Positions 1 through 64,000 of a stretch of DNA of 64,000 nt are shown here, in pieces. Location: positions 1 to 64,000 of the forward strand of contig JAQSWS010000008.1 in the NCBI GenBank assembly GCA_029266495.1, written 5' to 3'. The translations under genes were made by a program, and so were the position numbers. The notes below the pieces were generated by a model, which searched no databases, was not told the origin of the DNA, and saw only the letters and a program-made list of their open reading frames with translations. The first letter of the stretch is position 1. Each line of letters begins with the position of its first letter. The DNA is from Rariglobus sp. (GTDB lineage Bacteria > Verrucomicrobiota > Verrucomicrobiia > Opitutales > Opitutaceae).

Positions 1-307
1 TCGAGGTATCGGCGTCACCAAAGATGATATTGCCGATGGTCACCGGAGCGCCGAGCGTGACCGTGCGGGTAGCGGTGGTGATATTATTGGTGAAAGACGC
101 AGTGAAGGCGGAGCCCTCAGCAACGATATTGCTCTGCCACAATGTTGTCCCGGGAACGGCCGGATCCCAAGTGCCGCCGCCGTCAAGTATCCACGTGCCG
201 TCGGCAGCGTGGGAAGTTTGGGCCAGCGGGAAAATCAGCGAGACGGGCAAGGCGAGCAGACAGGCGCGCAGCAGCGAGCGATACCGAGAGGACATAGTGG
301 GGGTCAT
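1..307 (-). CDS. Autotransporter-associated beta-strand repeat exoprotein, N-terminal part only
   Basis: An open frame runs from an ATG at 307 to the left edge without a stop, giving 102 codons. A second in-frame ATG at 295 is an alternative start. The product begins with a signal peptide: basic n-region, hydrophobic stretch at about residues 11-29, and a cleavage site near residue 35. A short beta-type stretch rich in Trp, Gly and Thr follows (WILDGGGTWDP). Its N-terminus closely parallels that of the next gene, including the shared FPLAQ motif before the cleavage region and the GTW motif after it. The two are therefore tandem paralogues. Proteins of this kind form beta-helical surface or extracellular proteins, often with PEP-CTERM or autotransporter ends. 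The C-terminus is outside the window, so its anchoring cannot be judged. Confidence 0.75.
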   Translation of the reverse strand, partial: MTPTMSSRYRSLLRACLLALPVSLIFPLAQTSHAADGTWILDGGGTWDPAVPGTTLWQSNIVAEGSAFTASFTNNITTATRTVTLGAPVTIGNIIFGDADTS

Positions 308-947
308 GGAGCGACTATAGCAAAATCCGGTGATCAGGTGATAGGCCGTTACTGATCGGAAAGAGGTCTTTTACCGACGAATTTCGCCTGCTTTGGCACC
401 TCAAATCGGGAGGCTCCTCCCCGTCCGCAATCCCAAGGACTGTCGTAAACCCTTTTTATTCTTGGCGAACTGCGACCAAAAAAACCCCGGGATAATCTGA
501 CGCCGCCCTAGGGGAAAATACTTGGTAGAAACTGGGGCGCGCGCCTGAAGCGAATCACGGCAGCCGATTGCTCGTCGGCATCGAACTACCGATGACTGAA
601 ACGCTGCTGGATTGCAAAGGACGGCGCTTGGCGCCGTGTTTTCGGGTATCGACTTCAGGAGGCATGCCGCAAGCGGCAGCCCTACCGTATTCACGTTCGC
701 AAATGCGCGGCTCCATGGTCGGCAATAGACACTTGAGTTGGAAATAAAGCAGATTGCCCGCTCCCACCCGATCCGACTGACGGGGCCACAAACCTGCGGC
801 GATACCGCCCCACTCGCGCACGCCGAACGGACGGCGCGGCGGTCCGTCCCTACCGATCAAGCCTGGCCGCCTGTAGGCTGCCCGGTGGTTTCATGCGGCC
901 CTCGTAGGCGGGGGCGTCTGCGGCACTTTTGCGATCCGCGGTCCTGA
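308..947. other. Intergenic region, no supported gene
   Basis: This 640-base gap separates two tandem minus-strand exoprotein genes. Open frames of about 70-100 codons exist on both strands, but they lack signal peptides or recognisable domains and are rich in Arg, Pro and Cys, as expected from chance frames in GC-rich DNA. Small inverted repeats are visible, for example GGCGC/GCGCC near 625-637 and GCCGC/GCGGC near 667-678. The promoter of the truncated exoprotein gene should lie in the left part, but no clear -35/-10 pair was recognised. Confidence 0.6.
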
Positions 948-3260
948 TCAGCGCGAAGCGATGGACGCAGGCGAGGTCGCGCCGGCATACGTCACGCGCA
1001 GCGTATTCCCTTCCTTGGACAACGTGAACCGGCCCGTGAAAGCCCGGGCAAAGCCCGTGGTGTCGAGTGTGACATTACCCAACGCGATGCCAGCGACAGA
1101 CGAGGATGTGAGCACCGGCCAGGTGTAATCCTTCGTCCCGTCAAAGCCCGCGGCCGCGCCGGTGAGGAAAACCGTGAACCGATCGAGACCGGCACCGGTG
1201 AGGCGGGCAGCGGTGAGCCCGCCTCCCGCCTGCGTGACGTCCGTGATGTCGCAGACAAAAGCCGCGCCAGCATCAAAAGTGACGGCGCCCACCCGACCGA
1301 GGCCGCCCAAACGACCGCCACGGCTCACGGTCACTTCTGAAAATTCGGAGAGCGCCCCATTCACGAGCAGGGTGCCAGCCTTGATGGAGGTCGGGCCCGT
1401 GCAGGTGTTAAAACCGGCCAGAATCGTCACGCCCGTTCCCTGCTGAATCACGGCGCCGGCCCCGCTGATCACGTTGGCAACCACATAGGTGTTGGTGCGA
1501 TTGAACACCAAGGCACCTCCGTTCGTGTCGTTGATGCTGACGCCGCCCGTGCCGAGCGTGCCGGTGCGCCCGCCGTCGCCGATGCGCAGCATGCCTCCCT
1601 TGATGGTGGTGCTGCCATAAACGTTGGCACCGGTGAGCGTCAGAGTGCCGGCCGTGTCGCCCTTGGAAAGACCACCGGTGCCACGGATATCGCCACGGAT
1701 AACAATGTCTCCGCCCGCGGAACCGCCCGTGATCACGCCCAGGTGGCTGGTCCCCACGTTCACGTTGCCGGTGACCGTCAGCCGGTTGCCCGCGACGTTG
1801 TTCGCATAAAAGCGGGTGCGCGCGAGCAAGGTGACATCGCCCGACCAGGTGTTGTCCCCCGCGCTGCTTCGAAGCGATTCCTCGATGTTGATGGAGTCGA
1901 CAACCGAGGTCAGCTGGAGCGCATTGGCAACCGTGACGCCTCCGCTCAGGAGAACCTCCCCGTTGACATTGTTCACCAGGCCCGAACCGAGCGCCCGCGA
2001 ATGCCTGACGATCAATCGGGCCCCTTGAGTAACGGTGGTTCCACCCGTGAAGTCCTGCGGCGCCGAGATGCCCACCGAGGTGGTGCCCGCCGTGCCGTTG
2101 CCCACGATCAAACCGCGGGCGCCCGTAAGGCTGTTCGTGCCGGCGATGACCAGCCGAGGGGTAATGCCATTCTGGCCTCCGCCACCCAGGCGATAGTCCC
2201 CGCCCGCAGGAGCAAGCGTGCCGGTGAAGGCGGCATTGTCCACGCCGGCCCCCATCATCAGCGATGCGTATCCTTTCATGGATACGGCCTCGATACTCGG
2301 ACCGGCCAGGAGAATGGCGCCCGCGGAGCCGGCGGCGATCCGCCCGCCCGCCAGCCAGGCGTTGACATCGCCATGGGCGCCGGCGGCGATCAATCCACCC
2401 GCCGGGGCGATCGCCACGTCACCCGCGGAAGGAAGCGCCAGCGCATTGAAAAACTGCACGCGGCCAGAGACGATCTCCACGCCGCCGGCATGCGACTGAT
2501 TGCGACCGGTAAGGTTGATCTGGGTGGTGCCGGCCGCCAGCGAAAGGAGCCCCGACCCCTGAATATCAAAAGCGAACGTGCGCGGGCTGTAGCCGGACGC
2601 GGCCAGGGTGCCGCCACCCGTGTCAACCGTCAGGACACGACCGGCGCCCAAGGTGTGCGTGGTGTCGGTCGAGCTGCGCAGAACCGCATGGTTGCCGAGA
2701 CTCACCGCACCCCCGGTCGCACCCAATCCGGAATCATTACTGGAGCCGAGACGCACTTCCCCGGCGTTGATTCCAAGCCCGCCCGTGAAGCTGTTCGCCC
2801 CGCTGAGCACGAGCGTTCCGGGCCCTTCCTTGGTCAGCCCGTCGCGACCGTCAATCACCGCACTGATGGTGGCGGTCTTCACGGTGTCCCGCATGTTCAC
2901 CGTGATCGTGGGTGTGCCACTGCTCACATCAAGCGTGAGGACGTTTGCCGGCGTGCCGTTGTTGCTCAAAATCCAACTACCCGCACTGGCTGGCGACGAT
3001 GCGCCGAAAACCAAGCCGCCAACCGTGCGGGGTGTATCAAGGCTCACGGTGCGGTCGGCCGTGATGGTCACGGCATCGAATGCCGCGAGCGAGTCGGTCC
3101 CTTCAGGCACCCCGGCCTTCCAATTGCCGGCCGTGGACCAAAGTCCATCGGCGTTGACCTTCCACGTGCCCCCGGCGCCCTTGGCGACTTGGGCAAGAGG
3201 GAAGACCAACGACAGGAGCAACGCGGACAGGCATACAGGTAACAGGGAGCGACGAGACAA
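948..3260 (-). CDS. Autotransporter-associated beta-strand repeat exoprotein
   Basis: The product has 770 residues. Residues 1-29 look like a signal peptide (MSRRS n-region, long Leu/Ala core, cleavage after the AKGAG region). The rest is low in Cys, rich in Gly, Thr, Ala and Val, and carries the repeat hallmarks of the autotransporter-associated beta-strand family: GLTKEGPGTLVLSGANSF at about 141-158 and a second GTLTLTGANVYG block near 540. Such repeats fold as right-handed beta-helices at the cell surface or in the medium. No PEP-CTERM motif or beta-barrel translocator is visible at the C-terminus, which ends in a short beta stretch (NTLRVTYAG) and an Ala/Ser tail. It is a paralogue of the truncated gene at the left edge. 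A role in adhesion or polysaccharide binding is an inference from the family and from the neighbouring glycosidases. Confidence 0.85.
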   Translation of the reverse strand: MSRRSLLPVCLSALLLSLVFPLAQVAKGAGGTWKVNADGLWSTAGNWKAGVPEGTDSLAAFDAVTITADRTVSLDTPRTVGGLVFGASSPASAGSWILSNNGTPANVLTLDVSSGTPTITVNMRDTVKTATISAVIDGRDGLTKEGPGTLVLSGANSFTGGLGINAGEVRLGSSNDSGLGATGGAVSLGNHAVLRSSTDTTHTLGAGRVLTVDTGGGTLAASGYSPRTFAFDIQGSGLLSLAAGTTQINLTGRNQSHAGGVEIVSGRVQFFNALALPSAGDVAIAPAGGLIAAGAHGDVNAWLAGGRIAAGSAGAILLAGPSIEAVSMKGYASLMMGAGVDNAAFTGTLAPAGGDYRLGGGGQNGITPRLVIAGTNSLTGARGLIVGNGTAGTTSVGISAPQDFTGGTTVTQGARLIVRHSRALGSGLVNNVNGEVLLSGGVTVANALQLTSVVDSINIEESLRSSAGDNTWSGDVTLLARTRFYANNVAGNRLTVTGNVNVGTSHLGVITGGSAGGDIVIRGDIRGTGGLSKGDTAGTLTLTGANVYGSTTIKGGMLRIGDGGRTGTLGTGGVSINDTNGGALVFNRTNTYVVANVISGAGAVIQQGTGVTILAGFNTCTGPTSIKAGTLLVNGALSEFSEVTVSRGGRLGGLGRVGAVTFDAGAAFVCDITDVTQAGGGLTAARLTGAGLDRFTVFLTGAAAGFDGTKDYTWPVLTSSSVAGIALGNVTLDTTGFARAFTGRFTLSKEGNTLRVTYAGATSPASIASR

Positions 3261-3490
3261 GGTGGTGCAGGGATTAATAGCCCCACCTTATCAAAACGGC
3301 GCGATCAGCGGTTAGCGCTCTGCTGATGCAACGTGTGTCGATTCCTGATCCGGCCTCAGGCGCACCCATGGGAGATCACCCCACCCACTCCACACCGCCG
3401 AAAAGAAGCCGGACAAAAGATGTCCGTCTTCCTGGCTCGGCCCACTCCGGCCCCGTGCGAACGCCACCATGAAAGAATGACGCCGCACCC

Positions 3491-5266
3491 TCACGCCGTC
3501 GCCGAACGGGGATTCCTCGATTTCAGCCGCGGACCCGACGCCACCTGCATGACCCGCTCCCCACCTGTGCGGAATTGCCGCTGGAATTGGCCGGGGGTTT
3601 GTCCCGTGACCCGGCGAAACACCTTCGTAAAATGGATGCGATCAGCGAATCCCGATTTCTCCGCAACATCGTCAATCAGCGCGCCGGGAGCCTTCAAAAG
3701 CTGGCTCGCGTGCTCGATACGAACGCGTCGGATATAGACACTCAGGTCAACCCCGGTGTGTTGTTTAAATTTCCGGCTCAGGAAGTCCGGATGGCAGCGC
3801 AGGTGGGCGGCGAGGTCCTTGATGTTAAAGGTCTCCTCCACATGCGCGGCGACGTAACGCATTGTTTCCTGAATTACGTAAGGCGGCGGCGGACCGGAGG
3901 CCGGCACATACTTCTCCAGTTCGCGTCCGTTCGAAGCGATGACTTCGCGATACCAGTGCGCCGAGTCCTTCAACGTGCGCCGCTGGGTGGCAAAATCGAC
4001 ATGGACCAGGCCAAAACGATGCTTGTAGCCCTCCTGCCACTCAAAGTTGTCCATGAACGACCACACAAAATACCCCCTCACATCAATGCCTTCAGCCAGT
4101 GCGCGGCGCAGCTGAAGCAGGTAATTAATCATGAACTCGATCCGCACCTGATCGTGCACACGGTCATCCCGGCCCACCATGTCACAATTCGACATGCCGT
4201 TCTCGGTAATGACGATCGGGAGCTTGTAGGTTTCCGCCAAAAATTTGGGCCCCCAATAAAGCGCTTCGGGCGTCTGGCTCCACAAATAGAGCGTGCGCGG
4301 GTGGCCCGGCGGCAATGGCGCGTGGACGGGCGCGCCATTCGGGCCCGCCTTGATCGCATCAGCCTGGAAAATATTGCATCCGTAAAAGTCGATGGGCTGC
4401 TGGATGATTTTAAAGTCCGCCTTCGTCGCATGCGGCGCCGCAGCGCCATAAGCACGCAAACCCTCCTCCGGGTATCCACCCAGCACGACGGGATCACCCC
4501 ACCACCGGTTGTTCCATACCCCGTCGGGCCACACGGAATTCGTCGCGGTGCGCGCCGCATTGATGTCCTCGGGCGCCTCCGTCGCCGGATAATAAATCGT
4601 GCCCGCCGGCGACCAGCCCACGATCGGCGTCTTCTTCGCCCGCTCACGGATCACCTCCACCGCGCGCCCGTGCGCCAGCAGCGCATGATGCCCCGCCAGC
4701 AACACCTCGGGGAGATCGAGCTTCAGCCCCGGCGCGTGCTCTCCGCTCGCATGACCGAGACCGATAAAGCACTGCGGCTCGTTGAGCGTCACCCAATGGG
4801 TCACCCGGTCCGACAGGCGGTCGACCACCGCCGCCGTGTATTTGGCAAACCATGACGGACTGTCGGGGTTCAACCAGCCGCCGCGCAGGAAAAGTTGATA
4901 CGGAAAATCCCAGTGAAAAAGCGTGACCCACGGCTGCACGCCCGCGGCGAGCAGCTCGTCCACCAGACGGTCGTAGAAAGCCAGCCCCGCATCGTTCACC
5001 GCCCCCGTGCCCGCCGGCATGACCCGTGGCCACGACACCGAAAACCGGTAGGCGTTCAGCCCGATCTGCGCCATCATCGCCACGTCGTCCTTGTAACGGG
5101 CGTGGTGATCGCTGGCGACCTTGCCGTTCTGACCGTCCCACACGTGACCGCGTCGCCGCGTGAACATATCCCAGACCGACGGACCTTTGCCGTCGGCATC
5201 CCACGCGCCTTCGATTTGGTAGGCGGACGTCACCGCGCCCCAGTGAAACTTGTCTGGAAAACTCAT
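3491..5266 (-). CDS. GH1 beta-glucosidase fused to a C-terminal AraC-type DNA-binding domain
   Basis: The product has 591 residues. Residues 1-455 are a full-length GH1 beta-glycosidase (TIM barrel). The acid/base motif TLNEPQ has Glu163, the nucleophile motif VITENG has Glu355, and substrate-binding motifs such as FHWD and the late NFEWQEGY are intact, so activity is expected. After a short Pro-rich joint (SGPPPPY, about 457-463) residues 466-565 form a complete AraC/XylS double helix-turn-helix, ending in the family signature FTKVFRRVTGQTPGQF. One uninterrupted frame spans both parts. There is no signal peptide, so it should act in the cytoplasm. The gene is divergent from a second GH1 gene that lacks the DNA-binding part and heads the beta-glucan locus. 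I infer that this is a regulator whose ligand domain is a glycosidase, or an enzyme that senses its own substrate. The start matches the paralogue's N-terminus. Confidence 0.93.
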   Translation of the reverse strand: MSFPDKFHWGAVTSAYQIEGAWDADGKGPSVWDMFTRRRGHVWDGQNGKVASDHHARYKDDVAMMAQIGLNAYRFSVSWPRVMPAGTGAVNDAGLAFYDRLVDELLAAGVQPWVTLFHWDFPYQLFLRGGWLNPDSPSWFAKYTAAVVDRLSDRVTHWVTLNEPQCFIGLGHASGEHAPGLKLDLPEVLLAGHHALLAHGRAVEVIRERAKKTPIVGWSPAGTIYYPATEAPEDINAARTATNSVWPDGVWNNRWWGDPVVLGGYPEEGLRAYGAAAPHATKADFKIIQQPIDFYGCNIFQADAIKAGPNGAPVHAPLPPGHPRTLYLWSQTPEALYWGPKFLAETYKLPIVITENGMSNCDMVGRDDRVHDQVRIEFMINYLLQLRRALAEGIDVRGYFVWSFMDNFEWQEGYKHRFGLVHVDFATQRRTLKDSAHWYREVIASNGRELEKYVPASGPPPPYVIQETMRYVAAHVEETFNIKDLAAHLRCHPDFLSRKFKQHTGVDLSVYIRRVRIEHASQLLKAPGALIDDVAEKSGFADRIHFTKVFRRVTGQTPGQFQRQFRTGGERVMQVASGPRLKSRNPRSATA

Positions 5267-5550
5267 GCAGGGTAAGGGGTTCTCATCGAGTCTCGCCCCG
5301 TTCAGAGGAAAACCAAATTCGGCGGACTTTTACCCGAGATGGTCAATCGCCGACCAAAAAGCGAGCAAATCCTCCCCTGATAAGCCCAATATTGGCGTCG
5401 GGAATTGACACATATAACATCAGCAGATGGCTAACACGAACAGGCCGGATGGTGGTATTGTGCAGTCATGGGCCTTACCCCGCCTGCCCCCATGCAGTAG
5501 CAGCTTGGTGAGCCCCGCCAACGCGTCCCCCGCCCTTTTTGTCGTTTTCC
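5267..5550. promoter_or_regulatory. Divergent promoter region between the two GH1 genes
   Basis: This 284-base spacer lies between the divergent starts of the GH1-AraC fusion and the GH1/GH16 gene run, so it should hold both promoters and any operator of the fused regulator. A TTGACA hexamer at 5405-5410 on the plus strand is a possible -35 box. With a 17-base spacer the -10 would be TGGCTA at 5428, a weak match. The region is AT-richer than its surroundings around 5330-5430. No duplicated half-sites could be assigned with confidence. Confidence 0.4.
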
Positions 5551-7014
5551 ATGAGTTCATCGTTTCCTCCCAATTTCACCTGGGGCGCCGCCGCGGCCTC
5601 CTACCAAGTCGAAGGCGCCTGGCAGGCCGATGGCAAAGGCGAGTCCGTCTGGGACATGCTTTGCCACCAAAAAGGGCGCATCTGGGAAAATCACACCGGT
5701 GACGTCGCCTGCGATCACTACAATCGCTACAAGGAGGACGTCGCCCTCATGTCCAAGGTCGGCCTGCAAGCCTACCGCCTCTCCGTTTCGTGGCCGCGCG
5801 TGCTCCCCGCAGGCACCGGCAAGGTCAACGAAGCCGGCCTTGGTTTCTACGACCGGCTCATCGACGAGCTGCTCGCCACCGGCATCCAGCCTTGGGTGAC
5901 GCTTTTCCACTGGGATTTCCCCTACGAGCTCTTCCTGCGCGGCGGCTGGCTGAATCCCGACAGCGCCAAGTGGTTCGCCGATTACACCGCGGTCATCGTC
6001 GACCGCCTCTCCGATCGCGTCAGCCACTGGATCACGCTCAACGAGCCCCAGTGCTTCATCGGCCTCGGCCATCTCCACGGCGAACACGCCCCCGGCCTCA
6101 AGCTCGGCCTGCACGAGGTCCTCCAGGCCGGCCATCATGCCCTCCTCGCCCACGGCATGTCGGTGCAAACCATCCGCCAGCGCGCCAAAACCAAGCCCGT
6201 CATCGGCTGGGCCCCCGTCGGCTGTATCCATTATCCTGTTACGAATTCCCCTGCCGACATCGCCGCGACCTACGCCGGCATGGACTCGGTCCACGATGGC
6301 CATTGCTGGAACAACCGCTGGTGGGGCGACGCCCCCGTCCTCGGCTCCTATCCCGAGCAGGGCTTGCGCGCCTATGGCAAAAACGTCCCGCGCTTCCGCG
6401 ACTCCGATTTCGACATCATCAAGCAGCCCCTCGATTTCTACGGCTGCAATATCTACCACGCCACGCCCACCATGGCCGGCCCCAACGGCGAGGTCGTCGT
6501 CGCCCCGCTCGCGCCCGGCTTCCCCCATACGCATTTCCTCTGGAAACGCACCGACGAGGCCCTCTACTGGGGCACCAAGTTCCTCGCCGAGCGCTACAAG
6601 CTCCCCATCGTCATCACCGAAAACGGCCTCACCCTCCCCGACTGGGTCTGTCTCGACGGCGCCGTGCACGACACGCAGCGCATCGATTTCCTCCACCGCT
6701 ATCTGCTGGGGCTCAAGCGCGCCATCGACGAAGGCGTCGACGTGCGCGGTTATTTCCAGTGGTCGATCATGGACAACTTCGAGTGGGCCGAGGGCTACAA
6801 GCACCGCTTTGGCCTCATCCATGTCGATTACGAAACCCAGAAGCGCACCCTCAAAGACTCCGCTCACTGGTATCGTGAAGTCATCCGTTCCAACGGCGCC
6901 AACCTCTCCCCGGCCCGCGGAGCGACTGGAAAGACCGCGGGTGCGAAACCATCTGCCTCCGGCACGCCCCTTCACGATTCCGAACAGCCCCTTCTCTCAA
7001 CGATCAGCCCCTAA
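5551..7014 (+). CDS. GH1 beta-glucosidase
   Basis: The product has 487 residues from the ATG at 5551, chosen because the N-terminus (MSSSFPPNFTWG) then aligns with the paralogue; an upstream in-frame TTG at 5539 would add only four residues. It is a complete GH1 enzyme: acid/base TLNEPQ (Glu165), nucleophile VITENG (Glu357), and NFEWAEGYKHRFGL near the end of the barrel. No signal peptide is present, so it likely cleaves imported beta-glucosides or oligosaccharides in the cytoplasm. It is strongly similar along its length to the GH1 part of the divergent fusion. After the barrel it has a low-complexity tail of about 35 residues in place of the AraC domain. The next gene starts 13 bases downstream, indicating one transcript with the GH16 genes. 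Confidence 0.93.
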   Translation: MSSSFPPNFTWGAAAASYQVEGAWQADGKGESVWDMLCHQKGRIWENHTGDVACDHYNRYKEDVALMSKVGLQAYRLSVSWPRVLPAGTGKVNEAGLGFYDRLIDELLATGIQPWVTLFHWDFPYELFLRGGWLNPDSAKWFADYTAVIVDRLSDRVSHWITLNEPQCFIGLGHLHGEHAPGLKLGLHEVLQAGHHALLAHGMSVQTIRQRAKTKPVIGWAPVGCIHYPVTNSPADIAATYAGMDSVHDGHCWNNRWWGDAPVLGSYPEQGLRAYGKNVPRFRDSDFDIIKQPLDFYGCNIYHATPTMAGPNGEVVVAPLAPGFPHTHFLWKRTDEALYWGTKFLAERYKLPIVITENGLTLPDWVCLDGAVHDTQRIDFLHRYLLGLKRAIDEGVDVRGYFQWSIMDNFEWAEGYKHRFGLIHVDYETQKRTLKDSAHWYREVIRSNGANLSPARGATGKTAGAKPSASGTPLHDSEQPLLSTISP

Positions 7015-7027
7015 GCGACACGATTCC

Positions 7028-9082
7028 ATGACCCACGTAAATACCCCTCCCGCCGGACAGTCGGCTTCGTCCGGCCGTTTGTCCGCCCGCCCATCGCGAG
7101 CATCGGGGAGGTTCTCCATTCTGATCACGACGCTGGTCCTGGCCTTCGGAACAGGCGCCTCGGCGCAAGTGGGCGGCATCGCCCCGAAGTTTCTGTTCGA
7201 TCCAAACTCCCCCAGGGCGTCCACCCAGATCACGCCGAGCACCGACCAGGTGAGCGTCACCACCGGCAAGGACGGGATCACGGTCAACATCGCGGGCGGC
7301 TCCGAGGAATACCCCGGCATCACCCTCAAGTCGGAAACGGGCTCCCCTTGGGACCTGTCTCCGTGGGGACGCATCGAGGCCAAAATCACCAATCTCGGGA
7401 CAACCAATCTCCAAGTCAGCCTGCGGGTGGATAACAAACAGGACGGCAGCAGCAGCAACTGCGAAGGCGTCAACCTGAAGCCAGGAGACAGCAAGATCAT
7501 CAAGGTCATCTTCGGCTATACCTACGGATTCAAACCCGGCTTTCAGTTGAACCCGGGGGCCATCACCCGCCTCCTCTTTTTCTCCGCCGGAAAAAAAACC
7601 ACCGCGCGGGCGTTCCGCATCGAAGACCTTCAAGCCTCCGGTTCGGCCGGGGAAAAGCCTCCGGTTGATCCCAGCACCGCACGCGTCAAACCGGCCGGCG
7701 GAGTGCTCCTCGGCAAGGGCGTGAAGATCGATGCCGCCAAGCAAGTGGTGGCCAAAGGCGAAGCCAAGGCCGACCTCACGGCGGATGGCAACCTCCAGAT
7801 CGCCTTTACCGGCGGCCCGAAAAGCGAGTCGGTCGTCCTCAAGCCAGCCATCGGCAGCTGGCAGTTGACCGATGCCTTTCAAGTTCAGATCAAACTCAAA
7901 AATACCGGCAAAACGCCGGTGACTCCCTCGGCCCGCCTTGAAAGCAAGGGCGGCAGCAGCGATACCATCACCGTCTCATCCCCGATTCCTCCCGGCGGCG
8001 AAACTGAAATCACGATTCCCTTTGCCGCCGTCGTCCCGCCGGTGGTCCCGACCGATCCCAAGCAGGAGGTCTATGGCAAGGGTTCGTGGAGCGAGAACAA
8101 CTGGGCGCCCCAGGCGGGCACCGGCACCAAGTTCACCAGCGACTGGGCCAAAGGCGTCACGATCATCGCCGACAAGACACCCGGGGCAAAGAGCCTGACG
8201 GTCACCTCCATCGTCGCAAATGTGCCGGAGTCGGACATCCCGTCCTGGGTGGGCCAGCGGCCGCCCGTCGCCGGCGATTGGGTCAAGACGCTGGACGAAA
8301 ACTTCGACGGCGACGCCATCAACCTCAACCGGTGGAACGTCTACACCGACAACTTCTGGGACAAACGCACCCACTTCAGCAAAGACAACGCCATCGTCAA
8401 AAACGGCAAACTCACCCTCCACTTCGAAAAAAAGACCGGCTACCACAACGACGACCCCAACGACACGAAGACCGTCGGCAAGACCGACTACGCCTGCGGC
8501 TACGCCGACTCCTATGGAAAATGGCGCCAGCTTTACGGCTACTTCGAGGCCCGCGTGAAACTCCCCAAGGCTCCCGGCCTCTGGCCCGCCTTCTGGCTCA
8601 TGCCCGACCGCGGCCCCGAGGTGGGCCCCCAATGGAAACGCGCCAGCACCGCGAAGGGCGGCATGGAGTTCGACATCCTCGAGTTCCTCTCCGGCTGGGG
8701 TCCCTACCGCTACAACCTCGCCTTCCACTGGGACGGCTACGGCAAAGAGCACAAATCCGGCGGCACGCCTTACCACTACGTCCTTCCCGACAAGGACGGC
8801 TACATCACCACCGGCGTTTACTGGGTCCCCGGGCTCGCCGTTTACTATTGCCAAGGCAAGGAAGTCCTCCGCTGGGCCAGTCCCCGCGTCTCCAACGTTC
8901 CCTCCTACGTCATGTTCGACATGGTCACGGGCGGTTGGGACAACCAGCCTCTGGAAGACGCCAAACTCCCCGATGATTTCGTGATCGATTACGTCCGCGT
9001 CTGGCAGCGCAAGGATCTGGCCTCGTCCGTGGACGGACCGATGCCCAACCAGGGTCTGCCCTCATCGCTCACCGACAAATAA
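7028..9082 (+). CDS. Secreted modular GH16 endo-beta-glucanase-type enzyme
   Basis: The product has 684 residues from the ATG at 7028, chosen because it gives a signal peptide: hydrophobic core about 29-43 and the likely cleavage site ASA|Q at 46/47. Two beta-sandwich, carbohydrate-binding-like modules follow at about 55-205 and 222-398. A GH16 catalytic domain lies at about 419-670. The catalytic motif EFDILE places the nucleophile at Glu547, the assisting Asp at 549 and the acid/base at Glu552. GH16 enzymes with this ExDxxE bulge cleave beta-1,3/1,4-glucans, agar, porphyran or carrageenan. The pairing with GH1 genes favours a beta-glucan, but the substrate is not settled by sequence reading. 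It sits between the GH1 gene and a second GH16 gene in one tight run. Confidence 0.88.
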   Translation: MTHVNTPPAGQSASSGRLSARPSRASGRFSILITTLVLAFGTGASAQVGGIAPKFLFDPNSPRASTQITPSTDQVSVTTGKDGITVNIAGGSEEYPGITLKSETGSPWDLSPWGRIEAKITNLGTTNLQVSLRVDNKQDGSSSNCEGVNLKPGDSKIIKVIFGYTYGFKPGFQLNPGAITRLLFFSAGKKTTARAFRIEDLQASGSAGEKPPVDPSTARVKPAGGVLLGKGVKIDAAKQVVAKGEAKADLTADGNLQIAFTGGPKSESVVLKPAIGSWQLTDAFQVQIKLKNTGKTPVTPSARLESKGGSSDTITVSSPIPPGGETEITIPFAAVVPPVVPTDPKQEVYGKGSWSENNWAPQAGTGTKFTSDWAKGVTIIADKTPGAKSLTVTSIVANVPESDIPSWVGQRPPVAGDWVKTLDENFDGDAINLNRWNVYTDNFWDKRTHFSKDNAIVKNGKLTLHFEKKTGYHNDDPNDTKTVGKTDYACGYADSYGKWRQLYGYFEARVKLPKAPGLWPAFWLMPDRGPEVGPQWKRASTAKGGMEFDILEFLSGWGPYRYNLAFHWDGYGKEHKSGGTPYHYVLPDKDGYITTGVYWVPGLAVYYCQGKEVLRWASPRVSNVPSYVMFDMVTGGWDNQPLEDAKLPDDFVIDYVRVWQRKDLASSVDGPMPNQGLPSSLTDK

Positions 9083-9130
9083 GGAAATGAGCCGGCCACG
9101 CCCGCTGCATAAATTTCGTTTTCCCTCCAC

Positions 9131-11665
9131 ATGTTAAAATCTGTCCGACTTTCCCGACTGGCGCTCGCCCCATTGCTCGTTTTCTCCCTCGCGACGGTCT
9201 TCACCGCCCGGGCCGCCACGCCACCACCGGCCTCCGGCGACCTGCTGGTCCCCGCCACCGTCGATCTGTCGGCTTTCAAAACGGAGAAGGACCCCGTCCT
9301 CAGCCTCGACAGCTCCACCGACGCCCCCGCCATCAGGGTCGAGTTCCCCGGCAATAGCGGCTACCCCGGCGTCGACCTTCCCATCCCCGGCGGCTCGTGG
9401 GATCTCTCCGCCTACTCCGCCGTCGAAGTCGAACTGGCCAACATCAGCCAGGCCCGCCTCAACATCGGCCTCCGCATCGACAATCCCGGCGATTGGAAAA
9501 AATCCCCTTGGAACAGCGGCACCGTCTGGCTCTCCCCCGGCGAAACCAAGAAGCTCAAGGTCACCTTCGGCGAGTCGTATGGACGTCCCGGATACGCGCT
9601 CGATCCTTCCCGCGTCAACCGCATCAAGATCCTCGCGGACAATCCCAAGCAGACCGCCGCCATCCTCATCAAGTCCGTCCGCGCCGTCGGCGCCGCCTCC
9701 GCGTCAAACGGCGTGAGCTCCCCGGCTCCCGCCAGGACCGTGGCCGTCATCCCCGCCGCGGCGTCCACCGCCACAGCCGCGCCCGCCGCGGTCCTCTTCA
9801 CGCCCACCGCCGATAACATCGGCTCCATCAAAACCGAGAAGGACCCCGTCCTCAGCCTCGACACCTCCACCGACACACCCGCCCTCAAGGTCGAATTCAT
9901 CGGCGGCAGCGGCTACCCAGGCTTCGATTTCCCGATCTCCGGCAATCTGAATCTCTCCGGATTCGCCGGCATCCAGGTCGACGTCACCAACATCAGCCAG
10001 TCGCGCCTGAACCTCAATCTGCGCGCCGACAACCCCGGCGACTGGAAGAAATCCCCTTGGAACACCAACAATGCCTGGGTCGCCCCCGGTGAAACCAAGA
10101 CCGTCAAACTCACCTTTGGCCAATCCTACGGCAATCCCGGCTACCTCCTCGATGCCTCCCGCATCAGCGTCATCAAGCTGTTCGCCGCCACCCCGAAGCT
10201 GACCTCCGCGGTCCTGGTGAAAAATCTCCGCCCCTTCGGCACCGCCACCGCTGCCGCCGCCTCGCCCTTCGGAAGCACCAGCGAACCGGCTCCGATCGCC
10301 ACCGCCCCGGCCGCACCCGCCGGCGAAGCCGGCACCGACGCCACCTTCTCGCCCGCCATCGACGGCGAGTTGCTCAACCTCTCCAAGTCGAACCCGCTCG
10401 CCGGATTCAACTACAACGAATCCTCCGCGGTCGTCGAAAACGGCAAGATCAAGGTCACCTTCAACGCCGGGTCCAACTATCCCAACATCCAGTTCCCCAT
10501 TCCCAAGGGCGGCTGGAATCTCTCCGCGTTCGGCGGCATCGAGCTCACCGTCACCAATCCCACCGCAAGCAAGGTCCGCGTGTTTCTCCGCGCCGACAAC
10601 CCCGGCCACTGGAAGGCCGAGCCTTGGAACACCGAGAACCTCACCCTCGGCGTCGGCGAGACCAAGACCATCAAGCTCACCTTCGGCCAGCAGAACGGCG
10701 CCCCCGCCTTCCCGCTCAACCCGGCCCGCATCATCGCCATCCAGCTCTTCACCAACCGTCCGAAACCCGACACCACGCTCCTCCTTTCCGGCCTCAAGGC
10801 CTCCGGCAGTCCCGCGGATGCCGCCAATAAACTCTCGTTGAGCAAACCCGAGGACCGCAACGTCCCCGCCGTCCTTCCCGCCTGGCTCGGCCAGCGCCCT
10901 CCCGTCGAAATCCCCGGAGAGTGGGTCAAGACCCTCGACGAAAATTTCGACGGCAACAAACTGAACGACAAGCTCTGGACCCCCCGCTTCCCGTGGGACG
11001 GCCCCCAGCCCGGCCAGTTGCAACGTTACGCCCCGGAAAACGTGATCGTCGGCAACGGCGTCGCCGCCTTCAAAGTCGAGAAACGCCACGGCCACGAAAA
11101 CAACGATCCGTCCCGCCCCACCCGCGAATACACCTCCGGACTGATCCAAAGCTACGACAAATGGACGCAGCTCTACGGCTACTTCGAAGCCCGCATCAAG
11201 GTCCCCTACGTCCGCGGTCTCTGGCCCGCGTATTGGATGATGCCCGACCGCGGTCCCTCCGCCGGCAGCCAGTGGAAACGCCGCGACACCGGCAACGGCG
11301 GCATGGAAATCGACATCATGGAAATCCTCTCCGAGTGGGGTCCCGGCCGCAACAGCGTCGCCACCCACTGGGACGGCTACGGCGCCGATCACAAACAATG
11401 GGGCACCTCGCAGATCTACTACGGCCCCACCGCCGACGGCTGGCACGTTTACGGTCTGCTCTGGGAACCCGGCAAACTCACCTGGTTCGTGGACGGCAAA
11501 AAACTGGCCGAATGGCAAAACGAGCGCGTCGGCTCCGTCCCCACCTACCTTAAATTCAACGTCCAGCTCGGCGGCTGGGCCACCAAGAACGTCGATGACG
11601 CCAGCCTCCCCGCCGTCATGGAGGTCGACTACACCCGCGCCTGGCAACTCAAGAGCCGCCAATAA
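9131..11665 (+). CDS. Secreted GH16 enzyme with three tandem carbohydrate-binding-like modules
   Basis: The product has 844 residues. The signal peptide ends near residue 29 (TARA|A). Three homologous beta-sandwich modules occupy about 50-187, 233-371 and 418-559, separated by Ala/Pro/Thr linkers. Modules 1 and 2 share long identical stretches such as TEKDPVLSLD and NPGDWKKSPWN; module 3 is more diverged. The GH16 domain at about 598-841 carries EIDIME with Glu726, Asp728 and Glu731 as the catalytic triad. The linker into the catalytic domain (WLGQRPPVE) and the domain itself are similar to the preceding gene, so the two GH16 genes are paralogues with different numbers of binding modules. Secretion followed by cleavage of a laminarin- or mixed-linkage-type glucan is inferred from the family and the GH1 neighbour. 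Confidence 0.88.
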   Translation: MLKSVRLSRLALAPLLVFSLATVFTARAATPPPASGDLLVPATVDLSAFKTEKDPVLSLDSSTDAPAIRVEFPGNSGYPGVDLPIPGGSWDLSAYSAVEVELANISQARLNIGLRIDNPGDWKKSPWNSGTVWLSPGETKKLKVTFGESYGRPGYALDPSRVNRIKILADNPKQTAAILIKSVRAVGAASASNGVSSPAPARTVAVIPAAASTATAAPAAVLFTPTADNIGSIKTEKDPVLSLDTSTDTPALKVEFIGGSGYPGFDFPISGNLNLSGFAGIQVDVTNISQSRLNLNLRADNPGDWKKSPWNTNNAWVAPGETKTVKLTFGQSYGNPGYLLDASRISVIKLFAATPKLTSAVLVKNLRPFGTATAAAASPFGSTSEPAPIATAPAAPAGEAGTDATFSPAIDGELLNLSKSNPLAGFNYNESSAVVENGKIKVTFNAGSNYPNIQFPIPKGGWNLSAFGGIELTVTNPTASKVRVFLRADNPGHWKAEPWNTENLTLGVGETKTIKLTFGQQNGAPAFPLNPARIIAIQLFTNRPKPDTTLLLSGLKASGSPADAANKLSLSKPEDRNVPAVLPAWLGQRPPVEIPGEWVKTLDENFDGNKLNDKLWTPRFPWDGPQPGQLQRYAPENVIVGNGVAAFKVEKRHGHENNDPSRPTREYTSGLIQSYDKWTQLYGYFEARIKVPYVRGLWPAYWMMPDRGPSAGSQWKRRDTGNGGMEIDIMEILSEWGPGRNSVATHWDGYGADHKQWGTSQIYYGPTADGWHVYGLLWEPGKLTWFVDGKKLAEWQNERVGSVPTYLKFNVQLGGWATKNVDDASLPAVMEVDYTRAWQLKSRQ

Positions 11666-11769
11666 GAACCGATCAACTCGTTTGAACCCCGGCCGCAGGA
11701 GGGATATTCTTCCTCTCGCGGTCTTCACCCCACCCCTCGTTCCCGCGACCCCACTGCCCTCCGTCCGCC

Positions 11770-14700
11770 ATGCCACGACGCCCTTCAAAATCCCCTGACC
11801 AGCCAACGGGCATTGGTCATTCGTCATTGGTCATTCCGCGCCAGCGGCGCGGCGGCTTCGCACTGCTCATCACGATCACATTGCTGGCCTTTCTGGTGTT
11901 GTTGCTCGTCTCACTGGCGGCGCTCACCCGTGTGGAGACCCAGGTGGCGAGCAACAACCAGCAGATCGCGCAAGCCCGCCAAAACGCGCTCATGGCGCTC
12001 AACATCGCCATCGGCCAGCTCCAGAAATACGCCGGCCCCGACCAGCGCACCACCGCCCGGGCGGACCTCGAGAATGGCGCCACCGTTCCCAACGCCCGCT
12101 GGACCGGCGTTTACGGCAGCGCAGTTCCTGCCGACTATAACCAAACCCCTTCCGCGATCGCCACCGCACTCACCACCCCCGCCAATATCAACGCGACCAC
12201 CGGCTCGCCCGCCCGCCTGTTAACCTGGCTCGTAAGCGGCAACGAAAATGGCGCGTTTAATCCATCCAGCGATGTAGGTAGCAAAGGCGAAATCACGCCC
12301 ACCGCCACAGCGCTTGCAGCTGGAATCGAATTCAAACCGAACGTCGCTACCGGCGGCCTCAACGGCTCGGCCACCACTGCTACCCCGCTCACGATCGTCG
12401 CGGGTGGCACCACGCATGAGGCCAGCTTGCTGGTCGGCCCCGGCAGTGTGCGCACGGCTGTCGATAGCGGCCATGCCTTGGATTATGTCGCCGCCCCGCT
12501 GGTAAAAATCGAGGTTCTCGAGAACACCTTGCCAGGCTTCGCCGCGTCCAGCACCACACCCAAAACCATCGGACGCTACGCTTGGTGGGTGGGCGACGAG
12601 GGCGTCAAAGCCCGCGCGAACCTGCCCCTGACGACAGATGCATCCCAAAAACCCAAAGCATTTGTCAGCAGCCAACGGAACGCCGTGGAGCTGATGAACA
12701 ACAATGTCGCAGAAAGCCCCGCACCTTCCCTTACCGCTCCCCGTATCGGCACCTTATATGACCTCACCCAGCCCGTGGAGCGTATCCTTGCGACGAAGCA
12801 GTTTCCCCTGTCGGGCACCAACTCAGCCGCGTCAACCGCGCTAACCACCGCCCTCGAATACCGGTTTCACGACCTCACCACCCACTCCACCAGCGTCCTC
12901 GCCGACACCTACGCCGGCGGTCTCAAGCGCGACCTCTCCACATTCCTCGCCGCCCCCGGGGTTGTAGCCGACGACGCCAGGACCCTGTTCACGCCCGAGC
13001 CCTCGTCCAACAGCACCGTGTCCACCTTCGCCATGCCTACATGGGGACATTTGCGTTCTTTTGCACAAATGGTGGTTCCGACGACACCTGGTGCCGAAAA
13101 GCTCACCTTCACCCCACCCGTCTTGGACAAGACCGGCGAAGCCAACCATGTCGGCGTCGTCCCGGTCATGACTTACATGGCGGTGGGGCTTCGCTATGAG
13201 GTTTCCGGAGGCAACTTAAGACTTCGTTATTATCCGGTGGTCGTGCTGTGGAATCCATATACCGCCCCGATCAAACCCGCCGAGTATGAAGCCGGTCTCA
13301 GTGTTACCTATAACACCCGCTTAAGAGTGCAGATTGAAGACTCCACTACAGCGGTGCAGCCCGGCTGGCGAGTGATCGAACAGCGGGATTTTCGCTACGC
13401 AGGGCGCGTTGTTCCCAGCGGCTATCGCACCGATGGCGATTACGAATACATGCGCTTTCTGGTTCGAGTTACTACTGATATCCAGGCAGGCCAAAGTTTG
13501 GTTTTCACATTGGATAACGCGTCAGACTCTTATAACCCTGGCCTAAATGTGCTGACTCATGGGCTGAATGATAACCATTACGTCTACTCGGTGGGGGAGC
13601 CTATTCCAGAACCTGGAAAAAACCTCCGGGTGGTAAGCAGATTTTATCCATTTACGGAGACCTCCGCCGGCGTTTATTCCACCACCTCCAACTCCGGCGG
13701 TTCCAGCTTAAGCCATGATGGCGGCGGCACCATTTTTGCCTATCTCGGCGCCCCTCGTCCAGTGGTTGCTCCCAAGCAATGGGATCCAACCAAAGCCACC
13801 GTTAACTGGTATCAGATCATTCAAAAAGCTGGGTTCGATGACAACGACGTCAGACGCGTGACCACCGAATATAAGGTGACGCCACCAGGCACCTTTTTCA
13901 CCTCCACCCCCGCCCCTGGCAGTTCTTTTACCACCCCTTTTACTGGCACAGAAAGCGTCATTCAAGACGGCGTAAATCTTGAGAACGGTTACGTGGGCGA
14001 TGAACCTGCCTTTACTATAGGGGTGGCTGCGGTTTTTTCCGCAATGGGCAGCAACAAGAACTTAAATAAAGGCACCAATTTAAAACAGCGATGGATCGCA
14101 CAGAGTAACCTCCGCGCTCCCTATTCGTTCCGCACTACCCAGGATCTCAACTACAACGCACCTTATATCGGACAGGTTGGCTCAATCGGATTGAGCTACA
14201 ATAAGTGGCCGTTGCACTTCTTCACCGACGATCCTGGCGACGAAGCCTCGGCCGGAGCCGGCCATGATTGGGATAGCACTACCAACAAGCCTGTCAGGGC
14301 TACCCTTTTTGAATTCAGGCCGGATGACCAACCCCTGTTTTCGATCGGCCAGCTTCAACATGCCAATTTGTCGCTCATCGCGAGCTATCCCTCCTATCCG
14401 GTCGGCAACAGCTTGGCGGACTTCCGTCTGACTGTCACTCAGCTCGCCGACAACGTGGCCGTCGCCCCGCTCTCGGAAATGGCGTCATTCACAAAACAAG
14501 CCGTCTATTATGACACCTCTTGGCTACTCAACCACGCGCTCTGGGATCGCTATTTTTTCTCCACGGTTCCCTTGGTCGGCTCGGTTCCGAAGCCTCTTCC
14601 CAATACACGACACATCGTTCATCTGAACAGCGGACTTCAAGATCCAGATACCGCAGCGGCCGGCCTCCTTCTCTCAGGTGGATTTAACATCAATTCCACG

Positions 14701-15513
14701 TCTGAACAGGCATGGCGCGCAGTGCTCGCCGGTCTCAATAAACTCGCCTACAATCCGCTCAACCCGTCCGATTCTTCCGCGCCTGCGCTTGTCAATGCGC
14801 TCTCTCGTTTCTCTCGCCCGACGGCCGGCACTGATCCCGCGCAGCCATGGGAAGGCTACCGATCACTCAGTGACGAGCAAATCGCCCAACTGGCCCGCAA
14901 CATCGTCGCCCAGATTCGCATTCGCGGCCCCTTTGTCTCGCTGGCCGACTTCATCAACCGCCGGCTCATCGACAATACGACTGCGGGTGCACCCAGCGAC
15001 GAACGTCTTAAGGGTGCGATTCAGGCAGCCATTGATGCGACCACAACAACAGCGGGTGGCTATCCTACCAATGATGCCACCAATCCTGCGTCATTTTTCG
15101 CCTCCGACCCCGTCATAACCGGACTCGCGAGTCAGCCGTTCGTCCTAAATAACATGCGTGGCACGACGACCGCCGGCGTCCCACCTTATAGCGGACGTTC
15201 TGCCTTCGCGCCCAAGTTCATCACCCAAGGAGATGTGCTTTCAACCATCGGCGCAGGCCTCTCTGCACGTTCGGACACGTTTATTATCCGCACCTATGGC
15301 GATACCATGAATCCCGTGACTGGCGACATCAACGGTCGCGCCTGGTGCGAAGCCGTCGTTCAACGCCTGCCCGAATACGTCGCCCCCTCCATCGCTCCCG
15401 AAACCCGGCTCGACGATTCCCTGCCGAGCTCCCTCGCCAAAACCACCAATCAAGCATTCGGCCGTAAGTTTAAAATCATCTCCTTCCGATGGCTATCCCC
15501 CTCCGATATTTGA
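11770..15513 (+). CDS. Giant pseudopilin-like surface protein (Verru_Chthon cassette A-like)
   Basis: The product has 1247 residues. A basic leader (PRQRRGG, about 23-29) precedes FALLITITLLAFLVLLLV, a prepilin-type hydrophobic helix. The residue at +5 is not Glu, as in GspK/PilX-type minor pilins. The next part (RVETQVASNNQQIAQARQNA) continues as the amphipathic pilin helix. The remaining ~1150 residues are a secreted region of no recognised fold. They contain an SLADFINRRL motif late in the protein and end in FRWLSPSDI. The helix, the late motifs and the ending are shared with the gene at 57768, so this is a conserved family. It resembles the family annotated as Verru_Chthon cassette protein A; I could not run a profile search. 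It lies 104 bases after the GH16 gene and overlaps the next gene by 25 bases. Confidence 0.72.
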   Translation: MPRRPSKSPDQPTGIGHSSLVIPRQRRGGFALLITITLLAFLVLLLVSLAALTRVETQVASNNQQIAQARQNALMALNIAIGQLQKYAGPDQRTTARADLENGATVPNARWTGVYGSAVPADYNQTPSAIATALTTPANINATTGSPARLLTWLVSGNENGAFNPSSDVGSKGEITPTATALAAGIEFKPNVATGGLNGSATTATPLTIVAGGTTHEASLLVGPGSVRTAVDSGHALDYVAAPLVKIEVLENTLPGFAASSTTPKTIGRYAWWVGDEGVKARANLPLTTDASQKPKAFVSSQRNAVELMNNNVAESPAPSLTAPRIGTLYDLTQPVERILATKQFPLSGTNSAASTALTTALEYRFHDLTTHSTSVLADTYAGGLKRDLSTFLAAPGVVADDARTLFTPEPSSNSTVSTFAMPTWGHLRSFAQMVVPTTPGAEKLTFTPPVLDKTGEANHVGVVPVMTYMAVGLRYEVSGGNLRLRYYPVVVLWNPYTAPIKPAEYEAGLSVTYNTRLRVQIEDSTTAVQPGWRVIEQRDFRYAGRVVPSGYRTDGDYEYMRFLVRVTTDIQAGQSLVFTLDNASDSYNPGLNVLTHGLNDNHYVYSVGEPIPEPGKNLRVVSRFYPFTETSAGVYSTTSNSGGSSLSHDGGGTIFAYLGAPRPVVAPKQWDPTKATVNWYQIIQKAGFDDNDVRRVTTEYKVTPPGTFFTSTPAPGSSFTTPFTGTESVIQDGVNLENGYVGDEPAFTIGVAAVFSAMGSNKNLNKGTNLKQRWIAQSNLRAPYSFRTTQDLNYNAPYIGQVGSIGLSYNKWPLHFFTDDPGDEASAGAGHDWDSTTNKPVRATLFEFRPDDQPLFSIGQLQHANLSLIASYPSYPVGNSLADFRLTVTQLADNVAVAPLSEMASFTKQAVYYDTSWLLNHALWDRYFFSTVPLVGSVPKPLPNTRHIVHLNSGLQDPDTAAAGLLLSGGFNINSTSEQAWRAVLAGLNKLAYNPLNPSDSSAPALVNALSRFSRPTAGTDPAQPWEGYRSLSDEQIAQLARNIVAQIRIRGPFVSLADFINRRLIDNTTAGAPSDERLKGAIQAAIDATTTTAGGYPTNDATNPASFFASDPVITGLASQPFVLNNMRGTTTAGVPPYSGRSAFAPKFITQGDVLSTIGAGLSARSDTFIIRTYGDTMNPVTGDINGRAWCEAVVQRLPEYVAPSIAPETRLDDSLPSSLAKTTNQAFGRKFKIISFRWLSPSDI
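11812..11852 (+). repeat. Dispersed repeat: paired decamers plus GC-rich hairpin, copy 1
   Basis: Two identical ATTGGTCATT decamers separated by CGTC (11812-11835) are followed at once by CCGCGCC-AGC-GGCGCGG (11836-11852), a perfect 7-bp stem with a 3-base loop. The same arrangement with ATC in the loop lies at 57837-57877. The element is inside the coding frame of the pseudopilin: the decamers encode the non-conserved leader and the hairpin encodes PRQRRG, the basic patch just before the prepilin cleavage site. Confidence 0.8.
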
Positions 15514-16310
15514 TCCTCTGCCTTGCGTGCTTCGCGGCTGGCCTTTCGCCGCTGTCCGCCCAGCCACAACCTGCGCCCGACAGTCCGCCTCCTCCTACGT
15601 TTCGCCTCCTGAGCTTGGGCTACATCCCCGACATGCTCTATGACATCAAAGGCAAACCTCAGAAAGTAACCGCCAGCGAGGACAACTACTCTTCTCCCTA
15701 CCTTTGCCCTCCCGATGGAGTGATCCAATTTTATCGGCTCAAGCCGGCGGCGACCCCTAAAGAAGCACCCGTAAAAGTCCCCGTGGTGCAGGCGCGAATC
15801 GAAAAAAAAGAGGGTCAATTTATCATCCTGCTTGTTGCCGACCCGCGCGGCCCCGCGCCAAAATATGTTCCTCCAGCAGGCGATCCGGATGACCCCAATT
15901 ATATCCCTCCCCCCCCCACTATAGATCACTTGCTCGCCGTGACGCTGGATGACTCTCCTGAAGCGCACCCCGTCGCCACCGTGCGAGTCGTCAATCTCTC
16001 CCGAAGAGCCGCCGCCCTCAAACTTGGCTCCTCGCTTTTCCAAATTGCACCGCTGCAAAATCAACTCGTGCCCTATCCTGGCAACAAACGGGTCTGGATG
16101 CATGTTGCCACGTTGGGAGAACAAGGGTGGCAACGAGTAATCGGCGGTCCCCAAAGTTTCGCGCCAAGCACCCGGATTGTTCTTTTCCTCAATGATGTTC
16201 GACCCGGTAAGGACGATCTAAATCCCATCGGCCTCTCCTTGAAGAAAATCATCGAAACCGTCACTCCTCCCGTGCCACCCGCCTCAACCGCACTCCTTAC
16301 CCGTCGCTAA
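15489..16310 (+). CDS. Secreted partner protein of the pseudopilin
   Basis: The product has 273 residues with a clear signal peptide (MAIPLRYLILCLACFAAG, cleavage near SAQ at about 24-25). The start codon lies inside the end of the pseudopilin gene with a 25-base overlap. The signal peptide strongly supports this start, and translational coupling is likely. The mature part is a Pro-rich beta-type domain with motifs ATVRVVNLSRR and LGSSLFQIAP. The gene at 61408, which follows the second pseudopilin, encodes a protein of the same size and layout with the matching motif GTVRILNRG, so pilin and partner form a conserved two-gene cassette. No known domain was recognised. It may cap, chaperone or decorate the pilin-like protein; that is inference from co-occurrence only. 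Confidence 0.75.
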   Translation: MAIPLRYLILCLACFAAGLSPLSAQPQPAPDSPPPPTFRLLSLGYIPDMLYDIKGKPQKVTASEDNYSSPYLCPPDGVIQFYRLKPAATPKEAPVKVPVVQARIEKKEGQFIILLVADPRGPAPKYVPPAGDPDDPNYIPPPPTIDHLLAVTLDDSPEAHPVATVRVVNLSRRAAALKLGSSLFQIAPLQNQLVPYPGNKRVWMHVATLGEQGWQRVIGGPQSFAPSTRIVLFLNDVRPGKDDLNPIGLSLKKIIETVTPPVPPASTALLTRR

Positions 16311-16427
16311 CCCCTCCTTCGTCCTCTCGCCTTGCTCAACTGTCCGCCAACAAAGTAATCGAAATCACCCTGCCGGCGGAAAACAGTCAGCTCCCCTTCT
16401 TCACTCCGCCCTTTTGATCCGCCGCTG

Positions 16428-17258
16428 ATGTCCCGCCCCTTTCCGCTCCGTCTCCTCCCCGGCCTCGTTCTTCTCGCCGCCACCCCGCTTCCCGCCGCTG
16501 ATTCCCCGCCCGCCTCCTCTCCTTGGGATCAAGCCGCCCTCGGCCTCTTCAAAGACGCCCATGCCTCGTTCGCGCAACAGGCCGCCGCCGCCGATCGCGA
16601 AGCCCGCTTCGGCGAAGCCGTCACGCTGATCAACCTTCAGCCCAAAACCGACACCAACCTCGATCGCGCCGCCTCCCTGCTCACCGCCATCGCCGCGACC
16701 GACGCCACCGACGAACTCGGCGTCAGCTCCCGTTACTACCTCGCCCGCATCGCGCAGATCCACCGCGCTTCACCCGATAACGCCGCCGCCCTCCGCATCT
16801 ACCGGGAACTCGCCGGCCTCTCCTCGCCTCACGCACTCGCCCAGCGCGCCGTCGTTCACGTGGCCCTGCTCGAATTGTTCGATCCCCGCCTCGCCCCCGC
16901 CGAGATCCGTCCAGGCTTCGACCGCCTCGCCGCCCGGGGCGCCACGCTCACCGACCCGTCCGCCCTCCGGGATTTTCATCTCGTGATGGGCGACGCCGCC
17001 CTCCGCTTCAACCTCGGCGAAACCATCGCGCTCGATCATCTGCTCGCCGCCGACCGTGCAGGTATTGTCCGCGCCACTACACAGCGTGACACCTGGGTCC
17101 GCATCGCCGAACTCGCCCGACGCACCGGCCGCAACGACGTCGCCATCACTTATTACCGGCACTTCCTTGATAAATTCCTCCGCGACTCCCGCCGTCTGAT
17201 GATCACCGAACGCCTGGCCGCCCTCACCGCCACGCAACCCGCGGAGGCCGCCCGATGA
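16428..17258 (+). CDS. Secreted helical-repeat (TPR-like) protein
   Basis: The product has 276 residues with a signal peptide (LLPGLVLLAATPLPAADS, cleavage near residue 24). The mature part is rich in Ala, Leu and Arg and looks like stacked helical hairpins of TPR type, for example SRYYLARIAQIHRASPDN followed by AALRIYRELAG and a late RNDVAITYYRHFLDKF. No catalytic motif is visible. Its stop overlaps the ATG of the next gene, a solute-binding protein, by four bases (ATGA at 17255-17258). The two products are probably made together, and the TPR-like protein may act as a periplasmic or outer-membrane partner of the binding protein. Function is otherwise unknown. Confidence 0.7.
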   Translation: MSRPFPLRLLPGLVLLAATPLPAADSPPASSPWDQAALGLFKDAHASFAQQAAAADREARFGEAVTLINLQPKTDTNLDRAASLLTAIAATDATDELGVSSRYYLARIAQIHRASPDNAAALRIYRELAGLSSPHALAQRAVVHVALLELFDPRLAPAEIRPGFDRLAARGATLTDPSALRDFHLVMGDAALRFNLGETIALDHLLAADRAGIVRATTQRDTWVRIAELARRTGRNDVAITYYRHFLDKFLRDSRRLMITERLAALTATQPAEAAR

Positions 17259-18859
17259 AACGCGAAAAGATCCTTCCCCTCATCGGCTTCACCCTCCTGC
17301 TTGTTTGCTTCAGCATTGCGCTCACCCGCGTCTTTAGCCGCCAGCGCGCCGCCGCCAACCCCGACGAGATCGTCATCCGCATCGCCCACTGGCAGCTCGA
17401 ATCCGGCATTCGCGATGCCATCGATGCGCTCGCCCGCGATTACGAGCGCCTGCACCCCGGCGTTCGCATCGAACAGAACCCGATCCCGGAGCGCATCTAT
17501 CCAAGCTGGCTCAGAACCCAGCTCGTCGGCGGCACCGCCCCCGATTTGATCGAAATTGGCAAGGGCTCCGACGACGAAACCCTCGCCCGCTTCTTCGTGC
17601 CGCTCACCGAATACGTCGAGCTGCCCAACCCCTACAACGCCGGCACCTCGCTCGCCCCGCTCCGCTGGCGCGACACCTTCGTCGACGGCCTCGCCGGAGG
17701 CGACAGCTACAAACCCAACCTGCTCGAATATTACGGCGTGCCCCTGTCGATGATCACGGTGCGCATGTATTACAACGTGACCGAGTGGAAACGCATCCTC
17801 GGCGACACGCCCCCGCCCGCCGACTACGATGCCTTCGTCGACATCTGCGAACGCGTTCAAAAACACGCCGCCAGCACCGGCGAAACCCTTTTCCCCATCG
17901 CCGGCTCCAATTACGGCACCCCCTGGTTTGCCTCCTCCCTCATCGGCAGCCAGACGCAACGGCTCGCCGGGCGCCTTGACGACACCCTCGTTCTCAAGCC
18001 CAACCCCATCGAAACCGCCCTCCAGTTCGCCACCGGCCGCTGGACCCTCGACGAGCCCGACTTCGTGAACGGACTGTCCCTTGCCCGCCAGATCGGCCGC
18101 TTTGCCCAGCCCGGCTTCATTCAGGCGAACCGAGACGATGCCACCTTCTACTTCGTGCAGGGCCGCGCCCTCATGATTGTCACCGGCAGTTGGGACGCCC
18201 CCAGCTTTCGCGCCCTCGCCCCTTTCGAGCTGAGCGCCTTCCGCCTCCCGATGCCCTCGCCGGACCATCCCCGCTTTGGCGCGGGCACCTATGGCCTCTC
18301 ATCCGAGGCCGACACCCCCACCAGCGCCGCCTTCGGCCTCACCCGAGCCTCCCGCCACCGCGAACACGTCATCGATTTCCTCCACTTCCTCACTTCGCAA
18401 AAAGGCAACAGCACCTTCTCCCGCGTCAGCGGCTGGCTCCCCTCCGTGGTCGACATCGAGCTGCCGCCGCTCGTGAAGCCCTTCGAGCCCGTGCTTGATG
18501 GCCATGTGAACGGCATCGGCATGGATGTGGGCGGAGGCGCCGATGTCCGCCGCGTCGTGGATTCCAACCTCGGCGCGCTCTTCGACGCCAACGTCGATGT
18601 CGCCAAAATCCAGGGAATTCTCCGCAGCCAGCTGCCAGACGCCGTCCGCAGCGACCTCATGCGCACGGTCCGCCAGTTCGTGCTCAACACCGCCCGTCAG
18701 GATACCCTTGTCGCCGCCCAAATCATCCTGCGCGGACACCATCCCGACAACGCCGAACACCGCCGCAAGCAAAGCGAACTCCTCGAGGCCCAGACCATGC
18801 AGGAGCTCCGCCGCGCCTGGATCCTCCATGAACTCGAAGTCCCCGACAGCCCCCGGTAA
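17255..18859 (+). CDS. Membrane-anchored ABC-type sugar-binding protein (family 1)
   Basis: The product has 534 residues. An N-terminal hydrophobic segment at about 8-27 without an obvious lipobox suggests an uncleaved anchor or a signal peptide. The body matches extracellular solute-binding proteins of family 1 (MalE/UgpB type): IRIAHWQ at the first strand, YERLHPGVRIE, LRTQLVGGTAPDLIEIG near the hinge, and GRALMIVTGSWD in the second lobe. It extends at the C-terminus by about 100 residues beyond the usual fold, ending in charged helices. No permease or ATPase gene is nearby, so the transporter partners are elsewhere or the protein is a sensor or capture protein. It is coupled to the TPR-like gene by an ATGA overlap. 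Its TAA stop lies inside a perfect palindrome. Confidence 0.82.
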   Translation: MKREKILPLIGFTLLLVCFSIALTRVFSRQRAAANPDEIVIRIAHWQLESGIRDAIDALARDYERLHPGVRIEQNPIPERIYPSWLRTQLVGGTAPDLIEIGKGSDDETLARFFVPLTEYVELPNPYNAGTSLAPLRWRDTFVDGLAGGDSYKPNLLEYYGVPLSMITVRMYYNVTEWKRILGDTPPPADYDAFVDICERVQKHAASTGETLFPIAGSNYGTPWFASSLIGSQTQRLAGRLDDTLVLKPNPIETALQFATGRWTLDEPDFVNGLSLARQIGRFAQPGFIQANRDDATFYFVQGRALMIVTGSWDAPSFRALAPFELSAFRLPMPSPDHPRFGAGTYGLSSEADTPTSAAFGLTRASRHREHVIDFLHFLTSQKGNSTFSRVSGWLPSVVDIELPPLVKPFEPVLDGHVNGIGMDVGGGADVRRVVDSNLGALFDANVDVAKIQGILRSQLPDAVRSDLMRTVRQFVLNTARQDTLVAAQIILRGHHPDNAEHRRKQSELLEAQTMQELRRAWILHELEVPDSPR

Positions 18860-18887
18860 AGTGTCACCTATTAGGTGACACTTTACC
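18855..18887. repeat. Palindrome family, copy 1 (possible terminator)
   Basis: This is a 33-base perfect palindrome with a 16-base arm on each side of a central T. The core is GTCACCTATTAGGTGAC, and arms extend outward through AAAGT and ACTTT. It includes the TAA stop of the solute-binding protein gene. Related palindromes lie at 31241-31267 and 35268-35290. It can form a long hairpin after the gene, but the short T-run after the stem is a poor match to a classic intrinsic terminator. Confidence 0.8.
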
Positions 18888-18988
18888 CGGAAGACCTCCC
18901 CCGTCGCGCGTCGGGAAACAACATATTTGGAGTCAGTGGATGATTAACGCCGCCACTCGCCGTTCTGCTACAATCCGAAGCCCCGATC

Positions 18989-20104
18989 GTGAACGCCCCC
19001 CGCCCCCCCTCCTCCGAAGTTTTGCCCCTCGTGATCTCGCGCGCCCGCCGCCTGCGCCGGGGCATCAACCTCAGCCATTGGTTTTCCCAAGTATATCGGG
19101 AGCCTGGTTACGTTCCCGCCCACTTCGACACCTACATCCGCACGTCTGACTTCGCACTGATTCGCGACATGGGCTTCGACCACGTGCGCTTCGCCATCAA
19201 TTGCGAACCGATCCTCTCCGCCACGATCAATGGCAGGCTGCCCTCCGCTTACCTCACCCGCATTCAGGATCGCATTTGCGAGATGCATGACCACGGCCTC
19301 GCCGTCATCGTCGACATCCACCCCGAGGACGCCTTCAAAAAACGGCTGGCCCATTCCGACGCCGCCGTCGCCACCTTCGTCGACTTTTGGGTGCAACTCG
19401 CCGGCGCGCTCTCGCCCTTCTCTCCCGAGGACACTTTTTTTGAAGTGCTCAACGAGCCCTGCATCCACAATGCCGCCCGCTGGAATCGCATCCAAAACAC
19501 CACGGTCGCCGCGATCCGCCGCACCGCTCCCGAACACACGATCATCATCTCCGGAGATCAATGGTCCCAGCTCCCCGAACTCCTCAAGCTGACCCCGCCC
19601 GACGATCGCAATATCATCGCCAACTTCCACCTCTACGACCCCACCGCCTTCACCCACCAAGGCGCAGGCTGGTCCCCCGCCTGGGCCATGTTCACCAAGG
19701 GCCTCACCTACCCGGCCGATCCGGCGTTCGTCGATGAACTCCTAAAAACCGTGACCGATGCCGACGCGCGCGCGCAGCTCGCCGAATACGTCCAGGTCAA
19801 CTGGAGCGCCCGCGCCTACGACGATTTCATTCAGCCCGCCGTCACCTGGGGCCGGGCCCATGGGCTCCTCCTCACCTGCAACGAATTTGGTGTCTATAAA
19901 AAGTTCAGCCCCCGCGCCTCCCGGCTTGCCTGGGTGCGCGATGTCTCGGCCGCGCTTTCCAACAACGGCATCGGCTGGACCATGTGGGACTACGCCGGTG
20001 ACTTCGCCGTCGTCGTCAATGAAAACGACACCCGGGTCCCTGATCACGACCTCGTCGCCGCCCTCGGACTTCCGGTCCCGATACCTGAAAATTGGCGTCT
20101 CTAG
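18989..20104 (+). CDS. GH5 endoglucanase-type glycosidase
   Basis: The product has 371 residues from a GTG start at 18989. It is a complete GH5 (clan A) barrel. RRLRRGINLSHWF is the usual opening. FEVLNEP carries the acid/base Glu156, and LTCNEFGVY carries the nucleophile Glu299. The HLYDP motif and the late WTMWDYAGDF, which stacks sugars, are also present. No signal peptide is visible from this start, and the upstream region gives no better one, so the enzyme may act inside the cell on oligosaccharides, unlike most GH5 cellulases. It follows the solute-binding gene after 129 bases that include a palindrome, so it may have its own promoter. A beta-1,4- or beta-1,3-glucan substrate fits the GH1/GH16 neighbours. 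Confidence 0.88.
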   Translation: MNAPRPPSSEVLPLVISRARRLRRGINLSHWFSQVYREPGYVPAHFDTYIRTSDFALIRDMGFDHVRFAINCEPILSATINGRLPSAYLTRIQDRICEMHDHGLAVIVDIHPEDAFKKRLAHSDAAVATFVDFWVQLAGALSPFSPEDTFFEVLNEPCIHNAARWNRIQNTTVAAIRRTAPEHTIIISGDQWSQLPELLKLTPPDDRNIIANFHLYDPTAFTHQGAGWSPAWAMFTKGLTYPADPAFVDELLKTVTDADARAQLAEYVQVNWSARAYDDFIQPAVTWGRAHGLLLTCNEFGVYKKFSPRASRLAWVRDVSAALSNNGIGWTMWDYAGDFAVVVNENDTRVPDHDLVAALGLPVPIPENWRL

Positions 20105-20148
20105 TCCGTTGATTTTTTACGCACCCCACCTAGTCTGGTCCCACCCCT

Positions 20149-21171
20149 ATGACCCCCCATACTTCGCCCCGCTTCCAACTCCTCGCCTTCTGCCTCGCCG
20201 GCTCTCTTGCGACCGCCTCCGCAGCCGACTTCAACTACGTTCCAAACGGGACCAACACCTGGAATACCGCGGTCTGGAGTTCCGCCGCCGTTCCAGCCCC
20301 CGCCCACAATTACATCGTCGCCAACGGCCAGACCCTCCGCACCACCGATGGCAGCTCCAGCATTTTCGGCGGCGCCTCGCTGACACTCGCCGGCCAGCTC
20401 AATATCCAGGCGGGTGACGGTAGATCCAACAGCGCAAATTTGATCCTGCAAAGCGGCGCCGTGATCGTAAACGCCAGGACCGGCACCCAGACCATCGCCG
20501 GCACCCTGCAACTCGGCACCGGCACCCAATACTTCAAATCGACCGGGACAACCGGAGCTGGAGCCGCGCGTAATATTACGTTCGATACGCTGGTGAGCGG
20601 CGGCACGAATGCGACCGCACATTTTCTTCGCAACGGAACGTTCGCCCTCGGCAACGCCGGCAACACCTTCGCCGGAACCTGGCGCGCAGGCGGCTCCGCG
20701 AGCGTGCAGTCGGATGGCCCCCTCGCCACCGTGAGCAACGAGTCCGGCGTCGTCTCAACCATCAAGGCCACCACCACTGGCTCACTCGGCATCAATGCCA
20801 GCGTCGCCCTCGATGCATGGAGCCGCTTCGACACCGACTTCGACTGGACCACCACCGGCTCGCTGACGCTGGCCGCCAACGGAGGCAATGCCTCCTCCAT
20901 CATTGTCACCCTCGATCAAAACATCACCGTCGGCCTGCTGAGCATCGCCGGCATCCAACTGGTCGCCGGCACCTACGACTACACCGAACTCGTCGGCGCC
21001 GGCTACGGAGACTATTTCACCAATGGCGCCGGCACCATCACCGTCGCCATCCCCGAGCCTTCGACCTGCGCGATCATCCTCGGCCTCTCCACCTTGGCTC
21101 TCGTCACCTGCTCCCGTCGGAAAAACCCGAGACCCTCCGCCGCTTCCACCATGACGGAATTCACCACCTGA
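20149..21171 (+). CDS. PEP-CTERM sorted exoprotein
   Basis: The product has 340 residues. A signal peptide spans about 1-25 (LLAFCLAGSLATASA|AD). A Gly/Thr/Asn-rich beta-type region follows, with autotransporter-repeat-like segments (GGASLTLAGQLNIQAG). The C-terminal sorting signal starts at about residue 301: IPEPS, a hydrophobic stretch (CAIILGLSTLALVTC) and SRRKNPR. Exosortase recognises and removes such tails before surface display or release. Unusually, about 14 polar residues follow the basic cluster, which normally ends the protein. No exosortase gene is in this window. The gene starts 44 bases after the GH5 gene. Its partner polysaccharide or surface role is not known. Confidence 0.88.
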   Translation: MTPHTSPRFQLLAFCLAGSLATASAADFNYVPNGTNTWNTAVWSSAAVPAPAHNYIVANGQTLRTTDGSSSIFGGASLTLAGQLNIQAGDGRSNSANLILQSGAVIVNARTGTQTIAGTLQLGTGTQYFKSTGTTGAGAARNITFDTLVSGGTNATAHFLRNGTFALGNAGNTFAGTWRAGGSASVQSDGPLATVSNESGVVSTIKATTTGSLGINASVALDAWSRFDTDFDWTTTGSLTLAANGGNASSIIVTLDQNITVGLLSIAGIQLVAGTYDYTELVGAGYGDYFTNGAGTITVAIPEPSTCAIILGLSTLALVTCSRRKNPRPSAASTMTEFTT

Positions 21172-21386
21172 ACGCCTCATGGTGGTAGAGTCCCGCCTCG
21201 GCTTTCCGTTGATCGTGGGCCGCGATATCATCCACGGCTATCGCACCGTGTTCCCGGTTCCCCTCGGCCGGGCCGCCAGCTTGCTCACCGCCCGACGGAC
21301 TCCGATCGCCTGAAATTGGATTCAGCTTCCAACCCTCCAAGCGGACTTGTGTGGCGGGGCCAGTCTTTATGACATGGTGCGACCCC

Positions 21387-23261
21387 ATGCGCATTTCCCT
21401 CTCCGGTCTCGTCTTCGCATTTTTAACCCCACTGGCGATCATGGCTGCTCCAACTCCGCCCCAGGTCCGTCCCGATCACCCGCGTCTGCTCGCCACCACC
21501 GCCGATTTCGAGCGTATCCGTGGTTCGGTTACGCAGCCCGGGCCGCTCAACGACGCCTTTATCCTCCTGCGCGAAACCGCGGAACGGGAATACGCCGCGC
21601 CTCCTTTCGAACGCGAGGTCATCGGCCGGCGCATGCTGGCCGTAAGCCGGAACGCCCTCCGCCGCATTCTTAACGGTGCCCTGCTCTACCGCCTCACCGG
21701 CGAAACCAAGTGGGCCTCCCGCGCCGAACAGGAGATGCTCGCCCTTGCCTCGTTCTCCGACTGGAACCCGTCGCATTTCCTCGATACCGCCGAGGCCGCC
21801 ACCGCGGTGGCCATCGGGTATGACTGGCTTTACGACACCCTGCCTCCCGAGTCCCGCCGCGTCCTGCGGGAAGCCTTGGTGAAACACGCGCTCCAGCCCG
21901 GCGATTCCGACCAGCTCTGGTGGCGCGGCCGCTCCTCGCCCAACAATTGGCTGCAAGTGTGTGAAGCCGGCCTTACGCTCGCGGCCCTCGCCATCGCCGA
22001 GGACGAACCTGAATTCGCCGCACGCGCGCTCGCCCGCGCCCACGGCAATGTCCCGGCCATCTTCGGCACCTACGAACCGGCCGGAGCCTACGTCGAGGGC
22101 ACGATGTATTGGGAATACGGCACCACCTATCACCTGATGCTGGTCGAGGCGCTTCGCTCCGCGACCGGCTCTTCCGGCGTGCTCACCGGCAACCCGGCCT
22201 TTCTTCAAAGCGCCGCCATCGTCAATCTCCTCACCGGCCCCTCCGGCGACTTCTTCAATTACGGCGACTCCGTGCGCCAGCGCCGCTTCATGCCCGCCAT
22301 GTATTGGTTCGCCCGCGAAACCCGGCGCCCCGACATCGTGGCGACCGAACACGCAACCCTGCGCACCCTGCCGAATGACAGCATCGTCCGCTCCGATAAC
22401 ACCCCTTTCCCCAATCGCTTTCTCGCGCTCGCCCTGCTGTGGATGCCCACCGGCCCCGCCCCCGTTCCGGTCGCTCCACCCGCAAGCTGGTCCACCCAAG
22501 GTCCGAGTCCGCTCGTGATTTTCAGACGGGGTTCGGGGCCGGACTCCCTCTATGCCGGCATGAAGGGCGGACGCGCCCGCATCAGTCACGGACACATGGA
22601 CGCCGGCAGCTTCATCCTCGAAGCCGGCGGCGTCCGCTGGACCACCGATCTCGGCATGCCAAGCTACCACGAGCTTGAAAAGGCCGGTGTCGATCTCTTC
22701 GGCAAAGACCGCTGGGCCGTTTACGCCCTCGGTCCGCACAGCCATTCCATCCCGTTGATCGACGATGCCCGTCCCGACGAAGAAGCCACCGCCACGCTCA
22801 AGGCCTTTTCCGCCGCAGACCAGTCCGCCGTCCTCGACCTCGGCCCCCTCTATGCAAAACAGGCCACCCGTCTCCGGCGCGGCCTGCGAGTCGCCTCGCC
22901 CACCGCCATTCTGCTGCGCGACGAATTCGAAGGCGTCACACCAGGCGCACGTTATCGTTTCTCCTGGATGACACATGCCGCGGTCGAGACCGACGCAACC
23001 GGCGTCACGCTCCGCAAAGGCGGCCGCACGCTGCGCCTCGCAGTGGTTGCCGACGCACCGTTTGAAATCGTCAACGAGGATGCTTCGCAGCCACCGGCCT
23101 CCTACGATGCGCGTCAATCGGGACTGCGCCGCGTAAGTATCCTCGTTACCGCCGGCAAGCCGGCGCACGTCCTGGAACTTCGGGCCACGCTCGACGAAAC
23201 CGCATCCAAGCCGTTTTCCCCGGGTCCCTCGCTGTCCACGTGGTCAAGTGATCTGCCGTAG
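21387..23261 (+). CDS. Secreted heparinase II/III-type polysaccharide lyase
   Basis: The product has 624 residues from the ATG at 21387, chosen because it starts a good signal peptide (MRISLSGLVFAFLTPLAIMA). The N-terminal half is an alpha/alpha toroid with motifs seen in alginate-lyase-like and heparinase II/III proteins: RPDHPRLLAT at the start, AIGYDWLYD, SPNNWLQVCEAGL, and AYVEGTMYWEYGTTYH with candidate catalytic residues. The second half is a beta-sandwich opening with the family hallmark RISHGHMDAGSFILEAGG followed by RWTTDLG. Such enzymes cleave uronate-containing polysaccharides by beta-elimination. The exact PL family and substrate cannot be set by eye; uronate-rich algal or bacterial polymers are possible. 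It stands alone, with no gene within 200 bases upstream on its strand. Confidence 0.82.
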   Translation: MRISLSGLVFAFLTPLAIMAAPTPPQVRPDHPRLLATTADFERIRGSVTQPGPLNDAFILLRETAEREYAAPPFEREVIGRRMLAVSRNALRRILNGALLYRLTGETKWASRAEQEMLALASFSDWNPSHFLDTAEAATAVAIGYDWLYDTLPPESRRVLREALVKHALQPGDSDQLWWRGRSSPNNWLQVCEAGLTLAALAIAEDEPEFAARALARAHGNVPAIFGTYEPAGAYVEGTMYWEYGTTYHLMLVEALRSATGSSGVLTGNPAFLQSAAIVNLLTGPSGDFFNYGDSVRQRRFMPAMYWFARETRRPDIVATEHATLRTLPNDSIVRSDNTPFPNRFLALALLWMPTGPAPVPVAPPASWSTQGPSPLVIFRRGSGPDSLYAGMKGGRARISHGHMDAGSFILEAGGVRWTTDLGMPSYHELEKAGVDLFGKDRWAVYALGPHSHSIPLIDDARPDEEATATLKAFSAADQSAVLDLGPLYAKQATRLRRGLRVASPTAILLRDEFEGVTPGARYRFSWMTHAAVETDATGVTLRKGGRTLRLAVVADAPFEIVNEDASQPPASYDARQSGLRRVSILVTAGKPAHVLELRATLDETASKPFSPGPSLSTWSSDLP

Positions 23262-23322
23262 CCGGGTGCGGTCCCACGGCTGGAGCATTTCGAATAAAAC
23301 CAAGCTGTATTTCCTGCCATAG

Positions 23323-23342
23323 GGCTCGACCTTGGTCGAGCC
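23323..23342. terminator. Small hairpin between convergent genes
   Basis: GGCTCGAC and GTCGAGCC form an 8-bp stem around a CTTG loop. It lies in the 143-base gap between the convergent lyase and minus-strand gene ends, where a shared terminator would be expected. There is no T-tract next to the stem, so the call is tentative. Confidence 0.35.
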
Positions 23343-23404
23343 GGTGAGGCGTGCGCAGGCGAAAAAACTGTGCGGCCTCAGCCTTATTTGAACCGCTCCA
23401 CGAC

Positions 23405-24763
23405 TCAGGGCAGCGTCAGCTCGGTCGTAAGCACGTTGTTCTTCGGATCGGTGCCGCCCGCAAAATAGAAGAACACCAGATTGCTGCCCACCGCGACGGT
23501 CTGCTTGCCCGCCTCGCCGGCCTGGCCCCAATTTTCGCCGTTGAACTTCATCACCACGGGACCGGACTGGGTCGAATAGGTCACGGCGCCGGGAGTGACT
23601 TCCGCACGCTGGCCGAGCGAAAGCGACTGGCGGTTCATCTTGACCATGTAGACGCCCGAGATCGGACCGCGCGCCTCCTCCATGTTGATCGGGGTGAAAA
23701 CCGTATGAATGCGCAACGAGGACGGCAGACATGTGACCAGCGTCTCGATCGTGAAGCGCGGATGCGTGCCCTTGATTTCAAACACCACCTTGCCATCACG
23801 CACGGTCTTGTTGATCGAGGGCACATACTCGTTGTCGCTCATCGTGCCGGCGTAAAAAGGCTTCGCGGTGCCGGTGAACGTGCCCTGAAGCTCCAGCCAT
23901 CCAAATTCGTCGATGATCGTGCGGTTGCCGATGCCGACCAGCTTGCGCAGGAAGCCGCGGTCGGAGACCTCGAAGCTGTAGCGCTCGTTGCGGAAGCTGC
24001 GCGGGGTCTTGAGTTCCTCCGCGAGCATGCGGGCCATTTCCTCTTCGCGCAGATGCTGCTCCGCCTGCGTTTCCGGCGCGGTCGCGACCGCTTTGTCGCC
24101 TTCGGGTTTTCCGCCGGTCATCAGGAACGCACCCACGCCACCCAGCACCACAACGGCGGCGATGGCGGCAAACAGGGCAACCGGTTTCTTTTTGGGAGCG
24201 GTGCCGGCCTGTGTCGGCGCAGCCGCGGCCACGGGGGCTTCGGCAAGGACGGGAACCGGCTCGGGTTTGGTCGGAGGAATCGTTGCGACCGGCACGGGAG
24301 CGGGTGCGGGTGCAGGCGCGGCAGGCTTGACGACCGGTGCGGGGGCAATCGGCTTCGGCGCGGCGGCCACCGCAACCCCGGCCGCGGCAGGCTTTGCCGC
24401 CGGAGCTGGTTTGGCGGGAGCAGGCGCGGGCGCGGGTTTGGCCGGTGCCGGCGCTGGTGCGGCTGCCGCCGGAGCGGGCGCGGGCGCCTTCGGGGCCACC
24501 GGAGCCGGCTTCTGCGGAACCGGAGCCTTCACCTCGGGAGCCGGGGCAGGTGCCGCGGCCTTGGGTGCGACCTTGGGAGCGGGCGCGGGAGCAGGCGCGG
24601 CGGCGGGGGCGGGAACCGGCGCGGGCGCGGGGGCCGCGGCCTTGGCGGCCGGAACAGGCGCGTTGGCGTCCAGCCAGCCGGGTTGCCAGGCTTGTTCGCC
24701 GTCGTCGGAACCGGAGGCGGTAAACAACAAACCCAACGCCGAGCTTGGAAGTTCAGCATTCAC
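23405..24763 (-). CDS. Ala-Pro linker, membrane segment and beta-rich C-terminal domain; probable continuation of the PilM-like gene
   Basis: From a possible GTG at 24763 the product has 452 residues. Segments in order: about 40 residues of globular type (ELPSSALGLLFTASGSDDG), a stretch of about 190 residues dominated by Ala, Pro and Lys (repeated PAPAPAP), a single membrane segment after KKKPV (ALFAAIAAVVVLGGVGAFL), a charged helix (EEEMARMLAEEL), and a beta-rich domain of about 200 residues (YSFEVSDRGFLRKLVGIGN to the end). The beta domain resembles mutarotase-like or YidC-periplasmic-type sandwiches, which is only an impression. The same frame stays open upstream to 25027. Its residues around 24765-24800 look more protein-like than those of the overlapping upstream gene, so the two may be one gene split by a frameshift. 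Confidence 0.6.
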   Translation of the reverse strand: MNAELPSSALGLLFTASGSDDGEQAWQPGWLDANAPVPAAKAAAPAPAPVPAPAAAPAPAPAPKVAPKAAAPAPAPEVKAPVPQKPAPVAPKAPAPAPAAAAPAPAPAKPAPAPAPAKPAPAAKPAAAGVAVAAAPKPIAPAPVVKPAAPAPAPAPVPVATIPPTKPEPVPVLAEAPVAAAAPTQAGTAPKKKPVALFAAIAAVVVLGGVGAFLMTGGKPEGDKAVATAPETQAEQHLREEEMARMLAEELKTPRSFRNERYSFEVSDRGFLRKLVGIGNRTIIDEFGWLELQGTFTGTAKPFYAGTMSDNEYVPSINKTVRDGKVVFEIKGTHPRFTIETLVTCLPSSLRIHTVFTPINMEEARGPISGVYMVKMNRQSLSLGQRAEVTPGAVTYSTQSGPVVMKFNGENWGQAGEAGKQTVAVGSNLVFFYFAGGTDPKNNVLTTELTLP

Positions 24764-25541
24764 CGCAGCGCCCGTCAGACCGCGTTGCGCACAGAAAGCC
24801 GAACGCGGCAAGCCGCTCGGCGACCGGACCGGCGGTCTCCGAAAAATCATAATCGTTATTGAAGAAAAGCTTCGCAGCCGCCGCCCGGAACTTAAGTCCC
24901 AACCCCGCCTGCACCGCCTCGAAAATCTGGGTAAAACCCACCGCCGTCGAATCCGCCGCTTCGCAGCCGCCGGCGGAAATGCATGCCAGCTGGGCATCGG
25001 TCTCGCCGATCTGCCACACCAGCACACGGGTGGATTCGGGCATGTCCTGCAAGGCCGTCACCACCGCGCCAATACGCACCGGAAGGGCGAGGCGCAGGCT
25101 TGAAACCGGCAGACCGAGCGCGGTGAGCTGGGCGATTGCCGCGTCCACTTGCTCCGTGGCAACTCCGGCGAGCACCCAAGGGGCCGCACCCACGGTATCG
25201 ACTCGTTTTCCAGTAGCGCTGTCAAAGGCCACTACGCTTAAGGGCGGCGTCAATGAAGCGGCGGCGGTTTCCGCGCGGGCCAGCAGGCTCTTCGCGGTGC
25301 GCATCGACGTGGCTTCCTCGACACTGGACCGCAGAACGAAACCCGCCGAAGGGACCAGCTGGGCATGGACGTTGGTCACCGGGGCGCCAGGCGACAATTC
25401 CGCGAGCACGGCCGCGACCGCACCGGCGTCAACCGCACACTTCCTGAATCCAGTCAGACGGCCGCCGGCATCGACCAGCGCGAGCTGCAGGGAGTGGGTG
25501 GCGAGTTCGACAAGAAGTCGGGGAGCGGGTTGCGATGCCAT
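24753..25541 (-). CDS. PilM/FtsA-like actin-fold protein, N-terminal part
   Basis: The product has 262 residues from the ATG at 25541. Motifs fit the actin-like ATPase fold of PilM: LLVELATHSLQLALVDAGG at the first phosphate loop, and later VLVWQIGETDAQLACISAGG followed by VGFTQIFEAVQAGLGL, which parallels the PilM second loop and the segment after it. Its last dozen residues (CATRSDGRCGEC) are Arg/Cys-rich and unlike the rest. In the next frame the same DNA reads as AQRGLTGAAVNAELPSSALGLL, a natural continuation leading into the Ala-Pro linker and membrane segment of the adjacent frame. A one-base shift near 24790-24805 would join them. PilM normally works with PilN/PilO in type IV pilus assembly; here the fused tail could replace that chain. 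The upstream neighbour is the coiled-coil scaffold gene, 33 bases away. Confidence 0.65.
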   Translation of the reverse strand: MASQPAPRLLVELATHSLQLALVDAGGRLTGFRKCAVDAGAVAAVLAELSPGAPVTNVHAQLVPSAGFVLRSSVEEATSMRTAKSLLARAETAAASLTPPLSVVAFDSATGKRVDTVGAAPWVLAGVATEQVDAAIAQLTALGLPVSSLRLALPVRIGAVVTALQDMPESTRVLVWQIGETDAQLACISAGGCEAADSTAVGFTQIFEAVQAGLGLKFRAAAAKLFFNNDYDFSETAGPVAERLAAFGFLCATRSDGRCGEC

Positions 25542-25574
25542 GGTCGTGTGGGGTTTTGAAACGTTGCTGTAAAA

Positions 25575-28500
25575 TCAGGATGCGCTGAGCATCTCTTGCA
25601 TGCGACGGCGCTTGGTTTCAAGCGCCTGTTCTTTCGCGGCGTGCGCGGCGATCTCGGCCTCCATCGCCTGACGGTCCGCCGTCAGCAGAGCCTGGGCGTT
25701 TTGCAAGGCCGTGAGATCCTTCTTAAGCTGGGCGATCTGGGCGGCGTGTTGTTTCTCGCCTTCGGCGAGCTCCGCTTCGCGCTTGGCCAGCCCGGAGGTT
25801 TTCTGGTCAAAGGCGGTCTTGGCGGCATCCAGTGAAGCCTGCTCCTCCTCGGCGGCGGCCGCATCGGCCTCCAGTCGCGAGCGCAGGGCGGCGGTTTCTT
25901 TTTCGCGGGCGGCGAGAGCCTGCTCGCGAGCCACCAGAGCGGCGGTGGCCTGGGCCGCTTTTTTCTCCGTGGCGGCGGCCTTGGCCTCGGTCTCGGCCGC
26001 GGCGGTTTCGCGGGCCGTGATCGTCTGCTCCTGCGTGGACAGTTTTTTCTCGCGCTTGGCGAGTTCCGCCGACCGGACCTCTGCCTCGGCTTGCGCCTCC
26101 TCCAGACCCGCGATGTCGGCTTCGACCCGCGCGGTCTCAGAAACGAGCTTCGCCTGGGCTGCCTTGATTTCTTCCCTCGCGGTGCGGATTTGCGCCTGAT
26201 CCTTTTCCGCCTCGGCGCGCATCTTTTCCAACGAGGCGAGTTCCTTGGCGAGACGGGCCTTTTCCGCGAGCTGCTCGGCTTCGGCTGTGGAAATCTTTTC
26301 CTCGTTCACCATCAGCGTCTGCTCACGCTTGACGAGCCGGCTCATTTGCTCGGACAGGGCCTTTTCACGGGCGGCCACATCGGTCGCCTGCTTCTTGATC
26401 TCGGCCTGGGCCTCCTCGAGACCGGCGGCGTCCGCCTCCACCCGCGCGGCCTCGGCGGTGAGCTTCGCCTGCGCAGCCTTGAGCTCGTCGCGCATCGCCT
26501 GCGCCTGCGCGCGGTCCTTCTCGGCCTCGGCGCGGGTTTTCTCAATCGAGGCAAACTCCTTCGCCAGGCGGGCTTTCTCCGCAAGCTGAGCCGCCTCAAT
26601 CGTTGAAATTTTCTCCTCGTTTGCGGCCAGGGCCTTCTCGCGCTCGGCGATTTTGCCGGATTGCTCCGCGAGCGTTTTCTCGCGACGCGCCAGCTCGGCG
26701 GTCTGCTTTTTCATCCCGGCTTCCGCTTCTTCCAAACCGGCGGCATCCGCTTCGACGCGCGCGGCCTCCGCGGCCAGTTTTGTCTGCGCGGCCTTGAGCT
26801 CCTCGCGCGCCGTCTGGACCTGTGCACGGTCCTTCTCCATGTCGCCCCGCGCCTTTTCAAGTGCGACGGCTTCCTTCGCAAGGCGGGATTTTTCCGCGAG
26901 TTGCTCCGCCTCGGTGGTCGAAATTTTCTCCTCGTTCAGCGACACCGCCTTCTCGCGCTCGGCGATCTTGGCAAGCTGCCCCGCCAGTGTTTTTTCGCGG
27001 GCGGCCAGATCGGCCGCTTGTTTCTTGGTGGCGGCTTCCGCCTCTTCCAGGCCGGCGGCATCGGCTTCGACGCGCGCGGCCTCCGCGGTGAGTTTCGCCT
27101 GCGCAGCCTTGAGTTCTTCGCGCGCGACCTGGGCTTGCGCACGATCCTTCTCAACGTCCGCACGGGTCTTTTCCAGCGCGGCAAGCTCCTTTGCCAGGCG
27201 GGCTTTTTCCGCCTGCACCGCGGCTTCGGCACTCGCCTGTTTCGCCTCGCCCGCCGCCAGGGCCTTTTCGCGATCGACGATTTTTGCCGATTGCTCGGCA
27301 AGGGCTTTTTCACGTCCCGCCACCGCGGCGGTCTGCTTCTTCACCTCCGCCTGCGCCTCTTCCAGGCCGGCGGAGTCCGCCTCCACCCGCGCGATTTCGG
27401 ATGCGAGCTTCGTCTGCGCGGCCTTGAGTTCGTCGCGCGTGGTCTGGGCCTGCGCACGGTCTTTCTCCACCTCGGCGCGGGTTTTTTCCAGCGCTGCAAG
27501 TTCCTTCGTCAGGCGGGCCTTTTCCGCAAGCTGATCAGCTTCGGTGGCGGACAGTTTTTGCTCGGCGGTCGCGAGGGCTTTTTCGCGGGCGCTGAGTTTG
27601 TCCACCTGCTCCGCCAGCGTTTTTTCACGACGGGCCACTTCGGCAATCTGCTTTTTCGCCTCGGCCTGCGCTTCTTCAAGCCCGGCAGCGTCGGCCTCCA
27701 CGCGGGCGCTTTCGGCGGCAAGTTTGGCTTGTGCGGCTTTTAATTCCTCACGGGCGGACTGGAGCTGCGCATGGTCCTTTTCCGCGTCGGCGCGCGCCTT
27801 GTCGAGCGCGGCGGCCTCCTTCGCAAGCCGGGCCTTCTCGGCAAGTTGTTCGGCCTCGGCCGTGGAAATTTTTTGTTCGCTGGCAGCGAGGGTCTTTTCG
27901 CGGGCGCCGAGTTTGTCCACCTGCTCCGTGAGTGCTTTTTCACGACGGGTCACTTCGGCCGTCTGCTTTTTCGCCTCGGCCTGGGCTTCTTCAAGCCCGG
28001 CGGCATCGGCTTCAACGCGGGCGCTTTCGGCGGCAAGCTTGGCCTGCGCGGCTTTTAACTCTTCGCGCGCAGTCTGGACTTGCAGACGATCTTTTTCCGC
28101 TTCGGCACGGGACTTGGCGAGCGCGGCAACCTCCTTGGCGAGACGATCCCGTTCCTCCTGCTGATCGGCCTCGGCAGAGGAGATTTTCTCCTCGTTCACC
28201 ATCAGGTTCTGTTCGCGCTCGATGAGCTTGGCCATCTGCGAAGCCAGCGCCTTTTCCCGGCGGGCAATCTCCGTCGACTGCTTTTTCACCTCGGTCTGCG
28301 TGGACTCCAGCGCGGCGCTCTCCGCCTCGATGCGAGCGGTCTCGCCGGCGAGTCGCGCCTGCTCGGCGTCAAATTCGGCACGGGCCTTCAGCTGGGCGGC
28401 GTGCGCGGCATCGATGGTCTCGCGCAATTTCGCAATCGCCGCTTTTTCCTCGGCCAGACGGGCCTGCTCAAGGGGCAGGTCCTTCTGCGCGTCTTCAAAT

Positions 28501-29387
28501 TTCTTCCGGTCTGCGGCGAGGGTCTTCTCGCGGGAAGCCAGCATTTGCTCCGCGGCCTCGAACTCGGCGCGGACTTCCTCATGGGCGCTCACGGCCTTGG
28601 CATGAAGGGCGGTGGCCTGCGCAAGTTCCTTCTCCTTCTTCGCAAGGGCGGTGGCCGCCTGGCTCGCGGCGGCCTGGGCCGCCTCGAGCTCGGCCCGCGC
28701 GGCGCGAACGGCTTCTTCCTCGGCAGCCTGACGGGTTTTCTCGGCGGCCAAGGCAGCCTCCCGCTCGGAGAGCTCCTGGTCACGTTCCGCAAGCTCCTTG
28801 GTTCGCGAACCGCTGGTGGCGGCGGCAAGGTGCTGCTTCTCCAGCGCTTCCTTCAACTCGTGGCCGAGGCGGTCGCACTCCGCGCGCAGGGTTTTTAATT
28901 CACGATCATCCGCCGCAGTGGCCTTGCCCGACGGAGCCGGGCGCGGCGTGGTTCCGTCTTCCGCCAGGAAAAGCGTGAGCGGCGAACGGCAATGACGTAA
29001 AAAAATCCCGGCTTCATCCGAGAAAGCCGGCTTCAGCAATTCGTCGGCACGGGCCAGCAACGCGGCAAGGTTGACAGGCGGGTGAAAAAGATCGCGCACG
29101 CCCAGACGGATCGCCTTGACGATGAAATCGAGCTGCGGCTTCGCGCAAAGCAGCACAATGTGCGCATCATGTTGATGGCCACGAATACGTTCCACCAACT
29201 CAAGCGCGCCGTCATCCTTGGTCCGTGCGTCACAGACAATCAGGTTGAATTTTTCACCCTGAAACGTCGTGGCAAGGTCCTCTTCGCCCGCTATTTCCCG
29301 GTCATATAATCCACCGGGGGTTGCGATCAATGCTCTGGCATGGAAGACGACGGAGCCCGTCCTGACTAGAAGGAGTTTGGCCGACAC
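25575..29387 (-). CDS. Pseudo-receiver domain with a giant 105-residue-repeat coiled coil
   Basis: The product has 1270 residues. Residues 1-120 fold like a response-regulator receiver: FNLIVCDART puts Asp53 at the phosphoacceptor position, and HIVLLCAK and GVRDLFHPPV follow the beta4/beta5 pattern. The usual acidic pair near the N-terminus is absent (LLLVRTG), and the conserved Lys is replaced by His102, so it is probably a non-phosphorylated pseudo-receiver. Residues ~160-1260 are an almost unbroken coiled coil rich in Ala, Glu, Lys and Arg. Within it about seven units of exactly 105 residues (15 heptads) repeat from ~351 to ~1110, each with ARVEADAAGLEEAQAE-like and EKARLAKE-like blocks. 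At 1.5 angstrom per residue the rod would be about 165 nm long. It lies 33 bases upstream of the PilM-like gene and is probably co-transcribed. A scaffold or cytoskeletal role is inferred. Confidence 0.85.
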   Translation of the reverse strand: MSAKLLLVRTGSVVFHARALIATPGGLYDREIAGEEDLATTFQGEKFNLIVCDARTKDDGALELVERIRGHQHDAHIVLLCAKPQLDFIVKAIRLGVRDLFHPPVNLAALLARADELLKPAFSDEAGIFLRHCRSPLTLFLAEDGTTPRPAPSGKATAADDRELKTLRAECDRLGHELKEALEKQHLAAATSGSRTKELAERDQELSEREAALAAEKTRQAAEEEAVRAARAELEAAQAAASQAATALAKKEKELAQATALHAKAVSAHEEVRAEFEAAEQMLASREKTLAADRKKFEDAQKDLPLEQARLAEEKAAIAKLRETIDAAHAAQLKARAEFDAEQARLAGETARIEAESAALESTQTEVKKQSTEIARREKALASQMAKLIEREQNLMVNEEKISSAEADQQEERDRLAKEVAALAKSRAEAEKDRLQVQTAREELKAAQAKLAAESARVEADAAGLEEAQAEAKKQTAEVTRREKALTEQVDKLGAREKTLAASEQKISTAEAEQLAEKARLAKEAAALDKARADAEKDHAQLQSAREELKAAQAKLAAESARVEADAAGLEEAQAEAKKQIAEVARREKTLAEQVDKLSAREKALATAEQKLSATEADQLAEKARLTKELAALEKTRAEVEKDRAQAQTTRDELKAAQTKLASEIARVEADSAGLEEAQAEVKKQTAAVAGREKALAEQSAKIVDREKALAAGEAKQASAEAAVQAEKARLAKELAALEKTRADVEKDRAQAQVAREELKAAQAKLTAEAARVEADAAGLEEAEAATKKQAADLAAREKTLAGQLAKIAEREKAVSLNEEKISTTEAEQLAEKSRLAKEAVALEKARGDMEKDRAQVQTAREELKAAQTKLAAEAARVEADAAGLEEAEAGMKKQTAELARREKTLAEQSGKIAEREKALAANEEKISTIEAAQLAEKARLAKEFASIEKTRAEAEKDRAQAQAMRDELKAAQAKLTAEAARVEADAAGLEEAQAEIKKQATDVAAREKALSEQMSRLVKREQTLMVNEEKISTAEAEQLAEKARLAKELASLEKMRAEAEKDQAQIRTAREEIKAAQAKLVSETARVEADIAGLEEAQAEAEVRSAELAKREKKLSTQEQTITARETAAAETEAKAAATEKKAAQATAALVAREQALAAREKETAALRSRLEADAAAAEEEQASLDAAKTAFDQKTSGLAKREAELAEGEKQHAAQIAQLKKDLTALQNAQALLTADRQAMEAEIAAHAAKEQALETKRRRMQEMLSAS
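26058..28337 (-). repeat. Tandem 315-bp repeat inside the coiled-coil gene
   Basis: The units encode residues about 351-1110 of the coiled-coil protein. The segment for ARVEAD recurs at residues 456, 561, 666, 771, 876, 981 and 1086, a period of exactly 105 codons or 315 bases; a diverged first unit starts at 351. Units differ by scattered substitutions with no change of length, so heptad phase is kept throughout. Confidence 0.85.
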
Positions 29388-29680
29388 GGGGTAAACGGGA
29401 TTATAAACTTACAGGGAACAAATTCGTGACAGGCCATAAAAGCACGCCCAAGCGGCCTCTCGCGCAACCCCAAAGTTCCCTCGACGCCCACTATTTTACA
29501 TTCCCTTACAGCAAGAGCGTGCAGAATACCCTTTATGAGTCAGGATTTTACCATGCGGATCGGGGCGCCCGGCGGTGCTTGGGGAGCACCATGCTTTACC
29601 AATGTTTTACCAAAGAGGATGTGCATTTTGAAGAATAGTAAAAAACGGATGCGTCGAGACCCACTTTCTGGCGTCGGATT

Positions 29681-30028
29681 TTAGCGGGATCCCGCCTTGC
29701 GCTTGCGTGTCGCGGCCGCCTTTCGCGCGCCACGTGAACGGGCGGGGGAGGGTTTCTTGCCCCGGCCCGAGCCCACGGCGCGATCTCGCGCTGCTTTTTT
29801 GCGTGTGGCGGCAGAGGTTTTGCCTTTTTTCGGCGCGGGCAACTTTACACCGGCGCGTCGCGCCTCGGAAAGCCCGATGGCGATGGCTTGCTTCCGGGAC
29901 TTGATGTCGGCGTCTCCCTTCTCGTAGCGGCGCATCTCCTCTTTGACGAACTCGCCCGCCTGCGTGGTGGGTTTCTTTCCCGCGCGCGCTTTGCGGCGTG
30001 CGCGCTGGACGGTTTTTTTGGTGGGCAT
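29681..30028 (-). CDS. Small basic protein with a DUF6496-like core
   Basis: From the ATG at 30028 the product has 115 residues; an ATG at 30046 would add six. It is very rich in Lys and Arg. The core GEFVKEEMRRYEKGD and SRKQAIAIGLSEARRAGVKLP matches my memory of the DUF6496 family, which occurs in small cytosolic proteins. The C-terminal half is a low-complexity basic tail (KKAARDRAVGSGRGKK and KAAATRKRKAG) resembling histone H1-like tails. DNA or RNA binding is plausible from charge alone. It is a monocistronic-looking minus-strand gene between the coiled-coil gene and the membrane coiled-coil gene. Confidence 0.7.
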   Translation of the reverse strand: MPTKKTVQRARRKARAGKKPTTQAGEFVKEEMRRYEKGDADIKSRKQAIAIGLSEARRAGVKLPAPKKGKTSAATRKKAARDRAVGSGRGKKPSPARSRGARKAAATRKRKAGSR

Positions 30029-30091
30029 GGGGTAAGACGTTCGCACACAGAACGCATCGCCGCCCTCTGGTTCCCTCGGTCGATGATGCGA

Positions 30092-31174
30092 TCAAACGCG
30101 ACCTGCGTCCATAGCCTCCGCCAGAGCGGAGTATCCGTCGCTCGGAATATAAAAAGGATCCATGATCGTTTCTTTGCGAATGGAGGCCGGAGGCTGCTCC
30201 TCCAGCGAGGGTTGCACGGAAACAGCCAAAACCGTTTCTTCGCGGGCCGCGATCACGGGAGCCTCCGAGTCTGCCTTGCCTTCGCCCGAATCCGCCACGG
30301 GAACCATCACAACCGGGTCAGGCCCGGAGGCGTTCTCCGTGATCGAAGGTGCGACGAAGCACTCCGGGTGCTTCACCCGCTCCAACTGCTCCGCGAGCAG
30401 GCCGAGCGTAGCGTCCAACCCGGCAAGTCGCGACGCGAGCGCGTCGGTCGTGGCGGCCAGCCGCAGTTCAGCCTCGGTGGTGAGACGCTGGACGTGCGCT
30501 TCGATTTGCGCCGGCGCGGCGGCAAATCGTTCTTCCAATCCTTCGCGTGCAACCTGGGCGCTTGCGACCGCTGCGGGAATCGCCGCGAGCGCCGCCGCGA
30601 GGGCGGTGTGCCTTTCACGCAAATCCGTCTCCATACGAGCGAAACCGGCAAGCGTCTGTTCCAATCCGGACGCAATGACCGCGGACTGGCCGGCACGGCT
30701 GACGAGCGACGCCTCTTGTTCCGCGGCACGTTCTTCACGTGCCTGCGCGCCGGCTTCGGCTTGATCAAGGCGGCGGGCAAACGCGTCGATCTTCTCTTGG
30801 AAAACCGCTGGCAGGCGCTCGGCGGCGGCGATGTTGCGCGAGGCGAGCCCGGCGGCGTCCTCCAGCCCCGTCGCGGCGGCAGCCCACTGCGCGCCCCAGC
30901 GCGACGCGGTCGCGGTCGAGGAGGTCACGAGATCGGCAAGTTCACGCTGACGCTCCGCCAGCGCGGCTTCGCGTTCACGAGCATCATTGAACACGAACGG
31001 CAACACCGTCAGCACCGCGCCGAGGCAGGTGCAAACCACCACCCCCAGCAAAGATCCGTCCGCGAGCTCCCCGGGAGCCCGCCAGGCAATGAAGGACGCT
31101 GCAAACAGCAGCACGCCATCGGCGGCGAGGAACGGAACGAGAGACAAGGGACGCGACGGAACGGAATGGCTCAT
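30092..31174 (-). CDS. Membrane protein with a long cytoplasmic coiled coil
   Basis: The product has 360 residues. Two membrane segments at about 12-31 (PFLAADGVLLFAASFIAW) and 42-61 (LLGVVVCTCLGAVLTVLPFVF) form an N-terminal hairpin. Residues about 65-270 are a helical, coiled-coil-type region rich in Ala, Glu, Gln and Arg (NDAREREAALAERQRELADL at its start). The tail is acidic and Pro/Val-rich and ends in a short motif, MDPFYIPSDGYSALAEAMDAG. No known domain was recognised. The layout (hairpin plus long rod) is like that of proteins that position complexes at the membrane. It follows EngB on the same strand with a 137-base gap containing a palindrome, so it probably has its own transcript. 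Confidence 0.75.
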   Translation of the reverse strand: MSHSVPSRPLSLVPFLAADGVLLFAASFIAWRAPGELADGSLLGVVVCTCLGAVLTVLPFVFNDAREREAALAERQRELADLVTSSTATASRWGAQWAAAATGLEDAAGLASRNIAAAERLPAVFQEKIDAFARRLDQAEAGAQAREERAAEQEASLVSRAGQSAVIASGLEQTLAGFARMETDLRERHTALAAALAAIPAAVASAQVAREGLEERFAAAPAQIEAHVQRLTTEAELRLAATTDALASRLAGLDATLGLLAEQLERVKHPECFVAPSITENASGPDPVVMVPVADSGEGKADSEAPVIAAREETVLAVSVQPSLEEQPPASIRKETIMDPFYIPSDGYSALAEAMDAGRV

Positions 31175-31240
31175 GCGACAAAAATAAGGAGCCTTGTTGG
31201 TGCCTCAGTGGCGCCGCTTTTCAAGGGTGAAGGTGCGGCA

Positions 31241-31267
31241 GGTTTGTCACCTATTAGGTGACAAACC
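31241..31267. repeat. Palindrome family, copy 2 (possible terminator)
   Basis: A perfect 27-base palindrome with the core GTCACCTATTAGGTGAC flanked by GGTTT and AAACC. It lies 45 bases after the end of the engB gene and upstream of the membrane coiled-coil gene, both on the minus strand. The core is identical to copy 1 at 18855-18887. Confidence 0.8.
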
Positions 31268-31311
31268 CGCCGGGTCGAAGACCGCTCACTGCAGCAGGAC
31301 GCAAGCGGGCC

Positions 31312-31917
31312 TCACGCGCCCTTCGCGGCAACCAGCTCTGCCGCGATAAAGTCCAGAATCTCGGTGCGGCCGTTCTTCTTGGTCGAGGAACTGGTGAAGA
31401 TCGACGGCGGCTTGGCGATGAAATCGGTGAGCGCTTGTTTGAAGAGGGAGATGTTCGACTGCACCACGGAATGGGAGACCTTGTCCGTCTTCGTGAACAC
31501 CAGCGAAAACTCCACGTCCACACCCGTGAGCCACCGAAGAAACTCCAGGTCGATGCGCTGCGGAGTGAGCCGTGAATCGATCAGCACAAACAAGTGAACG
31601 AGGACGTCGCGTTTCTCAATGTAGTTGGCGACCGCCTCATTGAAGTCGGCGCGTTCCTCGCGATTGACCTTCGCGAATCCATAGCCGGGCAAATCGACCA
31701 GGCACCAGTTCGTGTTGATCCGGAAAAAATTGATGAGCTTCGTCTTGCCCGGCGTGACGGAAGCCTTGGCGAGGGCGTTGCGTTCCGTGAGCAGGTTGAT
31801 GAGCGAAGACTTGCCCACGTTTGAACGGCCGATGAAGGCGAACTCCGGAAGCGTCCAGCGCGGGGCGGTGGCGATCGTCGCTGCGCTGGTCTCGAATTCG
31901 GCGGATTTGATCTTCAT
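31312..31917 (-). CDS. engB: Ribosome biogenesis GTPase EngB/YsxC
   Basis: The product has 201 residues, the usual length for the YihA/YsxC/EngB family, which assists maturation of the large ribosomal subunit in the cytoplasm. GTPase motifs are intact: G1 GRSNVGKSS (30-38), a G2 threonine in SVTPGKTK (53-60), G3 DLPGYG (75-80), G4 TKTD (142-145) and a G5 region TSSSTKKNG. The family-typical DLPGYGFAKV and the WxxLL-type helices are present. A palindrome lies just after its stop. The upstream gap to the next gene on the minus strand is 119 bases, so it may be transcribed alone. Confidence 0.95.
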   Translation of the reverse strand: MKIKSAEFETSAATIATAPRWTLPEFAFIGRSNVGKSSLINLLTERNALAKASVTPGKTKLINFFRINTNWCLVDLPGYGFAKVNREERADFNEAVANYIEKRDVLVHLFVLIDSRLTPQRIDLEFLRWLTGVDVEFSLVFTKTDKVSHSVVQSNISLFKQALTDFIAKPPSIFTSSSTKKNGRTEILDFIAAELVAAKGA

Positions 31918-32036
31918 GGGCTCTACAGGAAGACGACGACGCCCACAGGCAAGCTATCCGTCGTCCGCGCGCGCAGGGTCGGGCGCGGGCCGCACCGTGC
32001 CCAACCCGTGGAAAATCGAGGGCGAGGAGCGCTTTA

Positions 32037-32483
32037 TCAATACACCACCGCCGGTGCCAGCGGCCGGTCCGACAAGGTGAACTTGAGCGTGCCCGCGCTG
32101 TTCGATTGCAGCGCCGAGAACACGAATTCCAAATTGGGATCGGAAGGCACAATCGAGTCCGTGAACGTGGTGCCTTGAAATTCGCGCAGCAGCACCCGTC
32201 CGTAATTGGCAGACTTCCGTTCGTAGATCGAAACAGTCACCGGGACCGGGGAAACGATCTGGTAATACAGCCGGTCGCCGACATCGGCGGTGACTTGTTG
32301 AGTGGAACTGACGTTCAGGTTTTGCGGACCGGTGGAGGCACTCACCTGAGTGTTGCCGACCGGCACATCATACGTGACCGGATAATGGACGACGGGGCGC
32401 CGCTCAACCGGAGTGGTGCAGCCGGCAAGCAGCCCGAGCGCGAGCGCGGCCAGGGAGGAAATCGAAACGCGATAAGTTTTCAT
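32037..32483 (-). CDS. Small lipoprotein
   Basis: The product has 148 residues. A lipoprotein signal peptide ends in the lipobox LLAGC with Cys22 as the lipid-bearing residue. The residues after it are TTPVERR, without Asp at +2. The mature part is beta-type with little charge (VGDRLYYQIVSPVPVTVSIYE). No known domain was recognised. It is 33 bases downstream of the PPOX-like gene on the same strand and may share its transcript. A function is not assigned. Confidence 0.78.
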   Translation of the reverse strand: MKTYRVSISSLAALALGLLAGCTTPVERRPVVHYPVTYDVPVGNTQVSASTGPQNLNVSSTQQVTADVGDRLYYQIVSPVPVTVSIYERKSANYGRVLLREFQGTTFTDSIVPSDPNLEFVFSALQSNSAGTLKFTLSDRPLAPAVVY

Positions 32484-32516
32484 GGGGATATGAGTCGGGG
32501 GTTAACTTCGGCGCCA

Positions 32517-35214
<2,698 letters not shown>

Positions 35215-35267
35215 ACCCCTTCCCCGCCACGGCCACCGCCAGCCAGCGCGGCCGCCAACAAATCGGG

Positions 35268-35290
35268 TTTGTCACTTAATAAGTGACAAA
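35268..35290. repeat. Palindrome family, copy 3 (variant core)
   Basis: A perfect 23-base palindrome with core GTCACTTAATAAGTGAC flanked by TTT and AAA. Relative to copies 1 and 2, a C-G pair in the arm is replaced by T-A on both sides and the central base is A, so symmetry is kept. It lies between the convergent ends of the tgt fusion gene and the small minus-strand gene at 35323, where it could terminate both. Confidence 0.78.
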
Positions 35291-35322
35291 TACTCCGGTC
35301 GTTTTTTTGGCGGGATAAGCTG

Positions 35323-35544
35323 TTATTTTTTTACCGGAATGTGCGCCGCCTGACGCAGCGTCTCGGCCTTGGAGATCTTCAGGCCATGGGCGAGTTTGTT
35401 CAGCCGCGAAGCGTCGGCCGGACTGAGCAGCGTCGAGCGCTCCGTGCCGTCGCGGTCCACCCAGTCGACGCGGTGCGGTTTTTGCCGCGAGGTTTTCACC
35501 AGGTCGGTCAGGAACGTCAGCTCGTCTTCAGGAAGGTTGATCAT
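35323..35544 (-). CDS. Small hypothetical protein
   Basis: From the ATG at 35544 the product has 73 residues; an upstream ATG at 35580 would add twelve. The sequence is well balanced in charge and hydrophobic residues (INLPEDELTFLTDLVKTSR, then VDWVDRDGTERSTLL), ending in a helix-turn-like HGLKISKAETLRQAA. No domain was recognised. It lies 6 bases downstream of the membrane-protein gene if the longer start is used, so the two are likely one transcript. Confidence 0.55.
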   Translation of the reverse strand: MINLPEDELTFLTDLVKTSRQKPHRVDWVDRDGTERSTLLSPADASRLNKLAHGLKISKAETLRQAAHIPVKK

Positions 35545-35586
35545 GTCAGGCGAGTTGAGCGCCCCGGCCCGCCGCGTCAATGGCCC

Positions 35587-36054
35587 TCATACCGGTGCGA
35601 TCGCGATCACCAGCCCCACCACCGCGCCAAACACGATGTGCCCTGCGAAATGCGACAGAAACACGACCGGTGTCACGTTGCGGAATTCCGCCAGCGGATG
35701 GTTGTCCGATACCACCCACGTAAGCCCGAGGCTCACCACCAACCCGTGAAAAAATCCAAAACCCGCGCCCGCGAACAACGCATGCGGCCAGGCGGTGAGT
35801 TCCAGGCGCACCATGAGCATCGTGTAAAACAGCCCGAACACGACCGCCGCCGCCAGATACACCAAAATCCCCGTCGGGAGCGCATTTTCTCGCGACCGGG
35901 TGATCAGGCTCCCCACCGCCACGACCATGCCTCTGGTGGGCGGCCCCGCCCGTTCGATCAACCGCATCGCCATCCACATTGCACCCGCGCCGAGCAGGCC
36001 CGCCAGAATCGCATAAAAAACAGCCTCCGCCGTGATCATCATTGTGTTCATCAC
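35587..36054 (-). CDS. Four-helix membrane protein of unknown function
   Basis: The product has 155 residues. Four hydrophobic segments are visible: about 10-31 (AVFYAILAGLLGAGAMWMAM), 63-82 (ILVYLAAAVVFGLFYTML), 90-113 (HALFAGAGFGFFHGLVVSLG) and 131-153 (VFLSHFAGHIVFGAVVGLVI). The central loop is short and mildly basic. His104 and His137 fall in membrane segments, which is uncommon. There is no signal peptide. The family is unknown to me. It is followed by a small gene on the same strand and is divergent from the polyphosphate enzyme gene. Confidence 0.72.
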   Translation of the reverse strand: MMNTMMITAEAVFYAILAGLLGAGAMWMAMRLIERAGPPTRGMVVAVGSLITRSRENALPTGILVYLAAAVVFGLFYTMLMVRLELTAWPHALFAGAGFGFFHGLVVSLGLTWVVSDNHPLAEFRNVTPVVFLSHFAGHIVFGAVVGLVIAIAPV

Positions 36055-36217
36055 TGCCTCCGGGGTTGGGTTAAACGAGGCCGGCGTCAGACACCCGGCT
36101 TGTTATGAATACTATGCACGGGAATCCGCCCGGTGCCACCGATTTTTTGTCTTCGTTACATATACCTGGCAAACACGTCTCGACACCTCTCGCCCCCCGC
36201 TGCTCTCTTTTCCCCCC

Positions 36218-37702
36218 ATGGCCAACGCGCGTCCCGACCATCGGTTAAGCAAAAGAATCTATGACGCCCGCGTTCCCGCTCTCCGGGAACAACTCGTCCA
36301 GCTTCAAGTCCGCCTGAAGGAATCCCCCGCCAAGGTCCTGCTCATCCTCGCCGGCGAAGAAGCCGGCGGGCGCAGCGAGGTGATCAACACGCTCAGCGGC
36401 TGGCTCGACCCCCGCGGGTTCGAGACCGTCGCCTTCCGCGAGCCTTCCGACGAGGAACGCGAACGTCCTCTGATGTGGCGCTTCTGGCGTTGCCTGCCCG
36501 CGGACGGCCGTCTCGGCATCTTCGCCGGCTCTTGGTATACCGAGCTTCTTCGCTCCCACGACGGCCCCCCGCGCAAACCCGCGCAAACCGCCCGTCTGGT
36601 CGAACGCATCCGCCATTTTGAAAAGCTCCTCTCCGACAATGGCACGTTGATCATCAAGGTCTGGCTGCACCTCTCCAAGGCCGAGCAACGGACCCGCCTC
36701 GCCGAACTTGCCGCCAATCCCGACACCGCCTGGCGCGTCACTCCCGAGGCCCGGCGCCAGCATCGCCTGCATGACAGCCTGGCCCGCACGGCCGCCCGTC
36801 TGCGCAAAGCCACCCACAGTCCGGGAGCGCCCTGGGTCGTCATCGATGCAGCCGATTCCCGCGCTCGCAACCTCGCGGTGGCCGACCTCATCGTGCGCAA
36901 GCTCGCGGCCCATTTAAAACGAGTCGATTCCGCCCCCGCCCGCCCGCCCCGCCCCGCCGCCCCCAAGTCACTCAAGCCGGCCGGGCTGGCCCGCCTCCTC
37001 GCGCTTCCACTCGACCAGAAACTCTCCTCCGCCGAATACGAGTCAAAGCGCGAAAAATGGCTCGGGCGCCTCAACCGCGCCACCCGGGCCGCCCAGACCG
37101 CCAACCGTTCCATCATCTTCGTCTTCGAAGGCTGGGATGCCGCCGGCAAAGGCGGTGCCATCCGCCGCCTGACCAGTGCGATCGACGCACGCGACTACCG
37201 CGTCATCCCCGTGGCCAAGCCCACCGACGAGGAAAAGGCCCATCACTACCTCTGGCGCTTCTGGCGCCACGTGCCCCGCGCCGGCCTCGTCACGATCTAC
37301 GACCGCTCCTGGTATGGCCGCGTCCTGGTCGAGCGCCTCGAGGGTTTTTGCACCGAACCCGAGTGGCGCCGCGCCTACGGAGAGATCAACGACTTCGAGG
37401 GCCAACTCGCCGAACACGGCACGATTGTAGTTAAATTTTGGATGCACATCAGCCGGGACGAGCAGCTGAATCGCTTCCGCGAACGGGAAAAAACGGTCTA
37501 CAAGCGCCACAAGATCAACGCCGAGGACTGGCGCAACCGGCGCAAATGGGCCGCCTATGAAATCGCCGTCGGCGACATGCTCGCCCTCACCGACAAACCC
37601 GTCGCCCCCTGGCACCTCATCCCCGCGAACAACAAGCGCCACGCCCGCCTGCAAATCCTCAAGACCGCCGCCAAGGCCATCGAGGAAGCGCTCGGGCTGT
37701 AG
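36218..37702 (+). CDS. pap: Polyphosphate:AMP phosphotransferase (two-domain PPK2 class II)
   Basis: The product has 494 residues from the ATG at 36218. It has two PPK2 domains in tandem, the layout of polyphosphate:AMP phosphotransferase, which makes ADP from AMP using polyphosphate. The C-terminal domain is intact: Walker A EGWDAAGKGG (304-313) and Walker B TIYDRSWYGR with Asp362, then the lid region FREREKTVYKRHK. The N-terminal domain is degenerate, with AGEEAGGRSE (45-54) in place of Walker A and SWYTEL in place of the Walker B motif, as in known members where only the second domain is catalytic. The enzyme is cytosolic. It is monocistronic and converges on the histidine kinase gene. Confidence 0.92.
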   Translation: MANARPDHRLSKRIYDARVPALREQLVQLQVRLKESPAKVLLILAGEEAGGRSEVINTLSGWLDPRGFETVAFREPSDEERERPLMWRFWRCLPADGRLGIFAGSWYTELLRSHDGPPRKPAQTARLVERIRHFEKLLSDNGTLIIKVWLHLSKAEQRTRLAELAANPDTAWRVTPEARRQHRLHDSLARTAARLRKATHSPGAPWVVIDAADSRARNLAVADLIVRKLAAHLKRVDSAPARPPRPAAPKSLKPAGLARLLALPLDQKLSSAEYESKREKWLGRLNRATRAAQTANRSIIFVFEGWDAAGKGGAIRRLTSAIDARDYRVIPVAKPTDEEKAHHYLWRFWRHVPRAGLVTIYDRSWYGRVLVERLEGFCTEPEWRRAYGEINDFEGQLAEHGTIVVKFWMHISRDEQLNRFREREKTVYKRHKINAEDWRNRRKWAAYEIAVGDMLALTDKPVAPWHLIPANNKRHARLQILKTAAKAIEEALGL

Positions 37703-37762
37703 AGGGCATGGGGCGAGCTGGCGCTTGCGCCGCGCCTTTCCCTCCGGCGCCCGAACGCCGGC

Positions 37763-40321
37763 CTATCGCGCGCGTTTTCCCCCGCCGGCCTGCGCCCGTT
37801 GCAGCGCCGTGATGCCGCCCGCCAGCGTGATCGGCTTGGGCACGAAATCATTGCACCCCAGCGCGAACAATTCCTCACGCACATCCGTCTGCGTGTCCGC
37901 GGTCACGATCGTGATCCAGACGCCGCGCGCCGCCTCCCCCGCCGCCCCGGCGCGAATCCGCCGCAGCACTTCCATTCCGTCCATGTCGGGCATGCGCAGA
38001 TCGAGCATCACCAGGTCAAAGCGTCCGTCCCTGGCCAGCGCATCAAGCGCCTCGCGACCGCCCGACACCGCGACGCTCCGGCAGCCGAGCGCGGTCACCA
38101 CCCCTTGAAGCAGGCGCAGATTCACGGCGTTGTCGTCAACCACCAGCACGCGCAGGTCGAAACGAGGCTGGAACTTCGTCGTGTTCGCCAGGTGCACTCC
38201 CGAAGCCAGGGCCGCCACCAAGGCGTCATGGTGCAGAGGCTTGCTCACCAGCAGGTGAAAAATCTCCCGCAGGTGCCGGCGGTCGTCCGCCCCCTGGGCA
38301 CTCGTCACCAGCCCGATCACCGTGCCCGCAGGCCAGCCGGTGGTGTCGACCGCCGACTCGAGCACCTGTGCCACCACACCCGGGTCGCAATCGACCACCG
38401 TCAGGTCCATCCCGGCGCCCGAGGCCAGTTCTTCCAGCCGGCATGCCACCGGCACACCGCCGGCCGCCGCCACCACGCGGAACAGTTCCCGCAGCAATCC
38501 CGGCGTCCGCACCACCAGGCCCACCCGCCGGCCCGCCAGCACCAGCGATTCGACGCGCGCCTCCACGCATTTCACCCGCACGCTGAACCGAAAGACCGAC
38601 CCCCGGCCCGGTTCGCTACGCAACGAAATCTCCCCGCCCATGAGCCGCACCAGGGACCGGCTGATCGCCAGCCCAAGCCCCGTTCCCCCGTGCCGCCGGT
38701 GAAGCGAACTATCGAGCTGCGTGAACGGCAGGAACAACCGCTGCTGGTCCTCTTTGCTGATGCCCGGCCCGGTGTCGCGCACCGAAAAATCGAGCCAGGT
38801 ATCCGCGCTGTCCGGATCCTGGGCGGCCCGCGCGCGCACCCGCACCTCCACCTCGCCGGACGCCGTGAATTTGACGGCGTTGCCGATCACATTGACCAGC
38901 ACCTGCCTCAGGCGTCCCGGGTCGAGCGTCGCCACCGCCGGCACCTCCGAGCCCACATGATGCAACAACACGATTCCTTTGGTTGCGGCCGTGCAGGCCA
39001 GCAGGTCCAGCACTTCCTCGACCAGTCCGCGCACGTCGCACGGATGGGAATCCAGCGGCGGCGGCCGCGATTCCATCCGTGAATAATCCAAAATATCCCC
39101 CGTGAGCCGCAGCAGCGCCTCCCCGCTGGAACGCACCGTCTGCACGTATTCGCGTTGCTCGGGCGCAAGCGGCGTGTCGAGAAGCAGGCTGGTGAAGCCA
39201 ACGATTCCGTTGAGCGGCGTGCGCAACTCATGACTCATCGTGTCCAGGAACTCTCCCTTGGCCCGCTCGCCCGATTCGGCGCGCTCCTTCGCCATCCGCA
39301 AATCGTCCTCGACCCGCTTGGCCTCCGTCATGTCATGCAGGGCCGCGACAAAACAAAGAATGCGACCCCCGCGGTCCAGAACCGGACTGACCACCCCGTT
39401 CACGGGATAAAGCGCACCCGACTTCCGGCGGTTGATCCATCCGCCCTCCCAGGCATTCCCCGCCTTCACCGCCGCCACGAGCCCGGCCGGGGCCTCCATC
39501 CCCAGGTCGCGCCGGTTCTTCCCGAGCAGCTCATCCCGGCTGTATCCCAGCTGCTCGCACATTCCCTTGTTTACGTATTCGATCCGTCCGTCGATTCCCA
39601 CAATCATCAAGGCCGAGCGGCTCTGCTCCACCGCGTTGGAAAGCTTGCGAATCGTGCGCTCCTGCGCGCTCCAGCGGCGGACCAACGCCTGTGAAATCAG
39701 CGGCATCCCGAGCAGCAGCCAGATGTAGAGCGCGGTGCGAAACCCCTCCTCGAGCAGGCCGGCGCGCCACGCATCGGCGGCAATATCCAGCCCGACGATG
39801 TCGGGCGGCATCGTCGCCGGGGCTCCCGCATTTTTCACCGGCGCATAGGCGGTGACCCACGAACCAAACGAATCCCGCAGCGGGCCCTCGGTCGCCGGAA
39901 GCCCCGTGGCGATGATTGCCTGCAAGCCGGGCGACTCGGCCGCCTCCGGGAAATCGTCGCCCGGAAGCGAGATGTCCTCCGAATCCGCCGGTTCCGAATC
40001 CGCGAGAAAAACCACCGTGCCCGTTCCCGGTTGAGGACGGAACAAGTAGACGAAGCGCACTCCGTCCTGGGCCTGCCGCAGTTCGACGAGCCGCTCCTTG
40101 ACCTCCGTGTAAGCGGGATTTTGAAGGTCCTCCTTCGTGCCTTTCAGCGCCCGCAAATCACCGCCGTGGAAGGCCACCGCGCAGCGGCGTGCCCGGGAAA
40201 CGAGGTCCGCCAGAGCACGCGCCTCGGCCCGATGATAGGTCCACGCCCCGCCGCCCAAGCCGGCAAGAAAAATGGCCGCGCAGCCCGCGATAAAAAAATG
40301 ACGGCGTTCCAGAGCAGCCAT
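37763..40321 (-). CDS. Hybrid sensor histidine kinase with two receiver domains
   Basis: The product has 852 residues. A membrane segment (9-27) and a second one (~197-214) enclose a periplasmic sensor of ~170 residues. A PAS domain follows (~228-335), then HisKA with the H-box MSHELRTPLNG (His364). The HATPase domain has VIGNAVKF as N-box, RDTGPGI and GGTGLGLAI. Next is a degenerate receiver (~600-715) with VVDCDPGV in place of the phosphoacceptor motif. The final receiver is canonical, with VVDDN, Asp774 in VMLDLRMPDMDG and Lys829 in VPKP. Phosphate should pass from His364 to Asp774; no Hpt domain is present, so output must go through another protein. The ligand is unknown. No cognate regulator is adjacent. 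Confidence 0.92.
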   Translation of the reverse strand: MAALERRHFFIAGCAAIFLAGLGGGAWTYHRAEARALADLVSRARRCAVAFHGGDLRALKGTKEDLQNPAYTEVKERLVELRQAQDGVRFVYLFRPQPGTGTVVFLADSEPADSEDISLPGDDFPEAAESPGLQAIIATGLPATEGPLRDSFGSWVTAYAPVKNAGAPATMPPDIVGLDIAADAWRAGLLEEGFRTALYIWLLLGMPLISQALVRRWSAQERTIRKLSNAVEQSRSALMIVGIDGRIEYVNKGMCEQLGYSRDELLGKNRRDLGMEAPAGLVAAVKAGNAWEGGWINRRKSGALYPVNGVVSPVLDRGGRILCFVAALHDMTEAKRVEDDLRMAKERAESGERAKGEFLDTMSHELRTPLNGIVGFTSLLLDTPLAPEQREYVQTVRSSGEALLRLTGDILDYSRMESRPPPLDSHPCDVRGLVEEVLDLLACTAATKGIVLLHHVGSEVPAVATLDPGRLRQVLVNVIGNAVKFTASGEVEVRVRARAAQDPDSADTWLDFSVRDTGPGISKEDQQRLFLPFTQLDSSLHRRHGGTGLGLAISRSLVRLMGGEISLRSEPGRGSVFRFSVRVKCVEARVESLVLAGRRVGLVVRTPGLLRELFRVVAAAGGVPVACRLEELASGAGMDLTVVDCDPGVVAQVLESAVDTTGWPAGTVIGLVTSAQGADDRRHLREIFHLLVSKPLHHDALVAALASGVHLANTTKFQPRFDLRVLVVDDNAVNLRLLQGVVTALGCRSVAVSGGREALDALARDGRFDLVMLDLRMPDMDGMEVLRRIRAGAAGEAARGVWITIVTADTQTDVREELFALGCNDFVPKPITLAGGITALQRAQAGGGKRAR

Positions 40322-40439
40322 ACGACGGCGGGAGTATCCCGTTCACCCGATCCCCACGCAACCGATAATCCGCCCGAAAAGGTTTCGCCGTTGCCCTGCG
40401 ATACAGGCCGGCCCACCCGCCCGCTTGTCCCGGTGCACG

Positions 40440-40472
40440 AAAAAGCCGCCGCAGGATGCCTGCGGCGGCTTG
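40440..40472 (-). terminator. Rho-independent terminator of the SWIB gene
   Basis: On the minus strand a perfect 13-bp stem (AAGCCGCCGCAGG paired with CCTGCGGCGGCTT) with a 3-base loop is followed by a T-run. On the plus strand this reads as AAAAA just left of the stem. It lies 27 bases after the stop of the SWIB gene. Confidence 0.85.
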
Positions 40473-40498
40473 TAAACTGTAACGCTGACCGAACCTGT

Positions 40499-40771
40499 TT
40501 ACTTAACGAGGTGGCCGGACACGAGCTTGGTGAGCTCGAACATGCTGACGGACTTCTTGCCGTTGAGCACGGGCTTCAGCTTGTCGTCGGCGTTGATCTG
40601 CGTGCGGACCTTCTTGTCCTGCAGATTGTTTTTCTTGATGTATTCCCAGAGCTTCTTGGTGAGCTCAGTGCGGGGAAGGGGTTTCGAACCAACGATCACC
40701 GAAAGGACGGCATCGGGCTGAACAGGTTTGAGGAATGCAGCGTTGGGTTTGCGAGCGGTTTTTTTTGCCAT
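40499..40771 (-). CDS. Stand-alone SWIB/MDM2 domain protein
   Basis: The product has 90 residues from the ATG at 40771, which fits better than the 14-residue upstream extension (MLSVRAPLHPDSA). After a basic leader (AKKTARKPNAAF) comes a nearly complete SWIB domain: FLKPVQPDAVLSVIVGSKPL, LTKKLWEYIKKNNLQD and DDKLKPVLNGKKSVSMFELT. SWIB domains are known in eukaryotic chromatin remodelling complexes and, in bacteria, in Chlamydiae (fused to topoisomerase I or alone) and related groups. A DNA-associated role is likely but not established. The gene is followed by a strong intrinsic terminator and is flanked by unrelated genes. Confidence 0.92.
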   Translation of the reverse strand: MAKKTARKPNAAFLKPVQPDAVLSVIVGSKPLPRTELTKKLWEYIKKNNLQDKKVRTQINADDKLKPVLNGKKSVSMFELTKLVSGHLVK

Positions 40772-40883
40772 AGCGGAATCTGGATGTAGGGGCGCGCGGA
40801 CCGAAAGCAATGACTATTTTCGGTGGTAAATTCAGGTTTTACCTAGGGGGAATTTAAAACTTGCGCAATTTGCACCGACCGTT

Positions 40884-42803
40884 TCAAGCGCCACCCACCC
40901 GGGCAAACTGGTCGTGCAACGCGGCGTAGTGCTTTTTCAATGACAATAATTCCCCGTGCGTGCCCCGCTCAACCACGCGTCCCTGGTCGAGCACCAGCAC
41001 CAGATCCGCATGCCGGATCGTGCTCAGGCGGTGGGCCACCACGAAGCTCGTGCGCCCGGCCAGCAGCGTGAGCAACGCGTGCTGGAGACGCGCCTCCGTC
41101 AGCGCGTCGATCGCGCTCGTCGCCTCGTCCAGGATCAGCAGACGCGGATCGGCGAGCAGGGCGCGCGCAAAACACACCAGCTGGCGCTGCCCGGTCGAAA
41201 TGCCGCCGCCTCGCTCGCCCACCGTCGTGGCGAGGCCCTGCGGCAGCGAGTCGAACATGTCCGCGCAACCCAGCCGCGCGACCGCCGCACGCACCTCGTC
41301 CTCCGTCGCCTCGGGCCGCCCGAAGCGGATGTTGTCCAGCACCGTGCCGGCAAAAAGAAAGTTGCTCTGCTGCACCATGCCCGTCTGCCGGTGCAGCGAA
41401 CGCCCGGTGATCGTGCGGATCTCCCGTCCGTCAATCAGCACCTCACCGGCGGTCGGCAGATAAAATTTGGAGACCAGGTTGATGATCGAGCTCTTGCCGC
41501 TCCCCGTGTGGCCAACCAGCGCGATCATGCTGCCCGGCGCCGCCGTGAAACTCACGTCGCTCAACACCGGCCTTGCGGGATTGTAGCCAAAGGACACCCC
41601 GCGAAATTCGACGCGCGCGCCGCGCGCCTCCGCCGGCGCCCCGGCGGAAAGACGCGGATCGGGCAGCGCCACTGCATCCGCCGCATCCTCCCAGTCGGGT
41701 TTTGTATCGAGGAGCTGGAACACGCGTTCCGCCCCGGCCATCGAGACGAGCGCCTGGTTGTAGAGATTTCCCAGCACCTGGATCGGCGCGAAAAATTGAT
41801 TGGCGAAGAGGAAGAAGGTGATGAGCACGCCGATCTCGACCTGTCCGTGAAGCACCTGCCAGCCGCCCAGTATCAGCAGGATCGCGACGAAGAACTGGCT
41901 GTTGAGTTCCAGCAGCGGCAGGAGGATGGCCGACGACCGCGCCGTGCCCATGCTGTAGCGCGAGTGATCCGCGAGCAGGCCGCGAAAAAGCCCCGCGTTG
42001 GTGTTCTGCCGCACAAAACCCTGCGTCACCCGGATGCCGTTGATTGACTCCGCAAGCGTGGCGGTGACGCGGCTGAAACTCTCCTGCTGCGCCCGGGTGT
42101 CTCGGCTGAGGCGGCCGCGGAAATGATTGTTCAACACCCAGAGCACCGGCGCGAGGCCGAGCACGACGAGGAAAAGCACCCAGTCGGTGAACGCCATCAC
42201 CGCCGCCGCGAACAGCATCTGGCCCAGTTGCACGATTCCGACGAAAAACACATGCTCGATGCCCGCGCGCAACGACTCCACGTCGCTCGTCACGCGGCTG
42301 AGTATCCGCCCGAGCTTCACCCGGTGGAAAAAACTCATCGGCATCCGGCTCACATGCGCAAAAATATCCATGCGCATCTGCCCCACCACCGCTTCGCCGA
42401 TTTCCAGGGCGAAGCGCTGGCGGAAGTGGAACAACACGTCGGTGAACACGGCCAGCAGCGCATAACCAGCCACCCACCAAAATAGCGGCGACAACTGTAA
42501 GAAGAAAACAACCGACGTCTTGGTCAGCCATGGATAAGCTTCAACCCACCAAAACAGAGGGGAAACCCGCTGATTCGCGATGGGCCCCGCGATGATCAGC
42601 GCGCTCAGCCAGGCCAGGGCGGGCAGTTGCGACGCACGCAGCACCGTGAGCACGATCAGCCAGTTCCGTTTGCGGGCGAAGCGGCGCGTATAGCCGAAGA
42701 GCCGGCGCACGATCTTCCAGTCGAGCGGCTTGACCTCCGCCTCCGGTTCGTCGTCCCGCGCACGCTGCACGAGTGAAAGGGGCTGGCGTCCTGAGGGCTT
42801 CAT
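40884..42803 (-). CDS. ABC exporter subunit with catalytic ATP site (second half of a heterodimer)
   Basis: The product has 639 residues: six membrane segments in the first ~370 residues and an ATPase domain after that. Walker A is GHTGSGKSS and Walker B is LILDEATSAID with the catalytic Glu560. The ABC signature is ISTGQ (535-539) instead of LSGGQ. Its ATG overlaps the stop of the preceding half-transporter gene by four bases (42800-42803), so the two form a heterodimeric exporter of the MsbA/BmrCD/TM287-288 kind. Heterodimeric members export drugs, lipids or peptides from the inner membrane; the substrate here is unknown. The non-canonical signature should pair with the degenerate Walker B of the partner. 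Confidence 0.93.
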   Translation of the reverse strand: MKPSGRQPLSLVQRARDDEPEAEVKPLDWKIVRRLFGYTRRFARKRNWLIVLTVLRASQLPALAWLSALIIAGPIANQRVSPLFWWVEAYPWLTKTSVVFFLQLSPLFWWVAGYALLAVFTDVLFHFRQRFALEIGEAVVGQMRMDIFAHVSRMPMSFFHRVKLGRILSRVTSDVESLRAGIEHVFFVGIVQLGQMLFAAAVMAFTDWVLFLVVLGLAPVLWVLNNHFRGRLSRDTRAQQESFSRVTATLAESINGIRVTQGFVRQNTNAGLFRGLLADHSRYSMGTARSSAILLPLLELNSQFFVAILLILGGWQVLHGQVEIGVLITFFLFANQFFAPIQVLGNLYNQALVSMAGAERVFQLLDTKPDWEDAADAVALPDPRLSAGAPAEARGARVEFRGVSFGYNPARPVLSDVSFTAAPGSMIALVGHTGSGKSSIINLVSKFYLPTAGEVLIDGREIRTITGRSLHRQTGMVQQSNFLFAGTVLDNIRFGRPEATEDEVRAAVARLGCADMFDSLPQGLATTVGERGGGISTGQRQLVCFARALLADPRLLILDEATSAIDALTEARLQHALLTLLAGRTSFVVAHRLSTIRHADLVLVLDQGRVVERGTHGELLSLKKHYAALHDQFARVGGA

Positions 42804-44692
42804 GCGCCGGCCTCCTTTTCACGCTGGAGCGCGGACGCGTCCTCGCGGTTGACCAGTTGAAGATCCGCCACCCGCAGATACGCCCCGGGCACCCGCATGA
42901 GCTCCGCGTGGGTGCCGCGCTGCACGATTCGACCGTTCTCCATCACGATGATGAAATCGGCGCGGCGCAGCGTGCTCAACCGGTGCGCCACGATGAAGGT
43001 GGTGCGGCCCGCGATGGCGTTTTCCAGCGCCGTGAAAATCTCGTGCTCCGTCTCGCTGTCGATCGCCGCCGTCGGATCGTCGAGCAGCAAAATGGCCGGC
43101 TCAAGGAGCACCGCGCGCGCAATGGCCAGACGCTGGCGCTGGCCGCCCGAGAGCGTGTTGCCGCTTTCGCCGAGCACGGTCTCGTAGCCCTGCGGAAGCG
43201 CCATGATGAAATCGTGAGCCGCGGCCACCCGCGCCGCCTTTTCAATCTGCTCCCGGGTCGCCTCGGGATGCCCGAAGGCAATGTTCGAGGCCACCGTGTT
43301 GGAAAAAAGAAAACTCTCCTGGAACACGATGCCGATGCCGCGCCGCAGGTCGTTGAGCCGCAGCTTGCGCACGTCCGTGCCGTCAACCAGCACGCGCCCC
43401 TCCGTCGCGTCGTAGAAACGCGGAATCAGGCTCATCAGCGAACTCTTGCCCGCGCCGGTTGCGCCGAGGATCGCCACGCACTGGCCGGGTTTCACCTCGA
43501 GGTCGATGTCCCGCAGCACCGGGCCGGCACCATCATAGGCAAACGACACCCGGTCGAACCGCACCTCGCCGGTGAGGCGCGGACGAATGGCCGCCCCGGG
43601 CGCGTCACTTACCTCGATGGGTGCGTCGAGGATCTCGAAGACCCGGCGCGCGCCGACGAGGGACTGTTGCACGCTGTTGACGAGGGTCGCCACCTGGTTG
43701 ACCTGGCCGGAAAACTGGTCGAGCAACCCGGCGAACACCACGAGGCCCGTGCCGAGCGGCAGTTCACCGCGGATGACGAGCCAGCCGCCGTAGCCGAGCA
43801 GCACCATCATGTTGATGCGGGTGAGAAACCCCACCGCGGGCGAGAACAGGCTCACGCGCCAGAAAATGCCCTGTTGCTGATCGTAGACCGCGCGGTTTTT
43901 CGCGTCGAACATCTCGCGGTCCTCCTGCTCGCGCCCGAAGGCCTTCGTCACCTGCACGCCCTGGATGCTCTCGGCAAAGTGCTGGACCATCTTTTCCACC
44001 AGTTCACGGCTTTGCGCGTAGCGAGGCTGGATGTAGCGGGAAAACGCCGTCGACATCACCGCCAGCACCGGCGTGGTCGCGAGACACGCCAGCGTCAGGC
44101 CCGGATGAAGGCTCGCCATGTAGATCGTATAGAGCGTGAGCGACACGATCATGATCACGCTCTGGATCATCACCTGATCCACGAACATGCGCACCGCCTG
44201 CACGTCCCCCGTGACCCGCGTGATGATCGAACCCGTGGTGTTGGCGTCAAAAAAACGAAAGCTCAGCTTCTGGAGCTTGTCGTAGACCTCGCCGCGCAGA
44301 TCCACCACGAGCCGTTGCTGCACGAGCCGGTTGATTGAAATCGTATAAAGAAAATTGAGCCCGGCCCGCAGGAGCGCAAACACGAGGATGCAACCCGCAA
44401 TCAGCAGCAGCACGCGAAACGGCTCCCAGTCCTGCGGGAGTTGCAGGCTGAACTTGGCTTGGGGAAAATCCACCACCCTCCCCTGCCCCCGCTGGCCGAT
44501 CACCCAGCCGATATAGTCGATGCCCAGGCCGGTGAGGCTCAAGCCGCTCAGACCGAGGGAGAGCAGGATCAGCTGCAACATCAGCACCTGCACGCACCGG
44601 GCGCGATAACGCCAGGCCAGGCCAAACAGTCTACGGATCAACCGTCCGTTGGAAACCGGCTCCGTGGCTGGATCGCCGGGGGGTGCGCTCAC
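42800..44692 (-). CDS. ABC exporter subunit with degenerate Walker B (first half of a heterodimer)
   Basis: The product has 630 residues: six membrane segments and a C-terminal ATPase. Walker A is GATGAGKSS and the signature LSGGQ (514-518) is canonical. In Walker B, ILLLDDPTAAID, the catalytic Glu is replaced by Asp539. In heterodimeric ABC exporters such a change marks the non-hydrolysing composite site, which pairs this Walker A/B with the signature of the partner; that partner signature is also altered (ISTGQ). The gene is the middle of three with 4-base overlaps at both ends (44689-44692 upstream and 42800-42803 downstream), so it is co-translated with a small secreted protein and the partner subunit. 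Confidence 0.93.
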   Translation of the reverse strand: MSAPPGDPATEPVSNGRLIRRLFGLAWRYRARCVQVLMLQLILLSLGLSGLSLTGLGIDYIGWVIGQRGQGRVVDFPQAKFSLQLPQDWEPFRVLLLIAGCILVFALLRAGLNFLYTISINRLVQQRLVVDLRGEVYDKLQKLSFRFFDANTTGSIITRVTGDVQAVRMFVDQVMIQSVIMIVSLTLYTIYMASLHPGLTLACLATTPVLAVMSTAFSRYIQPRYAQSRELVEKMVQHFAESIQGVQVTKAFGREQEDREMFDAKNRAVYDQQQGIFWRVSLFSPAVGFLTRINMMVLLGYGGWLVIRGELPLGTGLVVFAGLLDQFSGQVNQVATLVNSVQQSLVGARRVFEILDAPIEVSDAPGAAIRPRLTGEVRFDRVSFAYDGAGPVLRDIDLEVKPGQCVAILGATGAGKSSLMSLIPRFYDATEGRVLVDGTDVRKLRLNDLRRGIGIVFQESFLFSNTVASNIAFGHPEATREQIEKAARVAAAHDFIMALPQGYETVLGESGNTLSGGQRQRLAIARAVLLEPAILLLDDPTAAIDSETEHEIFTALENAIAGRTTFIVAHRLSTLRRADFIIVMENGRIVQRGTHAELMRVPGAYLRVADLQLVNREDASALQREKEAGA

Positions 44693-45246
44693 TGCCCTGA
44701 GGCGGCAGGCTGGGCCGCGGGGGTTGTGCCGGTGGCGGCAGACTGGCGCAACGCGCGCCGGCGGCGCACTTCGGCTGCGACCGACTCGAGCCGCTGCTGA
44801 TCCCGCGCAGCCGGAACGGCCGTCACCCGATTCCCGCCGGGTTGCGCGTTATTGACCACGGGCAGCGGCGCGGGCGCCGCCGCGGTGATTTTGGGCGACG
44901 ACAGTGGCAGCGTGAACCGCTGGCCTTGATAATCGACCGTGACAAGATCACTGCCCGCATCATAGGCGCTCACCTTGAAATCCGAACCGGTGTCCCGCTG
45001 GGTCACCCACGCCCCGAGATTTTTTGCGCGGTCGTAAAAGCCGAACAACACCCCCTCTTTTGTCGTGATCACCCCGCGGAATTCGACCGTGGCACCCTCG
45101 GTGACCGCCGGCGCCGCGGTTTCCTCCTGCTTGAGCACAAAAGGCGAGTTGGTCACCAGACCCTGCAGCGATACGACGGCGCCGGAAGCGGCGTTCGCGA
45201 CGAGGAGAAAAGCAAGGACTGCGAAATGGGGCAAAGGGACGGACAT
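44689..45246 (-). CDS. Small secreted protein, first gene of the ABC exporter operon
   Basis: The product has 185 residues. A signal peptide covers about 1-22 (PHFAVLAFLLVANAASG|AV). The mature part has a beta-type region (VEFRGVITTKEGVLFGFYD, then LGAWVTQRD and VTVDYQGQRFTLPL) and a Pro/Ala-rich C-terminal third with a basic helix (AAEVRRRRALRQSA). No domain was recognised. Its stop overlaps the first ABC exporter subunit by four bases. A periplasmic accessory to the exporter is inferred from the coupling. The gene starts the operon, and 134 bases separate it from the MscS gene. Confidence 0.78.
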   Translation of the reverse strand: MSVPLPHFAVLAFLLVANAASGAVVSLQGLVTNSPFVLKQEETAAPAVTEGATVEFRGVITTKEGVLFGFYDRAKNLGAWVTQRDTGSDFKVSAYDAGSDLVTVDYQGQRFTLPLSSPKITAAAPAPLPVVNNAQPGGNRVTAVPAARDQQRLESVAAEVRRRRALRQSAATGTTPAAQPAASGQ

Positions 45247-45380
45247 GACTGAGAGGAAGGTATAAACCGGCGGATGTTCACGTCAAGCGACGCCCTGAAA
45301 TCGCAACGGTTACGCCTGCGCCACACAAGGCCCGAAACTCAAGTCCCGCGGAACCGGACATTTGGCGCCCCACGCCCCGT

Positions 45381-46688
45381 TCAGCCCTGCGTCTCCCTGC
45401 GCGGAGCAAAAACCTTCGCCGCGCTGTCGCCAAACTCGACCGTCTGCGTCGGAAAGGCAAACGACAGACCCCGGGCCTGCACCGCACGCATCATCGCAAG
45501 GTTGATCCGTTGCCGCAGGCGCATGGATTTCTGAAAGTCGGGATCCTTCGCCACATAAACGAGCCAGATATCGAGCGACGAGGCGCTGTAATCGCGAAAG
45601 AACACCATGACCGAGGTCGGATCGACCTCCTCCTCCGCCAGGATGAGCTGGCGGAACTCCTCGACGATCGCGTCCATCTTTTCCGCCGGCGTGTCGTAGG
45701 TGAGCCCGATCACCTGCTCGACCCGGCGCTCGGTGAAACGGGCCAGATTCGTGACCACCTCCGCAGCGACCATCTTGTTCGGCAGCACGATGAGCGATTT
45801 GTCCACGGCGCGAAGCCGGGTCGAACGCAACCCGATGTCCTCCACCGCGCCGGAAAATGCGCCAATGCGCACAAACTCGCCGATCTTAAACGGCTGGTCG
45901 ATGGCGACCACGATGGAACCAAAAATATTGGCGATCGTGTCCTGCGCTGCGAGCGCGAAGGCCAGGCCGCCCAGCCCGAGGCCGGCGAGGAACGCCTTCA
46001 CGTCCGCCCCCAGGCTCTGCGCGGTCATCAACACCGCGAGCACGGCAAACAGGGTCACCAGCGTTTTTTTGATCCATGGCATGAACGCCGCCACCCCCGC
46101 CTGACGCGCGCGCGCCACCTCGGCGAGATGGTCGAGCAAGGCGCTCAGCGCACGCAGCAGCCCCCAAAAAAAACACAGTGAAAACGCCACCGTCATCGCC
46201 GCGCGAAACAGGTCGTCGCTCGAGAGCGGAAGCTTGAGGACCTTGAGCGCGGCAAAGATGCCGAGCAGCGCGATGAACGTCGCCAGCGGCGCCTCCAGCG
46301 CGGGAAACAGCTTGTCGTCAAACGTCGTCCGGGTCCGCGAGGCCAGCTTCTTCAGGAAGCCGAAAATCCATAGCGTGAGGACATGGCGCAGCAGATAGAA
46401 AACGACCAGCAGCGTGCCCGCGACGGCATAGTGCTGCCAGCTGTTGCCGGAACTGCGCACATTGAACAACGCGAGAAGCGAATCCACCAGGTGCTCCAAA
46501 AAATCCGGGGTGCGGGTCCCGTCCTGCCCCGAGGCGACCGCCGCGGCGGCTTGCGTTGCCTGATTGGCGGAATTCGCGGCGGAGGCCGCGGACTCCGAGC
46601 TGGCGGCGGCGGACTCGGCGGCCGGTTGCGCCCAGACGGACGAGACGCCCAGAACCCACAAAAACAAGGCTGCGCTGACACGTTTCAT
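45381..46688 (-). CDS. MscS-family mechanosensitive channel
   Basis: The product has 435 residues from the ATG at 46688, chosen because it begins a signal peptide (RVSAALFLWVLGVSSVWAQ). A Ser/Ala-rich periplasmic stretch (about 20-60) precedes membrane segments near 85-105, 125-145, 165-185 and 215-235. The pore helix and beta domain are typical of MscS: GLGLGGLAFALAAQDTIANIFGS with the Gly/Ala pattern, then DQPFKIGEFVRIGAFSG, VEDIGLRSTRLRAVDKSLI and LPNKMVA. The cytoplasmic cage region follows. Such channels open under membrane tension and protect against osmotic downshift. The extra N-terminal periplasmic part is common in larger MscS homologues. Confidence 0.92.
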   Translation of the reverse strand: MKRVSAALFLWVLGVSSVWAQPAAESAAASSESAASAANSANQATQAAAAVASGQDGTRTPDFLEHLVDSLLALFNVRSSGNSWQHYAVAGTLLVVFYLLRHVLTLWIFGFLKKLASRTRTTFDDKLFPALEAPLATFIALLGIFAALKVLKLPLSSDDLFRAAMTVAFSLCFFWGLLRALSALLDHLAEVARARQAGVAAFMPWIKKTLVTLFAVLAVLMTAQSLGADVKAFLAGLGLGGLAFALAAQDTIANIFGSIVVAIDQPFKIGEFVRIGAFSGAVEDIGLRSTRLRAVDKSLIVLPNKMVAAEVVTNLARFTERRVEQVIGLTYDTPAEKMDAIVEEFRQLILAEEEVDPTSVMVFFRDYSASSLDIWLVYVAKDPDFQKSMRLRQRINLAMMRAVQARGLSFAFPTQTVEFGDSAAKVFAPRRETQG

Positions 46689-46833
46689 AAGCGGGAATTT
46701 TTCCGCCCGCGCACCGTCCCTGTCAACCTCCCCATCCTCTGCAGGCCCGGCCGCCGGTCGGGCTTGGGTGGGCTTCAGGCTGGGTCGGTCCCCCAAACAC
46801 CCCGGCCACCGGTCGGGGCTACACCGGCCGGTG

Positions 46834-48042
46834 TCACGCGTAACCGCCGCCTTGCGTGAGCCCGAGTTCCTTGCGACGGCGCGTCCGTTCCGTCGCGGCT
46901 TTTTTCTCGTAGCCGGAACGGCGGTGCTCCGCCAGGGGATCGGAAGGCAGCCCGCGCGTCTTGCGCCAGGCCTTTATCGCCGGCGACACATCCGTGAAAA
47001 ACGCCTTCTTCAACTCGAGTTCCGCATCGACGACGTTGTTGACCGCCTGTGCTTTTTTGAGCGCGGCCTGGTCGACCAGCGCAGCCTTCGCGTAGAGCTC
47101 CTGCGCCATGATGACCGTCTGCAAGGTCGCCTCGATCTTCGGTTTTTCGTTGTGCGACTGGTCGATCATGTAGGCGATCGCCGGCGCCGCTCCGCGATCC
47201 GCCGCAAAGCTGTGGATCTCATAAAAAATCCGGAAGACCTGATACGGATCAATCGAGCCGAGCGTAAGATCGTCGTCGGCATAACGCCGGTCGTTGAAAT
47301 GAAACCCGCCGAGCATCCCCTCATCCAGGAGGAACGCCACGATCTGCTCGATGTTCTGGCCTTGGTAATGATGCCCCGTATCCACGAGCACCTTGGCGCG
47401 CGGTCCGGCCTTCTTTGCATGAATGTAGGCCATGCCCCAGTCGGCGATGTCGGTCGCGTAGAACGCGGGCTCGAACGGCTTGTATTCGACGAGCATCGTC
47501 TGCTTCGGCGACAGCTTCTTGTGAAGCGCTTTCAGGCACGCTTCGAAGTAACCCTTGCGCTCGCGAATATTCCCCTGGCCGGGGTAGTTGGTGCCGTCGG
47601 CGAACCACAACGACACCGAGTCGCTGCCCACCGCCTTGCCGATGGCGATCGAATCGTGGCAATGCTGCAAGGCCCGCTCGCGCACCGCCGCGTCGTTGTT
47701 GCCGAAGGAACCCCATTTATACTCCTGGTCCTGAAACAAATTCGGGTTGATCGAGCCGATCTTCACGCCGTGCTTCGCGGCCAGTTTGACCGCGTTCCTC
47801 GGATCTTCGCCCGCCACGAAATCCCACAGCACATGCACCGCGACCGACGGGCAGCAGCCGGTGAGCGCGTTGACCTGGCCGGCGTCGGCCAGCTTGTCGT
47901 CAAGGTCGATCGCGGAGGCCGCCTGATAAAACTTGCCGAAGCGGGTGCCGGTGTCGGCGAAGCCCCAGGAGGGCGTTTCGATGGCAAAACCGTCGAGGAC
48001 GGGAAGCAGGGTGTCGGTCAGGGAGGTGGTTTTTTTGGCCAT
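46834..48042 (-). CDS. rhaI: L-rhamnose isomerase (RhaI type)
   Basis: The product has 402 residues and fits the xylose-isomerase-like TIM barrel of the RhaI family, which converts L-rhamnose to L-rhamnulose with divalent metals. Metal-ligand and substrate motifs visible: SVSLWFADGTNYPGQ, MLVEYKPFEPAFYATD with a ligand Glu, VLVDTGHHYQGQNIEQI with Asp and His, and GGFHFNDRRYADDDLTLGS. The C-terminal segment (YEKKAATERTRRRKEL) is basic and helical. The enzyme is cytosolic. No rhamnulokinase or aldolase gene is nearby. The gene is divergent from an AraC regulator at 48150, its probable regulator. Confidence 0.9.
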   Translation of the reverse strand: MAKKTTSLTDTLLPVLDGFAIETPSWGFADTGTRFGKFYQAASAIDLDDKLADAGQVNALTGCCPSVAVHVLWDFVAGEDPRNAVKLAAKHGVKIGSINPNLFQDQEYKWGSFGNNDAAVRERALQHCHDSIAIGKAVGSDSVSLWFADGTNYPGQGNIRERKGYFEACLKALHKKLSPKQTMLVEYKPFEPAFYATDIADWGMAYIHAKKAGPRAKVLVDTGHHYQGQNIEQIVAFLLDEGMLGGFHFNDRRYADDDLTLGSIDPYQVFRIFYEIHSFAADRGAAPAIAYMIDQSHNEKPKIEATLQTVIMAQELYAKAALVDQAALKKAQAVNNVVDAELELKKAFFTDVSPAIKAWRKTRGLPSDPLAEHRRSGYEKKAATERTRRRKELGLTQGGGYA

Positions 48043-48149
48043 GGCCGGTCAGGGGCTTAGATATAGATTTTGGGTGAACTGACAGAATGACAGGCTAGCA
48101 GCATTATCATGGGTTGAGAATCGGCCATTTGATCATTTTCATATAAAAA
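48043..48149. promoter_or_regulatory. Divergent promoter region of rhaI and its AraC regulator
   Basis: This 107-base region separates the starts of rhaI (minus) and the AraC gene (plus) and must hold both promoters. It is AT-rich relative to its flanks, with AGATATAGATTTTG near 48059-48072 and ATCATTTTCATATAAAA near 48132-48148. The half-site-like pair GAACTGACAG and GAATGACAGG near 48075-48093 could be an AraC-type direct repeat. This is visual only. Confidence 0.4.
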
Positions 48150-49040
48150 ATGAGCCAGCCATCGACCGACTTCTTCCGCTACCTCCCCTACCTGCCCGAG
48201 GCGGAGGCCTGGGGTCTGGCCGTGACCGCCGGCGGACGCGTGCGCACCGGGCCGGGTGAGGCCTACCCGCCCGGGGGGCATCCCGCCGACCACCAGCTTT
48301 CCTGGGCCAAGGGTCGCGTGCTCGGAGCCTGGCAGATCGTATTCATAATCTCAGGACGCGGACACTTCGAGTCGGCCGCAACCAAGCCTGCCAGGGTGGC
48401 CGCCGGCACGGCCATGATCCTCTTTCCCGGCGTGTGGCACCGTTATGCGCCCGACCCCGCGACCGGCTGGAGCGAGCGCTGGATCGAGTTGCGCGGACCG
48501 GTGCCCGAACGTTTGCAATCCGCCGGGCTGCTCGCGTCCACCGCCCCGCTGCACCGCCTCGGCAAGGCCTCGGAGGTCGAGGCGTTGTTCACGCGCATCC
48601 ATGACCGCCTGCGCGAGCCGGGCCACGGTTTCGATCCGGAGCCGGGTGCGTGGGCGCTGCAGATTCTTGCGCGGCTCCACGCCTCCGCCCGGCGCCCCGG
48701 CGCCGCCGGACCGATGCCGCGCGTGATCGCCCGCGCCGAGCAAATACTCGCCGAACGCGTTGAAAACCCGCCGCCCATGGAGGCGCTCGCGCGCGAACTG
48801 GGCGTCGCCTACTCTCATTTTCGCCGCGAATTCAAGACCCGCACCGGCCTCCCACCCAAACAATACCTGCTCCGCCTGCGCCTCGAGAAAGCCCGGCGGC
48901 TGCTCGGCAACACGCCGGATCCGGTTAAAACCATCGCCGACCAGCTCGGCTTCAATTCGCCTTTCCATCTCTCGGCCGCCTTCAAAAAAGAATTCGGGAT
49001 CTCGCCGGCCCACTGGCGCCGCGCCGGGGTCGTTCGTTGA
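48150..49040 (+). CDS. AraC-family transcriptional regulator, probably of rhamnose use
   Basis: The product has 296 residues. The N-terminal ~150 residues form the cupin-type effector domain (WQIVFIISGRGHFE, then AGTAMILFPGVWHRYAPD). Residues ~190-292 are the double helix-turn-helix: MEALARELGVAYSHFRREFK and KTIADQLGFNSPFHLSAAFK, ending in the AraC signature KKEFGISPAHWRR. It is divergent from rhaI, the usual arrangement of a local regulator, so control of L-rhamnose use is inferred. Effector binding residues cannot be read directly. Hairpins follow its stop. Confidence 0.88.
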   Translation: MSQPSTDFFRYLPYLPEAEAWGLAVTAGGRVRTGPGEAYPPGGHPADHQLSWAKGRVLGAWQIVFIISGRGHFESAATKPARVAAGTAMILFPGVWHRYAPDPATGWSERWIELRGPVPERLQSAGLLASTAPLHRLGKASEVEALFTRIHDRLREPGHGFDPEPGAWALQILARLHASARRPGAAGPMPRVIARAEQILAERVENPPPMEALARELGVAYSHFRREFKTRTGLPPKQYLLRLRLEKARRLLGNTPDPVKTIADQLGFNSPFHLSAAFKKEFGISPAHWRRAGVVR

Positions 49041-49045
49041 GGCGC

Positions 49046-49084
49046 AACGGTAGCTCCGTTGTGGCCCGCCGCGTGAGCGGCGGG
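49046..49084 (+). terminator. Two short hairpins after the AraC gene
   Basis: AACGG-TAGCT-CCGTT (49046-49060) is followed by CCCGCCGC-GTGA-GCGGCGGG (49065-49084). The second has an 8-bp GC stem and a GNRA loop. There is no T-run, so they may be terminator-like or small repeat elements. Confidence 0.45.
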
Positions 49085-49238
49085 GTCCCAGAATTTCCAC
49101 GGCTCAGGGCTACGTAGAAAACAAAACGCGGGCGTTTCCCCGACTCATCCTTGTGTGCTCCGCGCCCGCGACTGGTGTTAAATCCGGGGGCTCGCACAGG
49201 GGAACCGCCCGCACGGGCATAAGTCCGTGATCTTGCGC

Positions 49239-50300
49239 ATGAGTATCACCCGACAATTCACCCACTGCCTTCTGCGTCCCGAGGACGTGCCGCCTTCACA
49301 AGACAACCTCGAGGTCGTCGGGGTGTTCAACCCTGCGATCGCGGTCGTAAATGGTGAAACGCTTTTGCTGACACGCGTGGCCGAAGGGCCCGTCGAGACC
49401 CGCGCCGGATGGATCGCCCTGCCTCGCTGGGACATTGAAAACGGTCGCGTGCTCCTCGACTGGGTGGCCGAGGAGGATGTGCTGCGGGAGGACACCCGCA
49501 GCGTGCGGTTCAAGCGCGACGGCACGGTTCGCCTGACCTTTGCCTCACACCTTTGCCTCGCATGGAGCGGAGACAATCGGACGGTCCGTCAGGTGGAAAC
49601 GAAACGCTTCCTGCCCACGTCCCCCCTGGAGGAATATGGCGTGGAAGATCCGCGCATCACCCGGATCGACGACACGTATTACATCACCTACGTGGCCATT
49701 TCACGACATGGACCGGCCACCATGCTCGTCTCCACGCGCGACTTCCGCTCGTTCCAGCGCCACGGCGTGATCTTTTGTCCGGACAACAAGGACATCGTCC
49801 TCTTCCCCGAAAAAATCGGCGGACGATTCACCGCGCTCCACCGCCCGTCGTTGTCCGCCCGGCTGACACCTCCGGAGATATGGCTCGCGAGTTCCCCCGA
49901 CCTCCTGCACTGGGGCAACCATGTCCACCTGCTCGCAGGCACCCAGGATTGGGAATGCGGACGCATCGGCGCGGGCGCGCCGCCCGTCCGCACGTCCGCC
50001 GGGTGGCTGGAACTTTATCACGGCAACGACCGGCGTTACGGCGAAACGCGGGTAGGCCGTTATTCGGGCGGCCTCCTGCTGCTGGATTTCGAAAACCCCA
50101 CCCGGATCCTCGGTGTGTCGGATGCTGTTTTTATTCCCGAGATGGACTTTGAACTCAACGGCTTCGTGCCGGACGTGGTTTTCCCAACCGGCCTGATTCT
50201 GCAGGACGACCTGGCGCTGGTGTATTACGGAGCCGCCGACACGGTCACCGCGGTGACCGCCTTCAAGCTGCAGGATCTGCTCGCGGCCGTCCGCCGTTGA
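49239..50300 (+). CDS. GH130 mannoside phosphorylase-type protein
   Basis: The product has 353 residues from the ATG at 49239; a GTG four codons upstream is possible. It is a five-bladed beta-propeller of family GH130: VGVFNPAIAVVNGETLLLTRVAEG at the start, EEYGVEDPRITRIDDTYYITY with the catalytic Asp137 and its Arg, and a later YHGNDRRYG loop. GH130 members phosphorolyse or hydrolyse beta-mannosides. The precise subfamily cannot be read by eye, so either a beta-1,4- or beta-1,2-mannoside activity is possible. There is no signal peptide, so it is cytosolic. It stands next to a second, larger GH130 gene and a GT4 fusion on the opposite strand, suggesting shared mannose chemistry. Confidence 0.85.
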   Translation: MSITRQFTHCLLRPEDVPPSQDNLEVVGVFNPAIAVVNGETLLLTRVAEGPVETRAGWIALPRWDIENGRVLLDWVAEEDVLREDTRSVRFKRDGTVRLTFASHLCLAWSGDNRTVRQVETKRFLPTSPLEEYGVEDPRITRIDDTYYITYVAISRHGPATMLVSTRDFRSFQRHGVIFCPDNKDIVLFPEKIGGRFTALHRPSLSARLTPPEIWLASSPDLLHWGNHVHLLAGTQDWECGRIGAGAPPVRTSAGWLELYHGNDRRYGETRVGRYSGGLLLLDFENPTRILGVSDAVFIPEMDFELNGFVPDVVFPTGLILQDDLALVYYGAADTVTAVTAFKLQDLLAAVRR

Positions 50301-50354
50301 ACGCCTGGGCGCGCGTGTGGTCCACCGGGGCCGCAAGACCGTCCAGACCCGCGT

Positions 50355-52622
50355 TCAAGCGGCCGTCTCACCCGGCTGGGCCAGCGTGGGCAGCGCCATT
50401 TCCAGGATCCTCATTTCCTGCAGTGCGAGCAGAAAGGCGAGCGTCGCCTCGGTGCCTTGGTTGAGGTTGAGCCGGTCGATGTGCAAAGCGTCGTAACAAC
50501 CCCCGGTGACCGGATCGTAGAGCGCTTCACCCAATTCGTTGCGGCCGAGGAACCATTCGAAGGCCCTCCGCGCCTCCTCCAGCCAGGCGCTGTCCCGCGT
50601 CGCGGCAAACGCCTCCAGGCAAGCACTCACGGCCGCGCCCGCCTCGATGGGTCGTTGCTCAAACTCCGCCGGCGTGTTCGTCTCCCGACCCCACATCGCG
50701 CGGAAATGACCCGCCTCCGTTCGCTGGTGGCTCAGCAGCCAGCCAAGGCTTTCCAGGCCGGCGTCAAACATCTCGGTTTGCCCGGTGCCGTGTCCGACCG
50801 CGATCAACGCATGGGAAAGTGACGCATTATGCCTTCCCAGTTCGGGGGCGAACCACCGCCAGTCGGGCTGCCGATGCCGGCGGAAGCGATCCATGAGCCG
50901 GCCCGCCAAATCGGTCCGCATCTGCTCCGCCCTCCGGTCGCCACCCAGGCGGCGCAGGTATTCCTGGAGCCCGAGCAAGCCCAGGGCCCACGTCGAAGGC
51001 TCGGCCGTCCGCGTCAACGCAGGCAGGGCGCGTTCAAACAACTGCGCGGCCCAACGCTGCCAGCCCAGAGTGCCGGAACGGCCCACGCATGTGCCCAGGG
51101 CCCACACCGTCGCGCCCAGCGCTTCATCGCTGCCGGAGTCATCGAACGGCCACTGACGCTGGAAGGAGAAACGATCGTGAAAACGCCCGGTGCCCGGGAC
51201 GAACGCATGTCCCAGAAAAGAGGCGTAGGTCGACGCCAACGCACGCACCTCCCCGCCGTCACCGGTTTCGTCCAGCAGCATGGCGAATCGCAGCGCACGG
51301 GCATTGTCGGCGGTGTGGTAACCTTGCGAAAAATCGGGCACGCAGTGGGTCGCGTTGTGCAGAAGCCCCGTGCCGTCCGTAAGATTCCGCAGATGATCGA
51401 ACCGCAATCCCGGCAGCCGGTAGGGCTCCTCGGCGAGCGTCTTCAGCACGAGCCGCTTTTCCGCCGTGCCCATCCGGGCCTTCTGGTAGGACGACATGAA
51501 ATGATGCGCGACATTGCTCCAGATCATTTTCCGCCCGAGCAGATACGCCTGTTTGCGCATCGCACTGCGACGGACTTCGTCCTGCAACAGGACGGTGAGC
51601 TCGCGGGCAAGCGCGGCGCTGTCTGCGAAGGGCACCAGCACGCCGCGCCCGTCGGCCAGCAACTCCTCCGCGTGCCAGTAGGGCGTCGAGACGACCGCCT
51701 TGCCGCAGCCAAACGCATACGAAAGCGTGCCCGATGCGATCTGCTCCCGCATGAGATAAGGCGTCACGTAAATATCCGTGGCGCCCAAAAACTCCTTCAG
51801 TTCCTTGAGCCCGACAAACCGGTTGTAGAACACCACGTGCCGGCCCAGGCCGAGTTCGTTGACCAGCCGCTCGAGCTTCAACCGGTAACGTTCGCCCTCC
51901 TGGCGGAGCACGGCGGGATGGGTTGCGCCGAGCACGATGTAAACGACGTCCGGCACCGTGCGCACCACATCGGCCAGCGCGGTGATCATGTGCTCGATTC
52001 CCTTGAAGGGCGTGAGCAGGCCGAAGGTGAGCAAAACCTTCCGGCCCTCGACGCCGAACTGGTCCTTGTAGAAATTCGGATCGACGAACGGCATGTCCGG
52101 AATGCCATGGGGAATCACGTCGATCCGGTCCGGCGACGCCCCGTAAACCGTCTCGAGAATCCTCCGCCCGCGCTGGGTCATCACGATCAACCGGGCCGAG
52201 CGGCGGACGATCTCCTCCATCACACGGCGAAAAGGCGGCTCCGGCTCCTCCATGATCGTATGCAGATGCGAAACGACCGGAATCCTCAGCTCGCGCATCA
52301 AAGTCAGGACATGGCTGCCCGCCTTGCCTCCGTAAATTCCGAATTCGTGCTGGAGCGCGACCACCTCCGCGTCGCTGAAATTGATGAAATCCGCCGCCCG
52401 CTGGTAAGACTTGATGTCCTGTTCGATGATCTCGAAACGCACCTCCGGAGGATACGCGTAACCCTCCGCGACATCGGTCACCGGAATCATCGGGAAATCG
52501 ACCTCGGGAAATTCGCCCAGCAACGCCTCCCTCACGTCGTGGGAAAACGTCGCGATGCCGCATTGCCGCGGCAGGTAATCACCCACAAGAGCGATGCGGC
52601 CGGAAGGAGCGTGCAGAGTCAT
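50355..52622 (-). CDS. GT4 glycosyltransferase fused to a helical C-terminal domain
   Basis: The product has 755 residues from the ATG at 52622, which overlaps the stop of the upstream GH130 gene by four bases. Residues ~1-405 are a GT-B fold GT4 glycosyltransferase: ALVGDYLPRQCGIATFSHDV at the start, VIPHGIPDMPF, LLTFGLLTPFKGIEHM for nucleotide-sugar contact and SYAFGCGKAVVSTPYWHAEE near the donor site. Residues ~410-755 are helical and contain CVPDFSQGYHTADNARALRF, the hallmark of a C-terminal part often found on such GT4 proteins; it may be an alpha/alpha barrel. The coupling to GH130 suggests a mannosyl-linked storage or surface glycan. The donor is not known. Confidence 0.82.
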   Translation of the reverse strand: MTLHAPSGRIALVGDYLPRQCGIATFSHDVREALLGEFPEVDFPMIPVTDVAEGYAYPPEVRFEIIEQDIKSYQRAADFINFSDAEVVALQHEFGIYGGKAGSHVLTLMRELRIPVVSHLHTIMEEPEPPFRRVMEEIVRRSARLIVMTQRGRRILETVYGASPDRIDVIPHGIPDMPFVDPNFYKDQFGVEGRKVLLTFGLLTPFKGIEHMITALADVVRTVPDVVYIVLGATHPAVLRQEGERYRLKLERLVNELGLGRHVVFYNRFVGLKELKEFLGATDIYVTPYLMREQIASGTLSYAFGCGKAVVSTPYWHAEELLADGRGVLVPFADSAALARELTVLLQDEVRRSAMRKQAYLLGRKMIWSNVAHHFMSSYQKARMGTAEKRLVLKTLAEEPYRLPGLRFDHLRNLTDGTGLLHNATHCVPDFSQGYHTADNARALRFAMLLDETGDGGEVRALASTYASFLGHAFVPGTGRFHDRFSFQRQWPFDDSGSDEALGATVWALGTCVGRSGTLGWQRWAAQLFERALPALTRTAEPSTWALGLLGLQEYLRRLGGDRRAEQMRTDLAGRLMDRFRRHRQPDWRWFAPELGRHNASLSHALIAVGHGTGQTEMFDAGLESLGWLLSHQRTEAGHFRAMWGRETNTPAEFEQRPIEAGAAVSACLEAFAATRDSAWLEEARRAFEWFLGRNELGEALYDPVTGGCYDALHIDRLNLNQGTEATLAFLLALQEMRILEMALPTLAQPGETAA

Positions 52623-54097
52623 GGAGAGGCAACCGGGTGTTTCTTCAACTCGTCGAGAAGCTCCGTCAGCGGCACGTGGGCGAAACTCGCGCACTGGTCG
52701 CTCATCGCGTAGGGGATGATCAGATTGCCCTCATGCACGAGGCCGCCGCAGCTATAGACCACGTTGGGCACGTAGCCCTCCCTCTCCTCGTCCACCGCCG
52801 TCAGCAGCGGCTCGCGCAGCCGGCCGATCACCCGCGTCGGATCATCCAGGTCGAGAAGCACCGCACCCAGGACGTAGCGGCGCATCGGACCGACCCCGTG
52901 CGTCAGCAAAATCCAGCCGGCCTCCGTCTCGATCGGCGAACCACAGTTGCCCAGCTGCACGAACTCCCACGGCTCGGTCGGACGAAGAAGCAGGCGCTTC
53001 TCGTGCCAGAAATGCAGCATCTCCGAAAACATGATGAAGACATTCTCGCCATCCTGCCGCGAGATCATCGCATAGAGTCCGTTGATTTTGCGGGGGAACA
53101 GGGCCATCCCCTTGTTGCTGATCGCCGGTCCGTTCAAGGTGCTGATCTGGAAATTGATGAAGTCCCGGGTCTCGACGATCTGCGGCAGCACGATCTCGCC
53201 GTCGTAAGCCGAATAAGTCGCATAGTAGATGACGGTGTCATCCTCGTCACGAAAGGCCACAAAGCGGGCGTCCTCGATGCCCCGGCTTTCCGCGGGCGTG
53301 TTCGGAAAAATCACGCGCTCCGACAACCGTGAGCCCGGATCAAAACGCAATTCGTAGTTGGAACGCGCCAGCGCGATGACACCGCTGGCAACATGCGTGC
53401 GCTGCTCGCGGTCCGAGGACCAGCTCTGGCGCAGCGTCGCGTTCACACACCGCTGCAGTTCACCGAGCGTGAAGTTGTCCCCCAGCTGCGCGAGCGCGCC
53501 TTCGGAAAATTCCCCGAGCAGGCCGAGTTCACGAAGTTTTCGCTCGAAGAGCGGTTTCTCAAAGGCGGTGTTCGGATACGGCGACTCGGCGGTGACGAAA
53601 CGGGTCGGCGTGTTGACCGTCACGCGTCCCTCACGGTCCACCTCCGCCGTGCGGAAAACGATCGAGGAGAGATGCCCCTCGCCGGTGGCACGAAGGCTGA
53701 GGACAAGCCGCAGCCTGCCTTCGGGCATGCCCGACTGGTCGGGATGGGGAACGATCGACGGATTGAACAGTGCGGCCGCCTCCAGCGAATACTCCTGGGT
53801 GAGATAGGCCCCGATGAGCAGCTTCTGGGCTTCGTTGACAGACTGGTCGGTGATCAGCTCTCCCCGCACCTCCTCGAAACGACGGAGCAAAAATTCCCTC
53901 AGCTTTTGGTGCCGTTGAACGAAGGCATCCATCACCTGCTGCGCCTCCCGCCGGGCCTCTTCGGGTTCGAGCGCCATCACGCGGGCGATGACGCGGATCA
54001 ACCGTTCTCGTCCCGGCAACTCAAACGGACGAAAGAACACCCGCGAACTGTCGGGGCGCAGGACGGGACCGGTTCGCCTGACTTCAAGTGCAGCCAT
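52619..54097 (-). CDS. GH130 glycosidase/phosphorylase-type protein with N-terminal helical extension
   Basis: The product has 492 residues from the ATG at 54097 (MAALEVRRTGPVL); an ATG at 54178 would add 27. Residues ~20-130 are a helical extension (RLIRVIARVMALEPEEARRE). The rest is the GH130 propeller: EYSLEAAALFNPSIVPHPD, SRGIEDARFVAFRDEDDTVI with the likely catalytic Asp, and a late LLTHGVGPMRRYVLG loop. GH130 members lacking phosphate-binding residues act as mannosidases, so hydrolase or phosphorylase is open. The extension and size distinguish it from the neighbouring shorter GH130. Its stop overlaps the GT4 fusion start by four bases. Confidence 0.82.
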   Translation of the reverse strand: MAALEVRRTGPVLRPDSSRVFFRPFELPGRERLIRVIARVMALEPEEARREAQQVMDAFVQRHQKLREFLLRRFEEVRGELITDQSVNEAQKLLIGAYLTQEYSLEAAALFNPSIVPHPDQSGMPEGRLRLVLSLRATGEGHLSSIVFRTAEVDREGRVTVNTPTRFVTAESPYPNTAFEKPLFERKLRELGLLGEFSEGALAQLGDNFTLGELQRCVNATLRQSWSSDREQRTHVASGVIALARSNYELRFDPGSRLSERVIFPNTPAESRGIEDARFVAFRDEDDTVIYYATYSAYDGEIVLPQIVETRDFINFQISTLNGPAISNKGMALFPRKINGLYAMISRQDGENVFIMFSEMLHFWHEKRLLLRPTEPWEFVQLGNCGSPIETEAGWILLTHGVGPMRRYVLGAVLLDLDDPTRVIGRLREPLLTAVDEEREGYVPNVVYSCGGLVHEGNLIIPYAMSDQCASFAHVPLTELLDELKKHPVASP

Positions 54098-54317
54098 ATG
54101 GCGGCTAGTAGTCGTAGCTCCGGCAAGGTTCCCGCGAAGAACCGCAAGCCGTGAGAACACCGGCGGCATTTCTCCCATCGCGAAAAACAGGCACCGGCCC
54201 GATGGACCAAGCCCTCCCCATGATCGCTATTCAAAAGCCCCGGCCTCTCCCGCTCGGTCGGCCGGCGCAAACCATGATCACCCCCCGGTTCGGTTCATGG
54301 GGGTTCGTTTCACGAAA

Positions 54318-54393
54318 TGGTGGGCCCACTGGGATTCGAACCCAGAACCAAGGGATTATGAGTCCCCTGCTCTGACCATTGAGCTATAGGCCC
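54318..54393 (-). tRNA. tRNA-Ile2 with CAU anticodon
   Basis: On the minus strand the 76-base sequence folds as a full cloverleaf: acceptor GGGCCTA/TGGGCCC, a D arm with GCTC/GAGC, and an anticodon stem GGGGA/TCCCT around CTCATAA, then a GGTTCGAATCC T-arm. The CCA end is encoded. The anticodon is CAU, and the context GACTCATAATC with the GGGCC acceptor fits the minor isoleucine tRNA, which needs lysidine at position 34, better than methionine tRNAs. Confidence 0.93.
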
Positions 54394-54896
54394 GCGCTTG
54401 TTGTCGTCGTCGCGGCGCTGACGCCCGACGGCCTCAACGTGAAACACGTCCGCGCGCCTCAGGTAAAGCCCGCATGTTGGCATAAACCGTCTCCCCGGCC
54501 CGTGAAACGCGTCCGGCAAGCCCGGGGGCCCTCGTCCGCGCCCGCAACGCACGCTCATAAGAAAACATCCGTTTTTTCGGGGCGCGGGCCGCAGCTCCAC
54601 CCGGTGCCCATTTCCGCCCATCAGCGCTGGCTGGCAGACGCGGTCCTGCATGATCAGAACCGCCTGCGTTCACGTCGCTTGAATCGCTCCGACCACCCGC
54701 GCGGCGACCATCCTGCCGATTAGAATTTCACCGGAATCCGATCGTCAACTACGTCCCGGTTTCCCTCTGGGAATCACCAACGTTAGACTAACTCAAGCGA
54801 GGCCGTTGCCTCTTATTTGGGCCGTTCATTCTAATCGGCGAGTTCTCCCTCTCCACCCCCTTTATGCCCACACCTCCGTTCGCCCGTTTTTCTCCT
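54394..54896. other. Intergenic region between tRNA-Ile and a PEP-CTERM gene
   Basis: About 500 bases with no supported gene. The left part should hold the promoter of the minus-strand tRNA, and the right part that of the exoprotein gene at 54897. Open frames here are short, Arg/Pro-rich and cross the tRNA, so I regard them as chance. From 54720 to 54830 base composition is AT-richer, as expected for a promoter, but no clear consensus boxes were identified. Confidence 0.55.
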
Positions 54897-56213
54897 ATGA
54901 AAACCCCTGCACCCGCCCTCCGCACGTCCCTGAAAGCAGCGGCGCTCGCCGCCTCCCTGTCGATCTCCGCCCTCAGCACCTACGCCACCACTTATACGTT
55001 TAACGGCACGACTAATTCCGACTGGGCAACTACCACGAATTGGTCGACCGGCATCGCGGCCCCGACCAACGGGACCTTTGGGCATCGCGTCGATATCAAT
55101 GGCGCCCTGATTTATTCTGCCGCCCAAGGAAACACCACCTACACAAGCACCGCGCGAAGCTTTGTGATCAGCAACGGCGGGTCGCTCACGATTACAGGCG
55201 GGCATTTCACCTCAAACAATACCAACAGCTCGGCAGATATCTTGGGAAATAGCACTGCATCCACGTCATTAACTGTTAACGGCGGAAATTACACGAGCAA
55301 TGCGCTCTTTTTCAATAACAGTAATAGCGCCGCAACCATCGCGCTTAATATCCAGAGCGGAACTGCCACGATCAACACCCTCACGGTGCAAGGCCCTGCA
55401 ACCAGCACCAGCACGGTGAACTTGGACGGCGGCACCTTGGCAGTCACCACATTAACCGCCAGCGGCCTGGGTTCCAAGACCCTGAACTTCAACGGCGGTG
55501 TTTTGAAGGCACGCAGCAGTGCCCTGAATGTTCAGGGCTTCACCAATACCTTCGTCAAAAGTGGCGGTGCGGTGATCGACACGAACGGCTTTAATCCCAC
55601 CGTCACCCAGGCGCTGCTCACCGACACCGTCTCCACCGGCGGTGGCCTGACCAAGTCCGGCACGGGCACGCTGACGCTCTCCGGTGCCAACACCTATACG
55701 GGTGCCACCACGATCAACACCGGCACGCTCGCGATCGCGTCCACCGGCTCGCTGGCCTCCACCGCCTACACGATCGCCGACGGCGCAGCATTCAATGCCT
55801 CGGCCAAATCAAGCTACAGCCTGGCCTCCGTGGCCACGACGATCCACGTGGGGGCCACCACCTCGGGTTTCTTCAATGGCCCGTCCGGCGCGCTGACTTT
55901 CGGCAACACCCTTACGCTGAACTTCTCGACCGCTTCCCTCGCCGATGGCCAGACCTACAACCTGTTCGACTTCGGCAGCCAGACGGGCGACTTCAGTTCC
56001 ATCGCCCTCACCGGCAGCATCACCGGCTCTCTCCTGCTCACCAGCACCGATACCTGGACCGGCAGTCTCAGTGGATACGAATTCACCTTCAGTGAAACCT
56101 CCGGCGTGCTCTCCGTCGCCGCCATCCCCGAGCCCTCCACCTACGCCATGGCCGCCGGCCTTGGCGCCCTCGTTCTTACCGCAGGCAATCGCCGCCGCCG
56201 CTCCGCCGCCTAA
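54897..56213 (+). CDS. PEP-CTERM exoprotein with beta-strand repeat
   Basis: The product has 438 residues from the ATG at 54897, chosen because it begins the signal peptide (SLKAAALAASLSISALSTYA|TT); an ATG at 54864 is less likely. The body is Thr/Ser/Asn-rich beta-helix type, with an autotransporter-associated repeat near 255-290: GGGLTKSGTGTLTLSGANTY followed by GATTINTGTLAI. The C-terminal sorting tail is canonical: IPEPSTYAMAAGLGALVLT and a basic NRRRRSAA end. Exosortase processing is expected. A strong hairpin follows the gene. It is monocistronic and may display binding surfaces for the adjacent mannoside enzymes; that link is inference. Confidence 0.9.
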   Translation: MKTPAPALRTSLKAAALAASLSISALSTYATTYTFNGTTNSDWATTTNWSTGIAAPTNGTFGHRVDINGALIYSAAQGNTTYTSTARSFVISNGGSLTITGGHFTSNNTNSSADILGNSTASTSLTVNGGNYTSNALFFNNSNSAATIALNIQSGTATINTLTVQGPATSTSTVNLDGGTLAVTTLTASGLGSKTLNFNGGVLKARSSALNVQGFTNTFVKSGGAVIDTNGFNPTVTQALLTDTVSTGGGLTKSGTGTLTLSGANTYTGATTINTGTLAIASTGSLASTAYTIADGAAFNASAKSSYSLASVATTIHVGATTSGFFNGPSGALTFGNTLTLNFSTASLADGQTYNLFDFGSQTGDFSSIALTGSITGSLLLTSTDTWTGSLSGYEFTFSETSGVLSVAAIPEPSTYAMAAGLGALVLTAGNRRRRSAA

Positions 56214-56244
56214 GTCATCTTGACTGATCGCCCCTTCTGTTAGC

Positions 56245-56272
56245 ACGCCGGCCCCCGTCAGGTGGCCGGCGT
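56245..56272 (+). terminator. Hairpin after the PEP-CTERM gene
   Basis: ACGCCGGCC and GGCCGGCGT form a 9-bp stem around a 10-base loop, 31 bases after the stop codon. A pyrimidine-rich stretch (GTCTTCCCCCTTTCGC) follows, a weak T-run. Termination is likely but not certain. Confidence 0.6.
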
Positions 56273-56424
56273 TGGCTGCTGTCTTCCCCCTTTCGCTTCA
56301 CCCCAATGAGGTTTCCCCCGCACCTTGAGCGTATTCGCGCCCGGCCTCCGGCCGGTGTCCGGCTCGCCGGAGGATCCCACCGCCGGCGGCGGTCATGACG
56401 ATCTCCGCCGGCCACTGACCCCGC

Positions 56425-57771
56425 ATGAGCACTCTCCTCTCCAACCGGCCGGCACCCGATCAACGCCGCTTCACCAGCACTGCGTTGGAAAACGAGATCG
56501 AGACGGCTTTGGCGAAAATCGACGATCCCGAGCTGGCCTGGCTCTTCGCCAATTGCCTGCCCAACACGCTCGACACGACGATTGATTTCCGGCGCGACGC
56601 CTCTGGAAAGCCAGACACCTATGTCATCACCGGGGACATCGAAGCCATGTGGCTGCGTGATTCCGCCGCACAAGTCTGGCCCTGCCTCATGCTCGCAAAG
56701 TCGGATGCCCGCTTGCGCGATTTGATCGCCGGAGTGATCGCCCGCCAGGCGAAATGCGTGCTGCTCGATCCGTATGCCAACGCGTTCTATCGCGATCCCG
56801 CCCTCGGTTACTGGCGGCACGATCTCACCGAGATGAAACCCGGCGTTCACGAGCGCAAATGGGAACTCGACAGCCTCGCCTACTTCCTCCGCCTTTCACA
56901 CGGCTACTGGACCGCCACCGGCGACCTTTCGCCCTTCGACGACACCTGGCTCCGCGCCCTCTCCGCTGTTTTCACCACCCTGCGGGTGGAGCAAAACTCA
57001 GGCGAAGACCTGGCGCGATCACCCTACTCCTTCCAACGCCCGGGCGGCTCGCCCATGCCCAACAACGGTCGCGGCCTGCCCAGCCGCAACTGCGGGCTCG
57101 TCCGCTGCACGTTCCGGCCCTCAGACGACCGGACCCGGTTTCCCTTTTTGGTGCCGGCCAACGCCATGATGTGCGTGGCCCTCCGCAATCTCACCTCGCT
57201 GCTCGATGCCTTGCAACGCGAGCCCCTCGCCCGGGAGGGACAACAGATCGCCGATGAAATCGCCCGCGCGCTGGAAATTCATGCCGTGGTCAACCATCCG
57301 GACCACGGTGAAATCTGGGCCTATGAGATCGATGGTCTCGGCGGCGTCCACCTCATGGACGATGCCAACATCCCTTCGCTGCTCTCCCTGCCCTACCTCG
57401 GTTTTTGTTCGCCCACCGATGCCCGTTACCTGCGCACCCGCGCGTTCTGCCTGAGCGCGGACAATCCCCACTTCGTTTCCGGGCAAGCCGGTTCCGGTAT
57501 TGGAAGTCCGCATACAGGCCCCGGCACGATCTGGCCGATGTCACTGGCCATGCAGGCGCTCACCGCCGTGGACGATGCAGAAATCATCGACTGCCTGCGT
57601 CAGCTCAAGGCCACGCATGCCGGCACCGGTTTCATGCACGAATCCTTCCGCGCCGACGATGCCGGCGTGTTCACCCGGCCTTGGTTTGCCTGGGCCAACA
57701 CCGTCTTCGGCGAATTGATCATGACCCTGTCCCGGTGCCGCCCGCATTTGCTTGCCGCTCCTCTCGCATGA
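56425..57771 (+). CDS. GH125 exo-alpha-1,6-mannosidase
   Basis: The product has 448 residues and is a full (alpha/alpha)6 GH125 enzyme. Motifs: FANCLPNTLDTTIDF, DTYVITGDIEAMWLRDS (about 65-80), with the substrate-contacting Asp/Glu, then YELD-like KWELDSLAYFL, VPANAMMCVALRNL and GFMHESF followed by FTRPWFAWANTVFGEL. Family members remove terminal alpha-1,6-mannose without metals. There is no signal peptide, so a cytosolic site is expected. The stop overlaps the start of the second giant pseudopilin gene by four bases (ATGA at 57768-57771), an unusual coupling of an intracellular glycosidase to a pilin-like gene. Confidence 0.9.
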   Translation: MSTLLSNRPAPDQRRFTSTALENEIETALAKIDDPELAWLFANCLPNTLDTTIDFRRDASGKPDTYVITGDIEAMWLRDSAAQVWPCLMLAKSDARLRDLIAGVIARQAKCVLLDPYANAFYRDPALGYWRHDLTEMKPGVHERKWELDSLAYFLRLSHGYWTATGDLSPFDDTWLRALSAVFTTLRVEQNSGEDLARSPYSFQRPGGSPMPNNGRGLPSRNCGLVRCTFRPSDDRTRFPFLVPANAMMCVALRNLTSLLDALQREPLAREGQQIADEIARALEIHAVVNHPDHGEIWAYEIDGLGGVHLMDDANIPSLLSLPYLGFCSPTDARYLRTRAFCLSADNPHFVSGQAGSGIGSPHTGPGTIWPMSLAMQALTAVDDAEIIDCLRQLKATHAGTGFMHESFRADDAGVFTRPWFAWANTVFGELIMTLSRCRPHLLAAPLA

Positions 57772-60700
57772 ACCGCCCCTCCATTTCCGAAGGCCACGCG
57801 GACCCGCCGCTCCGAAAAAGCTGCGTCCCATGCGTTATTGGTCATTCGTCATTGGTCATTCCGCGCCATCGGCGCGGCGGGTTCGCGTTGCTCATCACGG
57901 TTACGCTTCTCGCATTTCTGGTTTTGCTGCTCGTCTCGCTCGCCTCGCTCACCCGCGTCGAGACCCAGGTCGCCGGCAATAACCAGCAACTCGCTCAAGC
58001 CCGTCAAAACGCGCTCATGGCGCTCAACATCGCGCTCGGCCAGTTGCAAAGGCACACCGGCCCCGACCAGCGCGTGACCACGCCCGCGGATATTCAGATC
58101 CCGTCCGGCGTCACCATCGGCGCCACCACCACCGGCAGCCAGGCCCGCTCCTCGCTCGACGCCTATTGGCGGGCCTCTCGCAACCGCCGTTGGACCGGTG
58201 CGTGGCAAAACATCAACACCACCGCTTACAACCCCAACGACGCCCCCGCCTTCAATCCCACCCCCGGGCTTCAGAGCTGGCTGGTCAGCGGCAACGAGAA
58301 CACCGCCGCCGCCACTTCCGCCGCGCCCACACCCAATTTCCCTTTCAAACCCACCGACGTGGTCACCGGCCTCACCGCCGCCAGCACTCCGTTGGACGAA
58401 ATCATGGACGCCAGCAACCGCCCCCACCGTCTGCTGGCGAAAACCAGCGCCGGGGTCACCGATGCCGCCTCCCTCGACCGAGCCGTCACCGCCCCGCAAA
58501 TGCTCATTCAGTCGACCACCGTCCCGGGCACGAATGGCGCCTCCACCCCGGTAGGCCACTATGCCTGGTGGATTGGCGACGAAGGAATCAAAGCCCGTGC
58601 GAACCTGATCGATCCTTACGCGAGCGACCCATCCGCCACGCTCAAGCGCCGCCAGTCCGCCCAACGCCTCGCGCTCGAAGCGATGACCACCAGCGGCACC
58701 GATGGCCTGGCCGGCACCTTCGCCGCCAGTGACAGCCGTTTCACCCGTGTCAACGCGACCGCCCAGCTTGGGTTTCTCGCCAGCGGCACCGCTTATCAAA
58801 CCGAGGTCAAATCCCGGTTTCACGATCTCACGGTCAACTCCCGCAGCGTCCTCGCCGACGTGAAAAACGGCGGTCTCAAACGCGACCTCTCCTACATTCT
58901 GAGCCGTCCCGATCTCAACGCATTCCGCACCGCGCTCACCACCGTCTCCACCGGATCGCTCTCCTACAACGTAACCCCGCAGGGAACCGGCAACACGGTG
59001 TTTTCATCCACCGCGACGCCCTACGCGGCCTACCCCAATGACACCCCGCTTTACGGCTCGACGCCTGGCATCTTCACCTACGGCCCCACCTGGGAGCATC
59101 TGTGGTCGTTCTACAATCTGGGCAACACCACGAGCGCCCTCCCGGCAGGCGTCTTCGACTCCTCCGGCAACGCTCAAGGACGGCTGCAAACCGCAACGCA
59201 GCAAGGCCTGTATCCCATTCTCATTCAGGCCAAGGCCTTTTACCGCCTGCGCATCGTCGCCAATCAAATATGGATCGACGTCATCCCGCTGGCCGTGCTG
59301 GCCAATCCCTACAACGTCCCCCTGTCCGGCGACTTTCTCCTGAAGCTGGCCGGCTATAGCCCGCAGATGCAGGAGGGAACTCCGGCCGACCCCGACAATC
59401 CGTCGACCAGCGAGTTCACCAACCTCGGTTCCAACAGCAAAAACGCCGGCCTCTACGATGTCCGCCTGGTCGTTCAGGCCCGCGGAATTCCTCCCGGGCA
59501 GGCCCAAGTGTTCATGATCGATTCGACCCAGTCGGCGGCGGAGATCACCGCCACCTCCACCAGCGATAAACGCCGGGTCAGGATGGTTAACGACTACGAT
59601 CCCTCGACCTTCGTCACCATCAACACCGGGAAAACCGTTCCCACGGGCAAACACGTAGCCCTGTTCAGCGGCAGCGGCCTCACCGGCGCCCTCTACGCGG
59701 ACGACCCGAGCCTGAGCGATCCCTTCATCTTCGCCAATCTGCTCAGCACCATCGCGACCACCCGCCCGTCCGACAGCGGCATGGATCCGCAGGGCTTTCT
59801 CGTCTATCCGCTCGCCAGCGGATCACGCCTGGGCGGCGGCACCGCGTTCGCCTACTTCGATCCCCGCTTCCCCCGCCTGCAGCAATCGCTGTTCTATCAG
59901 GTCAACTACCGCGCACTTCGCGTGGACTCCCATGGGGCCGCCTCCGACAACCGGCACCCGCTCCAGTGGGCGCGCTCCTACGTTTATTACGGCAACACCG
60001 CCACCGACAACACCCTCCCCAACCCCTTCCTCGCGGCCAATCTCCTTTCGCCCCAGGACCAGACCGTGCCCCTCAGCGTCCGCTGGGGCTTGGTGAACAA
60101 CGGCGACGGCACTTACTTTACGACCACGCCTTCGTCGATCGGCGGAGACGCCGGCACCACGGGTTTCGTCAACCTGCTCTACGACATCCCCCAACCCGGA
60201 CAGCCGATCACCTCGATCGGACAGCTCCAGCACTTCAATGCCGCCGGGTATCATAAATCTGACTACAACGCCTCCGGCGACGACCGGTGGTCGAGCGCGA
60301 CCCATCAGTTCCAGGTCAACTACCCGATCGCCAATTCCTACCCGAACCCCCGCGTCCGACGGCACAAGGCCCTCGATTGGCAGAGCCAATACGCCTACGT
60401 CTACGACGGCTCCTATCTCTGGAACGATCTTCTCTCGGACCGCTTTTATTTTTCCTCCTATCCGCAAACGGGCACGTTCGACTTTTCGGCCGACCGGCTG
60501 ATCAACGCCCGTCACCAGCCGTTCCGCGATCGCAGCACCACCGCATGGGACGACGAGTCCGCCTATCGCGGTGTGTATCGCGCCGCGCAAAACCTGCTCG
60601 TCGACGGAGCCTTCAACATCAACTCCACCTCCGTCGAAGCCTGGAAGGCGGTGTTCTCCAGCCTGCGCGGCGTCCCCACCGGCACCGCCACCGATTCCGT

Positions 60701-61391
60701 GGCCAACGCCGCCGATCTCACTGCGCCCTTCGCACGCGTCCTCAATCCGCGGGGCGGCGCCGCGGATGCGAAAACCGGCATCAGCGCCAACGCATGGAAC
60801 GGCTTTCGCAACCTCACTCAAAACGAGATCAACACGCTGGCCGAAGAGATGGTCCTGCAGGTGCGCCTGCGCGGTCCGTTTCTCTCGATGGCCGACTTCG
60901 TCAACCGCCGGCTGACGCCCTCCGCTGGCGATACGTTTGGCCTCGGCCTGCGCGGCGCCCTTCAAGCGGCCATCGACAAGGTGTTCAACCTGACGAGCGA
61001 CGTCCCCGTCGCTCCGTTTAACGAACCGTCCACGGCCACCACGCCGCACGGCGCGATGTTTCCCGACGCGGGCTACAGCATGTCGACCAAGATAGCCGGT
61101 TTTCCCGGCTATCTCCTGCAAGCCGACCTGCTCGCTCCGCTCGCCCCCCATCTCACCGCCCGTTCGGACACCTTCACCATTCGCACTTACGGCGACGTCG
61201 TGAACCCGGTCACCCTCGCAGTCGAAGGCCGCGCCTGGTGCGAGGCCATCGTCCAGCGCATCCCCGACTACGTCGCCTCCAGGGCCAGTGGTGGCAACGA
61301 TCCCGAAGAGGCCGCCACCGGTGCCAACATCACGTTCGGCCGCCGCTACCAAGTCGTCAGCTTCCGCTGGCTCAGTCCCGAGGACATCTGA
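57768..61391 (+). CDS. Giant pseudopilin-like surface protein, second copy
   Basis: The product has 1207 residues from the ATG at 57768. It is a paralogue of the protein at 11770: the same leader ending (PRHRRGG), the prepilin helix FALLITVTLLAFLVLLLV and the amphipathic helix (RVETQVAGNNQQLAQARQNA). In both the residue at +5 is not Glu, as in GspK/PilX-type pilins. The large secreted part shares motifs such as HYAWWIGDEGIKARANL, KNGGLKRDLSYIL, FLSMADFVNRRL and the ending FRWLSPEDI. It is coupled to GH125 by an ATGA overlap and is followed 16 bases later by a secreted partner. Its assembly into a filament is possible but unproven; no other pilus or type II secretion genes are near. Confidence 0.72.
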   Translation: MNRPSISEGHADPPLRKSCVPCVIGHSSLVIPRHRRGGFALLITVTLLAFLVLLLVSLASLTRVETQVAGNNQQLAQARQNALMALNIALGQLQRHTGPDQRVTTPADIQIPSGVTIGATTTGSQARSSLDAYWRASRNRRWTGAWQNINTTAYNPNDAPAFNPTPGLQSWLVSGNENTAAATSAAPTPNFPFKPTDVVTGLTAASTPLDEIMDASNRPHRLLAKTSAGVTDAASLDRAVTAPQMLIQSTTVPGTNGASTPVGHYAWWIGDEGIKARANLIDPYASDPSATLKRRQSAQRLALEAMTTSGTDGLAGTFAASDSRFTRVNATAQLGFLASGTAYQTEVKSRFHDLTVNSRSVLADVKNGGLKRDLSYILSRPDLNAFRTALTTVSTGSLSYNVTPQGTGNTVFSSTATPYAAYPNDTPLYGSTPGIFTYGPTWEHLWSFYNLGNTTSALPAGVFDSSGNAQGRLQTATQQGLYPILIQAKAFYRLRIVANQIWIDVIPLAVLANPYNVPLSGDFLLKLAGYSPQMQEGTPADPDNPSTSEFTNLGSNSKNAGLYDVRLVVQARGIPPGQAQVFMIDSTQSAAEITATSTSDKRRVRMVNDYDPSTFVTINTGKTVPTGKHVALFSGSGLTGALYADDPSLSDPFIFANLLSTIATTRPSDSGMDPQGFLVYPLASGSRLGGGTAFAYFDPRFPRLQQSLFYQVNYRALRVDSHGAASDNRHPLQWARSYVYYGNTATDNTLPNPFLAANLLSPQDQTVPLSVRWGLVNNGDGTYFTTTPSSIGGDAGTTGFVNLLYDIPQPGQPITSIGQLQHFNAAGYHKSDYNASGDDRWSSATHQFQVNYPIANSYPNPRVRRHKALDWQSQYAYVYDGSYLWNDLLSDRFYFSSYPQTGTFDFSADRLINARHQPFRDRSTTAWDDESAYRGVYRAAQNLLVDGAFNINSTSVEAWKAVFSSLRGVPTGTATDSVANAADLTAPFARVLNPRGGAADAKTGISANAWNGFRNLTQNEINTLAEEMVLQVRLRGPFLSMADFVNRRLTPSAGDTFGLGLRGALQAAIDKVFNLTSDVPVAPFNEPSTATTPHGAMFPDAGYSMSTKIAGFPGYLLQADLLAPLAPHLTARSDTFTIRTYGDVVNPVTLAVEGRAWCEAIVQRIPDYVASRASGGNDPEEAATGANITFGRRYQVVSFRWLSPEDI
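57837..57877 (+). repeat. Dispersed repeat: paired decamers plus GC-rich hairpin, copy 2
   Basis: Two ATTGGTCATT decamers separated by CGTC (57837-57860), then CCGCGCC-ATC-GGCGCGG (57861-57877). Apart from the loop it is identical to copy 1 at 11812-11852 and sits at the same place in the paralogous gene. Here the hairpin encodes PRHRRG before the prepilin cleavage site. Confidence 0.8.
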
Positions 61392-61407
61392 TCACCACCG
61401 CCTCCCC

Positions 61408-62178
61408 ATGCGCATTCCCTTCAAGTTCCGCCACTGGGCATTGGTCATTGGACATTGGTCATTCGCCCTGTGCGTCTTCGCCCAAAACCCGGCCGATGAC
61501 CCCAAGCCGTCGAAACTCCGTTTCCTCTTTCTCGACGAAACCCCCGGCGCCTATGCCCTGAAGATCGACACCGGTTTCAAGCAGATCAGCTCCGCCCCCT
61601 ACGCGATCAGTCCGCCCTTCACTCCCGCCGGTTTGAACCGGCTTGAAATCTACAAGACCAACCCGGTCCCCGATCCTGTCTCCGGAAAAAACACCCGCGT
61701 CAAAGTCGCCACGATCACGCCTCCCGCCAACACCTCCTCGGCCCTGGTCATCCTGGCCCCGCGCCCGCTTGCGGCCGACGCCCTCCCCGGCGCCCTTCCG
61801 GTGTATGATGTCGAGTTCATCGACAGCGACCCCCAGGCCTATCCGCTCGGAACGGTCCGCATCCTCAATCGCGGCCACGCCGTCATGGCCGCCCAATTTG
61901 GCGAGGAAACCGTCACCAGCGAGCCGGGCTCGACCAGGATCGTCAGACCGGCCACCGACCCTCGTTTTCGCCTCCGTGCCAAAGTCGCCACCCAGACTCC
62001 CGGCGGCTGGGAGATGCTCGACAGCAACGTCACCATTCTGAAGGCGGACACCCGCATCACCGGCGTCCTGGTCTTCTCTCCCTCGGGAATGCGGCATCTT
62101 TACGACGAATCCACGCTCTACGGACGCGGGCTTCCGCCGCCCGGCCACGTGTGGCTGATGTATTCCGACCCGCCCTGA
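61408..62178 (+). CDS. Secreted partner protein of the pseudopilin, second copy
   Basis: The product has 256 residues from the ATG at 61408. The signal peptide hydrophobic core (ALVIGHWSFALCVFAQ) is encoded in part by the same decamer repeat that sits in the pilin leader. The mature part is beta-type, with LRFLFLDETPGAYALK, SALVILAPRPL and the motif YPLGTVRILNRG, matching HPVATVRVVNLS of the paralogue at 15489. No known domain was recognised. It follows the second pseudopilin by 16 bases, so the two-gene cassette is duplicated in this genome. A clan-A glycoside hydrolase starts 42 bases downstream. Confidence 0.75.
   Translation: MRIPFKFRHWALVIGHWSFALCVFAQNPADDPKPSKLRFLFLDETPGAYALKIDTGFKQISSAPYAISPPFTPAGLNRLEIYKTNPVPDPVSGKNTRVKVATITPPANTSSALVILAPRPLAADALPGALPVYDVEFIDSDPQAYPLGTVRILNRGHAVMAAQFGEETVTSEPGSTRIVRPATDPRFRLRAKVATQTPGGWEMLDSNVTILKADTRITGVLVFSPSGMRHLYDESTLYGRGLPPPGHVWLMYSDPP
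61440..61463 (+). repeat. Decamer pair without hairpin
   Basis: Two ATTGGTCATT decamers separated by GGAC lie inside the signal-peptide coding region of the secreted partner gene. The decamers are identical to those in the elements at 11812 and 57837, but the GC hairpin is missing. Confidence 0.75.
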
Positions 62179-62220
62179 TCGCGCGCACCTTTTTACCTGC
62201 TTTCCCCCTGCACCCAAAAT

Positions 62221-64000
62221 ATGAATACAATAAAACACCCCATCCCCGAGGGACGCACACCCCGCGTCCGGTTGCTGTTGGCGTTCGCCCTCACCGCAGC
62301 TGTCTCCGCCGTTCCGGCTCGTGCCCAGACCATCACCGTCGACGCGAACAACGTCGTCCGCAACGTGCCGGCCGGCATCGGCGGCGCCTGCTTCCAAGGC
62401 ACCTTCTGGACCTCGTTCAACCCCAACTACCGGGACGGAGTCCTCGAAACCCGCACGGCTCTCGGACGCATGGGCGTCTACCCCATCGACTCGAACACCA
62501 GCAATGTGGGCTCGCTTGAGGCAACCGACACCAAGGTCGCCCAGCTCCTCAATCTCGGTGTGACTCCTCTCTTCATCCAATGCATCGAGGCGGAGACCAA
62601 CACGACCTACAAAAACGCCCTGCTCCGCCTTGACGGCACCCTTTACCCCGCCGGCGACACCACGCCCATCAACCAGCGTGTCGCGACCAATATGACGTAT
62701 CTGGTCAATAGATACAGATCCGCTCCTTTCAACCTGGCCACCCAATATTGGGAGATCAGCAACGAGCCGGACCTCACCATCAACTACCAGGTCCCGACCT
62801 CGGCGGAGTATAACGCCTTTTTCTCGAACGCACACAACCGGCTCGTCGCCTCCGGCGTGCGCGGCAATGTCCTGCTCTCCGGCCCCACGGTGTCGTATGA
62901 CTACGGCTTCGGCGGTTTTAAGGATACGCTGATGCAGGACTTCCTGACCGCCTGCGGCAGCCAGGTCGACATCGTCACCCGGCACATTTACGCCGAAATC
63001 GCCGCCTGGGAGACCGGACCCAACACGCCCTACAACCTGCTCAACGCCACCTACGAAACCTCGGCCTTCAACAGTGCGCAGACCATCAGTCGTGGCGAAG
63101 GCGCCCTCCTCGCCGCCATGAACTCCCGGGGCGTTCCCTCCACCGTGGGCACCGCGGTGACGGAAATGAACGCCGGCGGTTACACCCACACCATCACCCA
63201 GGGGCTTTGGTTTCTGCTGTCCTATCACTACGCGCTCTATAATCCGCGCAGCCTTGCCACCGCCGCGTTTCAACTCGACCGCTACGCCGACGGCAACCCT
63301 GGCGGCTCGCTGGGCTACTATGACGGAGCCCGGAATCGCAGCTACCCCTATTGGGCCGCCTACATCCAGGGCGTGCTCACCGGCGACCAGGTGCTCGCCC
63401 AGACCAGCAGCGAATCGCATCTGGTGGTGACCGGCTCCAAGGACGACAGCTACATCTACGTGCGGGTCCTCAACCGTCACAACACCTCGTCGTTCACGGC
63501 CAATGTCGCGCTCAACAACGCCGGCGGCGTCGGCGCGCCCACCCGTTACATGCTCTCCTCTTCGCAGAATCCGCTCACCGGCACGGCCACCTCGCTCGGG
63601 ACCACGTTTAGTCACACGTTTGCCCCGATGACCGCGACCATCTTCCGGTTCCCACGGAACAGCGCGCCTCCGGTGGTTCCCCCGCCCGCCGCGCCTGCAA
63701 CCACGCACCTGACCACCGGTTTCGACTCCGTCCCCACCGGCATGCAAACGTATGCGACCGGCTATACGCCCGTCGTATCGTCCAGTCGCCTCCAGCTCAC
63801 CGCCCCCACGCCGGTCAACGCGCGCGCCGCCGTCATTTTTAACGGCCAGCCCCTCACCGTCACCCGCAACCGCGCCCAAATCCGCTTCGCCTTCCGGGTC
63901 GATGAAGCGAACGGCGAGGGCTTCGTCTTCGGCGCCTATTCCGCCAGCCCCGGGGCCGTGGGCAACGCGGGCACCGCCCTCGGTTACCAGGGACAGTCCA
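62221..64000 (+). CDS. Secreted clan-A glycoside hydrolase (GH39-like), truncated by the window edge
   Basis: The frame from the ATG at 62221 is open to the right edge: 593 codons are visible. A signal peptide ends at ARA|Q (35/36). The barrel resembles GH39 and related clan-A enzymes: QYWEISNEPDL holds the likely acid/base Glu182 and TAVTEMNAGGY the likely nucleophile Glu315. A beta-sandwich follows (about 395-480), then a Pro-rich linker (SAPPVVPPPAAPATT) and the beginning of a beta-jelly-roll, possibly lectin-like domain (RAQIRFAFRVDEANGEGFVF). The substrate is unknown. It follows the pilin partner gene by 42 bases and may be part of that transcript. The missing C-terminus could carry a PEP-CTERM tail. 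Confidence 0.75.
   Translation, partial: MNTIKHPIPEGRTPRVRLLLAFALTAAVSAVPARAQTITVDANNVVRNVPAGIGGACFQGTFWTSFNPNYRDGVLETRTALGRMGVYPIDSNTSNVGSLEATDTKVAQLLNLGVTPLFIQCIEAETNTTYKNALLRLDGTLYPAGDTTPINQRVATNMTYLVNRYRSAPFNLATQYWEISNEPDLTINYQVPTSAEYNAFFSNAHNRLVASGVRGNVLLSGPTVSYDYGFGGFKDTLMQDFLTACGSQVDIVTRHIYAEIAAWETGPNTPYNLLNATYETSAFNSAQTISRGEGALLAAMNSRGVPSTVGTAVTEMNAGGYTHTITQGLWFLLSYHYALYNPRSLATAAFQLDRYADGNPGGSLGYYDGARNRSYPYWAAYIQGVLTGDQVLAQTSSESHLVVTGSKDDSYIYVRVLNRHNTSSFTANVALNNAGGVGAPTRYMLSSSQNPLTGTATSLGTTFSHTFAPMTATIFRFPRNSAPPVVPPPAAPATTHLTTGFDSVPTGMQTYATGYTPVVSSSRLQLTAPTPVNARAAVIFNGQPLTVTRNRAQIRFAFRVDEANGEGFVFGAYSASPGAVGNAGTALGYQGQS

Follow-up and report, generated by a model that had tools for sequence, protein, structure and literature searches.

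Among the closest described systems are AraC/XylS regulators with a PocR sensor (PF10114). Their helix-turn-helix (HTH) domains fall into one clade with those of the GH1-AraC fusions reported here, and four of the six such regulators compared lie near an unfused GH1 gene within the stretch retrieved; but their sensor is PocR, whereas that of the fusions would be a GH1 glycoside hydrolase barrel. RsgI6, an anti-sigma factor of Clostridium thermocellum, exemplifies how a glycoside hydrolase domain with hardly any activity can act as a sensor: its GH10 domain of very low activity is kept for binding, and the protein regulates polysaccharide genes (excerpt of PMC4711584). RsgI6 holds its GH10 domain outside the cytoplasm on an anti-sigma factor, whereas the fusion joins a GH1 domain, which we read as cytosolic, to an AraC DNA-binding domain; a Pfam search of the fusion at E ≤0.001 gave GH1 and HTH matches only and no anti-sigma domain. 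The staphylococcal AraC proteins AryK and Rsp (700-760 aa) resemble the fusion in having an AraC HTH within a long protein, but their HTH lies near the N-terminal part of the model and the partner domain is a different one. The non-HTH part of AryK and Rsp resembles a glycoside hydrolase. The fusion scores 57.3 bits against the model NF047455 (cut-off 850) and 33.2 bits against NF033869 (cut-off 400), far too low in both cases, and owes these scores mainly to its HTH part. Enzyme folds are also reused as ligand sensors or receptors in MocR/PdxR, ROK repressors and Klotho; Klotho is itself a GH1 protein, but these systems involve other enzymes or have no DNA-binding domain. The GH1 beta-glucosidase Ks5A7 (9l0n) shares the fold, 45% identity and both catalytic glutamates with the fusion, but has no HTH and carries Tyr where the fusion has Phe300.

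No description of a GH1-AraC fusion was found among the papers listed in searches of open-access full text, a weak negative, with most subscription journals lying outside that body of literature. Our analysis suggests that the enzyme part of the fusion became a sugar sensor turning on adjacent glucan-digesting genes.

The fusion protein and its gene neighbourhood

The window analysed is a stretch of 64,000 nucleotides from Rariglobus sp. (contig JAQSWS010000008.1, positions 1 to 64,000). The fusion and its parts are located as follows.

3491..5266, minus strand: GH1-AraC fusion gene, a single open frame of 591 aa (Pfam, NCBIfam; 30 homologous fusions)
3926..5263, minus strand: GH1 barrel, residues 2-447, the proposed sensor domain (PF00232, 473.4 bits; AlphaFold model; Ks5A7 superposition)
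3572..3871, minus strand: AraC double HTH, residues 466-565 (HTH_18; NCBIfam AraC-type models from about residue 465; helices in the model)
3506..3514, minus strand: Asn585-Pro-Arg587 of the C-terminal tail, a tail common to most fusions

A preliminary description of this DNA had reported one uninterrupted frame encoding a GH1 domain and a complete AraC double HTH. The translation of 5266-3491 on the minus strand indeed runs through 591 aa without a stop, and Pfam and NCBIfam agree on the domains. The Glyco_hydro_1 match to residues 2-447 is above its curated cut-off, as is that of HTH_AraC to residues 531-562 (51.4 bits), and HTH_18 matches residues 485-564 with 71.9 bits (cut-off 33.6). The fusion also passes the NCBIfam equivalog model for GH1 beta-glucosidases, TIGR03356 (514.6 bits, cut-off 478.5). 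None of the three Pfam families found in the window's fusion is PocR (PF10114). The same description had taken a cupin as the usual partner of AraC domains, but in the closest AraC relatives without a fused GH1 the sensor is PocR.

The AlphaFold model of the fusion, built on an alignment of 24 sequences, has a mean pLDDT of 85.1 and a pTM of 0.76, with residues 568-591 at pLDDT <50. Superposed by VIA-align, which covered the GH1 part only, the model matches the Ks5A7 beta-glucosidase (9l0q_B) with Z 54.8 and rmsd 1.7 over 450 aligned residues. A Pro-Arg C-terminal tail (broad pattern) is present in 27/30 fusions versus 0/6 PocR-AraC proteins; in the fusions it comes after a low-pLDDT stretch. 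By eye no signal peptide is visible, and a cytosolic protein is the best reading.

The genes around the fusion are these.

5551..7014, plus strand: divergent unfused GH1 beta-glucosidase (PF00232, 488.5 bits; ATG at 5551)
7028..9082, plus strand: GH16 glucanase-like protein (PF00722, 36 bits; start chosen at 7028)
9131..11665, plus strand: GH16 glucanase-like protein (PF00722, 70.2 bits)
11770-15513, plus strand: 'c2' protein, 1247 aa (weak match to TIGR02600, Verru_Chthon cassette protein A, 32.6 of 332.3 bits)
948..3260, minus strand: PATR (passenger-associated-transport-repeat) protein (PF12951, 58.5 bits), a likely regulon member
18989..20104, plus strand: GH5 cellulase-family protein (PF00150, 127.8 bits), a likely regulon member
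1-307, minus strand: second PATR-type ORF, cut by the left edge (operator-like site: 340-375)

The GH1 across the divergent promoter lacks the regulator part, as had been described, and is 67% identical to the fusion over residues 2-456. The starts of the GH16 proteins resemble export signals by eye, and a solute-binding protein is also encoded near the window's fusion. A gene cluster holding GH16 proteins accompanies the fusion at 24/30 loci, and 'c2' genes at 17/30; these counts come from greedy ORF calling with several loci cut by contig ends, and the GH16 identity was confirmed by Pfam in the cluster members scanned.

Erosion of the catalytic site

Three codons of the catalytic site are central to the comparison.

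4778..4780, minus strand: codon of the acid/base Glu163, kept in the window's fusion (TLNEP); Asp in 6/30 fusions
4202..4204, minus strand: codon of the nucleophile Glu355, kept in the window's fusion (ITENG); Gln in 1/30 fusions and Lys in 1/30
4367..4369, minus strand: codon of Phe300, at the place of the Tyr that hydrogen-bonds the nucleophile (alignment; role of Tyr from an excerpt of PMC6467970)

Both glutamates reported in the preliminary description are thus present. We aligned 30 fusions with 66 unfused GH1s. Position 300 is Tyr in every unfused GH1 (66/66), and Ks5A7 has Tyr there as well; in the fusions it is Phe in 27/30, including the window's, Ser in two and Tyr in one. The Phe at this position had been overlooked by the earlier description. 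Position 300 was equated with Tyr284 of the Thermus thermophilus beta-glycosidase from the Asn-x-Tyr motif and the alignments. In simulations Tyr284 hydrogen-bonds the nucleophile, and the Tyr284Phe mutant, as cited in the same source, has a transglycosylation yield of 76% versus 36% at a lower rate (excerpt of PMC6467970). Another paper counts the equivalent Tyr among those residues by which the pKa of the catalytic Glu is modulated (excerpt of PMC4013033).

At least one catalytic Glu is lost in 7/30 fusions versus 0/66 unfused GH1s (Fisher test, P-value 0.00017, with related sequences counted as independent); read by eye from the GH1 tree, these losses represent about four events. The sugar-holding pocket is mostly kept: Gln17, His118, Trp119 and Trp410 are present in 30/30 fusions and Glu409 in 29/30, while Asn162 is replaced by Ser in 5/30, Asn298 is changed in two, Asn356 in two and Trp402 in one. 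All nine of these residues are intact in the window's fusion. Columns 13, 14, 219, 242 and 300 at least separate the fusions from their sister GH1s, in the part of the alignment compared and without a control. Judging from these alignments, catalysis is eroding in the fusions, and the loss of Tyr300 and Glu with the pocket mostly kept fits a sensor that must bind sugar and need not cut it. The first GH1 domain of a tandem beta-glucosidase of known structure (PDB 8in1) has Asp at the acid/base position and Phe at 300, as found in fusions.

The preliminary description had proposed a regulator built on a GH1 pocket that might also be an enzyme. The GH1 barrel as sensor stands, by inference, whereas the dual role is weakened. 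A trigger enzyme of this kind, whose GH1 part usefully hydrolyses or transglycosylates beta-glucosides while the HTH reports its occupancy, would agree with the retention of both catalytic Glu in the window's fusion and in 23/30 overall, and with its passing the TIGR03356 equivalog cut-off; in addition, the Thermus Tyr-to-Phe mutant still works and favours transglycosylation (excerpt of PMC6467970). Against it stand the loss of Tyr300 in 29/30 fusions and of catalytic Glu in seven, neither ever seen in the unfused GH1s, and the unfused GH1 paralogue adjoining the fusion. We regard the dual enzyme-regulator as rather unlikely.

A predicted operator at fusion loci

Five close relatives have a 36-bp block in common in their divergent regions (consensus AGnAAATGACACATnnnnnATCAGCAGAnGnCTAAC). 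The predicted sites in the window are listed here.

5400..5435, plus strand: predicted operator before the GH1 gene; -10-like TATTGT at 5456-5461; conserved in five relatives
3311..3346, minus strand: predicted operator before the PATR gene; -10-like TAAGGT 20 nt downstream
18913..18948, plus strand: predicted operator before the GH5 gene; -10-like TACAAT at 18969-18974; not in the training set
340..375, minus strand: weaker operator-like site before the left-edge PATR-type ORF; 20.5 bits; TATAGT 20 nt downstream

With a profile of the five sites, additional ones were recovered ahead of the genes for PATR and GH5 and, in relatives, ahead of 'c2' genes, against a best score of 10.9 bits in shuffled copies of 20 loci as a control. 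The 3311-3346 site sits 51 nt before the first start codon of the PATR gene. With a profile from other genomes (14 sites, themselves found earlier with a profile containing the 5400 site), the 5400, 3311 and 18913 sites rank at the top of the window plus the stretch of own-genome contig C108, at 41.8, 34.7 and 24.4 bits, while the reversed profile stays at ≤3.5 bits. A 17-site sequence model gave six matches at E ≤10 in the own genome, from 150 of 399 candidates scored. The best is the 5400 site (E 2.5e-7), followed among those named by 3311 (27.5 bits, E 1.6e-5) and a C108 site before its GH1, but all three are training sites; the others are 18913 (whole-genome E 0.078), one on C34 and one on C165. 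The 340 site is outside these six. The preliminary description had proposed 5267-5550 for tests of DNA binding: the site at 5400-5435 does fall there, but the further predicted sites at 3311-3346 and 18913-18948 lie outside it.

Among seven relatives, sites at E ≤1 occur in four, which are exactly the four with the fusion (same genus and same family), partly by construction because these genomes supplied training sites; three same-genus genomes without the fusion have no site at E up to 1. Seven of eight further fusion genomes have a match at E ≤1. Strong matches are confined to G110, G136 and G154 and include training sites, those in G186, G209, G167 and G177 are weak (best E 0.14-0.86), and G198 has no match at E ≤1. 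In G136, contig C68 has two operator-like sites (L207 and L211) distant from the fusions; the ORFs that follow them at 75-79 nt encode products with a secreted look by eye, and a wider regulon is possible.

The sequence downstream of the sites was not used in finding them. A TAnnnT box follows 18/18 sites (the 17 training sites and 18913), at an offset of 19 nt in seven and 20 nt in 11. At other adjacent offset pairs, excluding those sharing 19 or 20, the box is found in at most 2/18 downstream and 3/18 upstream. The box is kept in 10/13 weaker sites picked from the five-site profile list and in 8/13 non-training matches of the eight further fusion genomes (5/13 lack it), two of these eight also belonging to the weaker picked sites. 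It is also kept in 6/6 non-training matches with a locus from the own genome and the seven relatives (18913, one each on C34 and C165, three from G047 and G008), one of which is among the weaker picked sites; another G008 match had no locus. The chance expectation is about 1 in 32 per site, with orthologous sites not independent of each other.

AraC-type activators bind at a site overlapping the -35 region, and the usual 17-nt spacer would put the -35 over the end of the predicted operator. A scan of 5200-5620 for sigma-70 promoters and terminators found none; the absence of a sigma-70 promoter is expected if an activator replaces the -35, but is no proof. The direct repeat to be expected for an AraC dimer is no more than suggestive within the operator: at a 22-bp offset it has a P-value of 0.006, but 0.07 over offsets 17-26, and repeat finding in 5240-5600 returned no direct repeats.

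One could suppose that the HTH serves as a mere tether of an active glucosidase to DNA, or persists as a relic, while some other regulator acts at the operators. A PocR-AraC paralogue with a related HTH, which could use these sites too, does exist in the own genome, in G010 and in G008, and an operator site precedes the GH1 of the C108 locus. But the HTH is conserved, with 27/100 columns at ≥95% in 29 fusions, and G047, G110, G136 and G154 have operator sites yet no PocR-AraC match at E 1e-20 besides the fusions themselves. The site is therefore best assigned to the fusion, and a tether or relic is very improbable.

Distribution and evolutionary origin

Thirty distinct full-length fusions were found in 20 genomes, all inside the Verrucomicrobiota class of the window. 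The overlapping sets searched comprised 141 relatives (E 1e-100), 372 genomes of the order (1e-150), 384 of the class (1e-160) and 387 of the phylum (1e-160); one extra copy came from the genome-contig scan and was counted to G186. Among the matches listed in the phylum search (387 genomes), none outside the class reaches the HTH. The genome-contig scan returned 35 loci, 23 with a fusion, 10 with an AraC-type HTH not fused to GH1 and two unmatched. Among the carriers are isolates of Cerasicoccus (C. arenae, C. frondis and C. maritimus; Verrucomicrobiota, Opitutia, Puniceicoccales) and two Opitutaceae MAGs. The position beside a divergent unfused GH1, within about 0.5 kb, is conserved at nine loci besides the window (L040-L044, L082, L085, L099 and L101); L095 likewise has a divergent unfused GH1, and at L098 the ORFs from greedy calling share 174 nt.

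On plasmids, tblastn of the whole fusion matched 1691 records, 18 of them covering ≥80% of the query; the best 15 of the 1691 were looked at, and two were inspected in detail. The Azospirillum record has an unfused GH1 gene followed by a separate ORF, in the Indioceanicola record the frame with most of the match stops before the match end, and neither holds a fusion. The C-terminal part alone matched 1747 records, all at <60% identity, of which five were looked at. That two genes were joined by an assembly or frameshift artefact, as a draft genome of 172 contigs might make one suspect, was already discounted in the preliminary description and is refuted because 30 distinct fusions occur in 20 assemblies, 19 of them further genomes with full-length copies and the Cerasicoccus isolates among them. 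The absence of the fusion from all relatives, named in that description as a refutation, is thereby contradicted.

A quick maximum-likelihood tree was built from 96 GH1 domains (SH-aLRT support, without bootstrap); in it a single branch (SH-aLRT 97) has the 30 fusions on one side. The next branch (support 90) holds 21 unfused GH1s, 20 of which share a stretch with a fusion or a PocR-AraC gene, the exception being L047. A tree of 71 HTH domains unites the fusions with six standalone AraCs in a clade (100/99) that leaves out the remaining AraCs of the comparison, including those fetched from the own genome. All six standalone AraCs have the PocR sensor (Pfam PF10114), and the fetched stretches of L039, L102, L123 and L124 are those that hold an unfused GH1 as well. 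Own-genome contig C108 has no fusion at its GH1, GH16 and 'c2' genes, but a PocR-AraC at a distance of about 3 kb. Taken alone, the HTH tree requires two changes rather than one for the 30 fusion HTHs and does not show the fusions as one clade, but a single fusion clade is not rejected (AU test, P-value 0.33); the case for a single origin is based on the GH1 tree. Since the GH1 parts form one clade and the HTHs group with PocR-AraCs, a duplicated GH1 copy apparently took the place of the PocR sensor.

Proposed mechanism

We consider it probable that the fusion is a cytosolic AraC-type activator sensing imported beta-glucosides in a crippled GH1 barrel. Secreted GH16 glucanases would release beta-gluco-oligosaccharides outside the cell, and a small one of these would enter the cell and bind in the crippled GH1 pocket, to be turned over slowly or not at all. 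With sugar bound, the C-terminal double HTH would occupy the operator overlapping the -35 region and switch on the genes for GH1, both GH16 proteins, the PATR protein and GH5. The absence of a visible signal peptide on the fusion and the export-like starts of the GH16 proteins make such a cycle likely, with glucanases outside, import, a cytosolic GH1, and the fusion as sensor. That the ligand is an imported beta-glucoside is inferred from the genes alone.

A more specific version is speculative, and we think it improbable. Here the signal would be a slow-turnover sugar-enzyme complex, perhaps a covalent glycosyl-enzyme, with Tyr300Phe stalling deglycosylation; the occupied barrel would act as a molecular timer that holds AraC on, the Asn-Pro-Arg tail would plug the empty pocket in the off state, and the lineages that later lost Glu would be pure binding sensors.

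Significance

If a sugar-sensing activator is the right reading, the fusions provide a well-sampled series, within one class, in which a functional glucosidase was recruited to sense for transcription. The series would run from a PocR-AraC beside a GH1, through a single fusion, to loss of the helper Tyr in nearly all members and of Glu in some. With an operator and a regulon predicted, ligand and binding can be tested directly, and GH1-AraC proteins could serve as beta-glucoside biosensors. More broadly, proteins annotated as GH1 beta-glucosidases can turn out to be regulators.
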